This document shows positions 1-64,000 of a DNA stretch of 64,000 nt, in pieces. Position numbers and translations under genes: made by a program. The notes beneath the pieces were generated by a model. The model did not search any database, was not told the DNA's origin, and saw nothing but the letters and a program-made list of their open reading frames with translations. Origin of the DNA: Mesorhizobium shangrilense (GTDB taxonomy: Bacteria; Pseudomonadota; Alphaproteobacteria; Rhizobiales; Rhizobiaceae); assembly GCF_040537815.1 (NCBI RefSeq), contig NZ_JBEWSZ010000001.1, forward strand, positions 2,604,001-2,668,000. The letters are read 5' to 3'. The first letter of the stretch is position 1, and every line of letters starts with the position of its first letter.

Positions 1-667
1 CACGCGTGCCGGCGGGCGCATCGGGCAGCCGCGCCAGAACCAGATGGATGATGTTGTCGGTGAAATCGTGCTCGCCATAGGTGATGAAGATCTTCTGGCC
101 GAAGATGCGATAGGTGCCGTCACCGGCGGGCTCGGCGCGGGCACGCAATGCATTCAGATCCGAGCCTGCCTGCGGCTCGGTCAGGTTCATCGTGCCCATC
201 CACTCGCCGGAAACCAGCTTGGCAAGATACTTCGCTTTCAGCGCATCGGAAGCATGCTTGTCGAGCGCCTCGACCGCGCCCATGGTCAGCGTCGGGCCGA
301 TGCCGAAAGCCATGGCGGCGGAGTTCCACATTTCAAGCGCGGCGACGCCGAGCATCGTCGGCAACGCCTGTCCGCCAAACTCCTCGGGTCCCGACAACGC
401 GTTCCAGCCGCCGTCGATCCAGCGGCGATAAAGTTCCTTCCAGCCAGGTGGAGTGGTGACGGCGGCGCCATTCAGCACCGCTCCCCTTTCGTCGCCGACC
501 TTGTAGAGCGGCGCCACCTCGTCGGTGGCGAAACGGCCGGCCTCGGCAAGAATCGCATCAACCAGATCCTCGCCCAGATCGCCGAAAGTGCCGGCATCCA
601 GGCAGGGCTTGAGGCCAGCCACGTGCTTCAGCGTGAAGGCTATTTCCTCGACGGGTGCCCGATACAT
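1..667 (-). CDS. acyl-CoA dehydrogenase, N-terminal part (cut by window edge)
   Basis: FAD-dependent dehydrogenase that would introduce the 2,3-double bond into an acyl-CoA in fatty acid or related catabolism. About 222 codons are visible; the C-terminal part lies beyond the left edge. The reverse-strand reading starts MYRAPVEEIAF and contains the family hallmark MNLTEPQAGSD near residue 170, followed by a segment ending FGQKIFITYGEH, the usual central beta-domain pattern of long acyl-CoA dehydrogenases. The MYRAP start and N-terminal domain match the roughly 590-residue AcdA/DmdC-like subgroup. The ATG at 667 is the first plausible start. Family assignment is secure; the acyl substrate cannot be told from this part. 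Confidence 0.88.
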   Translation of the reverse strand, partial: MYRAPVEEIAFTLKHVAGLKPCLDAGTFGDLGEDLVDAILAEAGRFATDEVAPLYKVGDERGAVLNGAAVTTPPGWKELYRRWIDGGWNALSGPEEFGGQALPTMLGVAALEMWNSAAMAFGIGPTLTMGAVEALDKHASDALKAKYLAKLVSGEWMGTMNLTEPQAGSDLNALRARAEPAGDGTYRIFGQKIFITYGEHDFTDNIIHLVLARLPDAPAGTR

Positions 668-873
668 GCCGCTCGCTCCTCCTCAGTCTTGCGCGCCAAC
701 CCTAAGGCCTGCGCGAGCGCAAGACCATCGCCCTTGGGCGGCCTCTCCTTCTTCTTTTTACGTAAACGTCAAATCTTGTCACGCAGATTTTGCAAACTTC
801 GAGACAGGCGCTAAATTCGGCAAGTGCCCGACAAATTCGACAGGCGCTCGACACGAACAGATCGGAACCCGCC

Positions 874-1110
874 ATGCTTGCCAGACCGGACGCCTATCGC
901 TGCATCGAATGCGGACTGCCCTACCGGGCCGATGGTTTTTCCTACCATCAAGGCAAGATCGAGAATGGTGCGGCCTACTGGTCGGATCGCGGCATATTGT
1001 GCTCGCCGCGATGCTCGCTTGCGCACTATCGCAAACGCGAGGCCGAGGGGACGCTACCGCAGGCGCCGGCGCCCGACCCGTTCGAAATCCAGCCTTTCAA
1101 CCGCCGATAA
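874..1110 (+). CDS. small cysteine-pair (zinc-ribbon-like) hypothetical protein
   Basis: A 78-residue protein of unknown function. It carries CIEC at residues 10-13 and CSPRC at residues 43-47, an arrangement that could bind one zinc ion, separated by an aromatic-rich stretch. The C-terminal third is rich in Pro, Ala and basic residues. The ATG at 874 is preferred over an in-frame ATG at 790 because the sequence before residue 1 does not look conserved and the cysteine pair sits at a normal distance from this start. The gene stands alone between the divergent acyl-CoA dehydrogenase and the GH25 gene. Zinc binding is inferred from the cysteine spacing only. Confidence 0.55.
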   Translation: MLARPDAYRCIECGLPYRADGFSYHQGKIENGAAYWSDRGILCSPRCSLAHYRKREAEGTLPQAPAPDPFEIQPFNRR

Positions 1111-1236
1111 GTCGTCGCACCATTTGGCGCTCGAAAGCCGGACACCTCCCGGCGTCGGCATTGATCACCCTAAAGCATTTCGTTAACCATGACGGTTCAG
1201 GATCGATCTTCGATCAACGGGGATAGTCTGTCCGAA

Positions 1237-2397
1237 ATGCCGGCGCACGCCCTTCATCGCCTGGCGCTTCTGGCCATCGCCGCCGCGATGGCATTCACGC
1301 CAACCGCAAAGGCCTCGGACTTCTCCGAGCCCTGGAAGGACGCCGACCGCGCGCTGGTCATCGACGCCTACGAATACAATTCCATCGACTGGGCGCAACT
1401 TGCCACCGACAAGCGGATCGTCGGCTTCATCAACAAGGCGTCGGACGGCATGCCGCCGCCCTATTTCTGCTTCGGCAAGGACACCGAGGTGCAGCTCTGC
1501 AAGGCGTTGTGGAGACGCTATGCCGTCACGCGCGAACTGTTCCAGACACGCAAGGTCGTGGCCAAGGCACTTGGCCTGAAATGGGGCGCCTATCACCTCG
1601 CCCGCCCCGGCAATCCGGTCGACCAGGCCAATAATTTCATCGATTTCGCCGAACCGGGGCCGGATGATCTGCTGGCCCTCGACCTTGAGGACAACGACCC
1701 CACGCAATGGATGTCTCTGGAAGACGCCGAGGAGTTTGTCCGCCAGGTGCATCGGCGGCTCGGCCGGTTTCCCATCCTCTACGTCAACGGCAGGACCGCC
1801 CAGCACATCGCTGACAACAGCTACAAATACCAGCTTCTGTCGCGTCTGCCGCTCTGGTACGCCCGCTATAAACCCGCCATCGACGCGCATTTCCCCATGG
1901 GCAACTGGAACCGCTACGCATTGTGGCAGTTCTCGGCGCAAGCCAATTGCGGCAAGCTTCGATGTCCCTACAGGGTTGCGGGCACGCCCAACGACATCGA
2001 CGTCAATGTTGCCGCGATGGATGCGCCAAAACTGCGCGAACTATGGCCGTTCGGCGGTTTGATCGACGTTCCCGTGGATTATCTCGCCAGCATACCCGTG
2101 CCTATTCCGCGCGAGGCGGCCCTCAAGGGCAATGTCGCCATCACCTATGCCAATGTAGCGGCGCCGCCCACTTTCAGCGAACTCGTCGCTACGCTCGGTA
2201 CTCGGTGGGCCTCATTCCGCGACGGTTTCCATATGCCGGCGGTCAAGACCGTGCCACGCCAACAGCGGGGCATTGCCGACTATGTTGCCTGGATGCGGAA
2301 CGGAAAACGCTTCGCCTTCAATGAACGGGTCGCACCCAAGCCCGACATCGACCCTCTCGCCACCGGCTCGATCGGTTTCGACCACGGTCTTCGTTAA
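1237..2397 (+). CDS. exported GH25-family lysozyme (N-acetylmuramidase)
   Basis: Glycoside hydrolase family 25 enzymes cut the MurNAc-GlcNAc bond of peptidoglycan. The protein (about 386 residues from this start) opens with a signal peptide, basic residues then a run LALLAIAAAMAF ending near AKASD. The catalytic domain follows: VIDAYEYNSIDW near the N-terminus, the acidic motif LALDLED in the middle, LYVNGR, then ALWQFS and NDIDVN, which are typical GH25 strand ends. About 110 residues after the domain have no recognised motif. An ATG at 1189 would add 16 polar residues before the signal sequence, so 1237 is preferred, although neither start has a strong ribosome binding site. Likely periplasmic or secreted, in cell-wall remodelling. 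Confidence 0.83.
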   Translation: MPAHALHRLALLAIAAAMAFTPTAKASDFSEPWKDADRALVIDAYEYNSIDWAQLATDKRIVGFINKASDGMPPPYFCFGKDTEVQLCKALWRRYAVTRELFQTRKVVAKALGLKWGAYHLARPGNPVDQANNFIDFAEPGPDDLLALDLEDNDPTQWMSLEDAEEFVRQVHRRLGRFPILYVNGRTAQHIADNSYKYQLLSRLPLWYARYKPAIDAHFPMGNWNRYALWQFSAQANCGKLRCPYRVAGTPNDIDVNVAAMDAPKLRELWPFGGLIDVPVDYLASIPVPIPREAALKGNVAITYANVAAPPTFSELVATLGTRWASFRDGFHMPAVKTVPRQQRGIADYVAWMRNGKRFAFNERVAPKPDIDPLATGSIGFDHGLR

Positions 2398-2439
2398 GCT
2401 GCTACCTGGGCAGGCTGGAACGAGGTTGGCGAAACGGCC

Positions 2440-3717
2440 TCAGCCGGTCTGTTCCCGTGCGATGGCCTGCCAGCCAATGTCGCGACGGCAGAACCCTTGC
2501 GGCCAGTCGATCTCGTCGATGGCGGCATAGGCCTTCTTCTGCGCCTCGCCGACAGTCTTGCCGGTCGCCGTGACATTGAGCACGCGGCCGCCATTGGCGA
2601 CGAGTGCACCGCTGTTGATCGCCGTGCCGGCATGAAAGATCTGGACGCCGTCCTTGGCCGCTTCTTCGACACCGCGGATAACCGATCCCTTTTCCGGAGC
2701 GGCGGGGTAGCCTCTGGCGGCCAGCACCACGGTGAGCGCGGCCTCGTCGCGCCAGCGCACCGACATATGCGCGAGCTGGCCGTCGGCGGAAGCGTTGAGC
2801 AGAACCAGCAGGTCATCCTTCAGCCGCATCATCAGCACCTGGCATTCGGGATCGCCGAAACGGGTGTTGTATTCGATCAGCTTCGGCCCGTTGTCGGTGA
2901 TCATCAACCCGGCAAAGAGCACGCCGGAAAACGGTGCCCCGAGCTCGGCCATGCCGCGCATTGTCGGCTCGATGATTTCCCGCATCGTGCGGTCGATCAT
3001 CTCCGGCGTCATCACCGGGGCGGGCGAATAGGCGCCCATGCCGCCAGTGTTGGGACCGGTGTCGCCGTCAGCGACCCGTTTGTGGTCCTGCGCGGTGCCG
3101 AAGGGCAGCGCGGTGACGCCGTCGCAAAGGCAGAAGAAACTCGCCTCCTCACCGGTCATGAATTCCTCGACCACCACTTCGGCGCCGGCGGTTCCGAAGG
3201 AGCCATCGAAACAGGCCGCGAGTGCTGCCCGCGCTTCGTCGATTGTCATGGCCACGGTGACGCCCTTGCCGGCGGCGAGACCATCGGCCTTGATGACGAT
3301 CGGCGCACCCATCTTTTCGACATAGGCCTGAGCCAAGGCGAGATCGCTGAAACGCCCATAGGCGGCGGTCGGAATGTTGTATCTGGCGCAGAGATCCTTG
3401 GTGAAACCCTTCGATCCTTCCAGCCGCGCCGCAGCCTTGGATGGGCCGAAGACTCGTATATCTTGAGCGCGCAGGTCATCGGCAATGCCGGCGACCAGCG
3501 GCCCTTCCGGCCCGACGACGACAAGGTCGATCGCCTTGTCCTTGCAGAAGGCCGTGATGGCCGCGTGATTGGCAATGTCGAGCTTCACCAGTTCGGCTTC
3601 GCGGCCGATGCCGGGATTGCCCGGCATGGCGTAAAGCTTGGTCAGCAACGGCGATGCCGCGATCTTCCAGGCCAGGGCATGTTCGCGGCCGCCGGAGCCG
3701 ATCAACAAAACGCGCAT
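2440..3717 (-). CDS. purD: phosphoribosylamine--glycine ligase (GAR synthetase)
   Basis: Catalyses the ATP-dependent joining of phosphoribosylamine and glycine, the second step of purine synthesis, in the cytoplasm. The 425-residue protein is full length for PurD. It begins [18 protein letters not shown], the N-domain nucleotide-fold signature, has the ATP-grasp segment with [14 protein letters not shown], then [14 protein letters not shown] and the metal-binding RFGDPECQ signature, and a normal C-terminal domain. It stands alone, facing the GH25 gene tail to tail with about 40 bases between them, and the dioxygenase gene upstream runs in the same direction about 150 bases away. Confidence 0.97.
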
Positions 3718-3873
3718 GCCATTATCCCTTTGCCGTTCGACAACGAGACTGCGCTATTGCCCGTTCGCCGACGGGTCAAGACATTTGGCGACTTTCGTTG
3801 CGATTGCGCACCGGAACATTGTCGCCATCAGGTCGCCCTTGGGCGTCCTGATGCGTACCCCTGGCGGCCATCA

Positions 3874-4668
3874 TCAGCTCTGGAAGACGACCGGAAACCA
3901 GTCCTCACGCAGCTTCTGGCCGGGCTTCATGTCATGGCCAGGATAGGGAGGGGATGTGCGGCCGGGCCGCTCGACATAGCGCGCGTCGTCGCCGACCCAC
4001 CGAAGCGAGAGCGCCCTGCGCCGTGCCGGCGTCATGTTGCCGCGCGCGCCATGCGCGGTCCTGAAGTCGAACAGGATAGCGTCGCCCGGTTCCATTTCCC
4101 ACTCGAGAACCTTCAGGGTCGGATCGTTGTCGGGATCGGGTACCGGCAGATAATCGCTCTCTCCGGCATAGAAATTACTGTCGTCGAGCCAGCGCACCGG
4201 CAGGATCATCTTGTCCCATTTGTGCGAGCCGGCGATCAGGCGCAGCGTTGCCTCCTTCACCGGATCGATGGGAATCCAGAAACTGACGGTTTGTCGTCCG
4301 TCGACGAAGTAGTAGGGGATGTCCTGATGCCATGGCGTCGGCTTCTGCGTTCCCGGTTCCTTGACCAGAACGTGATCGTGGAAAAATTGGGCGGAGCGCG
4401 ATTGCATCACCGCCGCCGCAATGGCTGCAGCCGGTGATTCCCTGACGACTTCCACGAATTCGGGGATGCGCTCCCAGTTGCAGTAATCGTCGAAGAAACT
4501 GCCGCGGCCGTTGGCGATGTCGGACGCGGTGGCGCTGCGGTTCTGCATGTTGCGCTCGATGCCGGCAGCGATCGTGTCGACCCAGCCCTTGAAAGCGCCG
4601 CGTATGCAGACTGCGCCGTCACGTTGGTAGTCGGCAATTGTCTGGGCATCGATATGTTGGGAAGCCAT
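3874..4668 (-). CDS. phytanoyl-CoA dioxygenase (PhyH) family protein
   Basis: Predicted Fe(II)/2-oxoglutarate oxygenase of 264 residues. The iron-binding triad is visible as HQD around residue 140 (in TPWHQDIPYYF) and a distal histidine in RTAHGARGN, with the 2-oxoglutarate-binding arginine likely in the RRRALSLRW stretch. The start ATG at 4668 follows a good CAGGAGAAACC ribosome binding site; an upstream in-frame ATG at 4737 has none. The gene is transcribed away from a LysR-type regulator, with about 90 bases between the two starts, so the regulator probably controls it. The substrate is unknown; members act on fatty acyl-CoAs, compatible solutes and secondary metabolites. Confidence 0.85.
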   Translation of the reverse strand: MASQHIDAQTIADYQRDGAVCIRGAFKGWVDTIAAGIERNMQNRSATASDIANGRGSFFDDYCNWERIPEFVEVVRESPAAAIAAAVMQSRSAQFFHDHVLVKEPGTQKPTPWHQDIPYYFVDGRQTVSFWIPIDPVKEATLRLIAGSHKWDKMILPVRWLDDSNFYAGESDYLPVPDPDNDPTLKVLEWEMEPGDAILFDFRTAHGARGNMTPARRRALSLRWVGDDARYVERPGRTSPPYPGHDMKPGQKLREDWFPVVFQS

Positions 4669-4757
4669 TGGTTTCTCCTGCGTTGGATGGCCGACTATCG
4701 CAGCCCTTTCACATCGGGTAAAATAATAACTTCTCATACATCACATAGTGACAGCCT

Positions 4758-5669
4758 ATGAATTTGACCCTCGTTCAACTGCGCTACCTCGTTACAGTCG
4801 CCAGGCACGGCAGCGTCACCGCCGCTGCCAGAACGTTGAATGTCTCACAGCCCTCGATTTCCGTGGCGATCGACAATGTCGAGCAGGCCTTTGGCCAGAA
4901 ACTCTTCGTCCGCCAGCGGGGAAGCGGCGTCTCGCTGACCTCATTCGGTCGCTCCGCCGTGGCCAAGGCAAAGCAGGTCCTGGCCGAGGCCGACGAGCTG
5001 GCCGGTCTTGGATCACGCGAGGCTGTGGTCGCCGGGGAGCTCGTGTTGGGATGTTTCGAGGACCTCGCGCCCTATTTCGCGCCGGCGCTTATCCGGTCCT
5101 TCTCGAAACGCTGTCCGGCTGTCGAGATCGTCGTGCGCGACGAGACCTTCGAGACGCTGGGAAGACGCATCCGCGATTCCGCCGTGGATCTGGGCCTTAC
5201 CTACGATCTCGGTCTGCCCTCGCATTTCGCCCGTATCCTGCTGCACGAACTTCGGCCGCATGCGCTCTTGCCGGCCGGGCACCAGCTGGCGGATCGTCCC
5301 GCGGTCAGCCTGGCGGACCTGGCTGCTTATCCGTTGATCACGACGGACCAGCCGCAGAGCTGGCAGCATATGCTCGACCTGTTCCTGAGCCGCGGCCTGT
5401 CGCCCGTGGCTGATATCACGACAAGTTCGTTCGAACTCCAACGCAGCATGGTCGCCAATGGCTTCGGCGTCGCGGTGAGCTACACAAGGCCGCATGGCGA
5501 CCGAAGCTATGATGGCCTGCCGCTGATCTGCAAACCGCTGTCGGATCCGCTTCCCATGCAAAGAATCATCCTCACGCACGACACGCGCCAACGGCTGTCG
5601 AACGCCGCGCTGGCGTTTATCGAGGTGGCGAAAGACTGGTTCTCGACCCACGACGTTTTCGCGTCATGA
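4758..5669 (+). CDS. LysR-family transcriptional regulator
   Basis: A 303-residue LysR-type regulator. An N-terminal winged helix-turn-helix (residues 1-60, with SVTAAARTLNVSQPSISVAI and the LFVRQRGSGVSLT wing) is followed by a substrate-binding domain of normal length starting near VAGELVLGCFEDL. It is divergent from the PhyH-family gene. The shared gap of about 90 bases holds an AT-rich stretch and a small dyad TCACATAGTGA at 4741-4751, directly before this start, which could take part in autoregulation. The effector is likely the oxygenase substrate or a relative, but this rests only on gene arrangement. Confidence 0.92.
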   Translation: MNLTLVQLRYLVTVARHGSVTAAARTLNVSQPSISVAIDNVEQAFGQKLFVRQRGSGVSLTSFGRSAVAKAKQVLAEADELAGLGSREAVVAGELVLGCFEDLAPYFAPALIRSFSKRCPAVEIVVRDETFETLGRRIRDSAVDLGLTYDLGLPSHFARILLHELRPHALLPAGHQLADRPAVSLADLAAYPLITTDQPQSWQHMLDLFLSRGLSPVADITTSSFELQRSMVANGFGVAVSYTRPHGDRSYDGLPLICKPLSDPLPMQRIILTHDTRQRLSNAALAFIEVAKDWFSTHDVFAS

Positions 5670-5731
5670 TACTTGTTTGAGGGCGAGGCTTGGCGCTTGA
5701 CGGCTTCGGCCTTCACTGCCACTCCAGCACA

Positions 5732-6715
5732 ATGGAACCTGTCCAATCGAAAGCAGCCCAGGGTCGTGTCGCCGACGCGCCGAGTGGCCATTGGGTCTAC
5801 CGGGCCTTGCCGCGCTGGCTGTGGCCTTACGCGCAGTTGGCCCGATGGGATCGGCCGATCGGCTGGCAGCTGCTGCTGTGGCCCTGCTGGTGGTCGGCAG
5901 CACTTGCGGCGAGCGCCTATCCTCGACCCGGCGACCCGCTGCTGTCGCTGTTGCCGGCGCCCTGGTATCTCGCGCTTTTCCTGATTGGCGCCATCGCCAT
6001 GCGCGGCGCCGGTTGCACCTACAACGACCTCGTCGACCAGGACATCGACAATCAGGTCGAGCGGACGCGGTCACGGCCGCTGCCGTCGGGCAAGGTCACG
6101 CGCCGAAAGGCATGGTTGTTTCTCGTAATCCAGGCGCTGGCGGGACTCGTCGTTCTCCTGCAATTCAATAGTTTCGCCATCCTGCTCGGCATCTGTTCGC
6201 TTGCCATCGTCGCCGTCTATCCATTCATGAAGCGGTTCACCAATTGGCCGCAATTCGTGCTCGGCCTTGCGTTTTCCTGGGGCGCGCTGATGGGGTGGGC
6301 TGTGGAGTTCGGCGACATCGATGGTCCAGCGATCATGCTCTATATCGGCTCGATCCTGTGGGTAATCGGCTATGACACGATCTACGCCCACCAGGACAAG
6401 GAAGACGACGCCCTGGTCGGCGTACGCTCGACCGCAAGGCTGTTCGGCGACAACACCAAGACCTGGCTTGTCGGGCTCTATGGCGGGGCACTGGTGTGCT
6501 TCGCCATCGCCTTTGCGTCAGCTCAGGCGCCAGTGCCGGCACTGGCCGGATTGATCGCCGCCGGCGCCCATATGATCAGGCAGATTTCCGTGCTGGATAT
6601 CGACGATGCGGACCAATGCCTTCGGCTGTTCAAGTCGAACAACCAGGTCGGCTGGCTGATCTTTCTCGGGCTGATCGGCGGTGCCGTGTGGGTGGCGCTG
6701 AAGCCGCTGGTGTAG
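5732..6715 (+). CDS. ubiA: 4-hydroxybenzoate polyprenyltransferase
   Basis: Integral membrane prenyltransferase that attaches the polyprenyl tail to 4-hydroxybenzoate in ubiquinone synthesis. The first acidic motif appears as NDLVDQDIDNQVERTRSRPL near residue 100 and the second as YDTIYAHQDKEDD near residue 215, both binding Mg-diphosphate; between and after them are hydrophobic segments consistent with eight or nine membrane helices. Length from the ATG at 5732 is 327 residues, normal for UbiA; an ATG at 5690 would add a short unsupported extension. The tail substrate could be made by the polyprenyl diphosphate synthase encoded at 21.6-22.6 kb, though the two are not in an operon. Confidence 0.95.
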   Translation: MEPVQSKAAQGRVADAPSGHWVYRALPRWLWPYAQLARWDRPIGWQLLLWPCWWSAALAASAYPRPGDPLLSLLPAPWYLALFLIGAIAMRGAGCTYNDLVDQDIDNQVERTRSRPLPSGKVTRRKAWLFLVIQALAGLVVLLQFNSFAILLGICSLAIVAVYPFMKRFTNWPQFVLGLAFSWGALMGWAVEFGDIDGPAIMLYIGSILWVIGYDTIYAHQDKEDDALVGVRSTARLFGDNTKTWLVGLYGGALVCFAIAFASAQAPVPALAGLIAAGAHMIRQISVLDIDDADQCLRLFKSNNQVGWLIFLGLIGGAVWVALKPLV

Positions 6716-6789
6716 CGGCCTGCGGCAGGGGATTGCTCCCCCCGGCCCTTCGCAGGCTCCTTGCCCTTCGGGCGTTCGGCACCTTCAAG

Positions 6790-6808
6790 AGGTCCACTGG
6801 ACCTTTTT
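6790..6808 (+). terminator. probable intrinsic terminator of ubiA
   Basis: A six-base-pair stem AGGTCC/GGACCT with a three-base loop ends in a run of T, about 75 bases after the ubiA stop. It has the form of a rho-independent terminator, though the stem is short. Confidence 0.5.
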
Positions 6809-6849
6809 GATCCGCCCGAAGGCGGACCGGGTCCTCACCGTTCGAAGTT

Positions 6850-6875
6850 CGAAAAGCCAAGCGATTGGCTTTTCG
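6850..6875. repeat. perfect 11-bp inverted repeat with GCGA loop
   Basis: CGAAAAGCCAA and TTGGCTTTTCG form a perfect 11-bp stem closed by GCGA (a GNRA tetraloop on the plus strand). It lies between the convergent ubiA and DUF6101 genes, 22 bases beyond the DUF6101 stop. It may end or protect one of the transcripts, but no long T run follows it in either direction. Confidence 0.5.
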
Positions 6876-6896
6876 TCTGCTATCGCGGACCGCTTC

Positions 6897-7463
6897 TCAC
6901 TCCCGCGAAATGATCTCCTGGCCACCGATGACCAGCCTGAGACCCAGGTCGCCTGCCCTGCGGCGGGCGAGGAAGCGCGGGCGGCGCATGGTGGAAATAC
7001 GTCCCTTGCGACGATCCTGCGCCGGCAACGTCTTGATGGCGGCGCCAAGCGATTCCTCCAGAGTGCGGGCAACGCCATCGGACTCGATCAGCAGCATCGG
7101 CAGGCGGTAGGCGTCGGCCCAGGCGCGCCAGTCGGCGGCGACATCGTCGAGATCGTCAGCGACCAGCAGCGGTACAGACAGCATCGGATCATTGTGCAGC
7201 AGTTCCAGGGTCACCGTGACATTGCCTTCGGGATCTTCCATCGCGCGGGCGGCAACGCCGCGGAACGCGTTGGCGGGCAGAGCGATGATCGCCGGCACGC
7301 CGCTCATCTCCAGCATGCGACGGATAACGGCGCCGCGATGGTCGATGGTGAAGGTAACGTCGCCATAGTCGTCGCGCGTGGCATAGCTCACCACTTGCGG
7401 CAGGCGAAATGGGTCGAGGCGCATGTTGCGTCCCGCCCAGACTGGCTTCAGTCCGGTGTTCAT
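6897..7463 (-). CDS. DUF6101 family protein
   Basis: A 188-residue protein matching the uncharacterised DUF6101 family of rhizobia and relatives. It begins MNTGLKPVWAGRNMRLDPF and has alternating hydrophobic and charged strands, a long acidic-rich middle and a basic C-terminal region, with no signal peptide or membrane helix. Nothing in it suggests an enzyme active site. The start has a purine-rich GGAAGG sequence about ten bases upstream. A short imperfect hairpin lies at 7486-7506 in the presumed leader. It is convergent with ubiA. Function unknown; family placement is from memory of the sequence pattern. Confidence 0.72.
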   Translation of the reverse strand: MNTGLKPVWAGRNMRLDPFRLPQVVSYATRDDYGDVTFTIDHRGAVIRRMLEMSGVPAIIALPANAFRGVAARAMEDPEGNVTVTLELLHNDPMLSVPLLVADDLDDVAADWRAWADAYRLPMLLIESDGVARTLEESLGAAIKTLPAQDRRKGRISTMRRPRFLARRRAGDLGLRLVIGGQEIISRE

Positions 7464-7646
7464 ACTGTGCCTTCCTGTCTCTCCTGAGAGCCGGTATCCG
7501 GTTCTCTCCGGGTCGGTTTTTCCGACCTCGTTTGTGGGGAGACAGTAGCGCCGGGTCCTTACCGCCGGGCTTAAGAAAGTCGGTTAAATTTTGCTGATCT
7601 CAGGGATGGTTATCGGAATGCAACCAGACACAACATCTTGAAAGGA

Positions 7647-9077
7647 TCAGATAACCTTACCGGGATTCATGATCCCGGCCGGATCGAACGCCGCCTTTAC
7701 TCTGCGCATGAGATCGATCGCCATGGGCGGCGCCGTGGCGATCAGTTCATCCCGTTTCAACTGACCGATGCCGTGCTCCGCCGAGATCGAACCATGGAAG
7801 CCACGCACCACGTCATGCACAGCCTTGTTCATCGCGTGGTAGAGGTCGAGGAACGCCTCATCATCGCCGTCGACCGGCCGGGAGATGTTGTAGTGAAGGT
7901 TGCCGTCGCCCATATGGCCGAAGCACACGACGCGTGCACCGGGGCTCACCGAAGCCACGGCGCCGGCGGCCTTTTCGATGAACTGCGGTATCGACGCGAT
8001 CGGAACCGAAATGTCGTGCTTAATGGACGCGCCCTCGGGCTTCTGGGCTTCCGGCAGCACCTCGCGGAAATTCCAGAAGGCTTCGCCCTGTGCAAGGCTG
8101 GCGGCGATGACGGCATCGCCGACGATATCCTGCTCGAGGCCGGCTGACAGCACCTCCTCGATCAAACCCCTCGCATCCTCGGCCGAGCGGCCCGAAGAAA
8201 TCTGCATCAACACATACCAGGGCCAGTCCTCGACCAGTGGCCGCGTCACGCCCTGGGCATGCGCAAGCGTGTAGTCATATGGTCGCTTGCCGATCAGTTC
8301 GAAAGCGGTCAGCGCGGCACCGGCGCGGTCCATTGCCATACCGAACAGCGAAAGTGCTGCTTCGGGCGACGACAGGCCGACAAAGGCCACTTCGCGGCCC
8401 TTGGGTTTTGGAAAAAGCTTGAGCACGGCGGCGGTGATGACGCCGAGCGTGCCTTCCGCGCCGACGAACAGGTTCTTCAGGTCGTAGCCGGTGTTGTCCT
8501 TCTTCAGCTTGCGCAGGTCGTCGAACACTTCACCGGTCGGCAACACCACTTCGACACCCAGGCAGAGTTCGCGTGCGTTGCCATAGGCCAGCACGCCGGT
8601 GCCGCCGGCATTGGACGACAGATTGCCGCCGATCTGGCAGGACCCCTGTGCGGCGAGCGATAGTGGAAACAGCCGGTCGGCGGCATCGGCCGCCTCCTGC
8701 AGCGTCTGCAGGATGACGCCGGCCTCGACCGTCACCGTGTTGGACAGGACATCGATCTCGCGGATGCGGTTCAATCGCGACAGCGACAGGATGATCTCGT
8801 GGCCGGACGTGTCTGGCACCTGCGCGCCGACCAATCCGGTGTTGCCGCTCTGCGGCACGACCGGCGTTCCGGTCTCGGTCGCCAGCCGCATGATCCGGCT
8901 GACCTCCTCGACACTGCCCGGCCGCAGCACCAGCGAGGTCCTGCCATGCCACAGGCCGCGCCGCTCCATGAGATAAGGTGCGATATCCTGCTGGTCGCGC
9001 AGCGCATATTTGTGGCCGACGATTGCCGCAAAGCGCTCAATCAGGGCCGGGTCCAGGTCTCTGAAATTCTCGGTCAT
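7647..9077 (-). CDS. FAD-binding oxidoreductase, D-2-hydroxyglutarate/D-lactate dehydrogenase type
   Basis: A 476-residue flavoprotein of the GlcD/D2HGDH/DLD family that oxidises a D-2-hydroxyacid. The FAD-binding PCMH domain shows PVVPQSGNTGLVGAQVP near residue 75-95 and GGNLSSNAGGTGVLAYGNARE; the C-terminal FAD-oxidase domain carries HMGDGNLHYNISRP and ISAEHGIGQLKR, the family's metal and substrate-binding histidine motifs. D-2-hydroxyglutarate dehydrogenase is the closest guess by length and motifs, but D-lactate or related acids are possible. The gene follows the Sua5/TsaC gene by nine bases, so the two are probably cotranscribed. Confidence 0.9.
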   Translation of the reverse strand: MTENFRDLDPALIERFAAIVGHKYALRDQQDIAPYLMERRGLWHGRTSLVLRPGSVEEVSRIMRLATETGTPVVPQSGNTGLVGAQVPDTSGHEIILSLSRLNRIREIDVLSNTVTVEAGVILQTLQEAADAADRLFPLSLAAQGSCQIGGNLSSNAGGTGVLAYGNARELCLGVEVVLPTGEVFDDLRKLKKDNTGYDLKNLFVGAEGTLGVITAAVLKLFPKPKGREVAFVGLSSPEAALSLFGMAMDRAGAALTAFELIGKRPYDYTLAHAQGVTRPLVEDWPWYVLMQISSGRSAEDARGLIEEVLSAGLEQDIVGDAVIAASLAQGEAFWNFREVLPEAQKPEGASIKHDISVPIASIPQFIEKAAGAVASVSPGARVVCFGHMGDGNLHYNISRPVDGDDEAFLDLYHAMNKAVHDVVRGFHGSISAEHGIGQLKRDELIATAPPMAIDLMRRVKAAFDPAGIMNPGKVI

Positions 9078-9086
9078 GGAAGAAAG

Positions 9087-10067
9087 CTATGTCTCCGAGG
9101 CGATGTTGTCACGTGGGGCGGCGGCGCGCGAAAGCCTGTCATTGATCGCTTCGCCCAGTCCTTCGAAAGGGATCGGCTCCACGGCGATCGTCGCGGCGCC
9201 GCTGCGATCAAGATCCTGCATATAGGCAAAGAGATTGCTTGCCGCCTCGCGCAGGTCACCGGCCTCGGACAGGTTGACGAGTGCCACAGCGCCTTCCCAA
9301 CCGTCGGCGCGTCGATTGCCGAAAGCCAGCAACGCTTCACCTGCGTCCACTGTCTGAACATTAAGCCGCACCGCTGCACCCGGCGCATAGTGCGAGGCAA
9401 GCATGCCTGGCGCCTCGATCCCCACTGCTGTACCGCGCAGCAGCGTCTTGCCCAGGGCCGACTCGATCTCTGCAGCCGCGATACCACCGGGCCTGAGCAA
9501 CCGCACCTCCGAGCCCTCGACCTTGACGATCGTCGATTCCAGGCCGACGGGCGTCGCGCCGCCATCGACCACCAGCCTGATCCTGCCGCCGAGATCGTCG
9601 GACACGGCCTGCGCCGTCGTCGCGCTGATCTTGCCGGATGAATTGGCGCTTGGCGCGGCGAGCGGGCGGCCGAGCCTGGCGATAAGGTCGCCGCCAAAGC
9701 CTCGGGGCATGCGCAGCGCGATCGTACCCAGCCCGGCGGTGACCAGCGGATGAATGCCGTTGCCGGGCCGCTGCGGCAGCACCAGCGTCAACGGCCCCGG
9801 CCAGAATGTCTCGGCCAGCTTTCTGGACAGCGGATCAAACAGCGCGATGCGCTCGGCCATCGCCATATCCGCGACATGGGCGATCAGCGGATTGAAGCGC
9901 GGGCGGCCCTTGGCCTCGAAAATGCGGGCCACGCCAATGCCGTTGGTCGCATCCCCGGCGAGCCCATAGACGGTTTCGGTGGGTATGGCGATGACGTCGC
10001 CACCTTCGAGCAGCGCCAGCGCCCGCTCCATCGCCTCCCCAACGACAATTATCTCAGCCACTCTCAT
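9087..10067 (-). CDS. L-threonylcarbamoyladenylate synthase (Sua5/TsaC)
   Basis: Makes threonylcarbamoyl-AMP from threonine, bicarbonate and ATP for the t6A37 modification of ANN-decoding tRNAs. The 326-residue form has the YrdC domain with IPTETVYGLAGDA near residue 30 and KGRPRFNPLIAHV, followed by a C-terminal Sua5 domain, so it is the long Sua5 type rather than the short TsaC type. The ATG at 10067 is preferred over an upstream in-frame start at 10106, which adds thirteen unlike residues. Probably heads a two-gene unit with the flavoprotein gene downstream. Confidence 0.94.
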   Translation of the reverse strand: MRVAEIIVVGEAMERALALLEGGDVIAIPTETVYGLAGDATNGIGVARIFEAKGRPRFNPLIAHVADMAMAERIALFDPLSRKLAETFWPGPLTLVLPQRPGNGIHPLVTAGLGTIALRMPRGFGGDLIARLGRPLAAPSANSSGKISATTAQAVSDDLGGRIRLVVDGGATPVGLESTIVKVEGSEVRLLRPGGIAAAEIESALGKTLLRGTAVGIEAPGMLASHYAPGAAVRLNVQTVDAGEALLAFGNRRADGWEGAVALVNLSEAGDLREAASNLFAYMQDLDRSGAATIAVEPIPFEGLGEAINDRLSRAAAPRDNIASET

Positions 10068-10221
10068 CACCTCATGGAGGCTGGTGCGTAGTACGGCGGT
10101 GCCCACGGGGCAAGTCCGGGTGTCGGCGAATCATAAATCCCTAAAATGGTATGTTTCCCCGCAAGCCGACATCAATTCCCGCACTGTATGGTGCCGGCTC
10201 GCTGGGCAAGGGGTTACCATC

Positions 10222-10722
10222 GTGCGTATTCACATCATCGGTTCTGTCGTTATGTCGCTGGCGGCAATAGCCGGTACGGCACAGGCGTCGTCTCTCATCG
10301 TTCTTGGGCCGTCAGGCTCGACGCCGTCCGTCGTCAAGCTCGTTGCACTTGAACAGTCCAAGGCAGCCGACATCAAGTCCTCGGTCGTGGCGCTCGGCGA
10401 GCCGACGCCGGATGTCACCTATGAGAAAGTGGCCGCTCTCCCCGAGCAGCCAGCGGCCAAACATGGGCCGATGCAAGCGCCGATGATCATTCGCGGCGGT
10501 GTCGTCGGCAGCGCCTTCGATACGCCCGCGCCCCGCGCCGCACCGGCAGGAACCGCTGCCGCACCAGCGCCGGCGGCAACCGCCCGCATGCCGGCATCGG
10601 GAACCGCTGCAGCAACTCCCGCGAACGGCATGGCGTCCAACAAGAAGGTTGCTTCATCCGCGGGCACGCGTGCCGCGACACCACAGCCAACGCCCATCCC
10701 CGGCATCGGAAAACTCAAGTAA
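10222..10722 (+). CDS. exported Ala/Pro-rich protein of unknown function
   Basis: A 166-residue protein whose GTG start at 10222 follows an AAGGGG ribosome binding site at a good distance. Residues 1-24 (VRIHIIGSVVMSLAAIAGTA...) form a clear signal peptide with cleavage expected after AQA. The mature protein has about 80 ordinary residues and then a low-complexity stretch rich in Ala, Pro and Thr, ending TPIPGIGKLK. No family is recognised. The open frame continues upstream to 9979, but that part overlaps the Sua5 gene on the other strand and lacks the signal peptide at its front, so the GTG is favoured. Probably periplasmic. Confidence 0.65.
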   Translation: MRIHIIGSVVMSLAAIAGTAQASSLIVLGPSGSTPSVVKLVALEQSKAADIKSSVVALGEPTPDVTYEKVAALPEQPAAKHGPMQAPMIIRGGVVGSAFDTPAPRAAPAGTAAAPAPAATARMPASGTAAATPANGMASNKKVASSAGTRAATPQPTPIPGIGKLK

Positions 10723-10765
10723 CAGTCAGCACTACCGAGGTCTGACGGAAGCCGAGGCACGAACA

Positions 10766-10797
10766 AAACAGGGCGACGCTCGCACGCCGCCCTGTTC
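10766..10797. terminator. bidirectional hairpin terminator
   Basis: ACAGGGCG and CGCCCTGT form an eight-base-pair stem between two convergent genes. On the minus strand it is followed by TTTTGTTC, giving a good intrinsic terminator for the acidic-protein gene; on the plus strand the T run is short. Confidence 0.65.
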
Positions 10798-10826
10798 CGT
10801 CGACAGAAATCCGCAGGTGGAAGATT

Positions 10827-11153
10827 TCAGGCGGCAACGTGTTCGTCGGCGTCGTCTGCCTCTTCGTCCTCTTCCTCGTCGTCGGCGTGATCGCCTTCGG
10901 CCTTCACGCCCTCTTCGGTTTCATCTTCTTCATCGTCGTGTTCGTCTTCCTCGTCCTCGTCGTCGTCCGAGAGGGTAGCGGCTTCTTCGCCTTCGCTATC
11001 CTCGTGGTCGTCGCCTTCCGCGTGCTCGTGCGACTGGTCGGCGGCCTCGAGGGCAGCGGCGGCATGATCGACGGTGGTTTCGGAAGCGGATTCAAGCGCC
11101 TCGGAGGTGCCCGAGGTTTCTTCAGTCACTTCGATTTCGTGAGCGGAATTCAT
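10827..11153 (-). CDS. highly acidic low-complexity protein
   Basis: A 108-residue protein in which more than half the residues of the C-terminal two thirds are Asp or Glu, with scattered His. The ATG at 11153 has a strong GGAGG ribosome binding site six bases upstream (rather than the start at 11180, which lies before that site), and a terminator follows the gene, so it is very likely translated despite its composition. No domain, signal peptide or membrane segment is visible. Such proteins can be disordered chaperones, metal or cation binders or nucleic-acid mimics; nothing here decides between them. The hydrophobic frame on the opposite strand is an antisense artefact of GA-rich codons. 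Confidence 0.62.
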   Translation of the reverse strand: MNSAHEIEVTEETSGTSEALESASETTVDHAAAALEAADQSHEHAEGDDHEDSEGEEAATLSDDDEDEEDEHDDEEDETEEGVKAEGDHADDEEEDEEADDADEHVAA

Positions 11154-11362
11154 GGAAGCCTCCGTTGGGTTGGGGAACATGTCCCTTTTGCCACGGAGAG
11201 ATCATCGTCATATGACTGTAAGCCGGCTTGAACGGCCGGCCGGAACAAAATTTTTCTCGGAGCCTAGAGCTCGTTTTCCGCGCATGATCCCGCCCGAACC
11301 ACAGATCCGCGAAGCAAAACGGAATCCACGTTTCGCTAACGCGGTCCTTCGGTCTCGAACTC

Positions 11363-13519
11363 TCAACCAGCGATCTTGGAGAAATCCGCGACCTGATCGG
11401 TCGCCGTGCGGATGCGGGTGAGCAGTGCCAGGCGATTGGCGCGCACGGCCTGGTCCTCATCATTCACGAGAACGCGTTCGAAAAATGAATCAACCGGTTC
11501 ACGCAGCACGCTAAGCGCCAGCATGGCGGCGGAAAAATCTTCGTTTTGAATCGCTTCGCCGGCTTGCTTCTCAGCTTGATTCACCGCCGCGAACAGCGAT
11601 TTCTCGGCATCTTCGCGAAGAAGCGCCGGCTCAACATGTTCGGCGACCTGCGTTTTCTTCTTCTCCTCGGCGGCCAGGATGTTGGCCGCACGCTTGGTGC
11701 CAGCGAGCAGGTTCCTGCCATCCTCGGTCTCGAGGAACTTGCCGAGCGCTTCCACGCGACGGACGATCTGCAAGAGATCGTCGGATTGCGGCGTGATCAC
11801 CGCATCGATCAGATCATGGCGGGCTCCCTGGTCACGGAGGTAGACCTTCAGGCGGTCGTGGAAGAAAGCAAGGAGATCACGGATCTGGTCCGCACCATCC
11901 CCTGCGTAGCGCGCGGCAGCGCTGGCGAAAACGGAAGCCAGTTTCAGCTGGATGCGGTTTTCGACCAGAATCCTGACCACGCCCAACGCTGCGCGCCGCA
12001 GCGCGTACGGGTCCTTCGAACCGGTCGGCTTTTCGTCGATGGCCCAGAAGCCGACCAGCGTATCGAGTTTGTCGGCGAGCGCGACAGTCCCTGACACCGG
12101 ATCGCCTGGCACGTAGTCGGACGGGCCTTGCGGCTTGTAGTGTTCCTCGATCGCTGCGGCCACGGATGGATGTTCACCCTGCAGCAACGCGTATTTGCGG
12201 CCCATGGCGCCCTGCAGTTCGGGAAATTCGCCGACCACTTCGGTGGTGAGATCGGCCTTGGCCAGCACGGCTGCGCGGCGCGCCAGCACCGCATCGGCGC
12301 CGACGATCGGCGCCAATTCCTCGGCAAGCCGGGCAATACGCTCCACGCGCCCGCCTTGCGTGCCAAGCTTGGCATGGAAGGTCACGCCGAGATGGTCGAG
12401 GCGGGCCATGCGCTGGTCGAGCGGCTTGCTCATATCAAGCCCGAACTTTTCTGCCGATGCCTGCAACTGGTCGAGATCCGGCAGGTCGCCCTGGTCGGTC
12501 TTCCAGAAGTAGAGCGCGTCGGACAGGCGTGCGCGTACCACCTTGCCGTTGCCGCGCGCGATCTCCTTGCCGCCGTCGCTGGCTTCGATGTTGGCGGTGA
12601 GGATGAAGTGGTTGGAAAGGCCCTCGTTCGCGCCTTGCGGCCGCGTGACGAAGCATTTCTGGTTGGCGCGGATGGTGAGCCGGATCACCTCGGCCGGAAT
12701 GGCCAGAAAATCCTGCTCGAATTCGCCCATCAGCACGACCGGCCATTCGACGAGCCCGGACACTTCCTCCAGCAGGCCTTCATCCTCGACCAGATCGAGC
12801 CCGTTGGCGAAAGCGAGATTTCTGGCGTCGGCGAGGATGATCTCCTTGCGGCGGTCGGCATCGAGCACGACCTTGGCAGCCTCGAGCTTGGAGACATAGT
12901 CGTCGAAACGGCGCACGGTGATTGCGCCCGGCGCATGGAAGCGGTGGCCGTAGGTGACATTGCCGGCGCGAATGCCATCGATCTCGAAATCGACGATCAC
13001 CGGTTCCTCGGTCTCCGGGCCGAAGGTGCAGAGGATCGTCTGCAGCGGCCGCACCCAGCGCAGGGAACCCGGTTTCGCGGAGGCTGGCCCCCAGCGCATC
13101 GATTTCGGCCAGGGGAAAGTACGGATGATGCCCGGCACCAGTTCGGCGATGATGTCTTCCGCCGCCCTGCCCGGCTTCGAGATGTGGGCGACGTAGAAAT
13201 CGCCTTTCTTCGGGTCGGAATGAACATGCGCCTCGGCGATCGAAGACAGGCCGGCCTTGCGCAGGAAACCCTGGACCGCCTGTTCGGGCGCCGTCGTGGC
13301 GGGCCCCTTGATTTCCTCACGGATATCCTTGGAACGCGCGTTCAGGCCCCTGATATCGAGCGTGAGGCGCCGCGGCGTCCAGTATTCGCGCGCCGCCTCA
13401 TAGGTCAGGCCGGCCTCGACCAGACCGTCGGTCAGCATCTTCTTCAGGTCGCCCGCCGCCTTGCGCTGCATGCGCGCGGGGATTTCCTCGGAGCGAAGTT
13501 CTAGAAGCAAGTCGGGCAT
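11363..13519 (-). CDS. glyS: glycine--tRNA ligase beta subunit
   Basis: Beta subunit of the heterotetrameric bacterial GlyRS, contributing tRNA binding. The 718-residue length is normal. It starts [18 protein letters not shown], the highly conserved N-terminus, and contains KSMRWG, the [16 protein letters not shown] segment and a C-terminal anticodon-binding-like domain ([22 protein letters not shown]). It follows glyQ in the same direction but 365 bases away rather than directly coupled. Confidence 0.97.
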
Positions 13520-13884
13520 AGGGTCATCTCATGCGGGAGAGTGGTCCGCGCGGGGCATAGCAACTCGGCTGGCTGCTGTCACCCTTTCCGCGCATCGATC
13601 GCCGACTTCGGCCGTTTTCCGGAAGTTTTCGAGGTGCTGTCGGGCTGATGCCGGCCCGCTCGTCCTTGGGTCAAAGATTTCCATGAACCGAACGCAGCGC
13701 TGAAGCGACCCACGCTCAGGCAGAGAACCATTGGCTGAACGACCATGAAAACGGCATCGAGACTCCTGCAGATCCTGGCGCTCAGCGCCTGCTTCACCGC
13801 ACAGGTTCATGGCACGTTCGCGATGCCGGGCGTTCGCCGCGCCCTGCAGACGATGGAAGCCTTCACTGTCCTCTCGATGAAGAG
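13520..13884. other. glyQ-glyS spacer without a confident gene
   Basis: No convincing gene lies in these 365 bases. The reverse-strand frames (13529-14038; 13579-13797 with a GTG start) lack family features. On the plus strand an ATG at 13745 opens a 47-codon frame to 13888 that begins like a signal peptide (MKTASRLLQILALSACF) but has no clear ribosome binding site and runs antisense into the glyQ end; I treat it as unproven. Some rhizobia carry a small membrane-protein gene in this position; it is not recognisable here. Confidence 0.5.
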
Positions 13885-14829
13885 CTAAGCTGCGACCCCA
13901 CCCGCCTGCGTCAGCAGAAACGCCTCGCCGCAGGCCTTGGCCAGATTGCGTACGCGCAGGATGTAGCTCTGCCGCTCGGTGACGGAAATCACGCCGCGCG
14001 CGTCGAGCAGATTGAAGACGTGGCTGGCCTTGATGCACTGGTCGTAGGCAGGAAACACCATCCTGTGCATCGGCAGATTGTCATTCGATGCTGGCGCGCC
14101 GGCAGCCAGCAACGCCTTGCATTCGGCCTCGGCGTCCTCGAAATGGCGCAGCAGCATGGCGGTATTGGCGTATTCGAAATTGTGGCGCGAATATTCCTGC
14201 TCGGCTTGCAGGAAGACATCGCCGTAGGTGACCTTTTCAGCGCCCTCGCGGCCGTTGAAATTGAGGTCGTAGATATTGTCGACGCCCTGCACATACATGG
14301 CCAGCCGCTCCAGGCCGTAGGTCAGTTCGCCCGCCACCGGCGCGCATTCGATGCCGCAGACCTGCTGGAAATAGGTGAACTGCGACACCTCCATGCCGTC
14401 GCACCAGCATTCCCAGCCGAGACCCCAGGCGCCCAGTGTCGGGCTTTCCCAATCGTCCTCGACAAAGCGGATGTCGTGCAGCAGCGGATCGACGCCGATC
14501 GCGGCGAGCGAGCCAAGATAAAGCTCCTGCAGGTTGGGTGGGTTCGGCTTCAGGATTACCTGGTATTGATAGTAATGCTGCAGCCGGTTCGGGTTCTCGC
14601 CATAGCGGCCATCCTTGGGCCGACGCGAAGGCTGCACATAGGCGGCATTCCAACGCTTTGGCCCGAGCGCGCGCAGCGTCGTCGCCGGGTGAAACGTGCC
14701 GGCGCCGACTTCCATGTCGTAGGGCTGCAGGATGACGCAACCATATTCCGCCCAGTAATTGTGCAAGGTCAGGATCAGCCCCTGGAAGGAGCGGCTGGGG
14801 TGCATGTGGGCGGGGATATTGTTTGTCAC
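13885..14829 (-). CDS. glyQ: glycine--tRNA ligase alpha subunit
   Basis: Catalytic alpha subunit of GlyRS that forms glycyl-adenylate. The 314-residue protein contains the near-invariant stretches [54 protein letters not shown] and [20 protein letters not shown]. Full length for the family. It lies upstream of glyS in the same direction and probably shares its transcript despite the long spacer. Confidence 0.97.
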
Positions 14830-15070
14830 TGCGGCCTCGCGGAGCGGTGGGATGCGGACTTTCCGAAACCGCCTTTGCGAGCCGAAACGTCCGCACCTTC
14901 TCGGACCACGCTCTAGATGTCCGCCTCACTGGCGTCAAGGCAAGGCTCGCGGGCCTGGCTGCCGACGAGCAAAGAAATGTCGAACGCTTTGCTGTGAGTT
15001 GGCCCATTGCCGATCATAAGCGGACGCAGTCTGTTCGACGCTCCATCAGGCCAGCGAGACCAGACCAGCC

Positions 15071-15532
15071 ATGCCCAACCCGATCACCATTCGTCCTGTC
15101 ACTCGAAGGGATTTCGACCAGTGGCTTCCGCTTTGGGACGGCTACAACGCGTTTTACGGACGATCCGGCGAGACGGCCCTGCCCGACGAAATCACGCGGA
15201 TGACGTGGTCGCGCTTCTTCGATGCCTATGAGCCGGTTCATGCGCTGGTTGCCGAGAACGAAGGCCAACTTCTCGGCCTCGTACACTACCTGTTCCACCG
15301 CAGCACCACGGCGATCGCGCCCAACTGTTATTTGCAGGATCTCTTCACCAACGAAGCGTCGCGCGGCAAAGGCATCGGTGGGGCGCTCGTCAACGGCGTC
15401 TACGAGCGGGCACAGGCCGCCGGCTCCGGCCGGGTGTATTGGCTTACGCATGAAACCAACCACACGGCGATGAAGCTCTACGACAAGATCGGCGAGCGGT
15501 CGGGGTTTGTCGTCTACCGAAAGCTGTTCTGA
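15071..15532 (+). CDS. GNAT-family N-acetyltransferase
   Basis: A 153-residue acetyltransferase of the Gcn5-related fold. Strand beta-4 with the bulge is LLGLVHYLFH, and the acetyl-CoA pyrophosphate loop is seen as QDLFTNEASRGKGIGGAL (the R/Q-x-x-G-x-G/A motif) around residues 93-110; the end of the domain is WLTHETNHTAMKLYDKIGERSGFVVY. This pattern is that of small-molecule or amino-group acetyltransferases such as polyamine or aminoglycoside-like GNATs, but the acceptor cannot be named. It is divergent from glyQ and ends just before a strong terminator shared with the TPR gene. Confidence 0.9.
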   Translation: MPNPITIRPVTRRDFDQWLPLWDGYNAFYGRSGETALPDEITRMTWSRFFDAYEPVHALVAENEGQLLGLVHYLFHRSTTAIAPNCYLQDLFTNEASRGKGIGGALVNGVYERAQAAGSGRVYWLTHETNHTAMKLYDKIGERSGFVVYRKLF

Positions 15533-15540
15533 AAACGAAA

Positions 15541-15564
15541 ACGGGGCTCCAAAAGGAGCCCCGT
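15541..15564. terminator. bidirectional intrinsic terminator
   Basis: ACGGGGCTCC and GGAGCCCCGT form a ten-base-pair stem with an AAAA loop. T runs flank it on the plus strand (GTTT) and on the minus strand (CGTTTTCGTTTTC), so it can serve both the GNAT gene and the convergent TPR gene. Confidence 0.85.
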
Positions 15565-15585
15565 TTGCAAATCAAGATGGCCGAT

Positions 15586-17361
15586 CTATCCCTTCGGCGT
15601 GGGCGTCGGGTCGGGCTTCACCTTCGGTGTTTCTTGCGCCGTGTTGGATTCGATCGGCGGCAGGCCCTTCAACAGCTTCTGCTGCAGGGCGGCGAGCACG
15701 TCGGGATCGGGCTTCAGATCGCGAGCCTGGTTCCACTGGTAGGTGGCTTCGAGCTTTCGGCCGACGCGCCAATAGGCGTCGCCCAGATGGTCATTCAGAA
15801 CCGGGTCTTCCGGCTTCAGCGACACCGCGCGTTCCATTTCGCGCACGGCATCGTCAAACCTGCCCATGCGGAAGTAGGCCCAGCCCAGCGAATCGACGAT
15901 GTAACCATCGCTCGGCCGCAGGTCGACGGCCTTCTGGATCATCGCAAGGCCTTCCTTGAGATTGATGTTCATGTCGACCCAGGAATAGCCGAGATAGTTC
16001 AGGACCTGCGGCTGGTCGGGGAACAGTTCCAGCGCCTTGCGGAAATTCGGCTCCGCCTTCGGCCATTCCTTCAGTCGTTCATAGGCGATGCCACGCTGGT
16101 AGAAGACGGTCCAGTTGGCGGCCACGGGCGTCTTGATCGTGGCAATGGCCTTGTCATAGAGCTCAGCCGCCGAGCGGAAATCTTCCTTCGAGGAATAGAC
16201 ACCGCCAAGCGCCAGATAGGCGCGCATATCGTTGGGATGCGCGTCGACAAACCCCTTCAGATGGGTGATTGCCTCGTCATTGCGACCAAGATCGGCCAGG
16301 TTGAGCCCGAGCTGCAGATCGGAAATTTCCTTCAGCGGCGAAGAGTTCGGAATCCGGCGATAGAGGGCAATGGCCCCCTCGCCGTCCTTCAGCTGCTCGG
16401 AGACAGCGGCAAGCTGGACAAGTGCCGCGTCGCTGTCGGGCCTGAGCGCCAGCGCATATTGCAGATAGAGACGGACAAAGGGCTCGCCGCCGCCACGATT
16501 GAGCGCGGTGGCGAGATCGAGCAGGATTTCCGAGGCACCGTCCGACGGGGTGGCAACCAAGGGCGGTACCTTCTCGCCCTTGGTGATCTTGTCGCGAAGG
16601 GCGGCGATCTCAAGCTTGCCGGGTGAGAACGCCTCGGCCTGGTCGAGCACCGCAAGCGCCTTGGTCTTGTCGCCCTTGCGGGCAAAGAAGGAGGCATAGG
16701 CCTGCGCGTTGCGCATCCATGTTTCGGGAGCCGCGCTGCCGGCCGCAGTGTCCTGCATTGTCGCGGTGTAGAGCGCTTCGGCCCTGTCGGGCAAGCCCGA
16801 CGCATCCGCGATCAGCGCGCGATGAAAGGATTTGAAGAGGCCGAACCAGTCGGGGCCCTGGAGCTTGTCGATTGAAGACATGGCTTCCGTTGCATCACCG
16901 GCGCCTTGCTTGGCCCAGCCGGTCATCACGCCGGCGATAAGCCGGTCAAGGTCGGATTCGAGCGAAAGCTTCAGCCATGACTCGGCCTTGGAAAAATCCT
17001 TCTTGTGGAAAGAGTCGACCGCCAGCGCGAGGCGCGAGAACCGCTCGACATCGGGAACCTGCTTGAGTTTGTCGGCATAAACTAGGGATTCGTCGAAGCG
17101 ACCTTGAGCGATCAGCGACAGCATCAGGCTCTGCTGCAGGCCGGTATCGCTCGGATTGAAAGCCAACGCCTGCTTGTAAAACGCAATGGCGTTATCGAGA
17201 TCGTTGTCGCCCTCGGCGATCCTGGCCGCGAGATAGGCTCCCGAGAAGGATGTGATCTTGACTGGTTCGGTGGCTTGCTTGGCATGGGCTGGCAGACCCG
17301 AAATCGCCATGCCCGTCACAATTGCCAGCCCTGTCAGCCAGCGCGCACGTCCTTGCCGCAT
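15586..17361 (-). CDS. exported tetratricopeptide repeat protein
   Basis: A 591-residue TPR protein. The ATG at 17361 has an AAAGGGA ribosome binding site and gives a signal peptide (MRQGRARWLTGLAIVTGMAI..., cleavage likely after AHA). The rest is a series of 34-residue helical hairpins, for example DNAIAFYKQALAFNPSDTGLQQSLML, GAIALYRRIPNSSPL, AELYDKAIATIKTP, EPNFRKALELFPDQPQVLNYLGYSWVD and DDAVREMERAVSLKPEDPVLNDHLGD. It ends in a Pro/Thr/Lys-rich tail. It is probably a periplasmic or outer-membrane-associated scaffold, as in many alphaproteobacteria; the partner is unknown. Confidence 0.9.
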   Translation of the reverse strand: MRQGRARWLTGLAIVTGMAISGLPAHAKQATEPVKITSFSGAYLAARIAEGDNDLDNAIAFYKQALAFNPSDTGLQQSLMLSLIAQGRFDESLVYADKLKQVPDVERFSRLALAVDSFHKKDFSKAESWLKLSLESDLDRLIAGVMTGWAKQGAGDATEAMSSIDKLQGPDWFGLFKSFHRALIADASGLPDRAEALYTATMQDTAAGSAAPETWMRNAQAYASFFARKGDKTKALAVLDQAEAFSPGKLEIAALRDKITKGEKVPPLVATPSDGASEILLDLATALNRGGGEPFVRLYLQYALALRPDSDAALVQLAAVSEQLKDGEGAIALYRRIPNSSPLKEISDLQLGLNLADLGRNDEAITHLKGFVDAHPNDMRAYLALGGVYSSKEDFRSAAELYDKAIATIKTPVAANWTVFYQRGIAYERLKEWPKAEPNFRKALELFPDQPQVLNYLGYSWVDMNINLKEGLAMIQKAVDLRPSDGYIVDSLGWAYFRMGRFDDAVREMERAVSLKPEDPVLNDHLGDAYWRVGRKLEATYQWNQARDLKPDPDVLAALQQKLLKGLPPIESNTAQETPKVKPDPTPTPKG

Positions 17362-17846
17362 CGTATCCCTTTCAGCCGGGCACCATCTCCGCAACAGCGG
17401 GATCGCCGTAGACTCGATCTTTCCGGGCAAAGCATGGCCTTTTTGGGGTCACGCTTCAATCCGGCCCGAATTCACAATCGGGTCATGCCTTTCATACAAT
17501 CGGGCCACGGCATTAATAAAGTCTGGCGCGTGGGAAATCGTTGAGCGGAGCGATGGTTTGGACGAATTTCGGGTTCGAAGTACACGCAAACTATTGAGTT
17601 CCAACAGTCAGGATACACCGCTGCTTGCTGACACTCGACGCCATAGCGGCGGCCGGCGGCGATCTTGGTATCGCCGATGGTGAATTCAAATGATCCGGCG
17701 CACCGGCGGCACCGGGCGCCGTCAAAGTCTCCACTCTGCAGTGGATGCCTCGCGTATCCGGGCTACGGGCATGGAACCGAAGAAGATTTCCAAGAAGATG
17801 ATCAGGCGTCGGTCTGGGAGAACGACATGCATAGAGACAAGGACCT
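17362..17846. other. gene-free stretch upstream of the TPR gene
   Basis: These 485 bases carry only short frames with no recognisable family (for example 17665-17928 on the plus strand, which runs antisense into lysE). The region nearest the TPR gene should hold its promoter. I see no RNA gene, repeat or insertion-sequence end. Confidence 0.5.
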
Positions 17847-18476
17847 TCAAGCCATGGCGTTCACAGCCAGGAGAAGGGCAGCTAAAATCAGCACGGAGCC
17901 CGTGATCGCGTCCATCCATTTGAGGTAGGTCGGGCTGTCGAAGCAGCGAGACAGGTTCACCCCGGCCAAGCTCCAGCCATAGAACTTGATTGCGGAAGCC
18001 GCGAGGAACCCACCAGCGAACCCCGCCTGTTCCTCACTGCCGTAGCTGGATGCAAGAACGCCGACGAGAAACATTGCCTCAAGCCAGACCAGCGGGTTGA
18101 GCCAGGTGACGATTAGCATCGAACCGATCGCCTGGAACCGGGACTTGCAATGTGCTGGGACCATCCTTGTCCCGGGTGTCCGGCTGGTCCTTTGCAGGAT
18201 CCGCGCTCCCCACCATGCGAGAAATCCGGCGCAGCCCACCTGCAGAATGTCGGAGAATGTCGGATACCGCGTCAGCAGCGTTCCAAAGCCGCTGACACCC
18301 ATGGCCACCAGCGCGAATTCAGAAGCGTAACCGGTGGACGCGACCGCAAGCGGGTGACTGCGCGTCAAGCCCGCCTGGATAAGCATGAGGTTCTGGGGCC
18401 CAAGTGAAAAGCTAAGCCCGAGGCCGAACACGAAACCAGATGCCATCGCCTGCGACAAGAAGAGATCGGCGATCAT
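17847..18476 (-). CDS. LysE/RhtB-family amino-acid exporter
   Basis: A 209-residue inner-membrane exporter. The N-terminal signature GLGLSFSLGPQNLMLIQAGLTRSH is typical of LysE (as opposed to the RhtB GPdxxxv variant), and five to six hydrophobic helices follow, including WLNPLVWLEAMFLVGVLA and the final ITGSVLILAALLLAVNA. The ATG at 18476 is preferred to 18500 because it sits after a CAGGG-like site and starts right at the first helix. LysE exports basic amino acids; the actual substrate here is not shown. Stand-alone gene without the usual divergent ArgP/LysG regulator. Confidence 0.85.
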   Translation of the reverse strand: MIADLFLSQAMASGFVFGLGLSFSLGPQNLMLIQAGLTRSHPLAVASTGYASEFALVAMGVSGFGTLLTRYPTFSDILQVGCAGFLAWWGARILQRTSRTPGTRMVPAHCKSRFQAIGSMLIVTWLNPLVWLEAMFLVGVLASSYGSEEQAGFAGGFLAASAIKFYGWSLAGVNLSRCFDSPTYLKWMDAITGSVLILAALLLAVNAMA

Positions 18477-18863
18477 TGCCCTGCATCCATGTGGCGGCAT
18501 GGCCTGGCCGCTTCATCCGGAAACAGACAACTCTGACATTCAAGATCGGCAAGCCCATGCGTGTGGCGGCACGAAGCGTCGCCTCGTTCTTCCGATCGCG
18601 CACCGTTCCGCATCTGTCGCCTCCCGCAAACGAAACACCGCGATAAAGGGGGCGTTGCCGTGTTCGTTGCCCTGGGAGACTGGACGGAAGCGCACGCCCC
18701 CGAATATCGGCAAATGCCTGCAGACAAGTCAAAAGCCACCCCACGCTGTGGAACATGGTCACGTCGAGTGTCGGAAGCGGTGCGCGAAAGTACCGATTTC
18801 AGGAAACATTGCAGGTATTTGCCGACTGTTCGGCCACGTCGGGTCCATGCTGCGAGGCAGTCG
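18477..18863. other. gene-free stretch between DUF1284 and lysE genes
   Basis: No frame in these 387 bases resembles a known protein or has a ribosome binding site. I see no repeat, RNA gene or strong promoter. Confidence 0.45.
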
Positions 18864-19280
18864 CTACACGCGCGTATCCGGATAAGAGCTGGCTGCAACC
18901 TGGCTGCACAGCCCAGCCCATTCGCAGCCTTGACAAGCATTGCGCGTGAGGCCCGCGGAAAAGGCCTCCCGCATCCGCGCCAATGTCTGCGCGTCGAGAT
19001 CAATGCGGATGCCCGGCTTGATGGGCCGAGCCAGCAAATCCCCGACATCCCGCGCCGCGAGACGATCCCGCTCGACGACACTCTCGCCCCAACAATGCGG
19101 CTCCGGCTCGCCTAGCAACGGAGCGCAGATATCGTCAGGACCGGAAACGATAAGGATGTCCTCGCCCCGGCTGAGGCGCCCCGCGATCACGTCGTAGTTG
19201 GCGGTGAAGGCGGGGCTGTATCCTTTGCCAACGTAGGTCAGCAGGCAAAGCAGGTGATGGGGACGCAGTCTTATGGTCAT
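18864..19280 (-). CDS. DUF1284 domain protein
   Basis: A 138-residue protein of the DUF1284 family. It starts MTIRLRPHHLLCLLTYVGKGYS, the family signature (RxHHLLC), and ends with a cysteine pair in CQGCEWAGLCSQV, suggesting metal or iron-sulfur binding together with the early cysteine. Its start lies nine bases after the bioY stop, so it is almost surely the second gene of a bioY operon and under BioR control. The role is unknown; the linkage makes a part in biotin uptake or use worth considering. Confidence 0.85.
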   Translation of the reverse strand: MTIRLRPHHLLCLLTYVGKGYSPAFTANYDVIAGRLSRGEDILIVSGPDDICAPLLGEPEPHCWGESVVERDRLAARDVGDLLARPIKPGIRIDLDAQTLARMREAFSAGLTRNACQGCEWAGLCSQVAASSYPDTRV

Positions 19281-19289
19281 CTGTTGCAA

Positions 19290-19883
19290 TCAGGGATTGG
19301 CCGGCTTCGCCTTGTTGCCGGAAAACAGCTTGAGCGTCGCGGCGGCCAGCGCCGACTTCAGCACCCCGCCGACAATGAACGGCATGAAACCGAACGTGAC
19401 GGCCTTTTCCGCGCCGATCATCGCGGCGAGCCATGCCGTGCCGAGAGCCAGACAGGCAAGGTTGCCAAGCAGCATGGCTGCGAAGGCAAGCACGACCCGG
19501 TTGCCGTTCCAGCCGCGTTCGGCCAGCCAACCGACGAGGGCACCGGTGATTGGAAAAGCGAAGAGATAGCCGCCAGTCGCACCAATGAAATGATGGGCAC
19601 CGCCCGCGCCGCCCGCCAGCACCGGGAAGCCCAGGGCGCCCTCGACAAGCCATGCGGTGATGGTGACCGCGCCAAGCCGCCAGCCATAGAGCGCGCCAAT
19701 GAGCGTCACGGCAAAGGTCTGCATGGTCACCGGAACCGGCACCATCGGCACTTCGATGTAGGATGACAGCGCCAGGAACAGCGTGCCGAGGACAACAGCA
19801 CCGGCCTGCCAGCCAAGGGAGCGATCCTGAAGCCGGAGCGGACTGAAAGACGGGCTGCGCGGCGCGAATGCGATGTCGGTCAT
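19290..19883 (-). CDS. bioY: biotin transporter BioY (ECF S component)
   Basis: Membrane substrate-binding component for biotin uptake. The 197-residue protein from the ATG at 19883 (AGAAGGAAG ribosome binding site) has six hydrophobic helices and the BioY hallmarks YIEVPMVPVPVTMQTFAVTLIGALYGWRLG and GGYLFAFPITGALVGWLAERG. No bioM or bioN genes for the energising module are next to it, so it either works alone or borrows a module from elsewhere. The upstream region holds a TTATAGATAA box for the regulator encoded just beyond it. Confidence 0.95.
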   Translation of the reverse strand: MTDIAFAPRSPSFSPLRLQDRSLGWQAGAVVLGTLFLALSSYIEVPMVPVPVTMQTFAVTLIGALYGWRLGAVTITAWLVEGALGFPVLAGGAGGAHHFIGATGGYLFAFPITGALVGWLAERGWNGNRVVLAFAAMLLGNLACLALGTAWLAAMIGAEKAVTFGFMPFIVGGVLKSALAAATLKLFSGNKAKPANP

Positions 19884-19908
19884 GATGGCTTCCTTCTGGT
19901 TGTCGAAA

Positions 19909-19938
19909 TTATAGATAATTTCTTTCTTTGATCTATTA
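19909..19938 (-). promoter_or_regulatory. BioR operator(s) in front of bioY
   Basis: TTATAGATAA at 19909-19918 matches the known BioR consensus (TTATMKATAA) exactly. A second site reading TGATCTATTA at 19929-19938 matches the reverse consensus TTATCTATAA in eight of ten bases, with its centre 20 bp from the first, two helical turns away. Repressor binding here would block bioY-DUF1284 transcription. Confidence 0.85.
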
Positions 19939-20062
19939 TCGAATCCACAAATCCAGACGGATAGCAACCCCTCTTGGGCGGAAAGCGCTGGAGGACAGAC
20001 AAACCCAGGGGTCGCGGTGCGGATTCCAGTATCCAACGAATGGGAGACTGGCGCCGATAGGC

Positions 20063-20731
20063 CTAGCCGACGATGGCGAAAGCCTCGCGCGTGGTTCCAG
20101 AGGCCGTCTTGACTGGCTTGCGGCCGATCCACTGCACGTGCCGGCCAAGCGTCGCGGCCGCCGATTCGGTGTTGCCTTGTCGGAGCGCGCCAAGGATTGC
20201 CCGATGATCCTGATCGGTGCGGATCTCCCACTCGGAGCGCCATGCGGCGAACAGGAAGCGTGCGCTTGCGGCGTGCAAATCATCGATGGTGGCGAGAAGG
20301 CGCGGCATGCCGCAAGGGGTAAGGATCAGCCGATGAAAGGCGCGGTTTGCCTCTTCCCACGACCGGACGTCGCGCGATTTGTCGCCGGCCTTGGTCGCCT
20401 CCTCCGCCAGATCGAGAATGGCTGCCGTCAGATGCGGCGCGGCATGACGCAGTGCCAGCACTTCGAGTGCGGCCCGCATTTCGGCGACTTCCTTGACCTC
20501 GCCAAGGTTGAAAGCCGCGACACGCACCCCACGGCGTGGTTCGCTGACCGCCAACCCTTGCGCCTCCAGGCGCCGGAAAGCCTCGCGTACCGGAACATGG
20601 CTGGTTTCGAATTCTTCGGCGATGTGATCCTGCCGCAAACGGGCACCCGGCTCGATGGCGCCCGATATGATCCGGTCCGCTAGCACCTTGCTGATCCGGA
20701 CGGCGATGGTCTCGTCTGTGCGCTTTGCCAT
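20063..20731 (-). CDS. bioR: GntR-family biotin repressor BioR
   Basis: A 222-residue GntR/FadR-type regulator: winged helix domain (residues 8-70, with LRQDHIAEEFETSHVPVREAFRRLEAQGL) and an all-helical FCD domain whose metal-binding residues fit EMRAALE...HRLIL...H. The assignment as BioR rests on two things: it adjoins bioY, and exact TTATAGATAA boxes lie in front of both genes. BioR represses biotin synthesis and transport genes in Brucella and Agrobacterium. The box in front of this gene ends four bases before the ATG and takes the place of a ribosome binding site, pointing to autoregulation. Confidence 0.88.
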   Translation of the reverse strand: MAKRTDETIAVRISKVLADRIISGAIEPGARLRQDHIAEEFETSHVPVREAFRRLEAQGLAVSEPRRGVRVAAFNLGEVKEVAEMRAALEVLALRHAAPHLTAAILDLAEEATKAGDKSRDVRSWEEANRAFHRLILTPCGMPRLLATIDDLHAASARFLFAAWRSEWEIRTDQDHRAILGALRQGNTESAAATLGRHVQWIGRKPVKTASGTTREAFAIVG

Positions 20732-20734
20732 TTT

Positions 20735-20744
20735 TTATAGATAA
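20735..20744 (-). promoter_or_regulatory. BioR operator in front of bioR
   Basis: An exact TTATAGATAA lies three bases before the bioR ATG. There is no Shine-Dalgarno sequence between box and start, so the message may be leaderless or weakly translated, and bound BioR would cover the start region. Confidence 0.85.
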
Positions 20745-20815
20745 TTTGCGGCGCGGCACATTGTCGAGACGACGGCACCCGAAATCTTGAGTGCCGCCCT
20801 GTCGTCACCTCACGG

Positions 20816-21130
20816 CTACTGGATAAGCTTTGCGTCCAACGCCTGCATCGCCACCGTCACCAGATCGTGCAGCCGTTCTTTCGACACGCCGTCGCGCGCC
20901 TGCACCGAAAGGCCAAACAGCAGTGTGGTGTAGTAATCTCCCAGGGCCTCCGGATCGGTGTCCGGCCTGAGGTCGCCATCGCGAACGCCCTTTGTCAGGC
21001 GCTCGACAATCAATGCGTTTCGCGCCAGGCGCCGCTCGGCCAGCCAGTGCAGCACACCGTCATTTTCGGTGGCGCAATTGGTCGCGGCCGAGACAACCAT
21101 GCAGCCCTTCGCACGCAGCTTGGCGAACGT
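20816..21130 (-). pseudogene. 3' remnant of a TetR-family regulator gene
   Basis: About 105 codons of the ligand-binding part of a TetR/AcrR regulator remain (AKLRAKGCMVVSAATNCATEND... to ...MQALDAKLIQ and a stop). The whole N-terminal helix-turn-helix half is missing. Upstream of roughly position 21130 the frame turns into antisense of an MFS gene. The MFS remnant on the other strand starts at the same point, so one deletion removed the 5' parts of a divergent pair. No usable start codon and no DNA-binding domain remain. Confidence 0.8.
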
Positions 21131-21556
21131 CTGGCGACGCGCTTTTCGACACGCTCGACCCTGGTCGGCGGTATGATCATGGGGGCGGCCGGCACAGCGC
21201 TGATGGTCCTTGGAGCGCCCGCCGACAGCAGCTATCTGTCGCTCGTTCCCGGCCTGATCATCTCCGGTGTCGGACAGGGCATCGTCTGGACCGCCATGTG
21301 GATCGCGGCGGCTTCGGGTGTGGCCCATGAGGAACAGGGCGTCGCCTCGGGGATGGCCTGCACAACGCTCAATATTGGAAACGCGATCGGCATGGCGACC
21401 TTGATCGCCATCGCGAACAGGCATCTCGGGGGGCTGACAGGTGATGCGCTGAAGACCGCAACCGCGGACGGTATTCAGCTCGCCTTCTGGCTCACGGCGG
21501 CGGGCATCGTGATCAGCCTGCTCGCTGCAATGGTCCTGCCGGGAAAACCGAAGTAG
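21131..21556 (+). pseudogene. 3' remnant of an MFS (DHA2-type) drug transporter gene
   Basis: The last 140 or so codons of a 14-helix drug:H+ antiporter remain, beginning around RLATRFSTRSTLVGGMIMGAAGTALMVLG and running through the last four or so helices to VLPGKPK and a stop. In-frame sequence before 21131 is antisense to the TetR remnant and is not transporter. Such TetR-MFS divergent pairs are common; here both 5' halves and the shared promoter are gone. Confidence 0.8.
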
Positions 21557-21581
21557 GCGGCACCGCTGCGAGTGACGCCGT

Positions 21582-22601
21582 TCAGTTCACACGGCTGATG
21601 CAGAAATCGATGACATCGATCAGCGCCGATTTCTGCGGCGTCGCTTCCAGCGGCGCCAGCGCGTCACGGGCGATCTCGCCGAAATGGCGGGCGCGCCCGA
21701 TCGTGTCGGCTATGGCGCCGTGGCGGGTCATCAGGCCGATCGCCCTCTCGAGTCCGGCGTCATCGGTGACATTCTCCTCGATGGCGCGTTTCCAGAAGGT
21801 GCGCTCGGCCTTGGTGCCACGCCGATAGGCGAGGATGACCGGCAAGGTCACTTTCCCCTCACGGAAATCGTCGCCGACATTCTTGCCCAGGTCCTTGCTG
21901 GTGCCACCGTAATCCAGCGCATCGTCGATCAGCTGGAAGGCAAGGCCGAGGTTCATGCCATAAGAGCGCAGCGCGGCCCGGTCGTTGCGCGTCGCCTGGG
22001 CAATGACGGGGCCGACTTCGGCTGCGGCCGAAAACAGTGCCGCCGTCTTGGCCTTGATGACCGCGAAATGCTCGTCCTCGGTGGTTTCGAGATTCTTGGC
22101 GGCGGCAAGCTGCATCACCTCGCCCTCGGCGATGATCGAGGCGGCACTCGAAAGGATGTCGAGCGCTTCCAGCGAGCCGACATCGACCATCATGCGAAAG
22201 GCCTGTCCAAGCAGGAAATCGCCGACCAGCACGCTCGCCTGGTTGCCCCAGATCATGCGGGCGGTCTTCTTGCCACGACGCATGCCGCTTTCGTCGACAA
22301 CATCATCGTGCAGCAACGTCGCGGTGTGCATGAACTCGACCGACGTGGCGAGCTTGACGTGGCCCTCACCGGCATAGCCGAACATCTGCGCGGCGGCGAG
22401 CGTCAGCATCGGCCTCAGCCGCTTGCCGCCCGACGAGATCAGATGGTTGGCCACCTCCGGGATCATCTCGACGTCGGAGCCGGCCTTGGACAGGATCAGT
22501 TCGTTGACGCGCCCCATGTCGGCGGCAGTCAGGTCGATCAGATCCTTGATGGAGGCGGGTTCCCGCTTCCCGTTTTCGATGTTGAGAACGACACCCACCA
22601 C
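21582..22601 (-). CDS. ispB: long-chain polyprenyl (octa/decaprenyl) diphosphate synthase
   Basis: Builds the ubiquinone side chain from FPP and IPP. The 339-residue protein has GGKRLRPML near residue 60, the first Asp-rich motif DDVVDESGMRRGK, the KTAALF segment and the second Asp-rich motif in FQLIDDALDYGG followed by GKNVGDDFREGKVTLPVI. The small residues before the first Asp-rich motif and the overall length fit the C40-C50 class rather than FPP/GGPP synthases. The start is GTG with a GGGAG site upstream. Chain length cannot be fixed from sequence; rhizobia make ubiquinone-10. Confidence 0.92.
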   Translation of the reverse strand: MVGVVLNIENGKREPASIKDLIDLTAADMGRVNELILSKAGSDVEMIPEVANHLISSGGKRLRPMLTLAAAQMFGYAGEGHVKLATSVEFMHTATLLHDDVVDESGMRRGKKTARMIWGNQASVLVGDFLLGQAFRMMVDVGSLEALDILSSAASIIAEGEVMQLAAAKNLETTEDEHFAVIKAKTAALFSAAAEVGPVIAQATRNDRAALRSYGMNLGLAFQLIDDALDYGGTSKDLGKNVGDDFREGKVTLPVILAYRRGTKAERTFWKRAIEENVTDDAGLERAIGLMTRHGAIADTIGRARHFGEIARDALAPLEATPQKSALIDVIDFCISRVN

Positions 22602-22752
22602 AGATACTCCCGTCCTAGATAAACGCGTGCGACGGCACCCTTAGTCCCGATTTGGACTCTAGGGCGGCAAGCACCGGCACGGCAAGTGGCGAATTGGCGC
22701 GGTGGCTGTAACAGCTTGTTGACCGGCACCAAAGCTGCGCTACGGTCGACGC

Positions 22753-22959
22753 ATGATAAAGGGTTGCATCATCAGACTGTGGCCCTCGTTGTCGACAGTC
22801 GGCCTGCTTGTCGGCACCCTCTTCTTCGCGGCGTCGCTGACGCCATCGCTCAATCCGCGCAGTTTCCTGGTGCAAGGCGTTCTTTCCGGCTTCTGCCTTG
22901 CCGCGGGCTATGGAGTCGGTGTTTTCGCGCGGTTGAAGCGTCACTTCGCGAGGCAGTGA
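22753..22959 (+). pseudogene. truncated N-terminal piece of an Abhydrolase_9-type membrane protein
   Basis: A 68-codon frame with two hydrophobic segments: VGLLVGTLFFAASLTPSLNPRSFLVQGVLSGFCLAAGYGVGVFARL. This is the recognisable start of the several-hundred-residue membrane alpha/beta-hydrolase family (Abhydrolase_9 N-terminal domain), which then stops after ARLKRHFARQ. The remaining transmembrane and hydrolase parts are absent; DUF2007 follows 70 bases later. It is most likely a relic, though a short two-helix membrane protein could still be made. Confidence 0.6.
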
Positions 22960-23028
22960 AGAGATGTCGGAAATGCCTGAATCAGCCCGCCCGTTTACAT
23001 CGGACGGCCAAGCTGCGAGTTTCGCTGG

Positions 23029-23253
23029 ATGATAGAACTCATCCGCACCAACGACGCCGTCATCATTTCCTTTGTCGAATCGCTGATGCGCGATGCCGGC
23101 ATCGGCTGTTTCGTCGCTGACCAGAACATGAGCGTGCTCGATGGCTCGATCGGCATCCTGCCGCGACGCGTCATGGTCGACGCCGACCAGGTCGACGCGG
23201 CGCGGCGCATCCTGACGGATGCCGGCATCGCCAACGAGATCCGCCAGAAGTAA
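23029..23253 (+). CDS. DUF2007 domain protein
   Basis: A 74-residue protein covering one complete DUF2007 domain (MIELIRTNDAVIISFVESLMRDAGIGCFVADQNMSVLDGSIGILPRRVMV...), a small ferredoxin-like fold annotated as a putative signal-transducing domain. Its stop overlaps the next gene's ATG by one base (TAATG), so the two are translationally coupled. This small protein next to the methyltransferase and the S49 peptidase is a recurring arrangement in rhizobia. Function unproven. Confidence 0.88.
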   Translation: MIELIRTNDAVIISFVESLMRDAGIGCFVADQNMSVLDGSIGILPRRVMVDADQVDAARRILTDAGIANEIRQK

Positions 23254-24053
23254 TGTCCGCGTCGCCCGCCGCCCTTGCCCCGGACATGCCGGCCCACACG
23301 GTCGACGCATTCCATCGCGGGCGCTTCTGGCTGGTGCAGCCGAAGCAAGGCGGGCATCGCGCCGGGATGGATGCCATGATGCTGGCGGCCTCAGTACCGT
23401 CGTCATTCGCAGGCCGCCTCGCCGATTTCGGCGCCGGCGCCGGCGCCGCAGCCCTGGCGGTGCTGTCACGCTGTCAGGCCGCCGAGGCGGTGCTGGTCGA
23501 GCGCTCTCCCGAAATGGCTGGATTTGCCGCGACGACGCTTGCCCATCCAGGCAATGCGCATCTGAGCGACAGGGCCTCGGTGCTGACGGCCGATGTCGCG
23601 CTGTCGGGCCGGACCCGCTCCGCCTCTGGCTTGAGAGACAATGCGTTCGACTTCGTCATCATGAACCCGCCGTTCAACGCCGCCGAGGATCGCGCGACAC
23701 CCAACGCGCTGAGAAAAGAGGCGCATGTCATCGAGGACGGGCTGTTCGACAACTGGATTCGAAGCGCCGCGGCCGTGGTCAAGCCACGCGGCGGGCTATC
23801 CGTCATTGCCCGGCCCGAACAGCTTGGCGCCATCCTCGACGCGATGGCCGGCCGCTTCGGCGATGCCGAGATGCTGGCCGTCCACCCGCGCCCGGAGGCC
23901 GCCGCGATCCGCATTGTCGTCAGGGCGACGCTCGGCGCGCGCGGCAAACTGTCGATCCGTCCACCGCTGATGCTTCATGCAGCATCGGGTAACGGCCCCG
24001 CGGAGCGGACGGAGATGATCAACAACGGGCTTGCTTCGCTGTTCGGTGACTGA
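23253..24053 (+). CDS. tRNA1(Val) adenine-N6 methyltransferase-like protein
   Basis: SAM-dependent methyltransferase of 266 residues. It has the SAM-binding motif I in RLADFGAGAGAAALAVL, the acidic motif II VLVERSPEM, and the catalytic NPPF at FDFVIMNPPFNAAEDR, which marks N6-adenine or N5-glutamine methyltransferases. The GGHRAGMDAMMLAA segment before motif I is typical of the TrmN6 (YfiC) family modifying A37 of tRNA-Val. Translationally coupled to DUF2007. TrmN6 is the best guess, but the true substrate is not shown. Confidence 0.82.
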   Translation: MSASPAALAPDMPAHTVDAFHRGRFWLVQPKQGGHRAGMDAMMLAASVPSSFAGRLADFGAGAGAAALAVLSRCQAAEAVLVERSPEMAGFAATTLAHPGNAHLSDRASVLTADVALSGRTRSASGLRDNAFDFVIMNPPFNAAEDRATPNALRKEAHVIEDGLFDNWIRSAAAVVKPRGGLSVIARPEQLGAILDAMAGRFGDAEMLAVHPRPEAAAIRIVVRATLGARGKLSIRPPLMLHAASGNGPAERTEMINNGLASLFGD

Positions 24054-24160
24054 TTTCCGATTGCGCGCGTACCCCAAGGGCGCTGCACGCTTTTGGGGCA
24101 TTGCCGTTAGCCGGGGAATTCCTACATGCTTTCCACCCATTGACCGGAGACTGCAACCTC

Positions 24161-25021
24161 GTGAAACGCCTCTTCAACCGCCTGCTGCCGAAATCCTGGC
24201 GCTCCACCGTCGTCACCGTTCCGGTCATCCGGTTGCATGGCACCATCATGTCGGGAGGCCAGTTCCGGCAGAACCTGTCGCTTGCCTCCACGGCCGGGCT
24301 CATCGAAAAAGCATTTTCCTTCGACGCGCCAGCGGTCGCCATATCGATCAATTCGCCTGGCGGCTCGCCGGTCCAGTCGCGGCTGATCTTCAAGCGCATC
24401 CGCGACCTGGCCACGGAGAAGAACAAGAAGGTGCTGGTCTTCGTCGAGGATGTGGCGGCATCGGGCGGCTACATGATCGCGGTCGCCGGCGACGAGATCT
24501 TTGCCGATCCGTCCTCGATCGTCGGGTCGATCGGCGTCGTGTCGGCCTCGTTCGGCTTTCCCGAGCTGATGAAGAAGATCGGCGTGGAACGCCGCGTCCA
24601 CACCGCCGGCCAGAACAAGGCCGTTCTCGACCCGTTCAAGCCGGAGAAGAAGGAAGACGTCGAGCGGTTGAAGGCCCTGCAGCTCGAAGTGCACGATACC
24701 TTCATCGAACTGGTCAAGGACAGGCGCGGCAAGAAACTCAAGGATGATCCCGATCTGTTCACCGGCCTGTTCTGGACCGGCAAGAAGGGGCTGGAGCTCG
24801 GCCTCGTCGATGCGCTGGGCGACATGCGCACCGTCCTGAAGACCCGCTTCGGTCCAAAAACCCAGCTCAGGCTGGTCACGGCGCCGCGCGGTTTCCTCAG
24901 CCGGTTCGGCCTGTTTGCCTCAGCCAAGGGCTTTTCGGCGCCAGACATCGCCGCCGCTGCCGCGAGCGGCGTGGTCGATGCGGCGGAAGAGCGCGCATTG
25001 TGGGCTCGCTTCGGGCTTTGA
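24161..25021 (+). CDS. S49-family peptidase (SppA/SohB-like)
   Basis: A 286-residue single-domain serine protease of family S49, which degrades signal-peptide remnants or membrane proteins. The catalytic serine is in DVAASGGYMIAVAGDEIFADPSSIVGSIGVV; the partner lysine is likely the one in HTAGQNKAVLDPF. The fold is ClpP-like, with SINSPGGSP forming the oxyanion glycine loop. The GTG at 24161 with GGAG eleven bases upstream is preferred; an ATG at 24101 would overlap less conserved sequence. An obvious long signal anchor is missing, so it may be peripheral or cytoplasmic. Confidence 0.88.
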   Translation: MKRLFNRLLPKSWRSTVVTVPVIRLHGTIMSGGQFRQNLSLASTAGLIEKAFSFDAPAVAISINSPGGSPVQSRLIFKRIRDLATEKNKKVLVFVEDVAASGGYMIAVAGDEIFADPSSIVGSIGVVSASFGFPELMKKIGVERRVHTAGQNKAVLDPFKPEKKEDVERLKALQLEVHDTFIELVKDRRGKKLKDDPDLFTGLFWTGKKGLELGLVDALGDMRTVLKTRFGPKTQLRLVTAPRGFLSRFGLFASAKGFSAPDIAAAAASGVVDAAEERALWARFGL

Positions 25022-25105
25022 AAAAGCTACAAAAGCGTCTAGCATAGAGGCTTGACCCACCCGACCGGCCGCATTTGCCGGCCTTGCGAGGGAGGAGTTT
25101 TTGAC

Positions 25106-25291
25106 ATGCCACAGATCATTTTCTTCGCTGTCGTCGGCGTCGCCGCCTATTTCGGCTACCGGTCCTTCGTCAAGGAAGCCGATCGCGTGACGGCAAAGGT
25201 GCGGCGTGCCGAGAAGCAGGCCGCCAACGGTACAATGGGAACGCTGGTCAAGGATCCGAAGACCGGTGAATACCGGCTGGCCAAGGACTGA
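25106..25291 (+). CDS. small membrane-anchored protein
   Basis: A 61-residue protein with a strong GGAGGAG ribosome binding site before the ATG at 25106. Residues 1-18 (MPQIIFFAVVGVAAYFGYRSF) form one hydrophobic segment, followed by a charged cytoplasmic-type tail ending TLVKDPKTGEYRLAKD. Short proteins of this pattern occur upstream of ispE or next to S49 genes in rhizobia. No function is known. It is probably cotranscribed with the peptidase before it and ispE after it. Confidence 0.8.
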   Translation: MPQIIFFAVVGVAAYFGYRSFVKEADRVTAKVRRAEKQAANGTMGTLVKDPKTGEYRLAKD

Positions 25292-25317
25292 ACATCATCC
25301 CTATCACAGCTGAGACA

Positions 25318-26214
25318 GTGAATTCCGGCGCTCGGACATGGGCCGCGCATGCCAAGATCAATCTTGCGCTGCATGTCACCGGCAGGCGTGACGATGGTTA
25401 TCATCGGATCGAAAGCCTGGCCGTCTTCACCAGGTTCGGCGACCGGGTCGAAACGGAGCTTGCCGACAGCGACACATTTTCCGTGTCTGGCCGATATGCG
25501 TCCGCTGTGCCGCTCGACGACAGCAATCTGGTGCTGCGGGCGCGCGACGCACTGCGAAAAGAGGCGGGCCTTCAAGGGACGCCACCTGTAGCCATCAGAC
25601 TGGAGAAGAACCTGCCGGTAGCCGCCGGCATTGGCGGCGGCTCGAGCGATGCGGCAGCGGTTCTGCGCGGTCTCATCCGGATATGGAATCTTGACATCGA
25701 CAATGCCGTTCTGGCGCGGATTGGCCTTGCGCTTGGCGCCGATGTGCCGATGTGCCTCGCCGCAAAGCCGCTGATCGCGCGTGGCATCGGCGAGGAATTG
25801 TCGATGGTGCCCGATTTTTCGTCGCTTGGACTGGTTCTGGTCAATCCGGGCACCGCCGTCGCCACGGCCGATGTCTTCAAGGCGCTCGCCCGTCGCGACA
25901 ATGAAGGGCTGCCGCCGCTTCCGCGTGTCCTCGACTTCCATGGCGTGCGCAACTGGCTGGAGATCACGCGCAACGATCTTGAGCCTGCCGCACTCGCCAT
26001 GCAGCCCGCCATCGGCAGGGCGCTGTCCCAACTGACCCGGGCCGGAGCGGGGTTTGCACGGATGTCCGGTTCCGGCGCTACCTGCTTCGGGCTGTTCGAG
26101 ACCGGCAATGTGGCGAAGCGCGCTGCTGCCGAGATCCGCGGCCGCCAACCCGATTGGTTCGTGGCGGCAACGCGAAGCCTGACATCGGAGGCCGATCCCC
26201 ATGGCCAGGACTGA
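25318..26214 (+). CDS. ispE: 4-diphosphocytidyl-2-C-methyl-D-erythritol kinase
   Basis: GHMP-family kinase phosphorylating CDP-ME in the MEP pathway of isoprenoid synthesis. The 298-residue protein has AKINLALHVTGRRDDGYHRIESL at the N-terminus, the ATP-binding LPVAAGIGGGSSDAAAVLR loop, and the C-terminal GFARMSGSGATCFGLF. The start is GTG at 25318, without an obvious ribosome binding site, so translation may depend on coupling to the preceding small gene. It supplies IPP/DMAPP precursors used by the prenyl synthase and, through ubiquinone, by UbiA. Its 3' end overlaps moaB by 14 bases. Confidence 0.95.
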   Translation: MNSGARTWAAHAKINLALHVTGRRDDGYHRIESLAVFTRFGDRVETELADSDTFSVSGRYASAVPLDDSNLVLRARDALRKEAGLQGTPPVAIRLEKNLPVAAGIGGGSSDAAAVLRGLIRIWNLDIDNAVLARIGLALGADVPMCLAAKPLIARGIGEELSMVPDFSSLGLVLVNPGTAVATADVFKALARRDNEGLPPLPRVLDFHGVRNWLEITRNDLEPAALAMQPAIGRALSQLTRAGAGFARMSGSGATCFGLFETGNVAKRAAAEIRGRQPDWFVAATRSLTSEADPHGQD

Positions 26215-26755
26215 CGAGAGCCGCGCCTTCATCCCCGTCCGCATCGCCGTGCTGACCGTCTCCGACACGCGCAGCCTTGCCGACGACAAATCCGGCCAGA
26301 CGCTGGCCGACCGCATCGCGGAGGCCGGCCATGTACTGGCCGCTCGCGACATCGTCACCGACGACCGCGAAAAGATCCGCGACAAGGTGCTGGGCTGGTC
26401 GAAAGACCCGGCGATCGACGTCGTCATCACCACCGGCGGCACCGGCTTCACCGGCCGCGACGTGACGCCGGAGGCGTTGGAGCCTATCTTCGAAAAGCGC
26501 ATGGATGGCTTTTCCGAAGTGTTCCACCGCATCTCCTACGACAAGATCGGCACATCGACGATCCAGAGCCGCGCCACGGGCGGCGTCGTCAATGCCACCT
26601 TCGTCTTCGTGCTGCCAGGCTCGCCCGGCGCCTGCAAGGACGCCTGGGACGGCATATTGAAGCCGCAGCTCGACTACCGGCACATGCCCTGCAACTTCGT
26701 CGAGATCATGCCGCGCCTGGACGAGCACCTGCGGCGCGGCACCAAAACCGCATAA
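26201..26755 (+). CDS. moaB: molybdenum cofactor biosynthesis protein B
   Basis: A 184-residue MoaB/MogA-type protein that acts in molybdopterin adenylylation. It has VLTVSDTRSLADDKSGQTL, DVVITTGGTGFTGRDVTPEAL (the MPT-binding glycine loop), FHRISYDKIGTSTIQSRA and FVLPGSPGACKDAWDGIL, all standard for the family. It overlaps the end of ispE, so it is likely in the same operon, although the pathways are unrelated. Confidence 0.95.
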   Translation: MARTDESRAFIPVRIAVLTVSDTRSLADDKSGQTLADRIAEAGHVLAARDIVTDDREKIRDKVLGWSKDPAIDVVITTGGTGFTGRDVTPEALEPIFEKRMDGFSEVFHRISYDKIGTSTIQSRATGGVVNATFVFVLPGSPGACKDAWDGILKPQLDYRHMPCNFVEIMPRLDEHLRRGTKTA

Positions 26756-26782
26756 GCAAGGCTTCGCCCTCCTCCACCCAGC

Positions 26783-27757
26783 TCAGCGGATGACCGGCTC
26801 GCCATGGAACCGACGGCGCGAAGGTGGCGACACGCCGAAGCCGACTTCCATCATCAGCCTCGGCGTGCGCGTCGGCACCGTCCCCATGTGGAACCCGAAC
26901 GGATCTTCGACAAAGCCGAGGCCAGCCTGCCCCGTCAGTGTGATCGGGCTTTGTTCGCCATAAACGTTAAGAACCTCTTCCGCCGGATGGCCGACGAGAA
27001 GCGTCATCTGATGCTTGAGAATGCGGCGGTTGTGGCTGCCCCGGACATAGACATGCGGGCCGGTATCGGCGTCGACAGGCACCAGGTAGAAGAAGAATTT
27101 CAGCATCCGCCAGTCGTCGAGGTCGAAATGGTATTTGCCGAGCGACGCCAGGTTCTTGTCGGCATCGGATGCCGCCCCTGTAGGAAAGCTCCACCAGACC
27201 CGCGTCGTGATGAGTTTGGCCTGTCCACCCAGATAGTGCGCGGCGATGTCGAGAAGCAGCGGATCGCGCTGCACGGCAAGTGCGGCACCGCAGTCGAGTA
27301 CACGTTCGAAATAGTGCCCGCTGAGCAGCGGACGGCCGAAACGTCTTTCGGCATCGGCATGTTCGCCCGGCATGAATTCGAGCCGGCGATCGAAATTGCC
27401 GAAGCACGGCGTTTGCCCGGCGAAGCGGGCGATCTCGTCGTGGATCGATGACGGCAGGACAAGCCCGGAAAACAACCCATCCGATCTCAGCGCATCGACG
27501 GCGGCCTCGCCGTCGACGCCTGTGAACATTGTCTCATGGGCGTTCCGTGCCGGCCGCGCCGGCTTTGCGCCGAGCCAATGCAGCCGCCGCCCCGGCATGG
27601 TGCGCGCCAGCATGAACATCGGAAGCCATGCCGGATTTTCACGCAAGTCAGACAGATAGGTCGGTATGCGCGCAGCAATGCGCTGAAACAGGCTGCCGTT
27701 TCGGGCCACGGCCTCGAGGCTTGCCGTGCCGGATTTGTCGGGGGGTGAAAGGCTCAT
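26783..27757 (-). CDS. phytanoyl-CoA dioxygenase-like protein
   Basis: A 324-residue protein with a probable double-stranded beta-helix oxygenase core in its C-terminal half. The iron site is suggested by GKYHFDLDDW (H-x-D) near residue 215 and the later GSHNRR and FEDPFGFHMGT segments carrying the distal histidine; the TRTPRLMMEVGFG stretch may hold the 2-oxoglutarate arginine. The N-terminal third is basic and unassigned. The ATG at 27757 with a GAGGATCC site is chosen over one at 27790. Its distance from the PhyH gene at 3.9 kb and its low similarity argue against a recent duplication. Substrate unknown. Confidence 0.7.
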   Translation of the reverse strand: MSLSPPDKSGTASLEAVARNGSLFQRIAARIPTYLSDLRENPAWLPMFMLARTMPGRRLHWLGAKPARPARNAHETMFTGVDGEAAVDALRSDGLFSGLVLPSSIHDEIARFAGQTPCFGNFDRRLEFMPGEHADAERRFGRPLLSGHYFERVLDCGAALAVQRDPLLLDIAAHYLGGQAKLITTRVWWSFPTGAASDADKNLASLGKYHFDLDDWRMLKFFFYLVPVDADTGPHVYVRGSHNRRILKHQMTLLVGHPAEEVLNVYGEQSPITLTGQAGLGFVEDPFGFHMGTVPTRTPRLMMEVGFGVSPPSRRRFHGEPVIR

Positions 27758-27956
27758 CGGGATCCTCGGATATGAGGGCAGCACCGACAAAGCATCGGCT
27801 GCTTACCGCTCCGGCATGACCCAAACCTGATTAACCCGCCTGAAGCAGGGTAACCCCACGTCACGTCTTGTGCAACGCACAATTAGCAATGTGCGGTGCA
27901 AAAATCATCCGCAGATCAAGACGGCTTGATGCTGGCCGGTGTAGCCGGCCGTCCAG

Positions 27957-28475
27957 TCAGGGCGATTTCCTCGGCCTCGGCGGGGCCACCCATATCTCGG
28001 CATCGAGCTTCCTCGTCGCCAACCCTCGTGCAATCGCCTCCCCGCTATCGGCGTTCTTCGAAAGCGCGCTGGCCTGACGCCTGTTGATCAACATTCCTTC
28101 GGCCAGGGCACGGTTTCCCGAAAAGACCCGCGACAGAAATGGCGTGCGGCTGCCGCGCGCCGGCGAAAAACGCGCGGCCATGGTTTGCCTGGCGGTGTGG
28201 GCGACGACCTCGTCGGTCCATCCCTCCACCAGCCTGGCGCCAGGCTCCAGCAACAGCAGCCAGTCGCCCTTGGCCTGCCCGATGCCAGACGCCGTGCCGC
28301 CGGTCACGTATTGACAGCCGGCGTGTTCGGCAACCCGGTGCGTCTGATCGGTCGAACCGGTGTCGCAAACGATGACTTCGCGCACCACGCCCTCGACCGC
28401 TCCGCCGACCAGCGACGCAAGCGTGCGGGCGAGGCCCTCCTCGTCATTCAGGGTTTCAATGAGAACGCTGAGCAT
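27957..28475 (-). CDS. short family-2-like glycosyltransferase
   Basis: A 172-residue GT-A fold protein. It opens MLSVLIETLNDEEGLARTLASLV, has a GT2-like nucleotide-diphosphate segment VREVIVCDTGSTDQTHRVAEHAGC and a WLLLLEPGARLVEGWTDEV stretch, then an RFSPARG segment. At about 170 residues it is shorter than full GT2 enzymes, but such short forms are common in rhizobia beside the radical SAM and rnhB genes. The frame stays open far upstream (to 29765) antisense to the radical SAM gene; the ATG at 28475 is where family similarity starts. Its 5' end is 60 bases from a LexA-type box. Confidence 0.75.
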   Translation of the reverse strand: MLSVLIETLNDEEGLARTLASLVGGAVEGVVREVIVCDTGSTDQTHRVAEHAGCQYVTGGTASGIGQAKGDWLLLLEPGARLVEGWTDEVVAHTARQTMAARFSPARGSRTPFLSRVFSGNRALAEGMLINRRQASALSKNADSGEAIARGLATRKLDAEIWVAPPRPRKSP

Positions 28476-28534
28476 GCTTAGCCGAATAGCGGAAAGCCGG
28501 GCGCTGCGCCAGTTTTTGCGATGCACCATACAAA

Positions 28535-28549
28535 GTTCTTGATTTGTTC
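28535..28549 (+). promoter_or_regulatory. LexA-type SOS box upstream of the radical SAM gene
   Basis: GTTC, seven bases (T-rich), GTTC: an exact match to the direct-repeat LexA operator of alphaproteobacteria. It lies 26 bases before the ATG at 28575 and overlaps the likely promoter core (TTGATT at 28539). The divergent glycosyltransferase start is 60 bases to the other side. Confidence 0.75.
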
Positions 28550-28574
28550 TCATTTGCAAAATAGGAATAGTTTC

Positions 28575-29780
28575 ATGAACAGAGCGATTCGACAGATTGC
28601 CGACAGTCCTTGGGAGAGGGCGAAGATGGAACAGATCGTGCGCGCGGACATTGCAGCTTTCGGGGCTGGAAGAGCCGAGATGGCAAATGCGATGATCGAG
28701 CAGAGCGGTGTGCGTGTTCGCCCTGACCGCAACCGTGGACGGTCGGCGGGCATCAATCCATCCGGCAGGTTCGAGCCGGTCAGCCGGCATGTCTTCGATG
28801 ATGGCTGGAACTCGCTGGAGGAATTGCCGCCGTTCAAGACCGAAGTGCAGGTGGAGAAGCCGCGCACAATCATCACCCGCAACGAATCGCCGGACATCTC
28901 CTTCGACCGTTCGATCAACCCGTACCGTGGTTGCGAGCATGGCTGCGTCTACTGCTTTGCCCGGCCGACGCACAGTTTCATGGGCCTGTCGCCGGGTCTG
29001 GATTTCGAATCGAAGCTGTTCGCCAAGCCGGATGCGGCGCGGCTGCTCGACAGGGAATTGTCGAAGGACGGCTATCAGCCGCGCACCATCGCCATCGGCA
29101 CCAACACCGACCCCTACCAGCCGATCGAGAAGCAGTACCGGATCATGCGCGAGATCCTCGAAGTGCTGGAGGCACGAGGCCATCCGGTCGGCATTGTCAC
29201 CAAATCCGCTTTGGTAACGCGCGACATCGACATCCTGTCGCGCATGGCCGAGCGCGGTCTTGCCAAGGTGGCGTTGTCGGTCACTACAATGGATCGCATG
29301 CTGGCACGCACGATGGAGCCGCGCGCGTCGACGCCGACCAAGCGGCTTGAAGCGATCCGGCAGCTTTCTGATGCCGGCATCCCGGCTTCGGTGATGGTCG
29401 CACCCATCATCCCCGGCCTCACCGATCAGGAGATGGAGCGTATCCTGGACTCGGCGCGAGCAGCGGGAGCGCTGGAGGCCGGCTATGTGGTGCTGCGCCT
29501 GCCGCTGGAGGTCAGCCCGATCTTCAAGGACTGGCTGCTGCGCCACTATCCGGACCGCTATCGCCACGTCATGTCGCTGATCCGTTCGATGCGCGACGGC
29601 AAGGATTACGATTCGGAATGGGGCAAACGCATGAAAGGTGCCGGCCCCTATGCCTGGCAGATCGGGCGGCGTTTCGAGATCACCGCCAAGCGGCTTGGCC
29701 TCAATGTCGAACGGCGCACGCTTCGGACCGACCAGTTCGTTGCCGCCGGAAAAGACCAGGTGCAACTGACGCTACTTTGA
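28575..29780 (+). CDS. PA0069-family (SplB-like) radical SAM protein
   Basis: A 401-residue radical SAM protein of the PA0069/spore-photoproduct-lyase-related group. The 4Fe-4S motif is CEHGCVYC (C-x3-C-x2-C) near residue 120 in NPYRGCEHGCVYCFARPTH; SAM-binding segments follow (AIGTNTDPYQPIEK, VTKSALVTRDIDIL, LSVTTMD, PRASTPTKRLEAI, APIIPGLTDQE). SplB repairs UV photoproducts in spores; the role of this group in non-spore-formers is unknown. A LexA box lies before the start, so an ATG at 28521, upstream of it, is rejected; 28575 has an AGGAA site, and 28626 with GAGAGGG is an alternative. rnhB follows on the same strand. Confidence 0.87.
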   Translation: MNRAIRQIADSPWERAKMEQIVRADIAAFGAGRAEMANAMIEQSGVRVRPDRNRGRSAGINPSGRFEPVSRHVFDDGWNSLEELPPFKTEVQVEKPRTIITRNESPDISFDRSINPYRGCEHGCVYCFARPTHSFMGLSPGLDFESKLFAKPDAARLLDRELSKDGYQPRTIAIGTNTDPYQPIEKQYRIMREILEVLEARGHPVGIVTKSALVTRDIDILSRMAERGLAKVALSVTTMDRMLARTMEPRASTPTKRLEAIRQLSDAGIPASVMVAPIIPGLTDQEMERILDSARAAGALEAGYVVLRLPLEVSPIFKDWLLRHYPDRYRHVMSLIRSMRDGKDYDSEWGKRMKGAGPYAWQIGRRFEITAKRLGLNVERRTLRTDQFVAAGKDQVQLTLL

Positions 29781-29933
29781 GAGCGCAGTTCATCGCGGTG
29801 GTTTGATCTGTCGCAGCACCAAGAATCCCGTCCGGCCTGCCCCGGCCTGCAGACGGTGCCCTCCCGGTCCGGCGCCCCACCCGACCCGGAGGGACTTGCG
29901 GAGAATCGGAGCCAGTGCGAACCTCGCCGCAAC

Positions 29934-30629
29934 ATGGCTCGCGCGCGTTCCGATTCTCCGCCTCTCTTCGAAATCATCGAGAGACCCGATTTCTCCTTCG
30001 AGACGAAGGCGATGGCGGAAGGCCTGTGGCCAGTGGCGGGGATGGATGAAGCCGGCCGGGGACCGCTCGCGGGACCGGTCGTCGCCGCAGCGGTGGTGCT
30101 CGATCCCGCCAACATCCCGGAAGGGCTTGACGATTCCAAACGCCTTAGCCATCTGCAGCGAGAGGCATTGTTCCTGCGCATTCTCGGCTCAGCGCTGGGC
30201 GTATCCATGGCCTCCATCAGCGCCGAAGGCATCGATAGCAGCAATATTCTGAAAGCCAGTCTGGAAGCGATGCGCCGCGCGCTGGTCGGACTGCCTGTTC
30301 AACCGAAGCTCGCTCTCGCCGACGGGCGCGACGTACCGCCGGGACTGCCTTGCGCGGGGCGCGCGCTGATCAAGGGTGACCAGCGCTCGCAGTCGATCGC
30401 CGCGGCTTCGATCGTCGCCAAGGTCATGCGCGACCGCATGATGTGCGGCTGCGGCAACCATCACGATCGCTACGGGTTCGAGGTCCACATGGGCTATGCC
30501 ACGGTCCGCCATCGCACGGCGATCGAGGCGCATGGGCCCGTGGCGCGGCTGCACCGTGTGTCCTTTGCGCCATTCAGGCTTGGCGGGACTGAGGTGGCGG
30601 GAGAAGAGAGTTTCGCCGGGCTCGATTGA
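29934..30629 (+). CDS. rnhB: ribonuclease HII
   Basis: Cuts RNA in RNA-DNA hybrids and removes single ribonucleotides from DNA. The 231-residue protein carries [23 protein letters not shown] with the catalytic Asp-Glu, DDSKRL, the LADG segment and [11 protein letters not shown], followed by [16 protein letters not shown]. The ATG at 29934 gives the short N-terminal extension typical of alphaproteobacterial RnhB; a start at 29856 is possible but unsupported. It is 153 bases after the LexA-box-controlled radical SAM gene on the same strand, so it may partly share its SOS response. Confidence 0.95.
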
Positions 30630-30649
30630 GTTGAACGGCTGAGCACCTA

Positions 30650-30805
30650 ATCTCCCCCCTCGGGGGGAGATGTCGCCAAAGGCGACAGAAGGGGTCCTCT
30701 CAACCAGCTCGACGCGCGCCTCTTGGCGACGAAAGATCAGCTCGGCGCTTCACGCGCGGCGCCCCCCTCTGGCCTGCCGGCCATCTCCCCCTCGAGGGGG
30801 GAGAT
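30650..30805. repeat. paired intergenic palindromes (rhizobial repeat)
   Basis: Two palindromic units, 30650-30694 and 30762-30805, lie in opposite orientation around a 67-base core. Each contains ATCTCCCCC(C)TCG...GGGGGAGAT; the outer parts also show related C/G tracts. The same units occur at 46579-46723 in this window, so this is a dispersed repeat. It fills most of the 270-base gap between rnhB and the atp operon. Confidence 0.8.
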
Positions 30806-30846
30806 AGGCGCTCAGCCGCCTTCGCGGATCTCCACTGCCACACAAC

Positions 30847-30878
30847 AAAAAAGCCGCCAGGTTTCCCAGGCGGCTTTT
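30847..30878. terminator. terminator of the atp operon (bidirectional)
   Basis: GCCGCC and GGCGGC pair with a further GG/CC step beyond an A-A mismatch, closed by a TTTC loop. On the minus strand the stem is followed by TTTTTTGTTG, a strong intrinsic terminator 22 bases after atpF; on the plus strand TTTT follows. Confidence 0.82.
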
Positions 30879-30899
30879 CCGAAGTTTCCGGCGATCGGC

Positions 30900-31391
30900 T
30901 CAGTTGAGCTTCGACTTCACGTCCTGCAGCGAAGCCTTGAACAGGTCCGCGCCCGCCTTGGCATCGACCTTGCCGGCAAGCAGCGCGCGCGCTGCTTCGA
31001 CGGCGATATCGACGGCGCTGGCACGCACTTCGGCGACCGCGTCACGCTCGGCCTGACCGATCTTCTGCTCGGCTATCGCTGTGCGCCGCGCGACATAGTC
31101 CTCGGTCTTCTTGTGCGCGTCGGCGGCAAGCATGTCGGCCTCGCGCTTGGCGGCGGCGACAATGTCGGCGGCCTCCTGCTCGGCTTCCTTGCGCTTGCGC
31201 TGGTACTGGCCGAGCAGCTGCTGGGCCTCCTCGCGCAGCCGGCGCGCTTCCTCGAGTTCATTGCTGATCTTGGCCGCACGACCGTCAAGAGCCTTGGCGA
31301 TCATGCCGGGCACCTTGATGTAGATCACAATGCCCACGAAAATGATCAGGGCAATCGTGGCCCAGAGTGTTGCTAGAGCTGTAGCGTCCAT
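30900..31391 (-). CDS. atpF: ATP synthase Fo subunit b
   Basis: Peripheral stalk subunit. The 163-residue protein has one N-terminal membrane helix (LATLWATIALIIFVGIVIYIKV) and then a long, highly charged, Ala-rich coiled coil with the pattern of the b dimerisation region, ending KASLQDVKSKLN. The ATG at 31391 has a GAGGGG ribosome binding site; upstream in-frame starts to 31463 overlap atpF'. It is the last gene of the atpI-B-E-F'-F operon. Confidence 0.94.
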   Translation of the reverse strand: MDATALATLWATIALIIFVGIVIYIKVPGMIAKALDGRAAKISNELEEARRLREEAQQLLGQYQRKRKEAEQEAADIVAAAKREADMLAADAHKKTEDYVARRTAIAEQKIGQAERDAVAEVRASAVDIAVEAARALLAGKVDAKAGADLFKASLQDVKSKLN

Positions 31392-31401
31392 GATGCGCCC
31401 C

Positions 31402-31986
31402 TCACCCGGCCACGGATTTGACGGCGGCCGCGACCTCGGCCTTGCTGGCCTTGCCACCGACAAGCGCCTCGACGATTTCCGAAGCGGTGTCCTCGGCGAT
31501 GCCGCCGACTTCCTTCATGGCATTGGCCTTGATGGAAGCAATGCGTGCCTCGGCCGCACCGAGCTTCTCGTCGAGCGCGGCCTCGACCTTCTTGCGTGCC
31601 GCCTCGACTTCCGCCTTGGCTGCATCGCTTGCCTGCTGACCAATCGTATTGGCCTTGGTCTTGGCTTCCGCCAATTCCTGTTCGTAGGCAGCGACAGCAG
31701 CGTCGGCTTCACCCTTCAGCTTGGCCGCCTGGTCGAGGTCCCGTGTGATGCGCTCGTTGCGGACGTCGATGATGCCACCAACGCGCGGCATCGCCACCTT
31801 CTTCAAGAAGAGGTAGAAAAGCCCGAAGGTAATCGCCAGCCACAGAAGCTGCGACGGAAACGTCGACGGATCAAACGGCGGGAACGCGGCATGCGCCTCG
31901 CCGGGCACTGCTGTGCCCGAATGCGTATCGCCTCCCGCGCCGGTAGCCGGCGCGGTCTCTTCCGCAAAGGCAGATGTCACGAACAT
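31402..31986 (-). CDS. atpG: ATP synthase Fo subunit b'
   Basis: Second, diverged b-type stalk subunit found in alphaproteobacteria and phototrophs. The 194-residue protein has an N-terminal signal-like segment and a Thr/Gly-rich stretch before the single membrane helix LLWLAITFGLFYLFLKKVAM, then VGGIIDVRNERITRDLDQA and a long Ala/Glu/Lys coiled coil. The b and b' subunits pair in the stalk. The gene sits 10 bases before atpF, and the name atpG (atpF') follows common usage; it is not the F1 gamma subunit. Confidence 0.92.
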   Translation of the reverse strand: MFVTSAFAEETAPATGAGGDTHSGTAVPGEAHAAFPPFDPSTFPSQLLWLAITFGLFYLFLKKVAMPRVGGIIDVRNERITRDLDQAAKLKGEADAAVAAYEQELAEAKTKANTIGQQASDAAKAEVEAARKKVEAALDEKLGAAEARIASIKANAMKEVGGIAEDTASEIVEALVGGKASKAEVAAAVKSVAG

Positions 31987-32048
31987 CTTATTTCCCTGTC
32001 CATACGGTAAGGCCGCACCATGCGCCTCACTTCGTCAGCCTGTTGTTC

Positions 32049-32273
32049 TTACTTGAACACCAGGAGGAGAGCGATGAGGAGCGAGAAGATGCCCAGAGCT
32101 TCGGTCACGGCGAAGCCGAAAATCAGGCGGCCGAACTGGCCATCGGCAGCCGACGGATTGCGCAGCGCGCCCGAGAGATAGCTGCCGAAGATGTTGCCGA
32201 GGCCAATGCCCGCGCCACCCATGCCCACGCAAGCGATGCCCGCGCCGATCGCAGCTGCTGCAGATACGTCCAT
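32049..32273 (-). CDS. atpE: ATP synthase Fo subunit c
   Basis: Proton-carrying ring subunit: 74 residues, two membrane helices joined by the polar loop RNPSAADGQ. The essential carboxylate is Glu58 in [10 protein letters not shown]. The first helix is Gly/Ala-rich ([20 protein letters not shown]), as required for tight ring packing. It is flanked by atpB upstream and atpF' downstream in one operon. Confidence 0.97.
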
Positions 32274-32338
32274 GTTAAACTCCTGTCGTTCCGTTGTCGT
32301 TGCAGTTTGTAGTTGGCGTCATGCGCCGGTGAAACTTT

Positions 32339-33103
32339 TTAGTGACTGGGGTGCAGAGCGTCGTTGAGATACATGCAGGTCAAGACGGCAAAGACGTATG
32401 CCTGCAGGAAGGCGACGAGCAATTCCAGCGCCGTCAGCGCCACGGCCATGGCCAGCGGCAGCACCGAACCCGCGATACCGACAGCGCCCAATGCACTGAG
32501 GCTCACGACAAATCCCGAAAACACTTTCAGCGTAATGTGGCCAGCCAGCATGTTGGCGAATAGACGAACCGAGAGGCTGACCGGGCGCGAAACGAAGGAA
32601 ATCACCTCGATCGCCACCACAAGCGGCATCAGGTAGATCGGCACGCCGTGCGGCACGAACAGCTTGAGAAAGCCCAGACCGTGTTTCATGAAGCCGTAAA
32701 CGATCACGGTTCCGATCACCAGAATGGCGAGACCGAAGGTGACGATGATGTGGCTGGTGATGGTGAAGAAATAGGGGACAAGGCCAAGCAGGTTGGCAAC
32801 GAGCACGAACATGAACAGCGAGAACACGAGCGGGAAAAACTTCATGCCTTGCGTTCCGGCAGCGTCCCTCAACATGTTTCCGACGAATTCGTAGGCCATC
32901 TCGGAGACGGACTGAAGCCGGCCAGGAACGAGGCTGCGGCTCGACGTGGTGAGATAAAGGAAAGCCGCTGCGACAACCACGGTCGCGACCATGAACAGTG
33001 CCGAATTTGTGAAGGACAGGTCATAGCCGCCGATATTGATCGGAATCAGCTTGATGATATGGAACTGGTGGATCGGATCGACCTTGTCAGCTGCCACGTT
33101 CAA
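32339..33103 (-). CDS. atpB: ATP synthase Fo subunit a
   Basis: Proton channel stator subunit with five or six hydrophobic helices over 254 residues. The essential arginine lies in [15 protein letters not shown] near residue 190, next to the FVAHG-type helix patterns. N-terminal DPIHQFHI matches alphaproteobacterial AtpB. Normal length, full domain. Starts 44 bases after the atpI stop in the same operon. Confidence 0.97.
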
Positions 33104-33146
33104 ACCCCATCACTGCCGCGCACGGCCTCATTACAACTACCGCTCA

Positions 33147-33563
33147 TCAAGAGCGGCCATTTCCATCGTCCCGGTCACGGCGCGGTTTCTCGCCCTGTCC
33201 GAATTCTGCCACCGCCCCTGCGGAACGCAGCACATTGAGCACGCCGGCGCCAAAACCCAGCAACAGAAACACGATCAGACCCCAAGGCGATGTCCCCGCC
33301 TGACGGTCGATGATCCAGCCAAGACCGGCGCCCACCACCACTCCGGCGATAAACTCGCTGGATAGTTTGAGCGCCTGGCCATATCCGGCCGCACTGCCCG
33401 CTTTCGCGTCGTCTTTCCCCTCGAGCCGCTCCGGCCGCCTTGTCGCAAGCGATGCTTCAAGTTCACGCCGACGGCGCTCAAGATCGTCGTCACGGATGTC
33501 GGCTGCATGCTGTTTGCCGGGGCCGGTTTTTCCGGTTCCGTCTGGCCCATTCTCGTCGGCCAT
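33147..33563 (-). CDS. atpI: ATP synthase assembly protein AtpI
   Basis: Small membrane protein aiding c-ring assembly. The 138-residue protein has a long charged N-terminal half (RDDDLERRRRELEASLATRRPE) and then two membrane helices, EFIAGVVVGAGLGWIIDRQAG and LIVFLLLGFGAGVLNVLRSAG, which match the AtpZ/AtpI family. It is the first gene of the Fo operon; the operon promoter should lie between it and the SleB gene about 250 bases away. Confidence 0.9.
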   Translation of the reverse strand: MADENGPDGTGKTGPGKQHAADIRDDDLERRRRELEASLATRRPERLEGKDDAKAGSAAGYGQALKLSSEFIAGVVVGAGLGWIIDRQAGTSPWGLIVFLLLGFGAGVLNVLRSAGAVAEFGQGEKPRRDRDDGNGRS

Positions 33564-33818
33564 CGCAACCCCCTTGCCCGGTCAGACCGTCACCGTCCGT
33601 CCGCTTCTAAAGTCGCCGGCAACATAGTTAGAGGGTTTGCGCCCGTCAAGCCACGGGCCGAACTTCAATGTGATGTATTTTCTACTTTAAAATCAATACT
33701 TTAGAAAGGTGCGACATCGTGCCCGGCATGGCGGCGAGCAGGCGCGGCCCGAATCCCCCGCGCGACAGGTCTTTGATCGACCCCGCTCACAGGAAACCCG
33801 GCGGCGACTATCGCGCCG

Positions 33819-35003
33819 TCAACTCCAGCCGCCGCCATAGGTGCGATAGAAGATATGCAGGCCGATCTTGGTCATCTTCTGCATCGTGCGCGCCCAGCCC
33901 GGATGGACATACTGGGCATAGTAGTGGGTCGACGATCCCACTTCAGGAATGAATATCTTGCCGGCCGTGACGGCCATGGCAATGTCCTGAGCGGTCTTGT
34001 AGGCGACAGGGTTTTCGATCCGCTTCTTTCGCCCATCACAGGCGAACGAGAACTGGCAACGGTTGAACCAGCTATCGTTCTGGTAGACGACACCGCAGAT
34101 CGAGTTCGGGTAGGCCGGATTGCGGACGCGGTTGAGGATGACCTGGGCGACGGCGGCCTGGCCGCGCACGGATTCGCCCCTCGCCTCGAAATAGATGCCG
34201 TTGGCAAGGCACGCCTGCTCCGGCTTGGAGAAGACGCTCGCCGGAAGCGGGTTCTGTATCCATGCGTGATCGCCCTTCGCCATCGGCGGAATGAAGCGGC
34301 CATTGTCCGGCTTCTCGTCCTGCAGCAGCACCTCGAATGGCGACGCCTTGGCATAGTCGGGCGCGGAGGATGCATAGGCCGTCGCCAGCACGTCGGCCTT
34401 GTCATTGTTGACCAGGGCGGCAAGCATGGCCGGCACGCCGGGATCCGGCTTCTTGTCCTCGCGCGCGTGGAAAGCGGCGGCGATCTGGACTTCCTTGCCT
34501 TTGATCCGCGGCTTGGCGAAGGCCATCTTCAGGTCGCTGTCCATGCTCGGACGCAGCAGGGACGACGTGCGCTCGAAGATCGAGCCGGCGTTGAAGTTTT
34601 TCGGCGGCGCCACTGGCGAAACCTGGATGATGCGGCCCTTTTTGTCGGCACGCATAATGCGATCCTCGTCGGGCGATCCACTGACCTTGCCGCCCTTGCC
34701 GCGAAACGACACCGCGCCGATGCCGGCAAGCTTGACGCCGGATCCGGAGAGCGAGCCAGTGGTATCGGAATCGGCGAAGGGCATCTCGGCCGCATGAACC
34801 GAGCCCGCGACCGATTTCTCGACATAGGCGTTCCAGCGGACGTTCGGCGCCTCGAGGCCGGAAATGAGGCTCGTCATGTCCTGATAGGCGACAACGGTCG
34901 GAAAGCCGATCCAGATGCCAAGGCCGATAACGAATGGAGCGATGAAGGAATGTTTTCTCTCACCGGCGGCGGCGACAAGCCGCTTCAAAACACGTCGATG
35001 CAC
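33819..35003 (-). CDS. SleB-type cell wall hydrolase
   Basis: A 394-residue protein with an N-terminal membrane anchor (FIAPFVIGLGIWIGFPTVVAYQ near residue 20-40), a long low-similarity linker of about 220 residues, and a C-terminal Hydrolase_2 (SleB/CwlJ) domain of roughly 130 residues: ACLANGIYFEARGESVRGQAAVAQVILNR carries the catalytic Glu, and NRCQFSFACDG, PEVGSSTHYYAQYVHPGWA follow. SleB proteins are lytic transglycosylases in spores; in rhizobia related proteins act in cell-wall turnover. Located upstream of the atp operon on the same strand but with its own gap. Confidence 0.9.
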   Translation of the reverse strand: MHRRVLKRLVAAAGERKHSFIAPFVIGLGIWIGFPTVVAYQDMTSLISGLEAPNVRWNAYVEKSVAGSVHAAEMPFADSDTTGSLSGSGVKLAGIGAVSFRGKGGKVSGSPDEDRIMRADKKGRIIQVSPVAPPKNFNAGSIFERTSSLLRPSMDSDLKMAFAKPRIKGKEVQIAAAFHAREDKKPDPGVPAMLAALVNNDKADVLATAYASSAPDYAKASPFEVLLQDEKPDNGRFIPPMAKGDHAWIQNPLPASVFSKPEQACLANGIYFEARGESVRGQAAVAQVILNRVRNPAYPNSICGVVYQNDSWFNRCQFSFACDGRKKRIENPVAYKTAQDIAMAVTAGKIFIPEVGSSTHYYAQYVHPGWARTMQKMTKIGLHIFYRTYGGGWS

Positions 35004-35080
35004 GGAACTCTCCAGGAACGCTACTGAACCCCACTGGAGAGAAACAATGGTGCATTAACCTTGATGGGACGTTAACGGGT

Positions 35081-36442
35081 TCAATCGAGTTTTCCGTGTT
35101 CAACCGCAACACCGCGGTTTTGCGACCTTGGGCAAGCCGAAGACAATGACGCCGGCTGAAGAAAGATCGGCCAGGCGACAAGCGCACAGGCGGCCGCCGC
35201 CAGCCATACCCCTGTCCATGATACAAGGATCAGCAGGCCCGGAATGGCTGTTGGTACCAGGAAGAACGCAACGAAGACGAAGCTGTTGGCAAGGCCAAGA
35301 GCGGTTCCGGCATGGTTGGCGCCAGCAAGCGTGGCAAGCTCGGTGTAGGCGACACCATGCCATGAAGAAACGCAGATGCCGGCGACAACCAGCGCGGCGA
35401 CCAGTGCCGGCACAAGCACCGGCGCGGGTATTGCGGGTGATGCCATGACGAGCAAGCCGAGGACAGCGAAAGCCATGGCGCTCAAGGCGCTGCAGAGACG
35501 CAGGAAGGACCGGCGGTTGCGATGACGATCCGTGAAGCGGCCGCTCCAGACGCGCATGATCATGGCGCCGACCTGTACGGCGGCCAGGCTTGCGCTGATC
35601 ACCGCCGTTCCCATCCCGCCGAAGTCATGCAGGAAGACCGCGGCAAAGGTAAGCACCGCAACCTGTGGAAAGCACAGCAGGCCGATGGCCATTGCAATGC
35701 GCCAGATGTCGAGATTGCGCAGTGGCTTGGAGCCGGCTGGCGAAGCCATGTTGGCGTTGGAATGCGGACCGTCCTGGGCTGGCGGCTGATGCAGCCAGAG
35801 CCATGCGAAAAAGGCTGAGACCGCCGAGGCCAAGGCCAGAAGTCCAAAGACCGCGGCAAAGCCATGAGCCGAAGCAAGTGATGGGAGAACGAGTGCGCCA
35901 AGTCCGCCGCCGAGCGGTACCGCCGTCTGCCGGATGCTCATGGCGAAGCCGCGTTCGCCTTCGTGAAACCAGGCCATGATGGCACGGCCGCTCGAGCCGT
36001 TGACGCTGCCGCCGAGCAGGCCGGTGACCAGAAAGGCGACGGCCAGTAACGTTACGCCGGGAATATGCAGCGCCGACGGCACCACCAGCAACGCCATGAG
36101 ACCAAGCCATGCCGCGGTTGCAGCAAGTCCGGTCAGCAGCACATAGCGGTCGCCCCAACGGTCTGTGAGGAGACCCCAGGGCAACTCGCTCAGTGCAACC
36201 CCCAACCCCAGAAGGCCGAGAACCAGACCGAGCTGGCCATTGCCAAGATGATAGCCCGATCGCAGGAAGACGGCCGTGCTTGGTACACCCGAGAAGGTCG
36301 CGGAAAAACAGGCATTCGCGACGACTCCTATGCCCAGGACCTTCCAGCGATGACCGGGACCGAATGCCGCCGGAGCCAGGGAAGCAATTTTGCCGTTCGG
36401 CTGAGGCGTATCCTCGCAGCGGCTGACGGTGATGGCTGACAT
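35081..36442 (-). CDS. MFS transporter
   Basis: A 453-residue major facilitator with about twelve hydrophobic segments and a hydrophilic 30-residue N-terminal extension. The inter-domain loop contains the RWGDRYVLLTG motif A (D-R-x-G-D-R type), and there is a second copy RFTDRHRNRRSFL. The ATG at 36442 has an AGGG site; one at 36469 would add nine residues. It is divergent from a LysR-type regulator, and the 124-base gap holds a symmetric dyad. Substrate unknown. Confidence 0.87.
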   Translation of the reverse strand: MSAITVSRCEDTPQPNGKIASLAPAAFGPGHRWKVLGIGVVANACFSATFSGVPSTAVFLRSGYHLGNGQLGLVLGLLGLGVALSELPWGLLTDRWGDRYVLLTGLAATAAWLGLMALLVVPSALHIPGVTLLAVAFLVTGLLGGSVNGSSGRAIMAWFHEGERGFAMSIRQTAVPLGGGLGALVLPSLASAHGFAAVFGLLALASAVSAFFAWLWLHQPPAQDGPHSNANMASPAGSKPLRNLDIWRIAMAIGLLCFPQVAVLTFAAVFLHDFGGMGTAVISASLAAVQVGAMIMRVWSGRFTDRHRNRRSFLRLCSALSAMAFAVLGLLVMASPAIPAPVLVPALVAALVVAGICVSSWHGVAYTELATLAGANHAGTALGLANSFVFVAFFLVPTAIPGLLILVSWTGVWLAAAACALVAWPIFLQPASLSSACPRSQNRGVAVEHGKLD

Positions 36443-36513
36443 CGAGAGGTCCCTTCGGTGATCTGGCAATGACTGCCAGACCTTGACGCGCTTTTCCTAC
36501 CGCCATAGTTTCA

Positions 36514-36559
36514 TCCTGAATATTGGGAACTTCAAAACATAATGTCCCATAAATCAGGA
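36514..36559. promoter_or_regulatory. symmetric nested dyad between MFS and lysR genes
   Basis: TCCTGA, four bases, TGGGA, sixteen bases, TCCCA, four bases, TCAGGA. Both pairs of arms share one centre (36536.5), giving eleven matched pairs over 46 bp. It ends seven bases before the lysR ATG and 72 bases from the MFS start. It is a good candidate for the regulator's binding region. Confidence 0.6.
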
Positions 36560-36566
36560 CTATTTC

Positions 36567-37496
36567 ATGCGACGCGTAACGCTCGACCTCGACGTTCTCA
36601 GAAGCTTCGTCACCGGCATGGAACTGGGCAGCTTCGCCAAGGCAGCCGACCGGCTTGGTCGCTCGACCTCGGCAGTCAGCGCGCAGCTGAAGAAACTTGA
36701 GGATCAGGCCGCCACCCCGATCTTCCGCAAATCGGGACGCGGCCTGGCACTGACGGAAGCCGGAGAAACCATGCTCGGCTATGCGCGCCGCCTGCTCGAA
36801 CTCAATGACGAGGCCGTGTCCGCCATCCATGACGTCGAACTGGAGGGCTGGGTACGGCTCGGACTTCAGGAGGATTTCGGCGAAGCGGTGCTGCCGGATG
36901 TGCTCGGGCGGTTTGCGCGTGCGCATCCCAAGGTCAAGATCGAGGCCAGGATCGCACGCAGCTACGAACTTGCCGAACGGATCACGTCGGGCAGCCTCGA
37001 TATCGCGCTGGCATGGCACAATGACGATAAGTTGCCCTATAGCCAACATGTCGCCGACGTTCAGATGCGCTGGATCGGTCCGGCAAGTGTCATTGAAACC
37101 AACCTGCGCCATGGCCAGGCGCTGCCGCTGGTCGCACTCGAAGCACCATGCCTGTTGCGTGCAGTGGCGACGGAGACGCTCGACAGAGCCGGCCTGCCCT
37201 GGCGGATGGCCTTCTCCAGCCCGAGCCTTGGTGGCATCTGGGCGGCCGTCGCCGCTGGGCTCGGACTGACGATCCGCACCGACATCGGCCTGCCGGCCAA
37301 TGTGCGGGCAATGACACCGGAAATCACCGGATTGCCGCCATTGCCGGGCATGGCGCTGTTTCTGCATCGCAAGGAAGCCGAACTGGATCCCGTGGCGGCG
37401 AGGCTTGCCGACATCTTGCTTCAGGCGGCACTGGAATCGCTGCCCGAAAGTGCGCGGGCGCGGTCCGCGCATCATGGCCTGCGAAGTGTGGCATGA
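36567..37496 (+). CDS. LysR-family transcriptional regulator
   Basis: A 309-residue LysR regulator: helix-turn-helix in residues 6-65 (GSFAKAADRLGRSTSAVSAQLKKLEDQ) and a complete effector domain from VRLGLQEDFGEAVLPDVLGRFA onwards. The HTH differs from most by starting with LDLDVLRSFVTGMELGSF, the subgroup also found next to transporters and drug-efflux genes. It is divergent from the MFS gene, with a nested dyad between, so local control of that transporter is likely. Confidence 0.92.
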   Translation: MRRVTLDLDVLRSFVTGMELGSFAKAADRLGRSTSAVSAQLKKLEDQAATPIFRKSGRGLALTEAGETMLGYARRLLELNDEAVSAIHDVELEGWVRLGLQEDFGEAVLPDVLGRFARAHPKVKIEARIARSYELAERITSGSLDIALAWHNDDKLPYSQHVADVQMRWIGPASVIETNLRHGQALPLVALEAPCLLRAVATETLDRAGLPWRMAFSSPSLGGIWAAVAAGLGLTIRTDIGLPANVRAMTPEITGLPPLPGMALFLHRKEAELDPVAARLADILLQAALESLPESARARSAHHGLRSVA

Positions 37497-37510
37497 TGCC
37501 GGCGCCCTTC

Positions 37511-37557
37511 GAGCAATTCCAGGAAAAGTGTGAAACGGTTTTCCGTCCGGAATTGCG
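37511..37557. repeat. rhizobial intergenic palindrome
   Basis: GCAATTCC at 37513 pairs with GGAATTGC at 37549, and inside it GGAAAA pairs with TTTTCC. The sequence continues as a further AAAC/GAAACGG-rich tail to about 37605. Palindromes of this type are found in many copies between genes of rhizobia. It lies between the convergent lysR and der genes. Confidence 0.7.
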
Positions 37558-37622
37558 TCAAAACAAAAAGCTGGAGCGGTTTGCCGTTTTCGTGAAACGG
37601 TGAACGGGTCTAGCGCCGCCGT

Positions 37623-39062
37623 TCACTGGCGTTTCTTCGCCCGGCCGGCGAACGGGTTGTCCGATGTGCGCAATGCCATGCGGATCGGCACGCCTGGCAT
37701 ATCGAAGGCCTCGCGCAGGCTGTTGGTCAGATAGCGGACGTAGGATTGCGGCATCGCATCGGGCCGTGAGCACTGGACAACAAAGCCCGGCGGCCGGGTC
37801 TTGGCTTGCGTGAGATATTTGATCTTCAGCCGGCGCCCCGCCACGGCGGGCGGCGGATGATGCGCCAAAATGCCTTCCAGCCAGCGGTTGAGCTTGCCGG
37901 TCGAAACGCGGCTGTTCCACACCTTGTGCGTCCTGATGACGGCTTCCATCAGCTTGTCGAGACCGCGGCCGGTCTCGGCCGACACCGTCACCGCCTGCAT
38001 GCCGCGCGCCTGGGGAAGAAGCCGCTCGGTCTTCTCGCGCAGTTCCGCCAGCAGTTCCTGGGGGTTGTCGATCAGGTCCCATTTGTTGAAGGCGATCACC
38101 GGCGCGCGCCCTTCGCGGATGATCAGGTCGGCGATCTGCAGATCCTGCTTCTCGAAGGGAATGGTGGCGTCGAGCACGATGATGACGATCTCGGCGAAAC
38201 GGATGGCGCGCAAGCCATCCTGCACCGACATCACTTCCAGCTTTTCGTGAATCCTGGCCTTGCGGCGCATGCCGGCCGTGTCGAACAATTTGATACGGCG
38301 ACCGCGCCAATCCCAGTCGACGGAGATAGAATCGCGGGTGATGCCGGCTTCCGGTCCGGTCAGCAGCCGCTCCTCGCCGATCAGCGCGTTGATCAGGGTC
38401 GACTTGCCGGCATTCGGACGGCCGACGACGGCGATGCGCATCGGCTTGGTGTCGTCATAGGTGTGGACATCTTCGGCATCCGGGTCGACGATGTCCTCGC
38501 CAATCAGAACCTCGCTGGCCGCGACCTCCTCGTCACCGCCCTCTTCCTCCTCGCCGAAGGCGCGCGCCTCGCCAAGCGCCCCGATCACCGCGTCGCGCAG
38601 GTCGGGCATGCCTTGCCCGTGTTCGGCCGAAACCGGAATCGGTTCGCCAAGGCCAAGCTCCCAGGCTTCCAGCATGCCGCCCTGGGCGCCCTTCGCCTCA
38701 GCCTTGTTGGCGACCAGCACGACCGGCTTGCCCGATTTTCGCACGATCTCGGCAAAGGTCTTGTCGTCCGGCATCAGGCCGGACTTGGCATCGACCGTGA
38801 AGAAGATCAGGTCGGCTTCGCGGATGGCGATTTCGGTCTGCGCGCGCATGCGTCCCGGCAGCGTGTTCGCGCCGGCGTCCTCGAAGCCCGCCGTGTCGAT
38901 GACGTCGAAATGCAGATCGTAGAGCTTGGCCGCGTGAACGCGGCGATCGCGGGTGACGCCCGGCGTGTCGTCGACAAGCGCCAGCTTCTTTCCCACCAGC
39001 CGATTGAAAAGCGTTGATTTGCCGACGTTAGGCCGACCGATGATGGCGACTTTGAAGGTCAC
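37623..39062 (-). CDS. der: ribosome biogenesis GTPase Der (EngA)
   Basis: Essential GTPase with two tandem G domains that helps assemble the 50S subunit. The 479-residue protein has G1 motifs [14 protein letters not shown] (residue ~8) and [14 protein letters not shown] (~212), DTPG and DTAG switch II motifs, NKAE/NKWD specificity motifs, an acidic linker ([14 protein letters not shown]) and a C-terminal KH-like domain ([18 protein letters not shown]). Its start overlaps the end of the upstream TPR gene by four bases (ATGA), so the two are coupled. Confidence 0.97.
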
Positions 39063-39724
39063 GACGCATTGCCTGACCCACGAATCAGTTCGGACATCAG
39101 CGTCGCCCGCTCACGCGTGTTGCGTGGGGCGCCGTCATCCGAAGCGATCTGGTCGAACAGTTTCAGGGCATCCGCCGTCTTGCCTTCCTTCCAGGCAGCA
39201 AGGCCAAGCGCCTCGCGCGCGGTGTGGCGCAGCGTGTTGGTGTCTGAGGTCAGCGCTTCGACGCGGCTGGAAACATCGGCAAAGGAGCCGTGATCGACCA
39301 GAAGCAGTGCTGCCCTGAGCCGCGCCATGTCGCGAATGCCCGCGGGAATGGCGGTGTCGGCGGCCACGCCGTCGAAATCCTTGACCGCCGCGTCGACATC
39401 GCCCTTGTCGGCCTTGACGGTCGCCGCCCGCATGCGGGCAAGCAGCGGATAGGCGCCGTAGCCGTCCTTCTCCAGGGCACCCAGCGCGGCAAGCGCGTCA
39501 TCGCTCTTGCCGTCATTGGCCAGCTTGAGCGCCTGCGAGAAGGCGTCGCCCGAACGGTTGGCGCGGGTTTCATCCCAGTAGCGATAGCCGACGAAAGCAG
39601 CGGTGCCGACCACGATCAGAACGGCGACACCAATCAAGGCGGGACCAAAACGGTCCCACAGCGCCTGCGCCTGTTCGCGACGGATCTGTTCGTTGACTTC
39701 GCGGATAAAAGTGTCGTCCGACAT
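39059..39724 (-). CDS. YfgM-like TPR membrane protein
   Basis: A 221-residue protein with a charged N-terminus ([27 protein letters not shown]), one membrane helix ([22 protein letters not shown]) and a soluble helical TPR-like domain. This matches the YfgM/TPR_21 family, an ancillary subunit of the SecYEG translocon. It precedes der with a four-base overlap, an order also seen for the yfgM-(bamB)-der region in other proteobacteria; bamB is absent here. The ATG at 39724 replaces a TTG six bases upstream. Confidence 0.88.
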
Positions 39725-39895
39725 ATACAACCATTCCTGCCCTGCCGGGCCCTTCTTGAGCCCGCGTTTTAGCGGAATTTTGTCGGCATGGAAGGGGTTC
39801 GGCAGGAAAATCGGCTATTGGCCGCACGGGCGGACCACGAAGGCCGACCGCACCCACGCCACATTTGCCCGATAGCCGGCTCTCGAACCAGTCCC

Positions 39896-40915
39896 ATGCA
39901 GATCAGATTGTCAATGCGTCTACCATTCCGCGTTCTTGCGTTTTCCCTCGTTTCGCTTGCTGCATCAAATGCGGCTCTCGCCGATCCGCCCACGGCGCCG
40001 GTGCCGGCAAAGCCAAAACAAATCGTCATCATCTCGTTCGACAGCGCCCGCGACATTTCGCAGTGGAAACGCAGCCGGGCGCTGGCCCAGCGCACCGGCG
40101 CGCATTTCACCTATTTCCTGTCCTGCGTCTTCCTGCTGACGCCGGAGACGCGCGCGCAATATACGGCGCCTGGCAAGACCGCCGGCAAATCCAACATCGG
40201 CTTTGCAGCGTCCAGGCAGGAAGTCGCGGATCGTCTCGAGCAGATCACACTTGCTGCGGCCGAAGGCCATGACTTCGGCAGCCATGCCTGTGGCCATTTC
40301 GACGGCAAGGACTGGAGCAAGGCGGACTGGCTGAACGAGTTCAGCGCGTTCGATCGCATTTTCGAGAACGCCTATGCGATCAACGGTATCACGCCCGAAC
40401 CCAAGGGCTGGCGTGACTTCGCGCGGCACGCGGTGGTCGGCTTCAGGGCGCCCTACCTGTCAGCGAACAAGGCTCTCTACGAGGCATTGCCGGCGGCAGG
40501 CTACCTGTTCGACGCGAGCGGCGTGTCACGCGGCCCGGTCCAGCCGCCAACCAGCAATGGCATCACCCGATTCTCGCTGCCGCAGATTCCGGAGGGTCCG
40601 AAATCCCGGCCGGTGATCGCCATGGATTACAATCTCTATGTCCGCCACTCCGGCGGCTTCGAGCGGCCCAGCGCGGCAGGCGAGTTCGAGAACCGGACCT
40701 ATGACGCGTTCCGCGCTGCCTTCAACACCCAATACAACGGCAAGCGGCTGCCGCTGGAACTCGGCTTCCATTTCACGCTGATGAACAACGGTGCCTACTG
40801 GAACGCGCTGGAGCGCTTTGCCGGCGAGGTCTGCGTCAAGCCCGATGTCGAGTGCATCAGCTTTCGAGACTATGTTTCGCGGCTCAAGGGCGGCGAACAG
40901 ACAGTGGGCGGCTGA
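39896..40915 (+). CDS. exported polysaccharide deacetylase-like protein
   Basis: A 339-residue protein with a signal peptide (MRLPFRVLAFSLVSLAASNAALA, cleaved before DPPT). The NodB-like core shows IVIISFDSARD where catalytic enzymes have TFDDG, HACGHFDG (the H-x3-H metal motif) and GFRAPYLSANKALYEAL (motif 3, R-x-P-Y). Replacement of the second Asp in motif 1 makes activity uncertain, and the substrate is unknown. It could be an inactive or altered carbohydrate esterase family 4 member. The start at 39896 (or the ATG at 39914) is judged from the signal peptide. The stop codon lies in a terminator hairpin. Confidence 0.75.
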   Translation: MQIRLSMRLPFRVLAFSLVSLAASNAALADPPTAPVPAKPKQIVIISFDSARDISQWKRSRALAQRTGAHFTYFLSCVFLLTPETRAQYTAPGKTAGKSNIGFAASRQEVADRLEQITLAAAEGHDFGSHACGHFDGKDWSKADWLNEFSAFDRIFENAYAINGITPEPKGWRDFARHAVVGFRAPYLSANKALYEALPAAGYLFDASGVSRGPVQPPTSNGITRFSLPQIPEGPKSRPVIAMDYNLYVRHSGGFERPSAAGEFENRTYDAFRAAFNTQYNGKRLPLELGFHFTLMNNGAYWNALERFAGEVCVKPDVECISFRDYVSRLKGGEQTVGG

Positions 40916-40925
40916 GCCGCCCACT
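40903..40925. terminator. terminator hairpin spanning the deacetylase stop codon
   Basis: AGTGGGCGGC and GCCGCCCACT form a perfect ten-base-pair stem whose three-base loop is the TGA stop codon of the deacetylase-like gene; TTTGT follows. It can also serve the convergent bacA gene on the minus strand. Confidence 0.75.
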
Positions 40926-40939
40926 TTGTCTCCTGGCTA

Positions 40940-42199
40940 TCACGCCGGGTCCTCGGCACCATGCCTTGCAAGATAGCGCTGATCGATATCCGGCAGCGGC
41001 TCGCCCTGCAGGGTCGCCTCGAAAGCGCGGAGGCGCTTGTGCACCGACTGAAGCTCGACGATGGTTGACCAGGACGTGAGCAGGAACTGCAGCGATCCCG
41101 TCACTTTGCCAAAGGCGTTCGAAATCTGGTTCAACGCACCGAAGGTTATCTTGTGCGCCACCAGCGAGGGACCCAGGATCAACAGCGAGAAGATGTTGTC
41201 GGCCTGCAGGTAGGTGTACCGGACAACGTTGAAATAAATGTAGTGGAAATAGAGCCTGAAATAATTGTGGCGGACATTGGCAAACAGCTCCGCCGTGGTC
41301 GCCGGTTGAGCCCTGTCCGCATGGTCTTCGCCATAGACGAGTTCCTTGCGATACGCGGCTTCGACACGCTGGTTACGGAATTGCAGGCCCGGCAGCTTCA
41401 GACCAGCAACCATGACCGAGATTGTGCCAAACAAACACCAGGCCAGCGCCGCAATGACCAGAGGCTGAGGGATGGCGCCGACAATGGGCAGTTCGCTGAT
41501 GTGGGCCTGTAGCTGGATCATGACTGGCAGGAACGCGATCAGGGTCATGATCGACTGAACGAAGCTGGAGCCCAGGTCTTCCATGATCTGTGAGAACCGC
41601 ATCGTGTCTTCCTGAATGCGCTGTGAGGCGCCTTCGATGTGTCGCAGCCTGCCCCAGTTCTCGACGAAATAGTTGTTCATCGCCGTACGCCAGCGGAAGA
41701 TCCAGTGGCTGACAATGAAGGCGTTGACCACCTGCACGTTCATGCCGACCAGCGCGAGCCACGAAAAATCAGCCAGTCCGATATAAAATTCGCCGTTTGT
41801 CGACTTTCCGGTCCCCGACATCAGCCCCTGCACATAGTCAAAGAACGGACCGTACCACGCGTTGACGGCGACACTGACCTGCACATTGAAATAGATGAAG
41901 AACAGTATGACTGCCGTCATCAGGATCGACCAGCGCTGCCACGGATGCGGAGAATACCAGCTCCAGAACGCATAGAAGACCGCCACGCAAAACACGAAAT
42001 AGAGATAGAACCAGAGGAACGGCTTCGACACGAGAACCGCAATACCGATGATGGCCGGCGCATCCGCGGCGGCCGGCGGCAGCCCAAAAATCGAGCCCAA
42101 TTGCTCGCCGCCGAAGAACCAGAACAGGATTGCCGCAAGGCTCCAGATGGCGGCCGAAGAGAAGAACAGCTTCGGCTGCGGGAAAAAGGATACGAACAC
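40940..42199 (-). CDS. bacA: SbmA/BacA-type peptide transporter
   Basis: Inner-membrane peptide importer related to SbmA and BacA; BacA is essential for bacteroid survival in IRLC-legume rhizobia and takes up proline-rich and NCR peptides. The 419-residue protein has an N-terminal membrane region of six or more helices (IWSLAAILFWFFG; FLWFYLYFVFCVAVFYAFWSWYSPHPWQRWS; FSWLALVGMNVQVVNAFIVSHWIFRWRTAMNNYF) with the SbmA signature WRTAMNNYFVENW...EGASQRIQEDTMRFS, and no ABC ATPase domain, so it is driven by proton motive force. Length and motifs fit the SbmA_BacA family rather than the ExsE/ABC subtype. Confidence 0.92.
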   Translation of the reverse strand: MFVSFFPQPKLFFSSAAIWSLAAILFWFFGGEQLGSIFGLPPAAADAPAIIGIAVLVSKPFLWFYLYFVFCVAVFYAFWSWYSPHPWQRWSILMTAVILFFIYFNVQVSVAVNAWYGPFFDYVQGLMSGTGKSTNGEFYIGLADFSWLALVGMNVQVVNAFIVSHWIFRWRTAMNNYFVENWGRLRHIEGASQRIQEDTMRFSQIMEDLGSSFVQSIMTLIAFLPVMIQLQAHISELPIVGAIPQPLVIAALAWCLFGTISVMVAGLKLPGLQFRNQRVEAAYRKELVYGEDHADRAQPATTAELFANVRHNYFRLYFHYIYFNVVRYTYLQADNIFSLLILGPSLVAHKITFGALNQISNAFGKVTGSLQFLLTSWSTIVELQSVHKRLRAFEATLQGEPLPDIDQRYLARHGAEDPA

Positions 42200-42312
42200 T
42201 GTGGCGAATTCCTCGATCTGTGCGCAAATCAGCGGGGTTCAGCGGGCATAAAGTCACACATTAGTTGGAAAGAAAATGCCTGCCCAATGCCCTGCACCGA
42301 GCAAGACCATAA

Positions 42313-43473
42313 TCATGGCGATTTTGGCGCAGCTGACCATGTGATGACGCCGGAGACGACCAGCATGGCTGCGGCGACGATCGAGGCGAGGAAGAAATTG
42401 CCTGACGCCTGGGCCAAAAGCCCGGCGGCGATCGGGCCGATGATCTGGCCAAGACCAAAAGAGGCCGTCATCAAGGCAAAGATGCGCCGGGGCGCCCTTG
42501 GCGCCTGTTGCCGCGCGGCCTGCAGGCCAAGCGCGGTGATGGCGATGAAGGTGCCGCCAAGCAGCAGGCCGCCAAGCAATGGCCCGGTATATCCGCCAAG
42601 TGCCACGCTGGCGGTGACGCCGACAACCTCGACGAGGCATGCCAGCGCATAGGCGGCGTAGAGCCCGATGCTCGCGGCGATCTTCTGCCACAACCAGGTC
42701 GAGGGAAAGCCGGCAAGCCCGGCGACCATCCATACGACAGCCTCGAAGACGCGGCTGCCGCCGCCTTGCCGAACGATGGCGACCAGGAATGTCGCCGTCA
42801 CTACATAGCCAAAACCAAACAGGCCATAGCCGATAATGACCTTCGACAAGGAGCGGGTTTTCGGCAGAGCCGGCTCACCGGCGGCTTCGCCATTGGCGAG
42901 CGGGCCCTCGTTCACCAACAGCGCCACGACCAGGAAACCGCAAGCCGAAATCGCTGAAGACCACAGCCAGCCAGCTGCCCAGCCGGCATGTTCGGTGACC
43001 AGCACCGCCATCATTGCCGCGGAGATCGCGATGCCAAGGCCAACGCCGCCGAAATGCCAGGCCTGCAGGTCGCTGCGGCCGGCAGCGTTTATATGACTGA
43101 AAACGATGCTGGCCATGAAAACCATGACGAAAGCGCTGGCCAGACCGGCCAGGAAGCGAATGACGAGAAAGGCGACCATGGTTTCGGACAGCCCCATGAG
43201 GGCCGCGAGGACGGTGCTGGCACCGAGGCCCACGAACATCAGCAGACGCTCCCGCCCATGCGCCCAGCCGCCCGCCGCCGCAAACGCGCCGATGAGGTAG
43301 CCGAGATAGTTGGCCGAGGCGATCCAGCCAGCATTGGCCGGCGACAGATGCAGTTCCTCCATCATGCCTGGCAGGATAGGCGTGTAGACGAAGCGGCCGA
43401 TGCCCATGGCGACGGCCATCGCGATCAAGCCGGCGAAGGCAAAGCGCAGCGGTGATGGAGAAACCGTGTTCAT
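42313..43473 (-). CDS. YbfB/YjiJ-family MFS transporter
   Basis: A 386-residue transporter with twelve hydrophobic helices and the family-typical N-terminus RFAFAGLIAMAVAMGIGRFVYTPILPGM, ANAGWIASANYLGYLIGA and SAFVMVFMASIVFSH segments. The family is poorly characterised, with suggested sugar or aromatic exporter roles. The ATG at 43473 gives a short leader before the first helix; one at 43485 would add only four residues. It stands alone between bacA and a small hypothetical gene. Confidence 0.88.
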   Translation of the reverse strand: MNTVSPSPLRFAFAGLIAMAVAMGIGRFVYTPILPGMMEELHLSPANAGWIASANYLGYLIGAFAAAGGWAHGRERLLMFVGLGASTVLAALMGLSETMVAFLVIRFLAGLASAFVMVFMASIVFSHINAAGRSDLQAWHFGGVGLGIAISAAMMAVLVTEHAGWAAGWLWSSAISACGFLVVALLVNEGPLANGEAAGEPALPKTRSLSKVIIGYGLFGFGYVVTATFLVAIVRQGGGSRVFEAVVWMVAGLAGFPSTWLWQKIAASIGLYAAYALACLVEVVGVTASVALGGYTGPLLGGLLLGGTFIAITALGLQAARQQAPRAPRRIFALMTASFGLGQIIGPIAAGLLAQASGNFFLASIVAAAMLVVSGVITWSAAPKSP

Positions 43474-43594
43474 TGCAGCGCACAATAGGTGCGCGCCGGC
43501 CCTTGAAACAATCCGCCTTTTGTTAGGCCAGCGGGATCGTGGCCGCCGCGGACAACTCGAACTATTCCCGTCGGGCCTCAGCCTGCCTCAGCGG

Positions 43595-43810
43595 TCAACA
43601 GCCACAGGCCCGCAAGGTCGTGGTCTCGTAAACCGTCCGCCGCGCCGTCAGCCTGAATGGCACATCTCCGAGTTCGCGCTCCGACATAGCGTCCAGCACC
43701 GGGTGCGACAGCGGATCGATCACCCATCTGGTGGTTTCGCTCTCATGCCGCAGGCGTTGCGCTGCGCTCCCAGCGAAGAAGATGTTCAGCGATGATAAAA
43801 TCTTCAGCAT
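43595..43810 (-). CDS. small hypothetical protein divergent from a LysR gene
   Basis: A 71-residue protein with a strong GGAGGCGAGG ribosome binding site before the ATG at 43810. It contains HPVLDAMSERELGDVPFRL, faintly like the arginine-rich helical signature of DUF1127 (YjiS-like) proteins, and ends in a C-G-C tail. It is divergent from a LysR-type gene about 95 bases away, an arrangement often seen for DUF1127 proteins, but similarity is weak. Probably cytosolic; function unknown. Confidence 0.6.
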   Translation of the reverse strand: MLKILSSLNIFFAGSAAQRLRHESETTRWVIDPLSHPVLDAMSERELGDVPFRLTARRTVYETTTLRACGC

Positions 43811-43904
43811 CCTCGCCTCCGCAGTCCGTCTGTTTCCAGCAAGGTCTGCCGTTTCAACATCTCTTTCAATTGAGATTTCAATCCCGGCAGTTTAGAAAAA
43901 CTGT

Positions 43905-44819
43905 ATGGCTATGCTGAACCGCGTCCACCTCAACGGCCTGCGCGCCGTGGAAACCGTCGCTCGCCTTGGGTCGCTTTCGGCGGCGGCGGGCGAACTCAAC
44001 GTTTCCGTCAGCGCGGTCAGCCAGCAGATCAACCGGACGGAAAAGCAGCTCGGCCGAGCCCTGTTCGAGCGGACGGCAAGCGGCCTCGTCCCCACCGAAT
44101 TCGGCACGGTCTTCACGGCCCGGCTTGGCGTGGGCTTTCGCGAACTGGCCGAGGCGATGATGCTTGCCAACGAGACGACCCAATGCACGCTGGTGGTCTC
44201 GGTGGCGCCGGCCTTTGCGTCTAAATGGCTGCTGCCGCGCCTCTCCCGTCACTTCGACCGGCACCCGAATGTGCTCCTGCGCGTCGACGCCTCGGTTCGG
44301 GTCGCCGATCTCGACCGCTCCGACATCGACATCGCCATTCGTCTCGGCGACGGCAAATGGCCGAATGCCCGCGCGGAACTGCTCGTGGCGTTGGAAGTAT
44401 TTCCCGTCTGCGCGCCGGTCATCGCCAGGAAACTGAAATCGATCGAGGATCTCGCCCAGACCTGCGCCATCACCGACGAACGATCGATGATCAACTGGGA
44501 AAGCTGGTTTGAAGCGGCGGGCGTCAAGCCGATCACCTTCCAGAAGGGCGCGCGCTTCACCGATCCGATGCTTTGCCTGGAATCGGCGATTGCCGGCCAC
44601 GGCGTCATGCTCGGCTGGCAATTGCTGACCGCCGATGCCCTGGCGGATGGCCGCCTCGTCGCGCCCTTCGGCATCCGCGCCCAGAGCGGCCTCGGTTACT
44701 GGCTGGTGACATCGCCAACCAGAACCGAAAGCCGCAAGGTCCGCGACTTCAAGGCCTGGATCCGGGAAGAGATCGAGGCGACCATGTTGCGGTTCGGATC
44801 GCTGGAGCCCGCGGATTGA
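43905..44819 (+). CDS. GcvA-like LysR-family regulator
   Basis: A 304-residue LysR regulator. HTH signature GSLSAAAGELNVSVSAVSQQINRTEKQLGRALFERT with the wing VPTEFG; the effector domain shows APAFASKWLLPRLSRHFDRHPNVLLRVDASVRVADLDRSDIDIAIRLGDGKWP, characteristic of the GcvA subgroup. It is divergent from a small hypothetical gene and is followed on the same strand by the M29 aminopeptidase gene 80 bases away, so either could be a target. The ATG at 43911 is an alternative start. Confidence 0.92.
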   Translation: MAMLNRVHLNGLRAVETVARLGSLSAAAGELNVSVSAVSQQINRTEKQLGRALFERTASGLVPTEFGTVFTARLGVGFRELAEAMMLANETTQCTLVVSVAPAFASKWLLPRLSRHFDRHPNVLLRVDASVRVADLDRSDIDIAIRLGDGKWPNARAELLVALEVFPVCAPVIARKLKSIEDLAQTCAITDERSMINWESWFEAAGVKPITFQKGARFTDPMLCLESAIAGHGVMLGWQLLTADALADGRLVAPFGIRAQSGLGYWLVTSPTRTESRKVRDFKAWIREEIEATMLRFGSLEPAD

Positions 44820-44900
44820 ACATGCTGGCGGCGATCGCGGTGGAAAGGTCGACGGTGCCGGTCTATGTATGATCGATCAACATCACGGCAGGCAGGGATC

Positions 44901-46157
44901 ATGACCACACATTCGCGCGGCGTTTCCGCAACCATCGACCCGGTGAAGCTCGACAGGCTGGCCGAGGTTGCCATCAAGGTCGGGCTGCAGTTGCAGCCGG
45001 GACAGGACCTTGTCGTGACATCATCCATCGCCGCCTTGCCGCTGACGCGACGGATCGTCGAGCACGCCTACAAGGCTGGTGCCGGCCTGGTGACGCCGAT
45101 CTTCAACGATGACGAGATGACGCTGGCGCGCTATCGGTTTGGCGCCGATGCCGGCTTCGACCACGCCGCCGGCTGGCTCTACGAGGGCATGGCCAAGGCC
45201 TTCGCCAACAATGCCGCACGGCTTGCCGTGCGAGGCGAGGATCCATCGCTGCTGTCGGCGCAGGACCCGGCGAAGGTGGCGCGCGCCAACAAGGCCAATT
45301 CGATCGCCTATCAGCCGGCCTTGGAGAAGATCACCGGCTTCGACATCAACTGGAACATCGTCGCCTATCCCGACAAGGCCTGGGCCAAGCAGGTATTCCC
45401 CGATGATGCGGAAGACGTCGCAGTGGTGAAATTGGCCGACGCCATCTTTGCGGCCTCGCGGGTGGATGTCGAAGACCCGATCGGCAACTGGAAGGCGCAC
45501 AACGCCGCACTGCGCAGCCGCACCGAATGGCTGAACGGCCATAATTTCCACGCACTGCATTTCACAGGACCCGGCACCGATCTGAGCGTTGGACTGGCTG
45601 ACGGCCATGAGTGGATGGGCGGCGCCTCGACCGCCAAGAACGGCGTCACCTGCAACCCCAACATCCCAACCGAGGAGGTCTTCACCACGCCACATGCAAG
45701 GCGGGTCGAAGGCCATGTTTCGAGCACCAAGCCGCTGTCCTACCAGGGCACTCTGATCGACAACATTTCGGTGCGTTTCGAGGAAGGTCGCATTGTCGAG
45801 GCAAAGGCTTCGAGGGGCGAGGACGTGCTGAAGAAGGTGCTCGATACCGACGAGGGTTCGCGCCGTCTCGGCGAAGTGGCGCTGGTGCCGCACTCCTCGC
45901 CGATCTCGGCGAGCGGCCTTTTGTTCTTCAACACGCTGTTCGACGAGAATGCCGCCTGCCACATCGCGCTCGGACAGTGTTATTCGAAGTGCTTCGTCGA
46001 CGGCGCATCGCTCAGCCAGGACGAGATCGCCGCGCGCGGCGGCAACAAGAGTTTTATCCATATCGACTGGATGATCGGTTCGGACAAGATCGACATAGAC
46101 GGCGTTCACAAGGACGGTCGCCGCGTGCCGGTCATGCGCAAGGGCGAGTGGGCCTGA
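44901..46157 (+). CDS. M29-family metalloaminopeptidase
   Basis: Thermophilic-type aminopeptidase (AmpS/M29) of 418 residues, releasing N-terminal amino acids with a two-metal site. The family core is seen in PLTRRIVEHAYKAGAGLVTPIFNDDEMTLARYR, GPGTDLSVGLADGHEWMGGASTAKNGVTCNPNIPTEEVFTTPHARRVEGHV (the metal-binding Glu and His) and ARGGNKSFIHIDWMIGSDKIDIDG near the C-terminus. The ATG at 44901 follows an AGGGAT site; an ATG at 44865 adds a short unlike stretch. It is followed after 27 bases by the DUF488 gene. Confidence 0.93.
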   Translation: MTTHSRGVSATIDPVKLDRLAEVAIKVGLQLQPGQDLVVTSSIAALPLTRRIVEHAYKAGAGLVTPIFNDDEMTLARYRFGADAGFDHAAGWLYEGMAKAFANNAARLAVRGEDPSLLSAQDPAKVARANKANSIAYQPALEKITGFDINWNIVAYPDKAWAKQVFPDDAEDVAVVKLADAIFAASRVDVEDPIGNWKAHNAALRSRTEWLNGHNFHALHFTGPGTDLSVGLADGHEWMGGASTAKNGVTCNPNIPTEEVFTTPHARRVEGHVSSTKPLSYQGTLIDNISVRFEEGRIVEAKASRGEDVLKKVLDTDEGSRRLGEVALVPHSSPISASGLLFFNTLFDENAACHIALGQCYSKCFVDGASLSQDEIAARGGNKSFIHIDWMIGSDKIDIDGVHKDGRRVPVMRKGEWA

Positions 46158-46184
46158 GGGTCACGGCCTCTTACGGAGGGTTCT

Positions 46185-46541
46185 ATGGCCTTCGACCTGG
46201 TGGTCAAGCGGATTTACGAGCAGCCCGCGCCCGAGGACGGGCAGCGGGTTCTGGTCGACCGGATCTGGCCACGCGGCGTTAGCAAGGAGGACGCCGCGCT
46301 GACGCTGTGGTTGAAGGAGATCGCGCCGAGCGACGCATTGCGAAAATGGTTCGGGCATGAGCCCGAGCGCTGGGCGGAGTTCCAGAAGCGGTATGCGTCC
46401 GAGCTGGACGAAAATGGCGAAGCCGTCGCACAGTTGCGCGCCTTGCTCGGCGAAGGGCGAGTGACGCTGCTCTATGGCGCGCATGACGAAGCGCATAGCA
46501 ATGCGGTTGCGCTGGCGGAATACATGCACGGGACGGGCTGA
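46185..46541 (+). CDS. DUF488 family protein
   Basis: A 118-residue protein of the DUF488 family. It has the conserved VKRIYEQPAPEDGQRVLVDRIWPRGVSKEDA at the start, KEIAPSDALRKWFGHEPERWAEFQKRYASEL in the middle, and VTLLYGAHDEAHSNAVALAEYM at the end. A strong GGAGGG site precedes the ATG. DUF488 proteins are uncharacterised; some occur with heme or toxin-related genes. Probably cotranscribed with the aminopeptidase. Confidence 0.9.
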   Translation: MAFDLVVKRIYEQPAPEDGQRVLVDRIWPRGVSKEDAALTLWLKEIAPSDALRKWFGHEPERWAEFQKRYASELDENGEAVAQLRALLGEGRVTLLYGAHDEAHSNAVALAEYMHGTG

Positions 46542-46578
46542 GGCGGCTGGATTTTTTGAGGCCGGCGGGACAGAGCCG

Positions 46579-46723
46579 CCCTCTGTCCTGCCGGCCATCT
46601 CCCCCACACGGGGGGAGATCAGCAGCTTCAGCGCCTTCGCCCTGCCTATCGTCGAAAATTAGCGAAAGCGTCGCGACACCCAATCTCCCCCCTTGTAGGG
46701 GAGATGTCCGGCAGGACAGAGGG
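46579..46723. repeat. inverted-repeat intergenic element (MITE-like)
   Basis: Two 41-base arms (46579-46619 and 46683-46723), inverted and matching at most positions, flank a 63-base core. Each arm holds CCCTCTGTCCTGCCGG and the ATCTCCCCC...GGGGGAGAT palindrome also found at 30650-30805. Long inverted arms around a short core suggest a mobile or expansion-prone element, but no target duplication is evident. It occupies the gap between DUF488 and the convergent ArsC-like gene. Confidence 0.8.
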
Positions 46724-46754
46724 GGGAGCGAAGGAACGCGGCAGACCGTCTGCT

Positions 46755-47105
46755 CTACTTACCCACCACCTGCGCATAAACATCCGGCTTGAATCCAACC
46801 AGAATCCGATCACCGACCTCCAGCACCGGCCGCTTGATCATCGTCGGCTTGGCCAGCATCAGGGCCTTGGCCTTCTTTTCGTCGAGTGATTGCTTGTCTG
46901 CCTCAGGCAATTCGCGGAACGTCGTGCTGCCTTTATTAAGCAGCTTTTCCCAACCGACCTTACCGACCCAGCCATTCAGCTTGCTCGGCTCGATCCCTTC
47001 GGCTCGATAGTCATGGAAACGATACGGCACGTCATGGCTCTCCAGCCAGACGCGCGCCTTCTTGATCGTGTCACAGTTGGTGATGCCGTACATCGTGGTG
47101 GCCAA
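46755..47105 (-). CDS. ArsC/Spx-family thioredoxin-fold protein (YffB-like)
   Basis: A 116-residue ArsC-like protein. It begins MATTMYGITNCDTIKKARVWLESH with a single redox cysteine in the NCDTIKKA motif, and holds the KPTMIKRPVLEVGDRILVGF stretch typical of YffB/ArsC-related reductases. Not a true arsenate reductase by context (no ars genes); YffB-type proteins may act on glutathione-linked disulfides. Located alone after the repeat element. Confidence 0.88.
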   Translation of the reverse strand: MATTMYGITNCDTIKKARVWLESHDVPYRFHDYRAEGIEPSKLNGWVGKVGWEKLLNKGSTTFRELPEADKQSLDEKKAKALMLAKPTMIKRPVLEVGDRILVGFKPDVYAQVVGK

Positions 47106-47291
47106 AACGTTCTTCCCTTGGGCTGGCTGTCGATTCTCATCCCCAACCTAAAACCGCCCTTCCCGCTTTGCCAGCACCCAAGCTCCGTTCACAACCACAT
47201 GGCGGCCGGGAATCGTCCCGGCTGCCATGTTTGATTTTCAAACCATGCCGCGAAAGCAAGCAAACTCCGCAGGGTGGTTGGTATTCCGGCC

Positions 47292-47645
47292 TCAATAGTA
47301 GAAGCGCTCTTCGGTGATCTTGCCGTTCTTGACCGTGTACAGGCCAACCTCATCCATGGTGACACGCTCGCCTGTGGCCTTGGGCGTTATGTCAAACTTG
47401 AAGCGCACGGCGAACTGGTCGCCGTTGACATAAGGCCCCTCGACCGAGCCACCATGGACTTCATTGTTCTCTTGCCACCACTGGCTCTTCTGCTTGAGCG
47501 CCTCCTTGCCGTGGCTGACGGCCATCGGCCCCTCCATGGCTTCATAGCTGGCGATGTCATCGGCATTGTACTTCTCGGCAGCACCTGCGTGATCACCCTG
47601 CTTGAGGAGTTCGGTGAAATCCCTGGCAATTTCCGCGATGGTCAT
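47292..47645 (-). CDS. SnoaL-like (NTF2 fold) protein
   Basis: A 117-residue NTF2-like alpha/beta protein, with ARDFTELLKQGDHAGAAEKYNADDIASYEAMEGPMAVSHGKEALKQK at the N-terminus and the sheet strands VEGPYVNGDQFAVRFKFDITPKATG, VGLYTVKNGKITEERFYY at the end. No catalytic residues can be assigned. Such proteins are often small binding or isomerase folds or stress-related. A single gene with its own start; the upstream sequence has a GGAGGAA ribosome binding site. Confidence 0.82.
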   Translation of the reverse strand: MTIAEIARDFTELLKQGDHAGAAEKYNADDIASYEAMEGPMAVSHGKEALKQKSQWWQENNEVHGGSVEGPYVNGDQFAVRFKFDITPKATGERVTMDEVGLYTVKNGKITEERFYY

Positions 47646-47787
47646 GTGTGTTCCTCCTGTTCAGACGCACTGCAAATAGGGAACAGTTTGCTGGCCGGCC
47701 ACAGTCAAGTCCTTGATAGCTGACATCGCTCTGTCAGGATGGAGATGGACTTGGCGCAGGACGACGATGTGAGGATCGATCGGCGCA

Positions 47788-48399
47788 TTACATCGCGCTC
47801 AGCGGCCAAGATTCCGGGAAAACGTATTTCTTGAGTCCGCGCAAGCTGTGCACAAGAAAGAACTCCCGTGCAACAAAGCTGATCGCGTCCATAGGCTGTT
47901 GCGGGATCAGTTTTTGGTCGTAGGCAAGCGTCAAATGCGGAACGAAACCATTCGATGCTTTGAGGCCCTCGCATAACATTTCAGCTCCCAACTTCCTGCT
48001 CAACTCACAAACCGGTCCATCGTCGGCGAGAAGCACGAAGGGATGCTTGGCCGGGCTGCCCCTTGTCGCCGGGCGGCCGGGAAAGCTCCTGAAATGGCGA
48101 AAGCTGACCTCGAAGTCAGGCATCGCAATGCGCCGCCCCGATCGGGCGGCTGCAAAGATGGTTTTAGTTCGCAGTCTCTTGTAATCACCCACGTGCTGCA
48201 GGCTCACGTGAAAACGGTGAGGCAACAGACGGGAGCCGGTTATCCCCCACCGGCTGCACAGCCGGCTTTGACAATCAGCAAACCGCGAATAGTCCTTCTG
48301 CTGCAAGAACAAGCCATAGAATACACGATCCGGTCGTTTAGGCCGCCATGGTGGCTCCGGAATTCCGAAATCGAATTCGCCTTGCAGATACATAGGCAT
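47788..48399 (-). CDS. 2'-5' RNA ligase family (2H phosphoesterase) protein
   Basis: A 203-residue protein with the two H-x-T/S-x motifs of the 2H phosphoesterase superfamily: HVSLQHVG near residue 65 and HLTLAYD near residue 158. In LigT/ThpR and related enzymes these histidines carry out cyclic phosphodiester hydrolysis or RNA end chemistry. The gene has its own start 90 bases after the aldehyde dehydrogenase gene, and a LexA-type box lies 41 bases upstream, so it looks SOS-controlled. The substrate, RNA or nucleotide, is unknown. Confidence 0.85.
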   Translation of the reverse strand: MPMYLQGEFDFGIPEPPWRPKRPDRVFYGLFLQQKDYSRFADCQSRLCSRWGITGSRLLPHRFHVSLQHVGDYKRLRTKTIFAAARSGRRIAMPDFEVSFRHFRSFPGRPATRGSPAKHPFVLLADDGPVCELSRKLGAEMLCEGLKASNGFVPHLTLAYDQKLIPQQPMDAISFVAREFFLVHSLRGLKKYVFPESWPLSAM

Positions 48400-48439
48400 A
48401 CGCTCGCAAAGGAACGCTCCCGTTTTTGCTCTACAATTA

Positions 48440-48454
48440 GAACAAAACAGGAAC
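48440..48454 (-). promoter_or_regulatory. LexA-type SOS box upstream of the 2H phosphoesterase gene
   Basis: On the coding (minus) strand this reads GTTC, seven bases (CTGTTTT), GTTC, an exact alphaproteobacterial LexA motif, ending 41 bases before the ATG at 48399. It falls in the only gap between the ALDH gene and this gene. Confidence 0.75.
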
Positions 48455-48489
48455 GATTCTTTGAGTCAAGCGTGGATTGATCCCGAAGC

Positions 48490-49917
48490 CTACGCCCCGT
48501 AGCCGATGATGCCCTTGACCTCGAGAAAGTCGTGGATCGCCCAATCGGCGTATTCGCGGCCGTTGCCCGACTGCTTGTAGCCGCCGAACGGCGCGAACGT
48601 GTCCCATTCCGGGTAGTTGATAGAGACCTGTCCGGCACGCAGCTGTCCGGCCACTTTTCGCGCGTGCGCGATGTCCTGGGACTGCACATAGGCGGCGAGG
48701 CCGTAGACCGTGTCGTTGGCGATCTTCACCGCGTCATCATCGTCATTGTAGGAGATGACCGACAGCACCGGCCCGAAGATTTCTTCCTTCTCGATGGTCA
48801 TGCCCGGCGTGACGTGGCCGAACACGGTCGGCCGCACATAATAGCCGCGGTTGAGGTGTTCCGGCCGGCCGGGACCGCCGGTGACCAGCGTGGCGCCTTC
48901 CTTGATGCCGGCTTCGATCAACCGCTGGATCTTGTCGTACTGGACGTTCGAGACCACCGGTCCGAGCTTGGTGTCCTCCGAGCGGGGGTCGCCGACATTG
49001 TGCGCCTCGGCGGCCTTCTTGGCGATGGCCAGCGCCTCGTCGTGGCGGGCGGCCGGCACCAGCATGCGGGTCGGCGCATCGCAGGACTGGCCGCTGTTGC
49101 CGAAGCAGCCTTCGACGCCTTTCCTCACAGCCGTTTCGAAGTCGGCGTCCGGCAGCACGATGTTGGCCGACTTGCCGCCGAGCTCCTGCGCCACGCGCTT
49201 GACGGTTTCAGCCGCGGTCTTGGCAACGATGATGCCGGCGCGGGTCGAGCCGGTGAAGGATACCATGTCGACATCAGGATGGCCGGCCATGATCTGGCCG
49301 ACATCGGGGCCGTTGCCGTTGACCATGTTGTAGACGCCCTTCGGCACGCCGGCGGCTTCCATCACTTCCGAGAAGACGATGCCGCTGATCGGCGCGATCT
49401 CGGAGGGCTTCAGCACGATGGTGCAACCGACGGCGATGGCCGGCGCCACCTTGCAGACGATCTGGTTGAGCGGCCAGTTCCAGGGCGTGATCAGCGCGCA
49501 GACGCCGATCGGCTCCTTGACCACCATGGTGCCGCCGCGCTTCTCTGAGAATTCATAATCCTCCAGCGCCTTGATGGTGGATTCCATATGCGCCCGGCCC
49601 GCCCAGGCCTGCGCCTCGCGCGCCCAGGTGATCGGTGCGCCCATCTCATGGCTGACGGCCTGGGCGATGTCCTCGTAGCGCTCATTGTAGACTTCGAGGA
49701 TGCGCTTCAGAAGCTTCAGGCGCTCCGCCTTGCTGGTCTGCGAAAAGGACGGGAAGGCTGCCTTGGCGGCAGCGACTGCCTTGTCGACATCAGCCTTCGA
49801 GCCAACGGAAATCTTGGTATAGGCCTCTTCGGTGGACGGATCGATGACGTCGAGCGTCGCCGGCACCACGGGCGCCACCCATTTGCCGTCGATGAAGAAA
49901 TTGAGATGATTGCTCAC
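48490..49917 (-). CDS. NAD(P)-dependent aldehyde dehydrogenase
   Basis: A 475-residue aldehyde dehydrogenase. It contains the cofactor segments TPWNWPLNQIVCKVAPAIAVGCTIVLKPSE and FTGSTRAGIIVAKTAA, the catalytic glutamate in VAQELGGKSANIVL and the catalytic cysteine in FGNSGQSCDAP. Downstream of the XRE-cupin and DAO genes, it could oxidise gamma-glutamyl-gamma-aminobutyraldehyde or a related aminoaldehyde (a PuuC-like role) in polyamine breakdown. That role is inferred from context; other aldehydes are possible. Normal length. Confidence 0.93.
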   Translation of the reverse strand: MSNHLNFFIDGKWVAPVVPATLDVIDPSTEEAYTKISVGSKADVDKAVAAAKAAFPSFSQTSKAERLKLLKRILEVYNERYEDIAQAVSHEMGAPITWAREAQAWAGRAHMESTIKALEDYEFSEKRGGTMVVKEPIGVCALITPWNWPLNQIVCKVAPAIAVGCTIVLKPSEIAPISGIVFSEVMEAAGVPKGVYNMVNGNGPDVGQIMAGHPDVDMVSFTGSTRAGIIVAKTAAETVKRVAQELGGKSANIVLPDADFETAVRKGVEGCFGNSGQSCDAPTRMLVPAARHDEALAIAKKAAEAHNVGDPRSEDTKLGPVVSNVQYDKIQRLIEAGIKEGATLVTGGPGRPEHLNRGYYVRPTVFGHVTPGMTIEKEEIFGPVLSVISYNDDDDAVKIANDTVYGLAAYVQSQDIAHARKVAGQLRAGQVSINYPEWDTFAPFGGYKQSGNGREYADWAIHDFLEVKGIIGYGA

Positions 49918-50175
49918 AGGGTAATACTCCGGTTTTTTTGGAAATGGATGGGCAGTTTATGCGCAGAGCATAGGGCAGTTAGCGCCACGGTGCAGGCTGA
50001 TATGCGCCACGTCCGGCGCTGAATTGAAACCCTCCGCCTGGCGCGATGCGTCGGTTACCACCGGCATGCCTTGCCCCAGTTCCGCGTGAAGGCGCAATGT
50101 GCAGCCGTGAAAGACGATGCTGTTGAAGCGCGCCGGGAAAAAATCTCCGAAACCGCGTCCAGCCGGACGAGAGGA

Positions 50176-50784
50176 TCAGGCGCCATCGCGAATCCCTGAG
50201 GGTTTGGTCGTGTTGACCCAGAGAATCTGGCAGCGCTCCGCTCCCGGATTGCGGAAGGCGTGCAGCAAGGTGCTCTTGAAAGCAAAACTGTCGCCGGCCT
50301 TCAGCACGTATTTTGTGGAATCCACCACCAGTTGGACCTCGCCCGACAGGACGAAGCCGAATTCATGACCGGCATGGGCATAGGCTTCGGCGGTGCCGCC
50401 GCCGGCCTCCACTGTCACCAGTATGCCGGTCAGCGTGGCGCCAGGCGGCGAAAGCAGCGCCTTGGCGATGCCTTCCGACTTCACCGGGATGGGGCGACGA
50501 CTGTTGGCGCGCACGCAATAGAGATCGTTGGCGGCATCGTTGCCGTCGGTGATCAATGCCGACGGCTCGATGTCGAGGGCCGCCGCAAGCGGCCAGATGA
50601 CCCTGACACGCAATGAGGACAAGCCGCGCTCGATCTGGCTGAGCGCGCCGATCGAGACGCCGGCCCTGGCGGCCAGGTCGGCCAGCGACAGCTTGCGCTC
50701 CAGCCTCAGCGCCCGGACGCGCCGGCCGACCCGCACATCGGCGTCGTCCCTTGGCCTTTCAGATGCTTCTTCCAGAATGCCCAT
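50176..50784 (-). CDS. XRE-family regulator with cupin domain (PuuR-like)
   Basis: A 202-residue regulator with an N-terminal helix-turn-helix (RVGRRVRALRLERKLSLADLAARAGVSIGALSQIERGLSSLRVRV) and a C-terminal cupin fold (LLSPPGATLTGILVTVEAGGGTAEAYAHAGHEFGFVLSGEVQLVVD). E. coli PuuR, the putrescine repressor, has this same architecture. Position between the DAO oxidase and the aldehyde dehydrogenase, on the same strand, fits control of a polyamine or amino-acid oxidation set. An ATG at 50814 is an alternative start. Confidence 0.88.
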   Translation of the reverse strand: MGILEEASERPRDDADVRVGRRVRALRLERKLSLADLAARAGVSIGALSQIERGLSSLRVRVIWPLAAALDIEPSALITDGNDAANDLYCVRANSRRPIPVKSEGIAKALLSPPGATLTGILVTVEAGGGTAEAYAHAGHEFGFVLSGEVQLVVDSTKYVLKAGDSFAFKSTLLHAFRNPGAERCQILWVNTTKPSGIRDGA

Positions 50785-50904
50785 CAAGTCGTGGCCTCGT
50801 TCACTGCGTAACATCGGCGTGGGTGGGAGGTTGAAACCAGAATCGGTGCTTTCATATTTGTGAAACTGTCAAGCGGCATTCAGAGCCACGTGAGTGCGAA
50901 ACTT

Positions 50905-52203
50905 TCAGCGTTCAAGCGCATCCAGCATCCGGTACCAGGCGATCGTCGTGGCAACGCCGATCTGCCGGAAGGCGTGGAACGGGATTGGCCGGATCGGCGA
51001 GACCGGGAACGGCAGTTGCCGGACATCGCCGCTCGACAGGTAACCTGCCATGCGCTTGCCAAGCGCGGTCATCAGACCCACGCCGCGCCCCTGGCAGCCG
51101 ACCGCGGCCAGCAGGCCCGGCTCCGGCTCATGGATGTGCGGCAGGTGATCGGGCGTCATCGCCACGCGACCAAACCATCGCTTCTCGATGGCCACGCCGG
51201 ACAGTGCCGGGTAGAGACGCAGCAGCGCACGCTCGAGATGCGCCCAATCAGCGGGGGTTGTCGGCAAGGCCATGCGCCCACGACCGCCCAGAACCAGCCG
51301 CCCATCAGCACTTTTGCGGTAATAGACAAGGATGCGGCGCGAGTCAGAGACCGCCTGCCCCTCCGGCAGGATAGCGCCGGCAAGATTGGACGAAAGCGGC
51401 GCGGTGGCGATCTGGAAGGAATGCAGCGGAACGATCGTTTCGGCGAGGCCTGGAATGAGGCCGTCGCTGTAGGCGTTCGTTGCAACGACGACGAATTTCG
51501 CCTGAACCTCCGCGCCTCCTTCCATCTCAACCCGCCAATTTCCGGCATTTCTGGAGAGACGCACCACTTTCTGGCGGGCAGCAATTTCCACACCCGAGGC
51601 AAGCGCTACCCGCGCCAGCTCGGACGTGTAGGCGAGCGGATCGATGACGCCGGCGCGACGGTCGAGCCATCCGCCGAGATAGCCGTGAGCGCCGGTCACG
51701 GCCGCGATTTCCGCCTTGCTCAGCAGTTTGGCATCGGCGCCGCGCGCCCGCCATTGCCGGTCCCTGTTCGCCGCCGCCTTCAGCGCCACCTCGGTATGCG
51801 CCGCCTGGATCCAGCCATTGCGGACAAAGGGCACCGCCAGTTGTTCGTCGCGGATCAGATCGAAGACGCAATCCGCTGTCGACGCGGCAAAGTTGACGAG
51901 TGCCTCGCCGCGTTCAGGGCCAAAATGCTCCAGCAGCCATTCCGGGTCGTATTTCAAGCCGGGTATAACCTGCCCGCCATTGAGGCCAGATGCACCCTGC
52001 CCGATGTCGCCGGCGTCCAGCACCCGCACCGCCAGGCCAAGGCGAGCGGCATGCAGAGCCGTTGAAAGGCCCATGATACCGGCCCCGACAACGACGACAT
52101 CGATATGTTTTCCAGCCGGGACATGCGGCTGGAGGGCGATCGCAGCATGTGGCCTCTGCCAGATCGGATCGGAAAACGGAGCGGACAACACTTCCTCCGG
52201 CAT
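50905..52203 (-). CDS. FAD-dependent amine/amino acid oxidase (PuuB-like, DAO family)
   Basis: A 432-residue flavoprotein of the DAO superfamily. The Rossmann motif is VVVVGAGIMGLSTALHAARLG near residue 40, followed by GQGASGLNGGQVIPGLK, which matches the gamma-glutamylputrescine oxidase (PuuB/OrdL) subgroup; the C-terminal sheet carries LHSFQIATAPL and GCQGRGVGLMTALG. In PuuB it oxidises gamma-glutamylputrescine to the aldehyde. With the XRE-cupin gene and the ALDH after it, it resembles puuB-puuR-puuC, though puuA and puuD are absent. Confidence 0.88.
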   Translation of the reverse strand: MPEEVLSAPFSDPIWQRPHAAIALQPHVPAGKHIDVVVVGAGIMGLSTALHAARLGLAVRVLDAGDIGQGASGLNGGQVIPGLKYDPEWLLEHFGPERGEALVNFAASTADCVFDLIRDEQLAVPFVRNGWIQAAHTEVALKAAANRDRQWRARGADAKLLSKAEIAAVTGAHGYLGGWLDRRAGVIDPLAYTSELARVALASGVEIAARQKVVRLSRNAGNWRVEMEGGAEVQAKFVVVATNAYSDGLIPGLAETIVPLHSFQIATAPLSSNLAGAILPEGQAVSDSRRILVYYRKSADGRLVLGGRGRMALPTTPADWAHLERALLRLYPALSGVAIEKRWFGRVAMTPDHLPHIHEPEPGLLAAVGCQGRGVGLMTALGKRMAGYLSSGDVRQLPFPVSPIRPIPFHAFRQIGVATTIAWYRMLDALER

Positions 52204-52454
52204 ATTCAGACAATGAAAATCCTAGAGATGATTTCACTATTTTGAAAGGCGGCTTCACTCTGAATTGGGAACTGGCCCAACGGTTCGGCGTGTCGTTCCA
52301 AGCAGCGACACATGAAACCTCGATTCTTCAGCGGCCAGGATGGGTAGACCTTTGGCCAGAATTTGTTGAAAGTGCCGCGCCGCCAGCCAGCCCGATTGAA
52401 GGGTCCGGCAGCAACGATGTCCGAGGCGGAACAAGACGGGGAGGACCGCAAGCC

Positions 52455-53612
52455 ATGACGAACGCTACGCACTTGCCAACTGACGGCCTCTTTGTTGGCC
52501 GGGCCAGAACGGGTGATGCGTCGCATCCGCTTGTGGTCACCGTGCGCGACGGCACGGTTTTCGACATCACGTCGGGAGTAGCGCCAACCGTTCGCGATAT
52601 CTGCGAAATGCCGGACCCTGCCGGACACGTCCGCTCAGCCAAAGGCAAGCCGATCGGTTCGCTTGACGCGATCGCCGCCAATAGTTTCCAGTCGACGCGC
52701 GATTCCGCAAAGCCATACCTGCTCTCGCCGGTCGACCTGCAAGCGGTGAAGGCATCGGGCGTCACCTTCGTCGTCAGCCTGCTTGAACGGGTGATCGAGG
52801 AACAGGCCCGCGGTTCGGCCGAGAGGGCCGACGCCATCCGCGCCGACATTGCAGGGCTGATCGGTCACGACCTGTCGAAGCTCAAGCCCGGTTCGCCGGA
52901 AGCGATGGAGATCAAGGCCAAGCTCATCGCGCGCGGTGCCTGGTCGCAATATCTCGAAGTGGGCATCGGGCCAGACGCCGAGATCTTCACCAAATGCCAG
53001 CCAATGGCTTCGGTCGGCTTCGGCGCCGATGTCGGCCTGCATCCGGTGTCGACCTGGAACAATCCTGAACCGGAGATCGCCATGATCGCCGCCTCAAGCG
53101 GCAGGATCGTCGGCGCCACCATCGGCAACGATGTCAATCTGCGCGATGTCGAAGGACGTTCCGCGCTGCTGCTCGGCAAGGCCAAGGACAACAACGCTTC
53201 GGCCTCTCTCGGCCCTTTCATCCGCCTGTTCGACGATACGTTCTCTATCGACGATGTGAAGCGAGCCGTCGTGCGCCTCAAGGTGGAGGGCGAAGACGGC
53301 TTCTTGCTGGAAGGCGCGAGCTCGATGGCCGAGATCAGCCGTTCGCCGGAAGAACTGGTTGCCGCCGCCATAGGCTCGCATCACCAATACCCTGACGGGC
53401 TGGCGCTCTATCTCGGCACCATGTTCGTGCCATCCAAGGATCGTGGCGAGAAGGGCAAAGGCTTCACCCACAAGGTCGGCGACATCGTCACCATCTCGTC
53501 GGAGAAGTTCGGCGCGCTGGTCAACCGCGTGCGGTTGTCGCCCGATTGCCCACACTGGACCTATGGCGCCAGCCATCTCATGCGCGACCTCGCCAAGGCC
53601 GATCTCATCTAG
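52455..53612 (+). CDS. fumarylacetoacetate hydrolase family protein
   Basis: A 385-residue FAH-fold protein (start ATG at 52455). The long N-terminal part is typical of a subgroup beside sugar-acid genes; the FAH core shows the metal ligands in the ASSGRIVGATIGNDVNLRDVEGRSALLLGKAKDNNASASLGPF stretch and the C-terminal GAKGFTHKVGDIVTISSEKFGALVNRV. Related 385-residue proteins act on 2-keto-3-deoxy sugar acids such as L-2-keto-3-deoxyarabonate (dehydratase) or 2,4-diketo-3-deoxy acids. Here it is on the same strand as the SDR/ABC operon, 270 bases upstream of it, fitting a role in sugar-acid breakdown. Exact reaction unproven. Confidence 0.85.
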   Translation: MTNATHLPTDGLFVGRARTGDASHPLVVTVRDGTVFDITSGVAPTVRDICEMPDPAGHVRSAKGKPIGSLDAIAANSFQSTRDSAKPYLLSPVDLQAVKASGVTFVVSLLERVIEEQARGSAERADAIRADIAGLIGHDLSKLKPGSPEAMEIKAKLIARGAWSQYLEVGIGPDAEIFTKCQPMASVGFGADVGLHPVSTWNNPEPEIAMIAASSGRIVGATIGNDVNLRDVEGRSALLLGKAKDNNASASLGPFIRLFDDTFSIDDVKRAVVRLKVEGEDGFLLEGASSMAEISRSPEELVAAAIGSHHQYPDGLALYLGTMFVPSKDRGEKGKGFTHKVGDIVTISSEKFGALVNRVRLSPDCPHWTYGASHLMRDLAKADLI

Positions 53613-53685
53613 CCACACCGCTGAATGGGGCGCGGCCGCCGCTTGCGGCGACGACCGCAACCGTTGCCGTGTTCAGCGCAACAGT

Positions 53686-53818
53686 GGAAACGATATAAAC
53701 TGCTACGCTGCCTCTTTGCAGTCATAAAGCAATTATTTTCAAATGATTACGTGAACACCGGTTCAGCTACGCGATTCAGAGACGCTTGCCTTGACACTAG
53801 TGTTGGAAACGATATTAT
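53686..53818 (+). promoter_or_regulatory. promoter and LacI-type half-operators before the SDR-ABC operon
   Basis: TTGACA at 53791-53796, a 16-base spacer and TATTAT at 53813-53818 form a good sigma-70 promoter. Two copies of GGAAACGATAT, at 53686-53696 and 53805-53815, the latter across the -10 region, carry the same GGAAACG half-site as the perfect palindrome at 59707. The arrangement suggests repression by the LacI protein encoded at 58527-59546. Confidence 0.6.
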
Positions 53819-53881
53819 TTTTGATCAATGCGGTGGCATGACACGCGGTGTCAGCCTCGCAGGTGTCAGGGAGGAACTGGC

Positions 53882-54649
53882 ATGCGGGGGCTCAAAGGCA
53901 AGGTCGCTGCGATTACCGGCGCAGGCTCGGGGATCGGTCGCGCGGCCGCTCTGCGGCTTGGCGAGGAAGGCTGCAAGGTCGCGGTCCTCGACTGGAACGA
54001 AGACAGCGCCAAGGCAACCGCGGAGCGCATCCGCGAGGCTGGCGGCGAGGCGACTGCCATCAAGACCGACGTCAGCAACGAGCCACAGGTCGAGGCCGCA
54101 TTCGCCCAGATCGTCAAGACATTCGGCCGCCTGGACATCTTGGTTTCCAACGCCGGCATCTTTTCGGGTGAACGCGATGGCAAGGTGGACGGGCTGCCCA
54201 AGGCCGTCTGGGACGAGATCGTCGGCGTCAACCTGACGGGCATGTATCTCACCTGCAAGCATGGTGTCGCCGCCATCAAGGCCACCGCCGGCAAGGGCGC
54301 TGTGGTGCTTACGGGCTCGCCAACCGGTATGTCCGGCTGCACACCCGCCAATGTCGCCTACGGCTCCAGCAAGGGCGGCGTCCACGGACTGTCGCGCGTC
54401 ATGGCTGTCGACCATGCTCCCGAGGGCATCCGCGTCAACGTCGTGGTGCCCGGCTTCACCCTGACGCCCATCGTGCGCGAACTCGTCGCCGACCCCAAGG
54501 TCTATGAGTGGCAGGTGCAGAACATACCGTTGAAGCGCGGCGCCGAGCCGGAAGAAATAGCCGGCGCCGTGGCGTTCCTGGCGTCGGACGACGCCTCCTA
54601 CATGACGGGCTCGTTCATGTTTGTCGATGGTGGCCTGACCGCCATCTGA
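53882..54649 (+). CDS. SDR-family oxidoreductase
   Basis: A 255-residue classical short-chain dehydrogenase. It has the cofactor motif TGAGSGIGRAAALRLG near residue 11 with the acidic D in VAVLDWNEDS (NAD preference), NAG in LVSNAGIF, a catalytic YGSSK (Y-x3-K) and the C-terminal DGGLTAI. Strong GGGAGGA site; heads the operon with the CUT2 importer. It would oxidise the imported sugar or sugar alcohol to the lactone or keto form, or act later in the pathway as a 2-keto-3-deoxy acid dehydrogenase. Confidence 0.9.
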   Translation: MRGLKGKVAAITGAGSGIGRAAALRLGEEGCKVAVLDWNEDSAKATAERIREAGGEATAIKTDVSNEPQVEAAFAQIVKTFGRLDILVSNAGIFSGERDGKVDGLPKAVWDEIVGVNLTGMYLTCKHGVAAIKATAGKGAVVLTGSPTGMSGCTPANVAYGSSKGGVHGLSRVMAVDHAPEGIRVNVVVPGFTLTPIVRELVADPKVYEWQVQNIPLKRGAEPEEIAGAVAFLASDDASYMTGSFMFVDGGLTAI

Positions 54650-54720
54650 GCGATCGGGATTCCGGGCGTCTTGGCGCCCGGCCGCGCAGTGCAACCATAA
54701 CAATCAGGGAGGAACGATCA

Positions 54721-55791
54721 ATGGCCGTCAACAAGACCAGACCGATACTCGTACTCGGCGCCATCGCGCTGGCGCTCGGCATGTCGAGCGCTCATGCCGA
54801 GGACATCACCATAGGTTTCGTCGCCCATGCGCAGGGCGATCCTTTCGTCCAGCAGATCCAGGACGGCGCCCAGGCCGCCGCCACCGATCTCGGTGCCAAG
54901 CTCGTCGTCGCCCAGCAGGCAGGCGGCGCGCCGGAAGGCCAGTTGAAGCTGGTGCAGAACTTCGCCAATTCCGGCGCGCAAGGCATCGCCACATCGGTGC
55001 CCGGCGAATCCATGGCCAAGGGCCTCAACGAGATCATCGGCGGTGGCGTGCCGATCGTGCAGTTCAACCTGCTGTCCATCGCGGTCAACGCCCCCTATGT
55101 CGGCGAGAAGTCCGTCGAAAGCGGCCGTATCCTGGGGCGGATGGTGGTCGACAAGCTCGGCGGCGCCAGCGCCAAGGGCACGGTCATTCTCGGCAATTGC
55201 TTCCCCGGCTTCCCGGTTCTGGAGAACCGCGCCAAGGGCGTCGAGGAATCGCTGAAGAAGGCGCCTGGTCTGAAGGTGCTCGGTCCATTCGACGTCAAGG
55301 TTTCCGCCGTCGACAACTACAACCGCTGGGAACAGCTTTATGGCGCCAATCCGGAAGCCGTGGCGCTGATCGGTCTGTGCGCGCCGGACGTCACCAGTCT
55401 TGGCAAGCTCAACGCCGCCAATGGCGACAAGTTTGTCGCCGGCGGCTACGACTTGACCGAACTCAACCTCAAGGCGGTCAAGGAAGGCCATGCCTATGTG
55501 ACGATCGGCCAGAGCGCTTTCGTGCAGGGTTACCTGCCCGTCGCCCTGCTGGTCAATGCGATCAAGGGCGGCAAGAAGCTCAGCGCCGGTTTCTACAATG
55601 CCGGCTCGCAGATCGTCACCGCCGACAAGGTCGACATGGGCAACGGCTTGCCTTCTGTCTCATTCGATGAGGCGCAGAAGCTGGCGGCCGATCCGGCTGC
55701 GACGGCCGCCTATTACAAGGCATGGACCAAGACGCTTACCGCCGACATGCTCTCGGCAACGCCAAAGCCGATCTCCGCGGAATCCGAGTGA
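54721..55791 (+). CDS. sugar ABC transporter substrate-binding protein (CUT2)
   Basis: Periplasmic binding protein of 356 residues. Signal peptide MAVNKTRPILVLGAIALALGMSSAHA then EDITIGFVAHAQGDPFVQQIQDGAQAAATDLGAKLVVAQQAGG, the ribose/galactose-type (Peripla_BP_4) start; the second lobe is normal and ends PISAESE. A strong AGGGAGGA site precedes the ATG. It feeds the ATPase and permease encoded next. Ligand unknown, likely a monosaccharide or sugar acid or polyol. Confidence 0.9.
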   Translation: MAVNKTRPILVLGAIALALGMSSAHAEDITIGFVAHAQGDPFVQQIQDGAQAAATDLGAKLVVAQQAGGAPEGQLKLVQNFANSGAQGIATSVPGESMAKGLNEIIGGGVPIVQFNLLSIAVNAPYVGEKSVESGRILGRMVVDKLGGASAKGTVILGNCFPGFPVLENRAKGVEESLKKAPGLKVLGPFDVKVSAVDNYNRWEQLYGANPEAVALIGLCAPDVTSLGKLNAANGDKFVAGGYDLTELNLKAVKEGHAYVTIGQSAFVQGYLPVALLVNAIKGGKKLSAGFYNAGSQIVTADKVDMGNGLPSVSFDEAQKLAADPAATAAYYKAWTKTLTADMLSATPKPISAESE

Positions 55792-55858
55792 CGGCATCGG
55801 CGATCCGTTTCAAGATCAGGGGCGGCCTCGGGACCGCCCCTTACTTCGTGGGAAGATC

Positions 55859-57399
<1,541 letters not shown>

Positions 57400-57403
<4 letters not shown>

Positions 57404-58434
57404 GCAAGACCGATCTCATTCCGCCGCTCGCCGGATCGGCGGTCCACCCTGCCCGGCGCGGCTTTCGCATTCCCGAGGAAATCGGTGTCATCATCGCGCT
57501 GGTCGGGATGATGGCGATCATCGGCTTTGCCCGGCCGCGCTTCCTCAATCCGATCAACCTGTTTTCGCTGCTGGGCAACACAACGTTCCTCGGCATGCTG
57601 GCCATCGGCATGGTGTTCCTGCTCGCCATCCGCGAGATTGATCTTTCAGTCGGCTGGATGTTCAACTTCTCCGCGGTTTTCGCGGCACTGCTGATGGTCG
57701 CGGGCATCGACCCCTGGCTTGCCGCCTTTGCCGGTGTGCTGTTCGGCGCCGGCCTCGGCCTGATCAACGGGCTGATCGCGGTGACGCTGCGCCTGCCCGC
57801 CATCATCGTGACGCTGGGCACCTATTCGATGTTCCAAGGCCTGTCGCTGGTCGTCAACAAGGGGCGCGCCATCGTGCCGGCGGACCAGAGCAGCAGCTTC
57901 TTCTCGGTGATTTCCGACAAGCTGTTCGGCATCGTGCCGGTGGCAGCTCTGGTCTTCATTGCGCTGGCGTTGGCGATGCACGTCGTGCTTCATCGCACCC
58001 GCTTCGGCTACCGCGTCCAGGCGGTGGGCAGCAATCCGGAGGCCGCGGCCCATGCCGGCATTCCGACAGCCTGGGTGCGGCTGCAGACACTGGTGCTGAT
58101 GGGCGCCATATGCGGGCTTTCAGGGGTGATGTATGTCGGTTTCCGCGGCGCCATCGATCCCAACGAGGGCAGTGATTTCGTGCTGGTGGTGATTGCCGCC
58201 GTCATCATCGGCGGCACGCCGCTCTCGGGCGGTCACGGCACGATCATCGGGGCGGTGATCGGCATGATGATCATCCAGGTGATCTCGAGCGGGCTGATCT
58301 TCTTCGGCATCGATGCGACATGGAGCACATTCGTCACTGGTGCTGTAACCGTGCTGGCCGTGTCGCTCGACCGGCTGATCAAGTTCCAGCGCACAAGGCG
58401 CATCGAACGCAGCAAGGAAAATTTCCACGCCTGA
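57400..58434 (+). CDS. sugar ABC transporter permease (CUT2)
   Basis: A 344-residue inner-membrane permease with eight to ten hydrophobic segments. It carries the CUT2 permease features IREIDLSVGWMFNFSAVFAALL and LPAIIVTLGTYSMFQGLSLV, and the coupling-loop region YRVQAVGSNPEAAAHAGIPTAWVRL (EAA-like) before the last helices GGTPLSGGHGTIIGAVIG. Translation is coupled to the ATPase by an ATGA overlap. One permease gene suggests a homodimeric channel. Confidence 0.92.
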
Positions 58435-58456
58435 GGCAGGCTCTATCTTTTTGTTT

Positions 58457-58527
58457 GAGCATGATCTCTGGACAAACGGGGACCGTTTGTCCGAGAAAGC
58501 CGGATGCCACCTTTCGGGATCATGCTC
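58457..58527. repeat. rhizobial GAGCATGATC palindrome
   Basis: GAGCATGATC at 58457 and GATCATGCTC at 58518 are perfect inverted ends of a 71-base element; between them GGACAAACGG and CCGTTTGTCC make an inner ten-base-pair stem. Elements with these ends are widespread in rhizobial intergenic DNA. It may end the permease transcript; its right edge touches the lacI stop codon. Confidence 0.75.
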
Positions 58528-59546
58528 TATCGCTTCGGAACAGGCAGGCAGGATCCGCCCATGATCAGTTGCGTCGGGAATGAGATGCGTTGCGCCGGAC
58601 GATCGCTGTGGCCGCCGAGGCGTTCGAGCAGCAGCTGCGCGGCGGTGCGGCCGATTTCCTCCACGGGCCGGTCGATCAGCGTGATCGGCCCCGGATAAAG
58701 CAATGCGACGTCCGAGCGGTCGCAACCGATCAGCGAAATGTCCTGGGGCACGGATACGCCCTGCTGCTGGATGGCGCGCAACACGCCGACGAGGATACGA
58801 TTGCCCGCGGCGATGATGGCGGTCGGGCGTTCCGGCATCTGGAGCAAGGCTGTCGCCTCGCGGAAACCGAAATCCACCGACAGGCTTTGCGAACGGATCA
58901 GATCTTCCGGCACCGGCAGGCCACTGCGCTGGAACGCCTCGACGAAGCCGCGCACCCGCTCACGCCCGGGCCGGATGTCGCTGCCGGCGGTGATGATGGC
59001 GATGCGGCGATGTCCGAGTTCGATCAGGTAGCTCGTCGCCTGCCGCAATCCGGTGGCATGCTCGGTCAGCACGGCGTCGATATCGAGCGGGATATCGCGG
59101 TCGAGCAGCACCGAGGGAACGCGCAATTCCTTCAGGCGCTTGATGGTGCGGGCATCCTGTTCGTTGTTGATGGTCATGATCATGCCGTCGGCACGACCAT
59201 GCTGCAGCATGTCGATAGCGGCCGCCTCTTCGGTGGCGCGGCCGTTGGTGCTCATCAGATAGAGCGAATAGCCGCGTTGACGCATTTCCGCGTCCACCGC
59301 CTTGAAGCAACTGGCATGCCAGGGGTTGGCGATATCGTCGATGACGAAGCCGACAGTCATGGTATTGCGACGACGCATATTCTGTGCGCGCGAGTCGGGC
59401 TGGAAACCGAGCTGCTGGATCGCGGCGCGCACCTTGCCAAGCGTTCCCGGCCTGACGGTCTCAGGCGCGTTCAAACTCCGTGAAACGGTTCCGACAGAGA
59501 CGCCGGAAACGCGCGCCACATCCCGTATTGTCGCCGGCTTGTCCAT
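58527..59546 (-). CDS. LacI-family transcriptional regulator
   Basis: A 339-residue LacI/GalR regulator with a full HTH (TIRDVARVSGVSVGTVSRSLNAPETVRPGTLGKVRAAIQQLGFQP, including the hinge helix) and a periplasmic-binding-like effector domain (MTVGFVIDDIANPWHASCFKAVDAEMRQRGYSLYLM). It is convergent with the permease gene and divergent from the dehydratase gene. A perfect GAAACGTTTC operator lies 160 bases from its start, and related half-sites lie in front of the SDR operon, so it likely controls both and itself. The ATG at 59546 is preferred over 59558. Confidence 0.92.
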   Translation of the reverse strand: MDKPATIRDVARVSGVSVGTVSRSLNAPETVRPGTLGKVRAAIQQLGFQPDSRAQNMRRRNTMTVGFVIDDIANPWHASCFKAVDAEMRQRGYSLYLMSTNGRATEEAAAIDMLQHGRADGMIMTINNEQDARTIKRLKELRVPSVLLDRDIPLDIDAVLTEHATGLRQATSYLIELGHRRIAIITAGSDIRPGRERVRGFVEAFQRSGLPVPEDLIRSQSLSVDFGFREATALLQMPERPTAIIAAGNRILVGVLRAIQQQGVSVPQDISLIGCDRSDVALLYPGPITLIDRPVEEIGRTAAQLLLERLGGHSDRPAQRISFPTQLIMGGSCLPVPKR

Positions 59547-59706
59547 GCCCTTCCTCACGCAGCCCCCTTGTCGACCCCTCGGGTCAGACGTCGCATCAAG
59601 CCGCCGAAACTCATATAAAACTTGAGTCTAGCGTGTCCGAGGCCATTCGGGCAAGGAGATTAGCGACGCGCCGGCACTTGACCTCCGGAGAGCGGCCGGA
59701 CTATTC

Positions 59707-59720
59707 TGGAAACGTTTCTA
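59707..59720. promoter_or_regulatory. LacI-family operator upstream of the dehydratase gene
   Basis: A perfect ten-base palindrome GAAACGTTTC (59709-59718), with one more matched outer pair (T59707/A59720) across a G-T mismatch. The central CG is typical of LacI/GalR operators. It lies 27 bases before the dehydratase ATG and about 160 bases from the divergent lacI start. An identical palindrome sits inside the dehydratase gene at 60719. Confidence 0.8.
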
Positions 59721-59746
59721 TTTCTGCTCCAACATCAGAGTTCATC

Positions 59747-60865
59747 ATGGTCGCACAGCTGAAGATCGAACGCATAGAATGCGTGCCGCTTTGCATGCCC
59801 CTGCCCCGCACGTTCCGGGGCAGCAATTATTTCATGACCCACCGCTGCACGATCATCACCCGCATCTACACCTCGCAGGGAATTGTCGGCGAGGTCTACA
59901 ATGGCGACGAATTCGAAACCCAGGCCGAGGTGGTCAGGATCATCCTCGATGAAATCCAGCCGCTGCTGATCGGCAAGGACGCCTTCAACATCGAAGGCTG
60001 CTGGGAAGCGATGCGCAAGCCGAGCTACAACATACTGCGCGACCGCAAGCTTGCCATGTGCGCGCAGGCCTGTGTCGACAGCGCGCTGTGGGACACGGTC
60101 GGCAAGGCGCTGGACGTGCCTCTGTACAAGCTCTGGGGCGGCTACAAGGACAAGCTCCCGGTCATTTGCATCGCCGGATATTATGAGGAAAACAAGACTT
60201 TAGCCGATTTCGGCCGCGAGATGGAGCAGATCCGCGCCAGTGGCTATGCTGGCTGCAAGTTCAAGGTTGGCGGCCGCACGCCGAAGGAGGATGCTGAACG
60301 CGTGCGGGCTGCACGTAGTGCGGTGGGCGACGACTTCACACTGCTGGTCGATGCCAACCAGGGCTGGAGCCTGGCGGAAGCCGTCGCGTTTTCGCGCCTT
60401 GCCGCAGACCTCAACATCCGCTGGTTCGAGGAGCCGGTGCGCTGGTACAATGACCGGCTCGACATGGCGGCGGCCCGCAACCAGACGGGCATTCCGATCG
60501 CCGCCGGGCAGAGCGAGATCAGCCGCGCCGGCTGCCGCGACCTGATGATGTCCGGCGCCATCGACGTCTGCAATTTCGACGCCAGCTGGGGCGGCGGGCC
60601 AACAGAGTGGCGCCGCGTCGCAGCACTTGCCTCCTGCTTCACGGTCGAGATGGGCCACCACGAGGAGCCGCAGATATCCGCCCACCTGCTGGCCTCGATT
60701 CCGAATGGCACATATTTGGAAACGTTTCACCCGGACCGCGATCCGATGTTCTACGCGCTCGTCGCCAACCGGTCGAAATTCGACAATGGCACCTACGACG
60801 TGCCGCAAGGCGCCGGCTTCGGACTTGTGCTCGATCAGACCACGATCGGGAAGTACCGTGTCTAG
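59747..60865 (+). CDS. enolase-superfamily (MR/MLE) sugar-acid dehydratase-like enzyme
   Basis: A 372-residue enolase-superfamily protein. The barrel shows GCKFKVGG (the K-x-K-like catalytic pair, second Lys likely acting), DANQGW (first metal Asp), WFEEPV (metal Glu), AGQSEIS (third metal residue position, Glu) and VEMGHHEEPQ (His-Glu region). The wider sequence fits the mandelate racemase/muconate lactonising subgroup that dehydrates aldonic acids such as galactonate, fuconate or rhamnonate. Divergent from lacI, with a palindromic operator in front and a second, identical, one inside the gene. Substrate unproven. Confidence 0.86.
   Translation: MVAQLKIERIECVPLCMPLPRTFRGSNYFMTHRCTIITRIYTSQGIVGEVYNGDEFETQAEVVRIILDEIQPLLIGKDAFNIEGCWEAMRKPSYNILRDRKLAMCAQACVDSALWDTVGKALDVPLYKLWGGYKDKLPVICIAGYYEENKTLADFGREMEQIRASGYAGCKFKVGGRTPKEDAERVRAARSAVGDDFTLLVDANQGWSLAEAVAFSRLAADLNIRWFEEPVRWYNDRLDMAAARNQTGIPIAAGQSEISRAGCRDLMMSGAIDVCNFDASWGGGPTEWRRVAALASCFTVEMGHHEEPQISAHLLASIPNGTYLETFHPDRDPMFYALVANRSKFDNGTYDVPQGAGFGLVLDQTTIGKYRV
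60717..60730. promoter_or_regulatory. intragenic LacI-type operator
   Basis: GAAACGTTTC at 60719-60728, identical to the operator at 59709, in the 3' part of the dehydratase gene (coding LETFH). It lies 1010 bp from the upstream palindrome, so it could act as a distal auxiliary operator for looping, like lac O2, or simply be a coding coincidence. Confidence 0.45.
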
Positions 60866-60913
60866 AGCGCGGCGGTCTGAACGGATTCATGGACGCGCTT
60901 TAGGTCTTTGTTT

Positions 60914-60960
60914 TATGCATGTCGTTCACCCAAACCGGGCCACTTTTGGGCGACATGCAC
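60914..60960. repeat. rhizobial GCATGTCG palindrome
   Basis: GCATGTCG at 60918-60925 and CGACATGC at 60951-60958 are inverted ends around a CCCAAA...TTTGGG inner part. This is a dispersed rhizobial intergenic repeat type. It lies between the convergent dehydratase and ABC ATPase genes. Confidence 0.72.
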
Positions 60961-61048
60961 CAGGCAGCGCCTACGGATCAGAAGCGCCACCGCTAGCCGC
61001 GGCGGTTGGTTGAATGGTCTTTTCGGAAATCCCTGTTCCCGAATTTCC

Positions 61049-62560
61049 TTACGCGGCCTCGCCCTTGCGGCTTTCCTGCTCAAGGCGCGTGATGTCGGTC
61101 GCCAGTTGCTCGACCTGTGCATAGTCGGCGATCCGCAGCGAAGGCGCCATGGCACCGTCCGCCACGACATGGACCCGATCGGCGGCTTCGTAGACCTCCA
61201 GCACTTCGGTGCAGAAAATCACCACCGTGTTGCCCTGGTCGGCATAGTCGCGCAGCAGGCGATAGATCTCGGCCTTGCTGTGGATGTCGACGCCGCGCGT
61301 CGGCTCTTCGAGCAGCAGCAGTTTTGGCGCGCAATGCAGCGCTTGGGCGATCGCCACCTTCTGCTGGTTGCCGCCTGACAGCGAGCGGATTTCCTGGGTC
61401 GTGGTACGTGTCTTGACCAGAAAACGGCTGACGGCGGCGGCGGCCATCTCGCGCATCTTGCGCTTTCTCAGCATCAGTCCGAAGCCGGCGATTTCGGGAT
61501 AGCCGAGCCGGACCAGCAGGTTCTCGCCGACGGAGAAATTGCTGTAGAGGCTGAGCTGCCGTGTCGCCGGCACATAGGCGGTGCATTGGCGCAAGGCGAC
61601 ATCGCCTGACAGGCCGGAGATCTCGACCGTTCCGTTGCAGCGCTCGAGGCCAGCCAGTGAGCGCAGCAATTCGCGGGAACCCGAGCCTTCGACGCCAACC
61701 AGGGCGATGATCTCGCCGGCCTTGCCGTCCAGTTCGATGCCGCGAAAGGCCTTTCGATGTGTCCAATCGCATACCGAGAACAACAGCCCCGACGACGACG
61801 GCGCGGCAGGGTTGCGCTTGTCCCCGTCGCCGTGAACCGTGCCGCTGTCGGTCACCAATTGACGAGCCAGGCCGTCCTCGGTCAGTGACTCACCCTCAAG
61901 CATGGTGCGAACGCGACCGTCCCGCACGACGGCGACGCGCTTGCAATGCTGGACGAGATCGCCCAGCCGATGCGTGACAAGAAGAACGATGCGCCCGGCA
62001 GCCGCGATCTTGTGCATCTCGCGGAACAGCTCGTCCGATTCATCGGCGGTCAGCGCTGAATTGGGCTCGTCGAACAGGAACACCCGGGAATCGCGTGCGA
62101 CGGCGCGGGCAATCTCGGTGCGCTGCTGGGTGGCCAGCGAACACTCCGCGAGCAACCGATCCTTGAGATGTCCGATGCCAAGCGCATCCATGACCCTGGC
62201 ATCGGCCGCGCCGAGGCGCGGCTTGCCGGAACCGGTGCCTTCACGCCCGACCAGGACATTCTGCGCCACGGTCAAGTTCGGGAAAAGCTGCGGCTCTTGA
62301 TGCACGACGGCGACCGCGTGCCAGTCAACAGTCGGCGACCATGGATTGCCGTCGAAGGTCAGTTCACCCCCATCGGGCCGCTCCTCGCCGGCGATGATGC
62401 GGATCAGGGTGCTCTTGCCGGCGCCGTTCGGTCCGGCGATGCCCAGCACCTCGCCGGGCCGAATATCGAGATCGACGCCATTGAGCGCGATGGTGCTGCC
62501 ATAACGTTTGGTGACCCCGCGAATGCTTATGCCCGAGGCATTCGGTTGTGGCGCCGTCAT
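61049..62560 (-). CDS. sugar ABC transporter ATPase, two NBDs (CUT2, second system)
   Basis: A 503-residue tandem ABC ATPase. First NBD: Walker A GPNGAGKSTL near residue 43, Q-loop HQEPQLFPN, a poor signature CSLATQQRTEIARAVA, Walker B VFLFDEP, H-loop VTHR. Second NBD: degenerate Walker A GVEGSGSRELL, LSGGNQQKVAIAQAL, and Walker B LLLLEEPTRGVD, in which the usual Asp is Glu. The ATG at 62560 overlaps the permease stop (ATGA). Paired with the permease and binding protein that follow toward the right edge. Confidence 0.93.
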   Translation of the reverse strand: MTAPQPNASGISIRGVTKRYGSTIALNGVDLDIRPGEVLGIAGPNGAGKSTLIRIIAGEERPDGGELTFDGNPWSPTVDWHAVAVVHQEPQLFPNLTVAQNVLVGREGTGSGKPRLGAADARVMDALGIGHLKDRLLAECSLATQQRTEIARAVARDSRVFLFDEPNSALTADESDELFREMHKIAAAGRIVLLVTHRLGDLVQHCKRVAVVRDGRVRTMLEGESLTEDGLARQLVTDSGTVHGDGDKRNPAAPSSSGLLFSVCDWTHRKAFRGIELDGKAGEIIALVGVEGSGSRELLRSLAGLERCNGTVEISGLSGDVALRQCTAYVPATRQLSLYSNFSVGENLLVRLGYPEIAGFGLMLRKRKMREMAAAAVSRFLVKTRTTTQEIRSLSGGNQQKVAIAQALHCAPKLLLLEEPTRGVDIHSKAEIYRLLRDYADQGNTVVIFCTEVLEVYEAADRVHVVADGAMAPSLRIADYAQVEQLATDITRLEQESRKGEAA

Positions 62561-63609
62561 GCCGCCCTGCTCTTGCGCAACTTGGTCAGGAACAGGTCGA
62601 GCGCCACGGCGCCGATGGTCACCGCACCGAGGAATATCTGCTGCACGTGAGGTCCGGGCGAGAGCAGCGCCAGGCCAATCTGTAATTCCGCGAGCAGCAG
62701 CGCCCCGCCGAGCGTACCAATGATGGTGCCCTTGCCGCCGGCCAGGCTGGCGCCGCCGATGATGACGGCGGCGAACACAGGGAATGTCTGCGACAGGCCG
62801 ATGTCGGGCTGGCTGGTCTGGATGAAAGAGAAATCGAGGATGCCCGCGATAGAGGCGAGGATCGAACACAGGATGAAGGCCAGGATCTTGTAGCGGTTGA
62901 CCGGCAGGCGGGCGAGCCTGCCGGCTTCCGGGTTGCCACCGATGGCCATCAGGCGGAAGCCGAACAGCGAACGGTGCAGCAGGAAGCCGACGACAACCGC
63001 AAGGCCAAGCATCCAGAAGATTTCGATCGACAGGCTGTATTTGCCGATGTTCTGGGTCAGCCCGATGAAGAAATTGAGCTCGCCCTGATTGACCGTGCCT
63101 CCGGGCGGCGGATAGTTCGGGTTGAACGTGCCGGTATTGCTGATCCAGAGCGACAGGCCGTAGAGCAGATTGTAGCTGCCGAGCGTGACGATGAAGGACG
63201 GTATCTTGAACCTGGTCACCAGAAAGCCGTTGAACAGGCCGACCAGAATGCCGACGCCGATGGCGATCGGGATCGCCAGATAGACCGACACGCCCATCAC
63301 GATCCAGACGACGGCAAGCGTGTTCGCCGCAAGCCCATACATGGCGCCGAAGGAGAGGTCGATCTCACCGACGACGATGACCAGTGTCAGTCCCATCGCC
63401 ATGATCGCCACCGAGCTCATCGCCCGCAGGACAGAGACGGCGAGGTTCGGATTGGCGAAGTTGGGATTGATGAAAATGAACACCAGCGCCACGGCGATGA
63501 CGGCGGCGAACAGGCCGCCAACGCGCAAGGCAGCGTCGAGCGTCGCCTTGCCGGCCGCGGAGAATCCCTGACGTGGCGGGGCGGGCTGCGTGGTGTCGCT
63601 TGAACTCAT
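62557..63609 (-). CDS. sugar ABC transporter permease (CUT2, second system)
   Basis: A 350-residue permease with about nine hydrophobic segments. It has VIVVGEIDLSFGAMYGLAANTLAVVW and IPSFIVTLGSYNLLYGLSLW, GFRLMAIGGNPEAGRLARLPVNRYKI (coupling loop) and IIGGASLAGGKGTIIGTLGG. GAGGACAGGT before the ATG at 63609 serves as ribosome binding site. Its gene is the middle of a binding protein-permease-ATPase operon. Confidence 0.92.
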   Translation of the reverse strand: MSSSDTTQPAPPRQGFSAAGKATLDAALRVGGLFAAVIAVALVFIFINPNFANPNLAVSVLRAMSSVAIMAMGLTLVIVVGEIDLSFGAMYGLAANTLAVVWIVMGVSVYLAIPIAIGVGILVGLFNGFLVTRFKIPSFIVTLGSYNLLYGLSLWISNTGTFNPNYPPPGGTVNQGELNFFIGLTQNIGKYSLSIEIFWMLGLAVVVGFLLHRSLFGFRLMAIGGNPEAGRLARLPVNRYKILAFILCSILASIAGILDFSFIQTSQPDIGLSQTFPVFAAVIIGGASLAGGKGTIIGTLGGALLLAELQIGLALLSPGPHVQQIFLGAVTIGAVALDLFLTKLRKSRAA

Positions 63610-63710
63610 ACCTGTCCTCAATCTCGTCGTTCCCGGTACGGCCCAAGGGATGGTGGGCCTGAATCGATCGAGCCGCAAGCTGCGGCTCGATCCTTCATTT
63701 TGAACGGCTT

Positions 63711-64000
63711 TTACTGCGCCATGGTCTTGTCGAGTTCGGCCCGCGCCTGCGAGACGCCATCCTTCAGCACAGCCTTCAGCGTCTGCGTGTTGGGCAGGAT
63801 GACGCCGTTCTTGAGAAACTGCGCGCAAGCCGGCGCGCCGAAGGCAGCCTGGTCAGGCCAACGCTGGTCGAACTGGGCGACCTGGATGCCCTTCTCGATG
63901 GCGTCAAGCTGGCCCTTCGATGAGTTCCAGCCGATCGTGTAGACCTTGCCGGCAAGGCCAAGGGTTTCGATGGCGCGGTCGGCGTGCTCGGCGCCGATAT
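63711..64000 (-). CDS. sugar ABC transporter substrate-binding protein, C-terminal part (cut by window edge)
   Basis: The last 95 or so codons of a periplasmic binding protein, reading ...IGAEHADRAIETLGLAGKVYTIGWNSSKGQLDAIEKGIQVAQFDQRWPDQAAFGAPACAQFLKNGVILPNTQTLKAVL... to a stop at 63711. The GW(N)...ID...G...A.(F)DQ pattern fits the ligand-binding second lobe of Peripla_BP_4 proteins. About 100 bases separate it from the permease, and the order binding protein, permease, ATPase is that of CUT2 operons. N-terminus beyond the window. Confidence 0.85.
   Translation of the reverse strand, partial: IGAEHADRAIETLGLAGKVYTIGWNSSKGQLDAIEKGIQVAQFDQRWPDQAAFGAPACAQFLKNGVILPNTQTLKAVLKDGVSQARAELDKTMAQ

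Follow-up and report, generated by a model that had tools for sequence, protein, structure and literature searches.

What is a LexA-type operator doing in front of a gene resembling that for spore photoproduct lyase (SPL), and what does the encoded enzyme act on? We analyzed a 64,000-nucleotide stretch of the Mesorhizobium shangrilense genome (the window) in which the first-pass annotation had read an exact GTTC-N7-GTTC before a radical SAM gene and had argued from SOS control to a function in DNA damage. Published work has placed SplB-like genes under SOS control since 2012 (PMC3323433), and the available text of the literature names no proven substrate outside spores. The reading we favor, and consider fairly probable, is that the gene encodes an SOS-induced radical SAM enzyme that would dock on the sliding clamp DnaN and act on damaged DNA. 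The features upstream of and including the gene are as follows.

28535 to 28549, plus strand: LexA box GTTC-N7-GTTC, GTTCTTGATTTGTTC, an exact match to the pattern, kept before 107 of 111 family loci.
28539 to 28544, plus strand: likely -35 element TTGATT, inside the box; TTG is kept in 99-100% of 107 boxed family loci, and the spacer is 17 bases.
28544 to 28549, plus strand: alternative -35 element TTGTTC, inside the box, pairing with the -10 element TAGTTT.
28562 to 28568, plus strand: likely -10 element TAGGAAT; positions +27 to +33, counted from the first base of the box, show 77-94% conservation across the 107 boxed family loci.
28568 to 28573, plus strand: alternative -10 element TAGTTT; TAnnnT stands at +33 in 55 of 107 family loci.
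28575 to 29780, plus strand: radical SAM gene by the start originally read, 401 amino acids.
28626 to 29780, plus strand: PA0069-family radical SAM gene, probable coding sequence of 384 amino acids, from the NF033668 match and start conservation.

The box is present on the plus strand exactly as first described. A single match of this kind carries little weight, since GTTCN7GTTC occurs at 201 sites in the genome against 236 for the reversed control pattern and is thus not enriched genome-wide; within the window there are six exact sites against 1.96 expected, a number reached by 1 of 100 shuffles. A form with a T-rich right half, GTTCN4WTTGTTC, has 12 genome sites against 2 control sites, and some of these sites precede dinB and uvrA, both named by eye from their translations, and the radical SAM gene. 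One lexA gene lies above the model cutoff in this genome, with an exact box in reverse orientation 75 bases upstream of its matched stretch.

Boxes of this type also stand before other genes. In the window, GTTCCTGTTTTGTTC (48440 to 48454, minus strand) precedes a gene of the 2'-5' RNA ligase superfamily (47788 to 48399, minus strand; PF13563, 31.9 bits against a cutoff of 27). Matches to this gene occur in 12 of 81 family genomes, its own included, and GTTCN7GTTC lies within about 280 bases upstream in 11 of the 12 (10 of the 11 others); the other matches are just 27-86% identical to the window's protein. On contig 2 of the same genome (749509 to 749523, locus L019), a strong box, GTTCTCATTTTGTTC, immediately precedes an unnamed gene, some 250-265 codons long, which is a further SOS candidate.

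Upstream stretches of orthologues were scanned with matched control patterns; because of shared ancestry, the loci counted are dependent trials. GTTCN7GTTC precedes the gene in 107 of 111 loci of the organism's own family (reversed control, 3), in 76 of 89 other alphaproteobacterial loci (reversed control, 2), and in all 24 loci of an extra order set (reversed control, 2). Over a wider upstream stretch the reversed control matched 4 of 111 family and 3 of 88 class loci, and spacer controls (N5, N6, N8, N9, and N10) matched 6-8 of 111 and 0-6 of 88, respectively. Other classes of the phylum had GTTCN7GTTC in 0 of 40 loci and CTGTN8ACAG in 27 of 40 (control, 0). GAACN4GTTC was found in 71 of 80 loci from Streptomyces and one Microtetraspora, the best 80 of at least 588, and in 23 of 26 loci from other Actinomycetota, with a control of 0 in each set. 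Cross-matches were few: GTTCN7GTTC in 3 of the 80 and 1 of the 26 Actinomycetota loci, and GAACN4GTTC in 1 of 111 own-family and 1 of 89 other alphaproteobacterial loci. The exact lineage box was missing from 4 of 111 family, 13 of 89 other alphaproteobacterial, and 13 of 40 other-class loci, and in the Actinomycetota from 9 of the best 80 of at least 588 and from 3 of 26. A PafBC-type damage motif, in the pattern used, had no match before the gene in the 27 Actinomycetota loci scanned.

The family set holds 111 of 115 matching genomes; G084 (gene split in two pieces), G107 (internal stops), G086 (near a contig start), and G004 were left out, and the truncated locus L159 was counted as a miss. 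For the class, 89 of the 167 matching genomes besides our own were examined, 29 of them best scoring and 60 chosen, mostly one per family; L179 entered through a looser motif only, and without it the count is 75 of 88 rather than 76 of 89. From the other classes of the phylum, 40 of the 49 genomes above the cutoff were taken. A draw of 149 Actinomycetota genomes gave 66 matches, of which 30 loci were taken and 26 counted after 3 without a recognizable motif and 1 repeat of a Streptomyces genome had been dropped; 11 of the 26 score above the Rv2578c model cutoff and 15 below it. Three repeats were removed from the order set.

These counts, set against their controls, indicate that the radical SAM gene bears the box type matched to its lineage; the three types, CTGTN8ACAG, GAACN4GTTC, and GTTCN7GTTC, are taken to be the LexA boxes of their lineages. 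For Caulobacter, GTTCN7GTTC is the LexA box according to the available text of PMC4211646. Loss of the motif from orthologous upstream regions had been named at the outset as evidence against LexA control; across the alphaproteobacteria the motif is instead largely kept. Such conservation places the box far beyond chance, and an origin as a chance match was discarded on this ground. The box at 28535 to 28549 is almost certainly a LexA site, and the SOS control first claimed is strongly supported by the conserved promoter box and its exchange for other LexA box types elsewhere. In a tree of the proteins, one from another class of the phylum (L272) nests among alphaproteobacterial proteins, with support of 0.965 for the wider clade and 0.124 for the exact place, yet its gene has a CTGT box, as would be expected if control had been regained after transfer. 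Two more other-class proteins, L249 and L258, also nest there, and neither box type is present before their genes.

The sequence of the promoter region can be read in two ways. TTGNNN followed 16-18 bases on by TAnnnT occurs in 43 of 75 other alphaproteobacterial loci. The second reading, which has TTGTTC at +9 and a TAnnnT after 18 more bases, fits 55 of 107 family loci and 0 of the 75 others. Family conservation alone does not choose between the readings, and both would put the -35 element inside the box, so that LexA would block the promoter under either. The overlap of box and likely promoter described earlier thus holds for both -35 candidates.

The start codon fared less well. The box does precede the gene, with 25 bases to 28575, but 28575 itself is probably the wrong start. 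The open reading frame extends up to the corresponding position in 79 of 107 boxed family loci, and an in-frame start codon is open there in 11. Further downstream, 63 of the 107 have an in-frame NTGGA start, and 30 family loci have a start of the (A/G)TGGAAC(A/C)GAT type; its counterpart in the window, ATG 28626, is separated from the box by 76 bases. The annotated Sinorhizobium meliloti (S. meliloti) start lies close to this counterpart, and the true start codon is probably 28626.

Within the protein, three elements bear on function.

28932 to 28955, plus strand: CxxxCxxC [4Fe-4S] motif CEHGCVYC, holding the sole cysteines of the protein (120, 124, and 127, numbered from 28575).
29097 to 29111, plus strand: GTNTD loop, aligned via a distant relative with the loop of SPL catalytic Cys140; the cysteine is absent.
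29763 to 29777, plus strand: C-terminal QLTLL, a sliding-clamp-binding-like motif in a tail predicted to be disordered.

The protein scores 577.2 bits (E, 1.1e-173) with NF033668, the model for PA0069 family radical SAM proteins (cutoff, 360), and falls short of the models for the Rv2578c family (NF038135, 231.2 bits; cutoff, 430) and for SPL (TIGR04070, 16.3 bits; cutoff, 400). Pfam finds Radical_SAM, and its SPL entry, PF20903, scores 15.5 bits, below the cutoff of 27. The predicted fold is nearest to SPL, which leads the family listed next by about 4 Z units; RlmN, MiaB, and SuiB, radical SAM enzymes that modify RNA or peptides, are also among the fold matches listed. In solved SPL, C140 is the catalytic hydrogen donor. 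None of 362 relatives scored has a cysteine among the five residues preceding Asp, a stretch that includes the aligned catalytic position, and 97 of the 362, mostly Actinomycetota, have one just after Asp; this count excludes ten proteins in which TDxYQ could not be clearly matched. The relation to SplB first proposed therefore survives as a predicted SPL-like fold and fails as membership, the idea of a true SPL having been dropped on the TIGR04070 score and the missing cysteine. The enzyme from spores (PDB 4fhc and others) shares with the window protein this predicted fold, CxxxCxxC, and a setting in nucleic acid repair, and differs in having Cys at the C140 position. No SPL scored above the TIGR04070 cutoff in the 61 family genomes searched, and five weak matches fall inside PA0069 genes. 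The photolyase label given to these genes would be right as to regulon but wrong as to chemistry.

The tail is the less expected feature of the family. Alignment A1 comprises 36 proteins from two phyla, chosen by us; L212, which has a frame extending past the end of its locus, was left out. The alignment has 32 invariant columns, among them Q397 and L400, which belong to the final five residues and follow a linker of variable length. A motif of this kind occurs within the last nine residues of 357 of 368 distinct complete proteins, against 0.7-3.8% of shuffled tails and under 1% of internal windows. Of the 11 proteins lacking it there, 4 have a similar pentapeptide slightly further from the C terminus, and the ends of L164 and L204 are hexapeptide-like. 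Its residues are Q; mostly L or M; S, A, T, D, or others; L; and L or F, with M, G, or Q often replacing L at the second position in other classes of the phylum. The clamp-binding consensus is QL[SD]LF, and the tail residues match it position by position. Residues 381 to 401 have pLDDT values below 50, so that the pentapeptide would lie in a flexible region. By sequence, then, this is a conserved clamp-binding-like pentapeptide in a predicted disordered tail, and clamp docking of the enzyme is strongly suggested. Among distant relatives, the motif is present in 1 of 73 viral radical SAM proteins (80 viral loci listed, 7 without a complete frame) and, judged by eye, in 0 of 4 from Selenomonas, Paenibacillus, Runella, and Staphylococcus; one archaeal relative has no clear motif by eye. 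Two further relatives, a Legionella PA0069 protein and a Gemmatirosa protein, do carry it.

Other SOS proteins, DinB, UmuC, and ImuB, combine LexA control with a short clamp-binding motif; these are polymerases or polymerase relatives, whereas the window protein is a radical SAM enzyme. Proteins of the Rv2578c family (NF038135) share its core, an upstream LexA box, and a C-terminal tail of the Q-x-x-L-L type, and differ in their 33-36% identity to it in A1, in gaps in the PA0069 C-terminal region, and in the GAACN4GTTC form of their box. Archaeal SplB-like proteins encoded beside NreB are likewise linked to a possible sliding-clamp binder in the available text of PMC4929162; there the motif is less clear, is for PCNA, and lies on the neighboring protein, whereas here it lies on the enzyme itself and would be for DnaN. 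Titles and abstract openings of the mostly open-access literature searched contained no statement of a clamp-binding tail in radical SAM or SPL-like proteins, and the clamp-like tail on these enzymes is new as far as that literature goes.

From these patterns we infer LexA binding at 28535 to 28549, binding of the tail to the clamp, and DNA as the substrate. LexA on the box would cover the -35 element and keep the promoter off; DNA damage would activate RecA, LexA would cleave itself, and the enzyme would be made. With an SPL-like predicted fold and a single iron-sulfur cluster for radical chemistry, the enzyme would be docked on DnaN by the last five residues of its flexible tail. The clamp could then carry it to forks or repair patches, where a damaged base or a crosslink in DNA would be the target of its radical reaction. 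A more particular idea, which we put forward tentatively as a possibility a little short of even, is that a large group of clamp-docked SOS radical SAM enzymes repairs a lesion without the cysteine hydrogen donor of SPL; the lesion might be a crosslink, within or between strands, or an adduct that forks encounter. If true, this would constitute a separate, clamp-guided pathway of direct-reversal repair. Kept in two phyla, a clamp-like tail would move these enzymes from "radical SAM protein, function unknown" to candidates for fork-linked DNA repair.

Against this reading stand three others of unequal weight. We give almost no credence to the view that the box is a chance match or an element unrelated to LexA, conserved for its -35 region: the -35 element within it may be kept for its own sake, and the exact motif has no genome-wide enrichment, but the two GTTC halves are conserved despite variation at bases +7 to +9 between them, and in other lineages a LexA box of another type precedes the gene, the control patterns matching there rarely or never. 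Improbable, to a smaller degree, is a true SPL engaged in the repair of spore photoproduct or ordinary UV dimers, the role that PMC3323433 suggested for "splB". The shortfall from both SPL models argues against it, as do the cysteines, which in the window protein serve the cluster only and in the 362 relatives scored never fall at the five positions preceding Asp, and the failure of any of the 61 family genomes to hold a TIGR04070 protein above the cutoff; the available text of PMC4929162, moreover, reports spore photoproduct only from UV-irradiated spores.

It is also unlikely, though a more serious prospect, that the SOS-controlled enzyme has RNA, a nucleotide, or a protein as its substrate and that its tail has a partner other than DnaN. 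Radical SAM targets are diverse, and RlmN, MiaB, and SuiB do appear in the fold lists, but SPL stands well above the next family there, the tail fits the clamp consensus at each position, and some distant relatives and one close one adjoin DNA repair genes. An SOS-induced, DnaN-docked enzyme acting on DNA remains the reading that we prefer.

SOS control of the gene was already known in outline. The available part of PMC3323433 (2012) predicts that LexA controls "splB" in both alpha- and betaproteobacteria, with S. meliloti, Agrobacterium, and Brucella among the species covered, and presents this as the first evidence for a photoreactivation enzyme under SOS regulation; PMC8565304 also has it in print, as "SplB COG1533". 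This "splB" is very probably the counterpart of the window gene, since S. meliloti has an orthologue in a like neighborhood and no true SPL lies above the cutoff in any of the 61 family genomes. The two are alike in having a LexA box before an SplB-like gene, but "splB" was treated as a photolyase, whereas the window gene is of the PA0069 family, without the SPL cysteine and with a clamp-like tail; here the control is also traced to other classes of the phylum and to Actinomycetota, through three box types. SplB-like genes in operons with ImuB-C appear in the available part of PMC3765255, and the accessible portions of three articles on LexA or damage (PMC6473078, PMC12907096, and PMC4211646) do not mention splB, photolyase, or radical SAM.

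Expression data exist for a likely relative. In the available part of PMC9380542, Streptomyces venezuelae vnz_31145, a "Radical SAM protein", has an RNA-seq fold change of 19.97 with mitomycin C, a LexA ChIP value of 1.31, and the box TCGACCGTTCGCTC at -61. We found TCGACCGTTCGCTC in two Streptomyces-type loci among the best 80 of at least 588, directly upstream of an Rv2578c-family gene and in both adjoining a perfect GAACN4GTTC, so that vnz_31145 is very probably an Rv2578c-family gene; the published -61 position disagrees with the distance in its relatives. A function in DNA damage, which the first-pass annotation had drawn from SOS control, follows from the box conservation together with these data on the probable Streptomyces relative. 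Synthesis of this radical enzyme, which is widespread in bacteria, is very probably induced by DNA damage.

The PA0069 model matched (E up to 0.001) 115 of 121 family, 168 of 289 class, and 150 of 299 phylum genomes, of which 114, 161, and 144, respectively, score above the cutoff. All six family genomes without a match are 1.1-1.9 Mb, and the copy in G107 (1.5 Mb) looks decayed, with five TGA, one TAG, and two TAA codons inside the match, which suggests that loss of the gene goes with genome reduction in the family; G004 (2.0 Mb) retains it. A dedicated phage copy was considered and dropped: the 23 matched phage records cover 41-64% of the query, the four near-copies among the 80 viral loci listed (L408-L410 and L468) are each cut by a contig end, and a scan with the window protein alone gave no close viral copy.

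As first noted, rnhB lies downstream on the same strand, at a distance of 153 bases, but nothing was found that ties it to the box, and the idea of rnhB as an operon partner was given up for want of support. The one S. meliloti record examined lists a transposase gene and no rnhB on that side, in a gene table known to be incomplete. Elsewhere, relatives of the radical SAM gene lie beside genes for a DNA glycosylase and an Ada-type protein on a Staphylococcus saprophyticus plasmid (L405), a UvrD-type helicase in Runella (L404), and PolX on a Legionella plasmid (L407). Between rnhB and the ATP synthase genes of the window (30640 to 30830), an intergenic stretch that looks palindromic by eye has repeated arms and is rich in runs of C and G.
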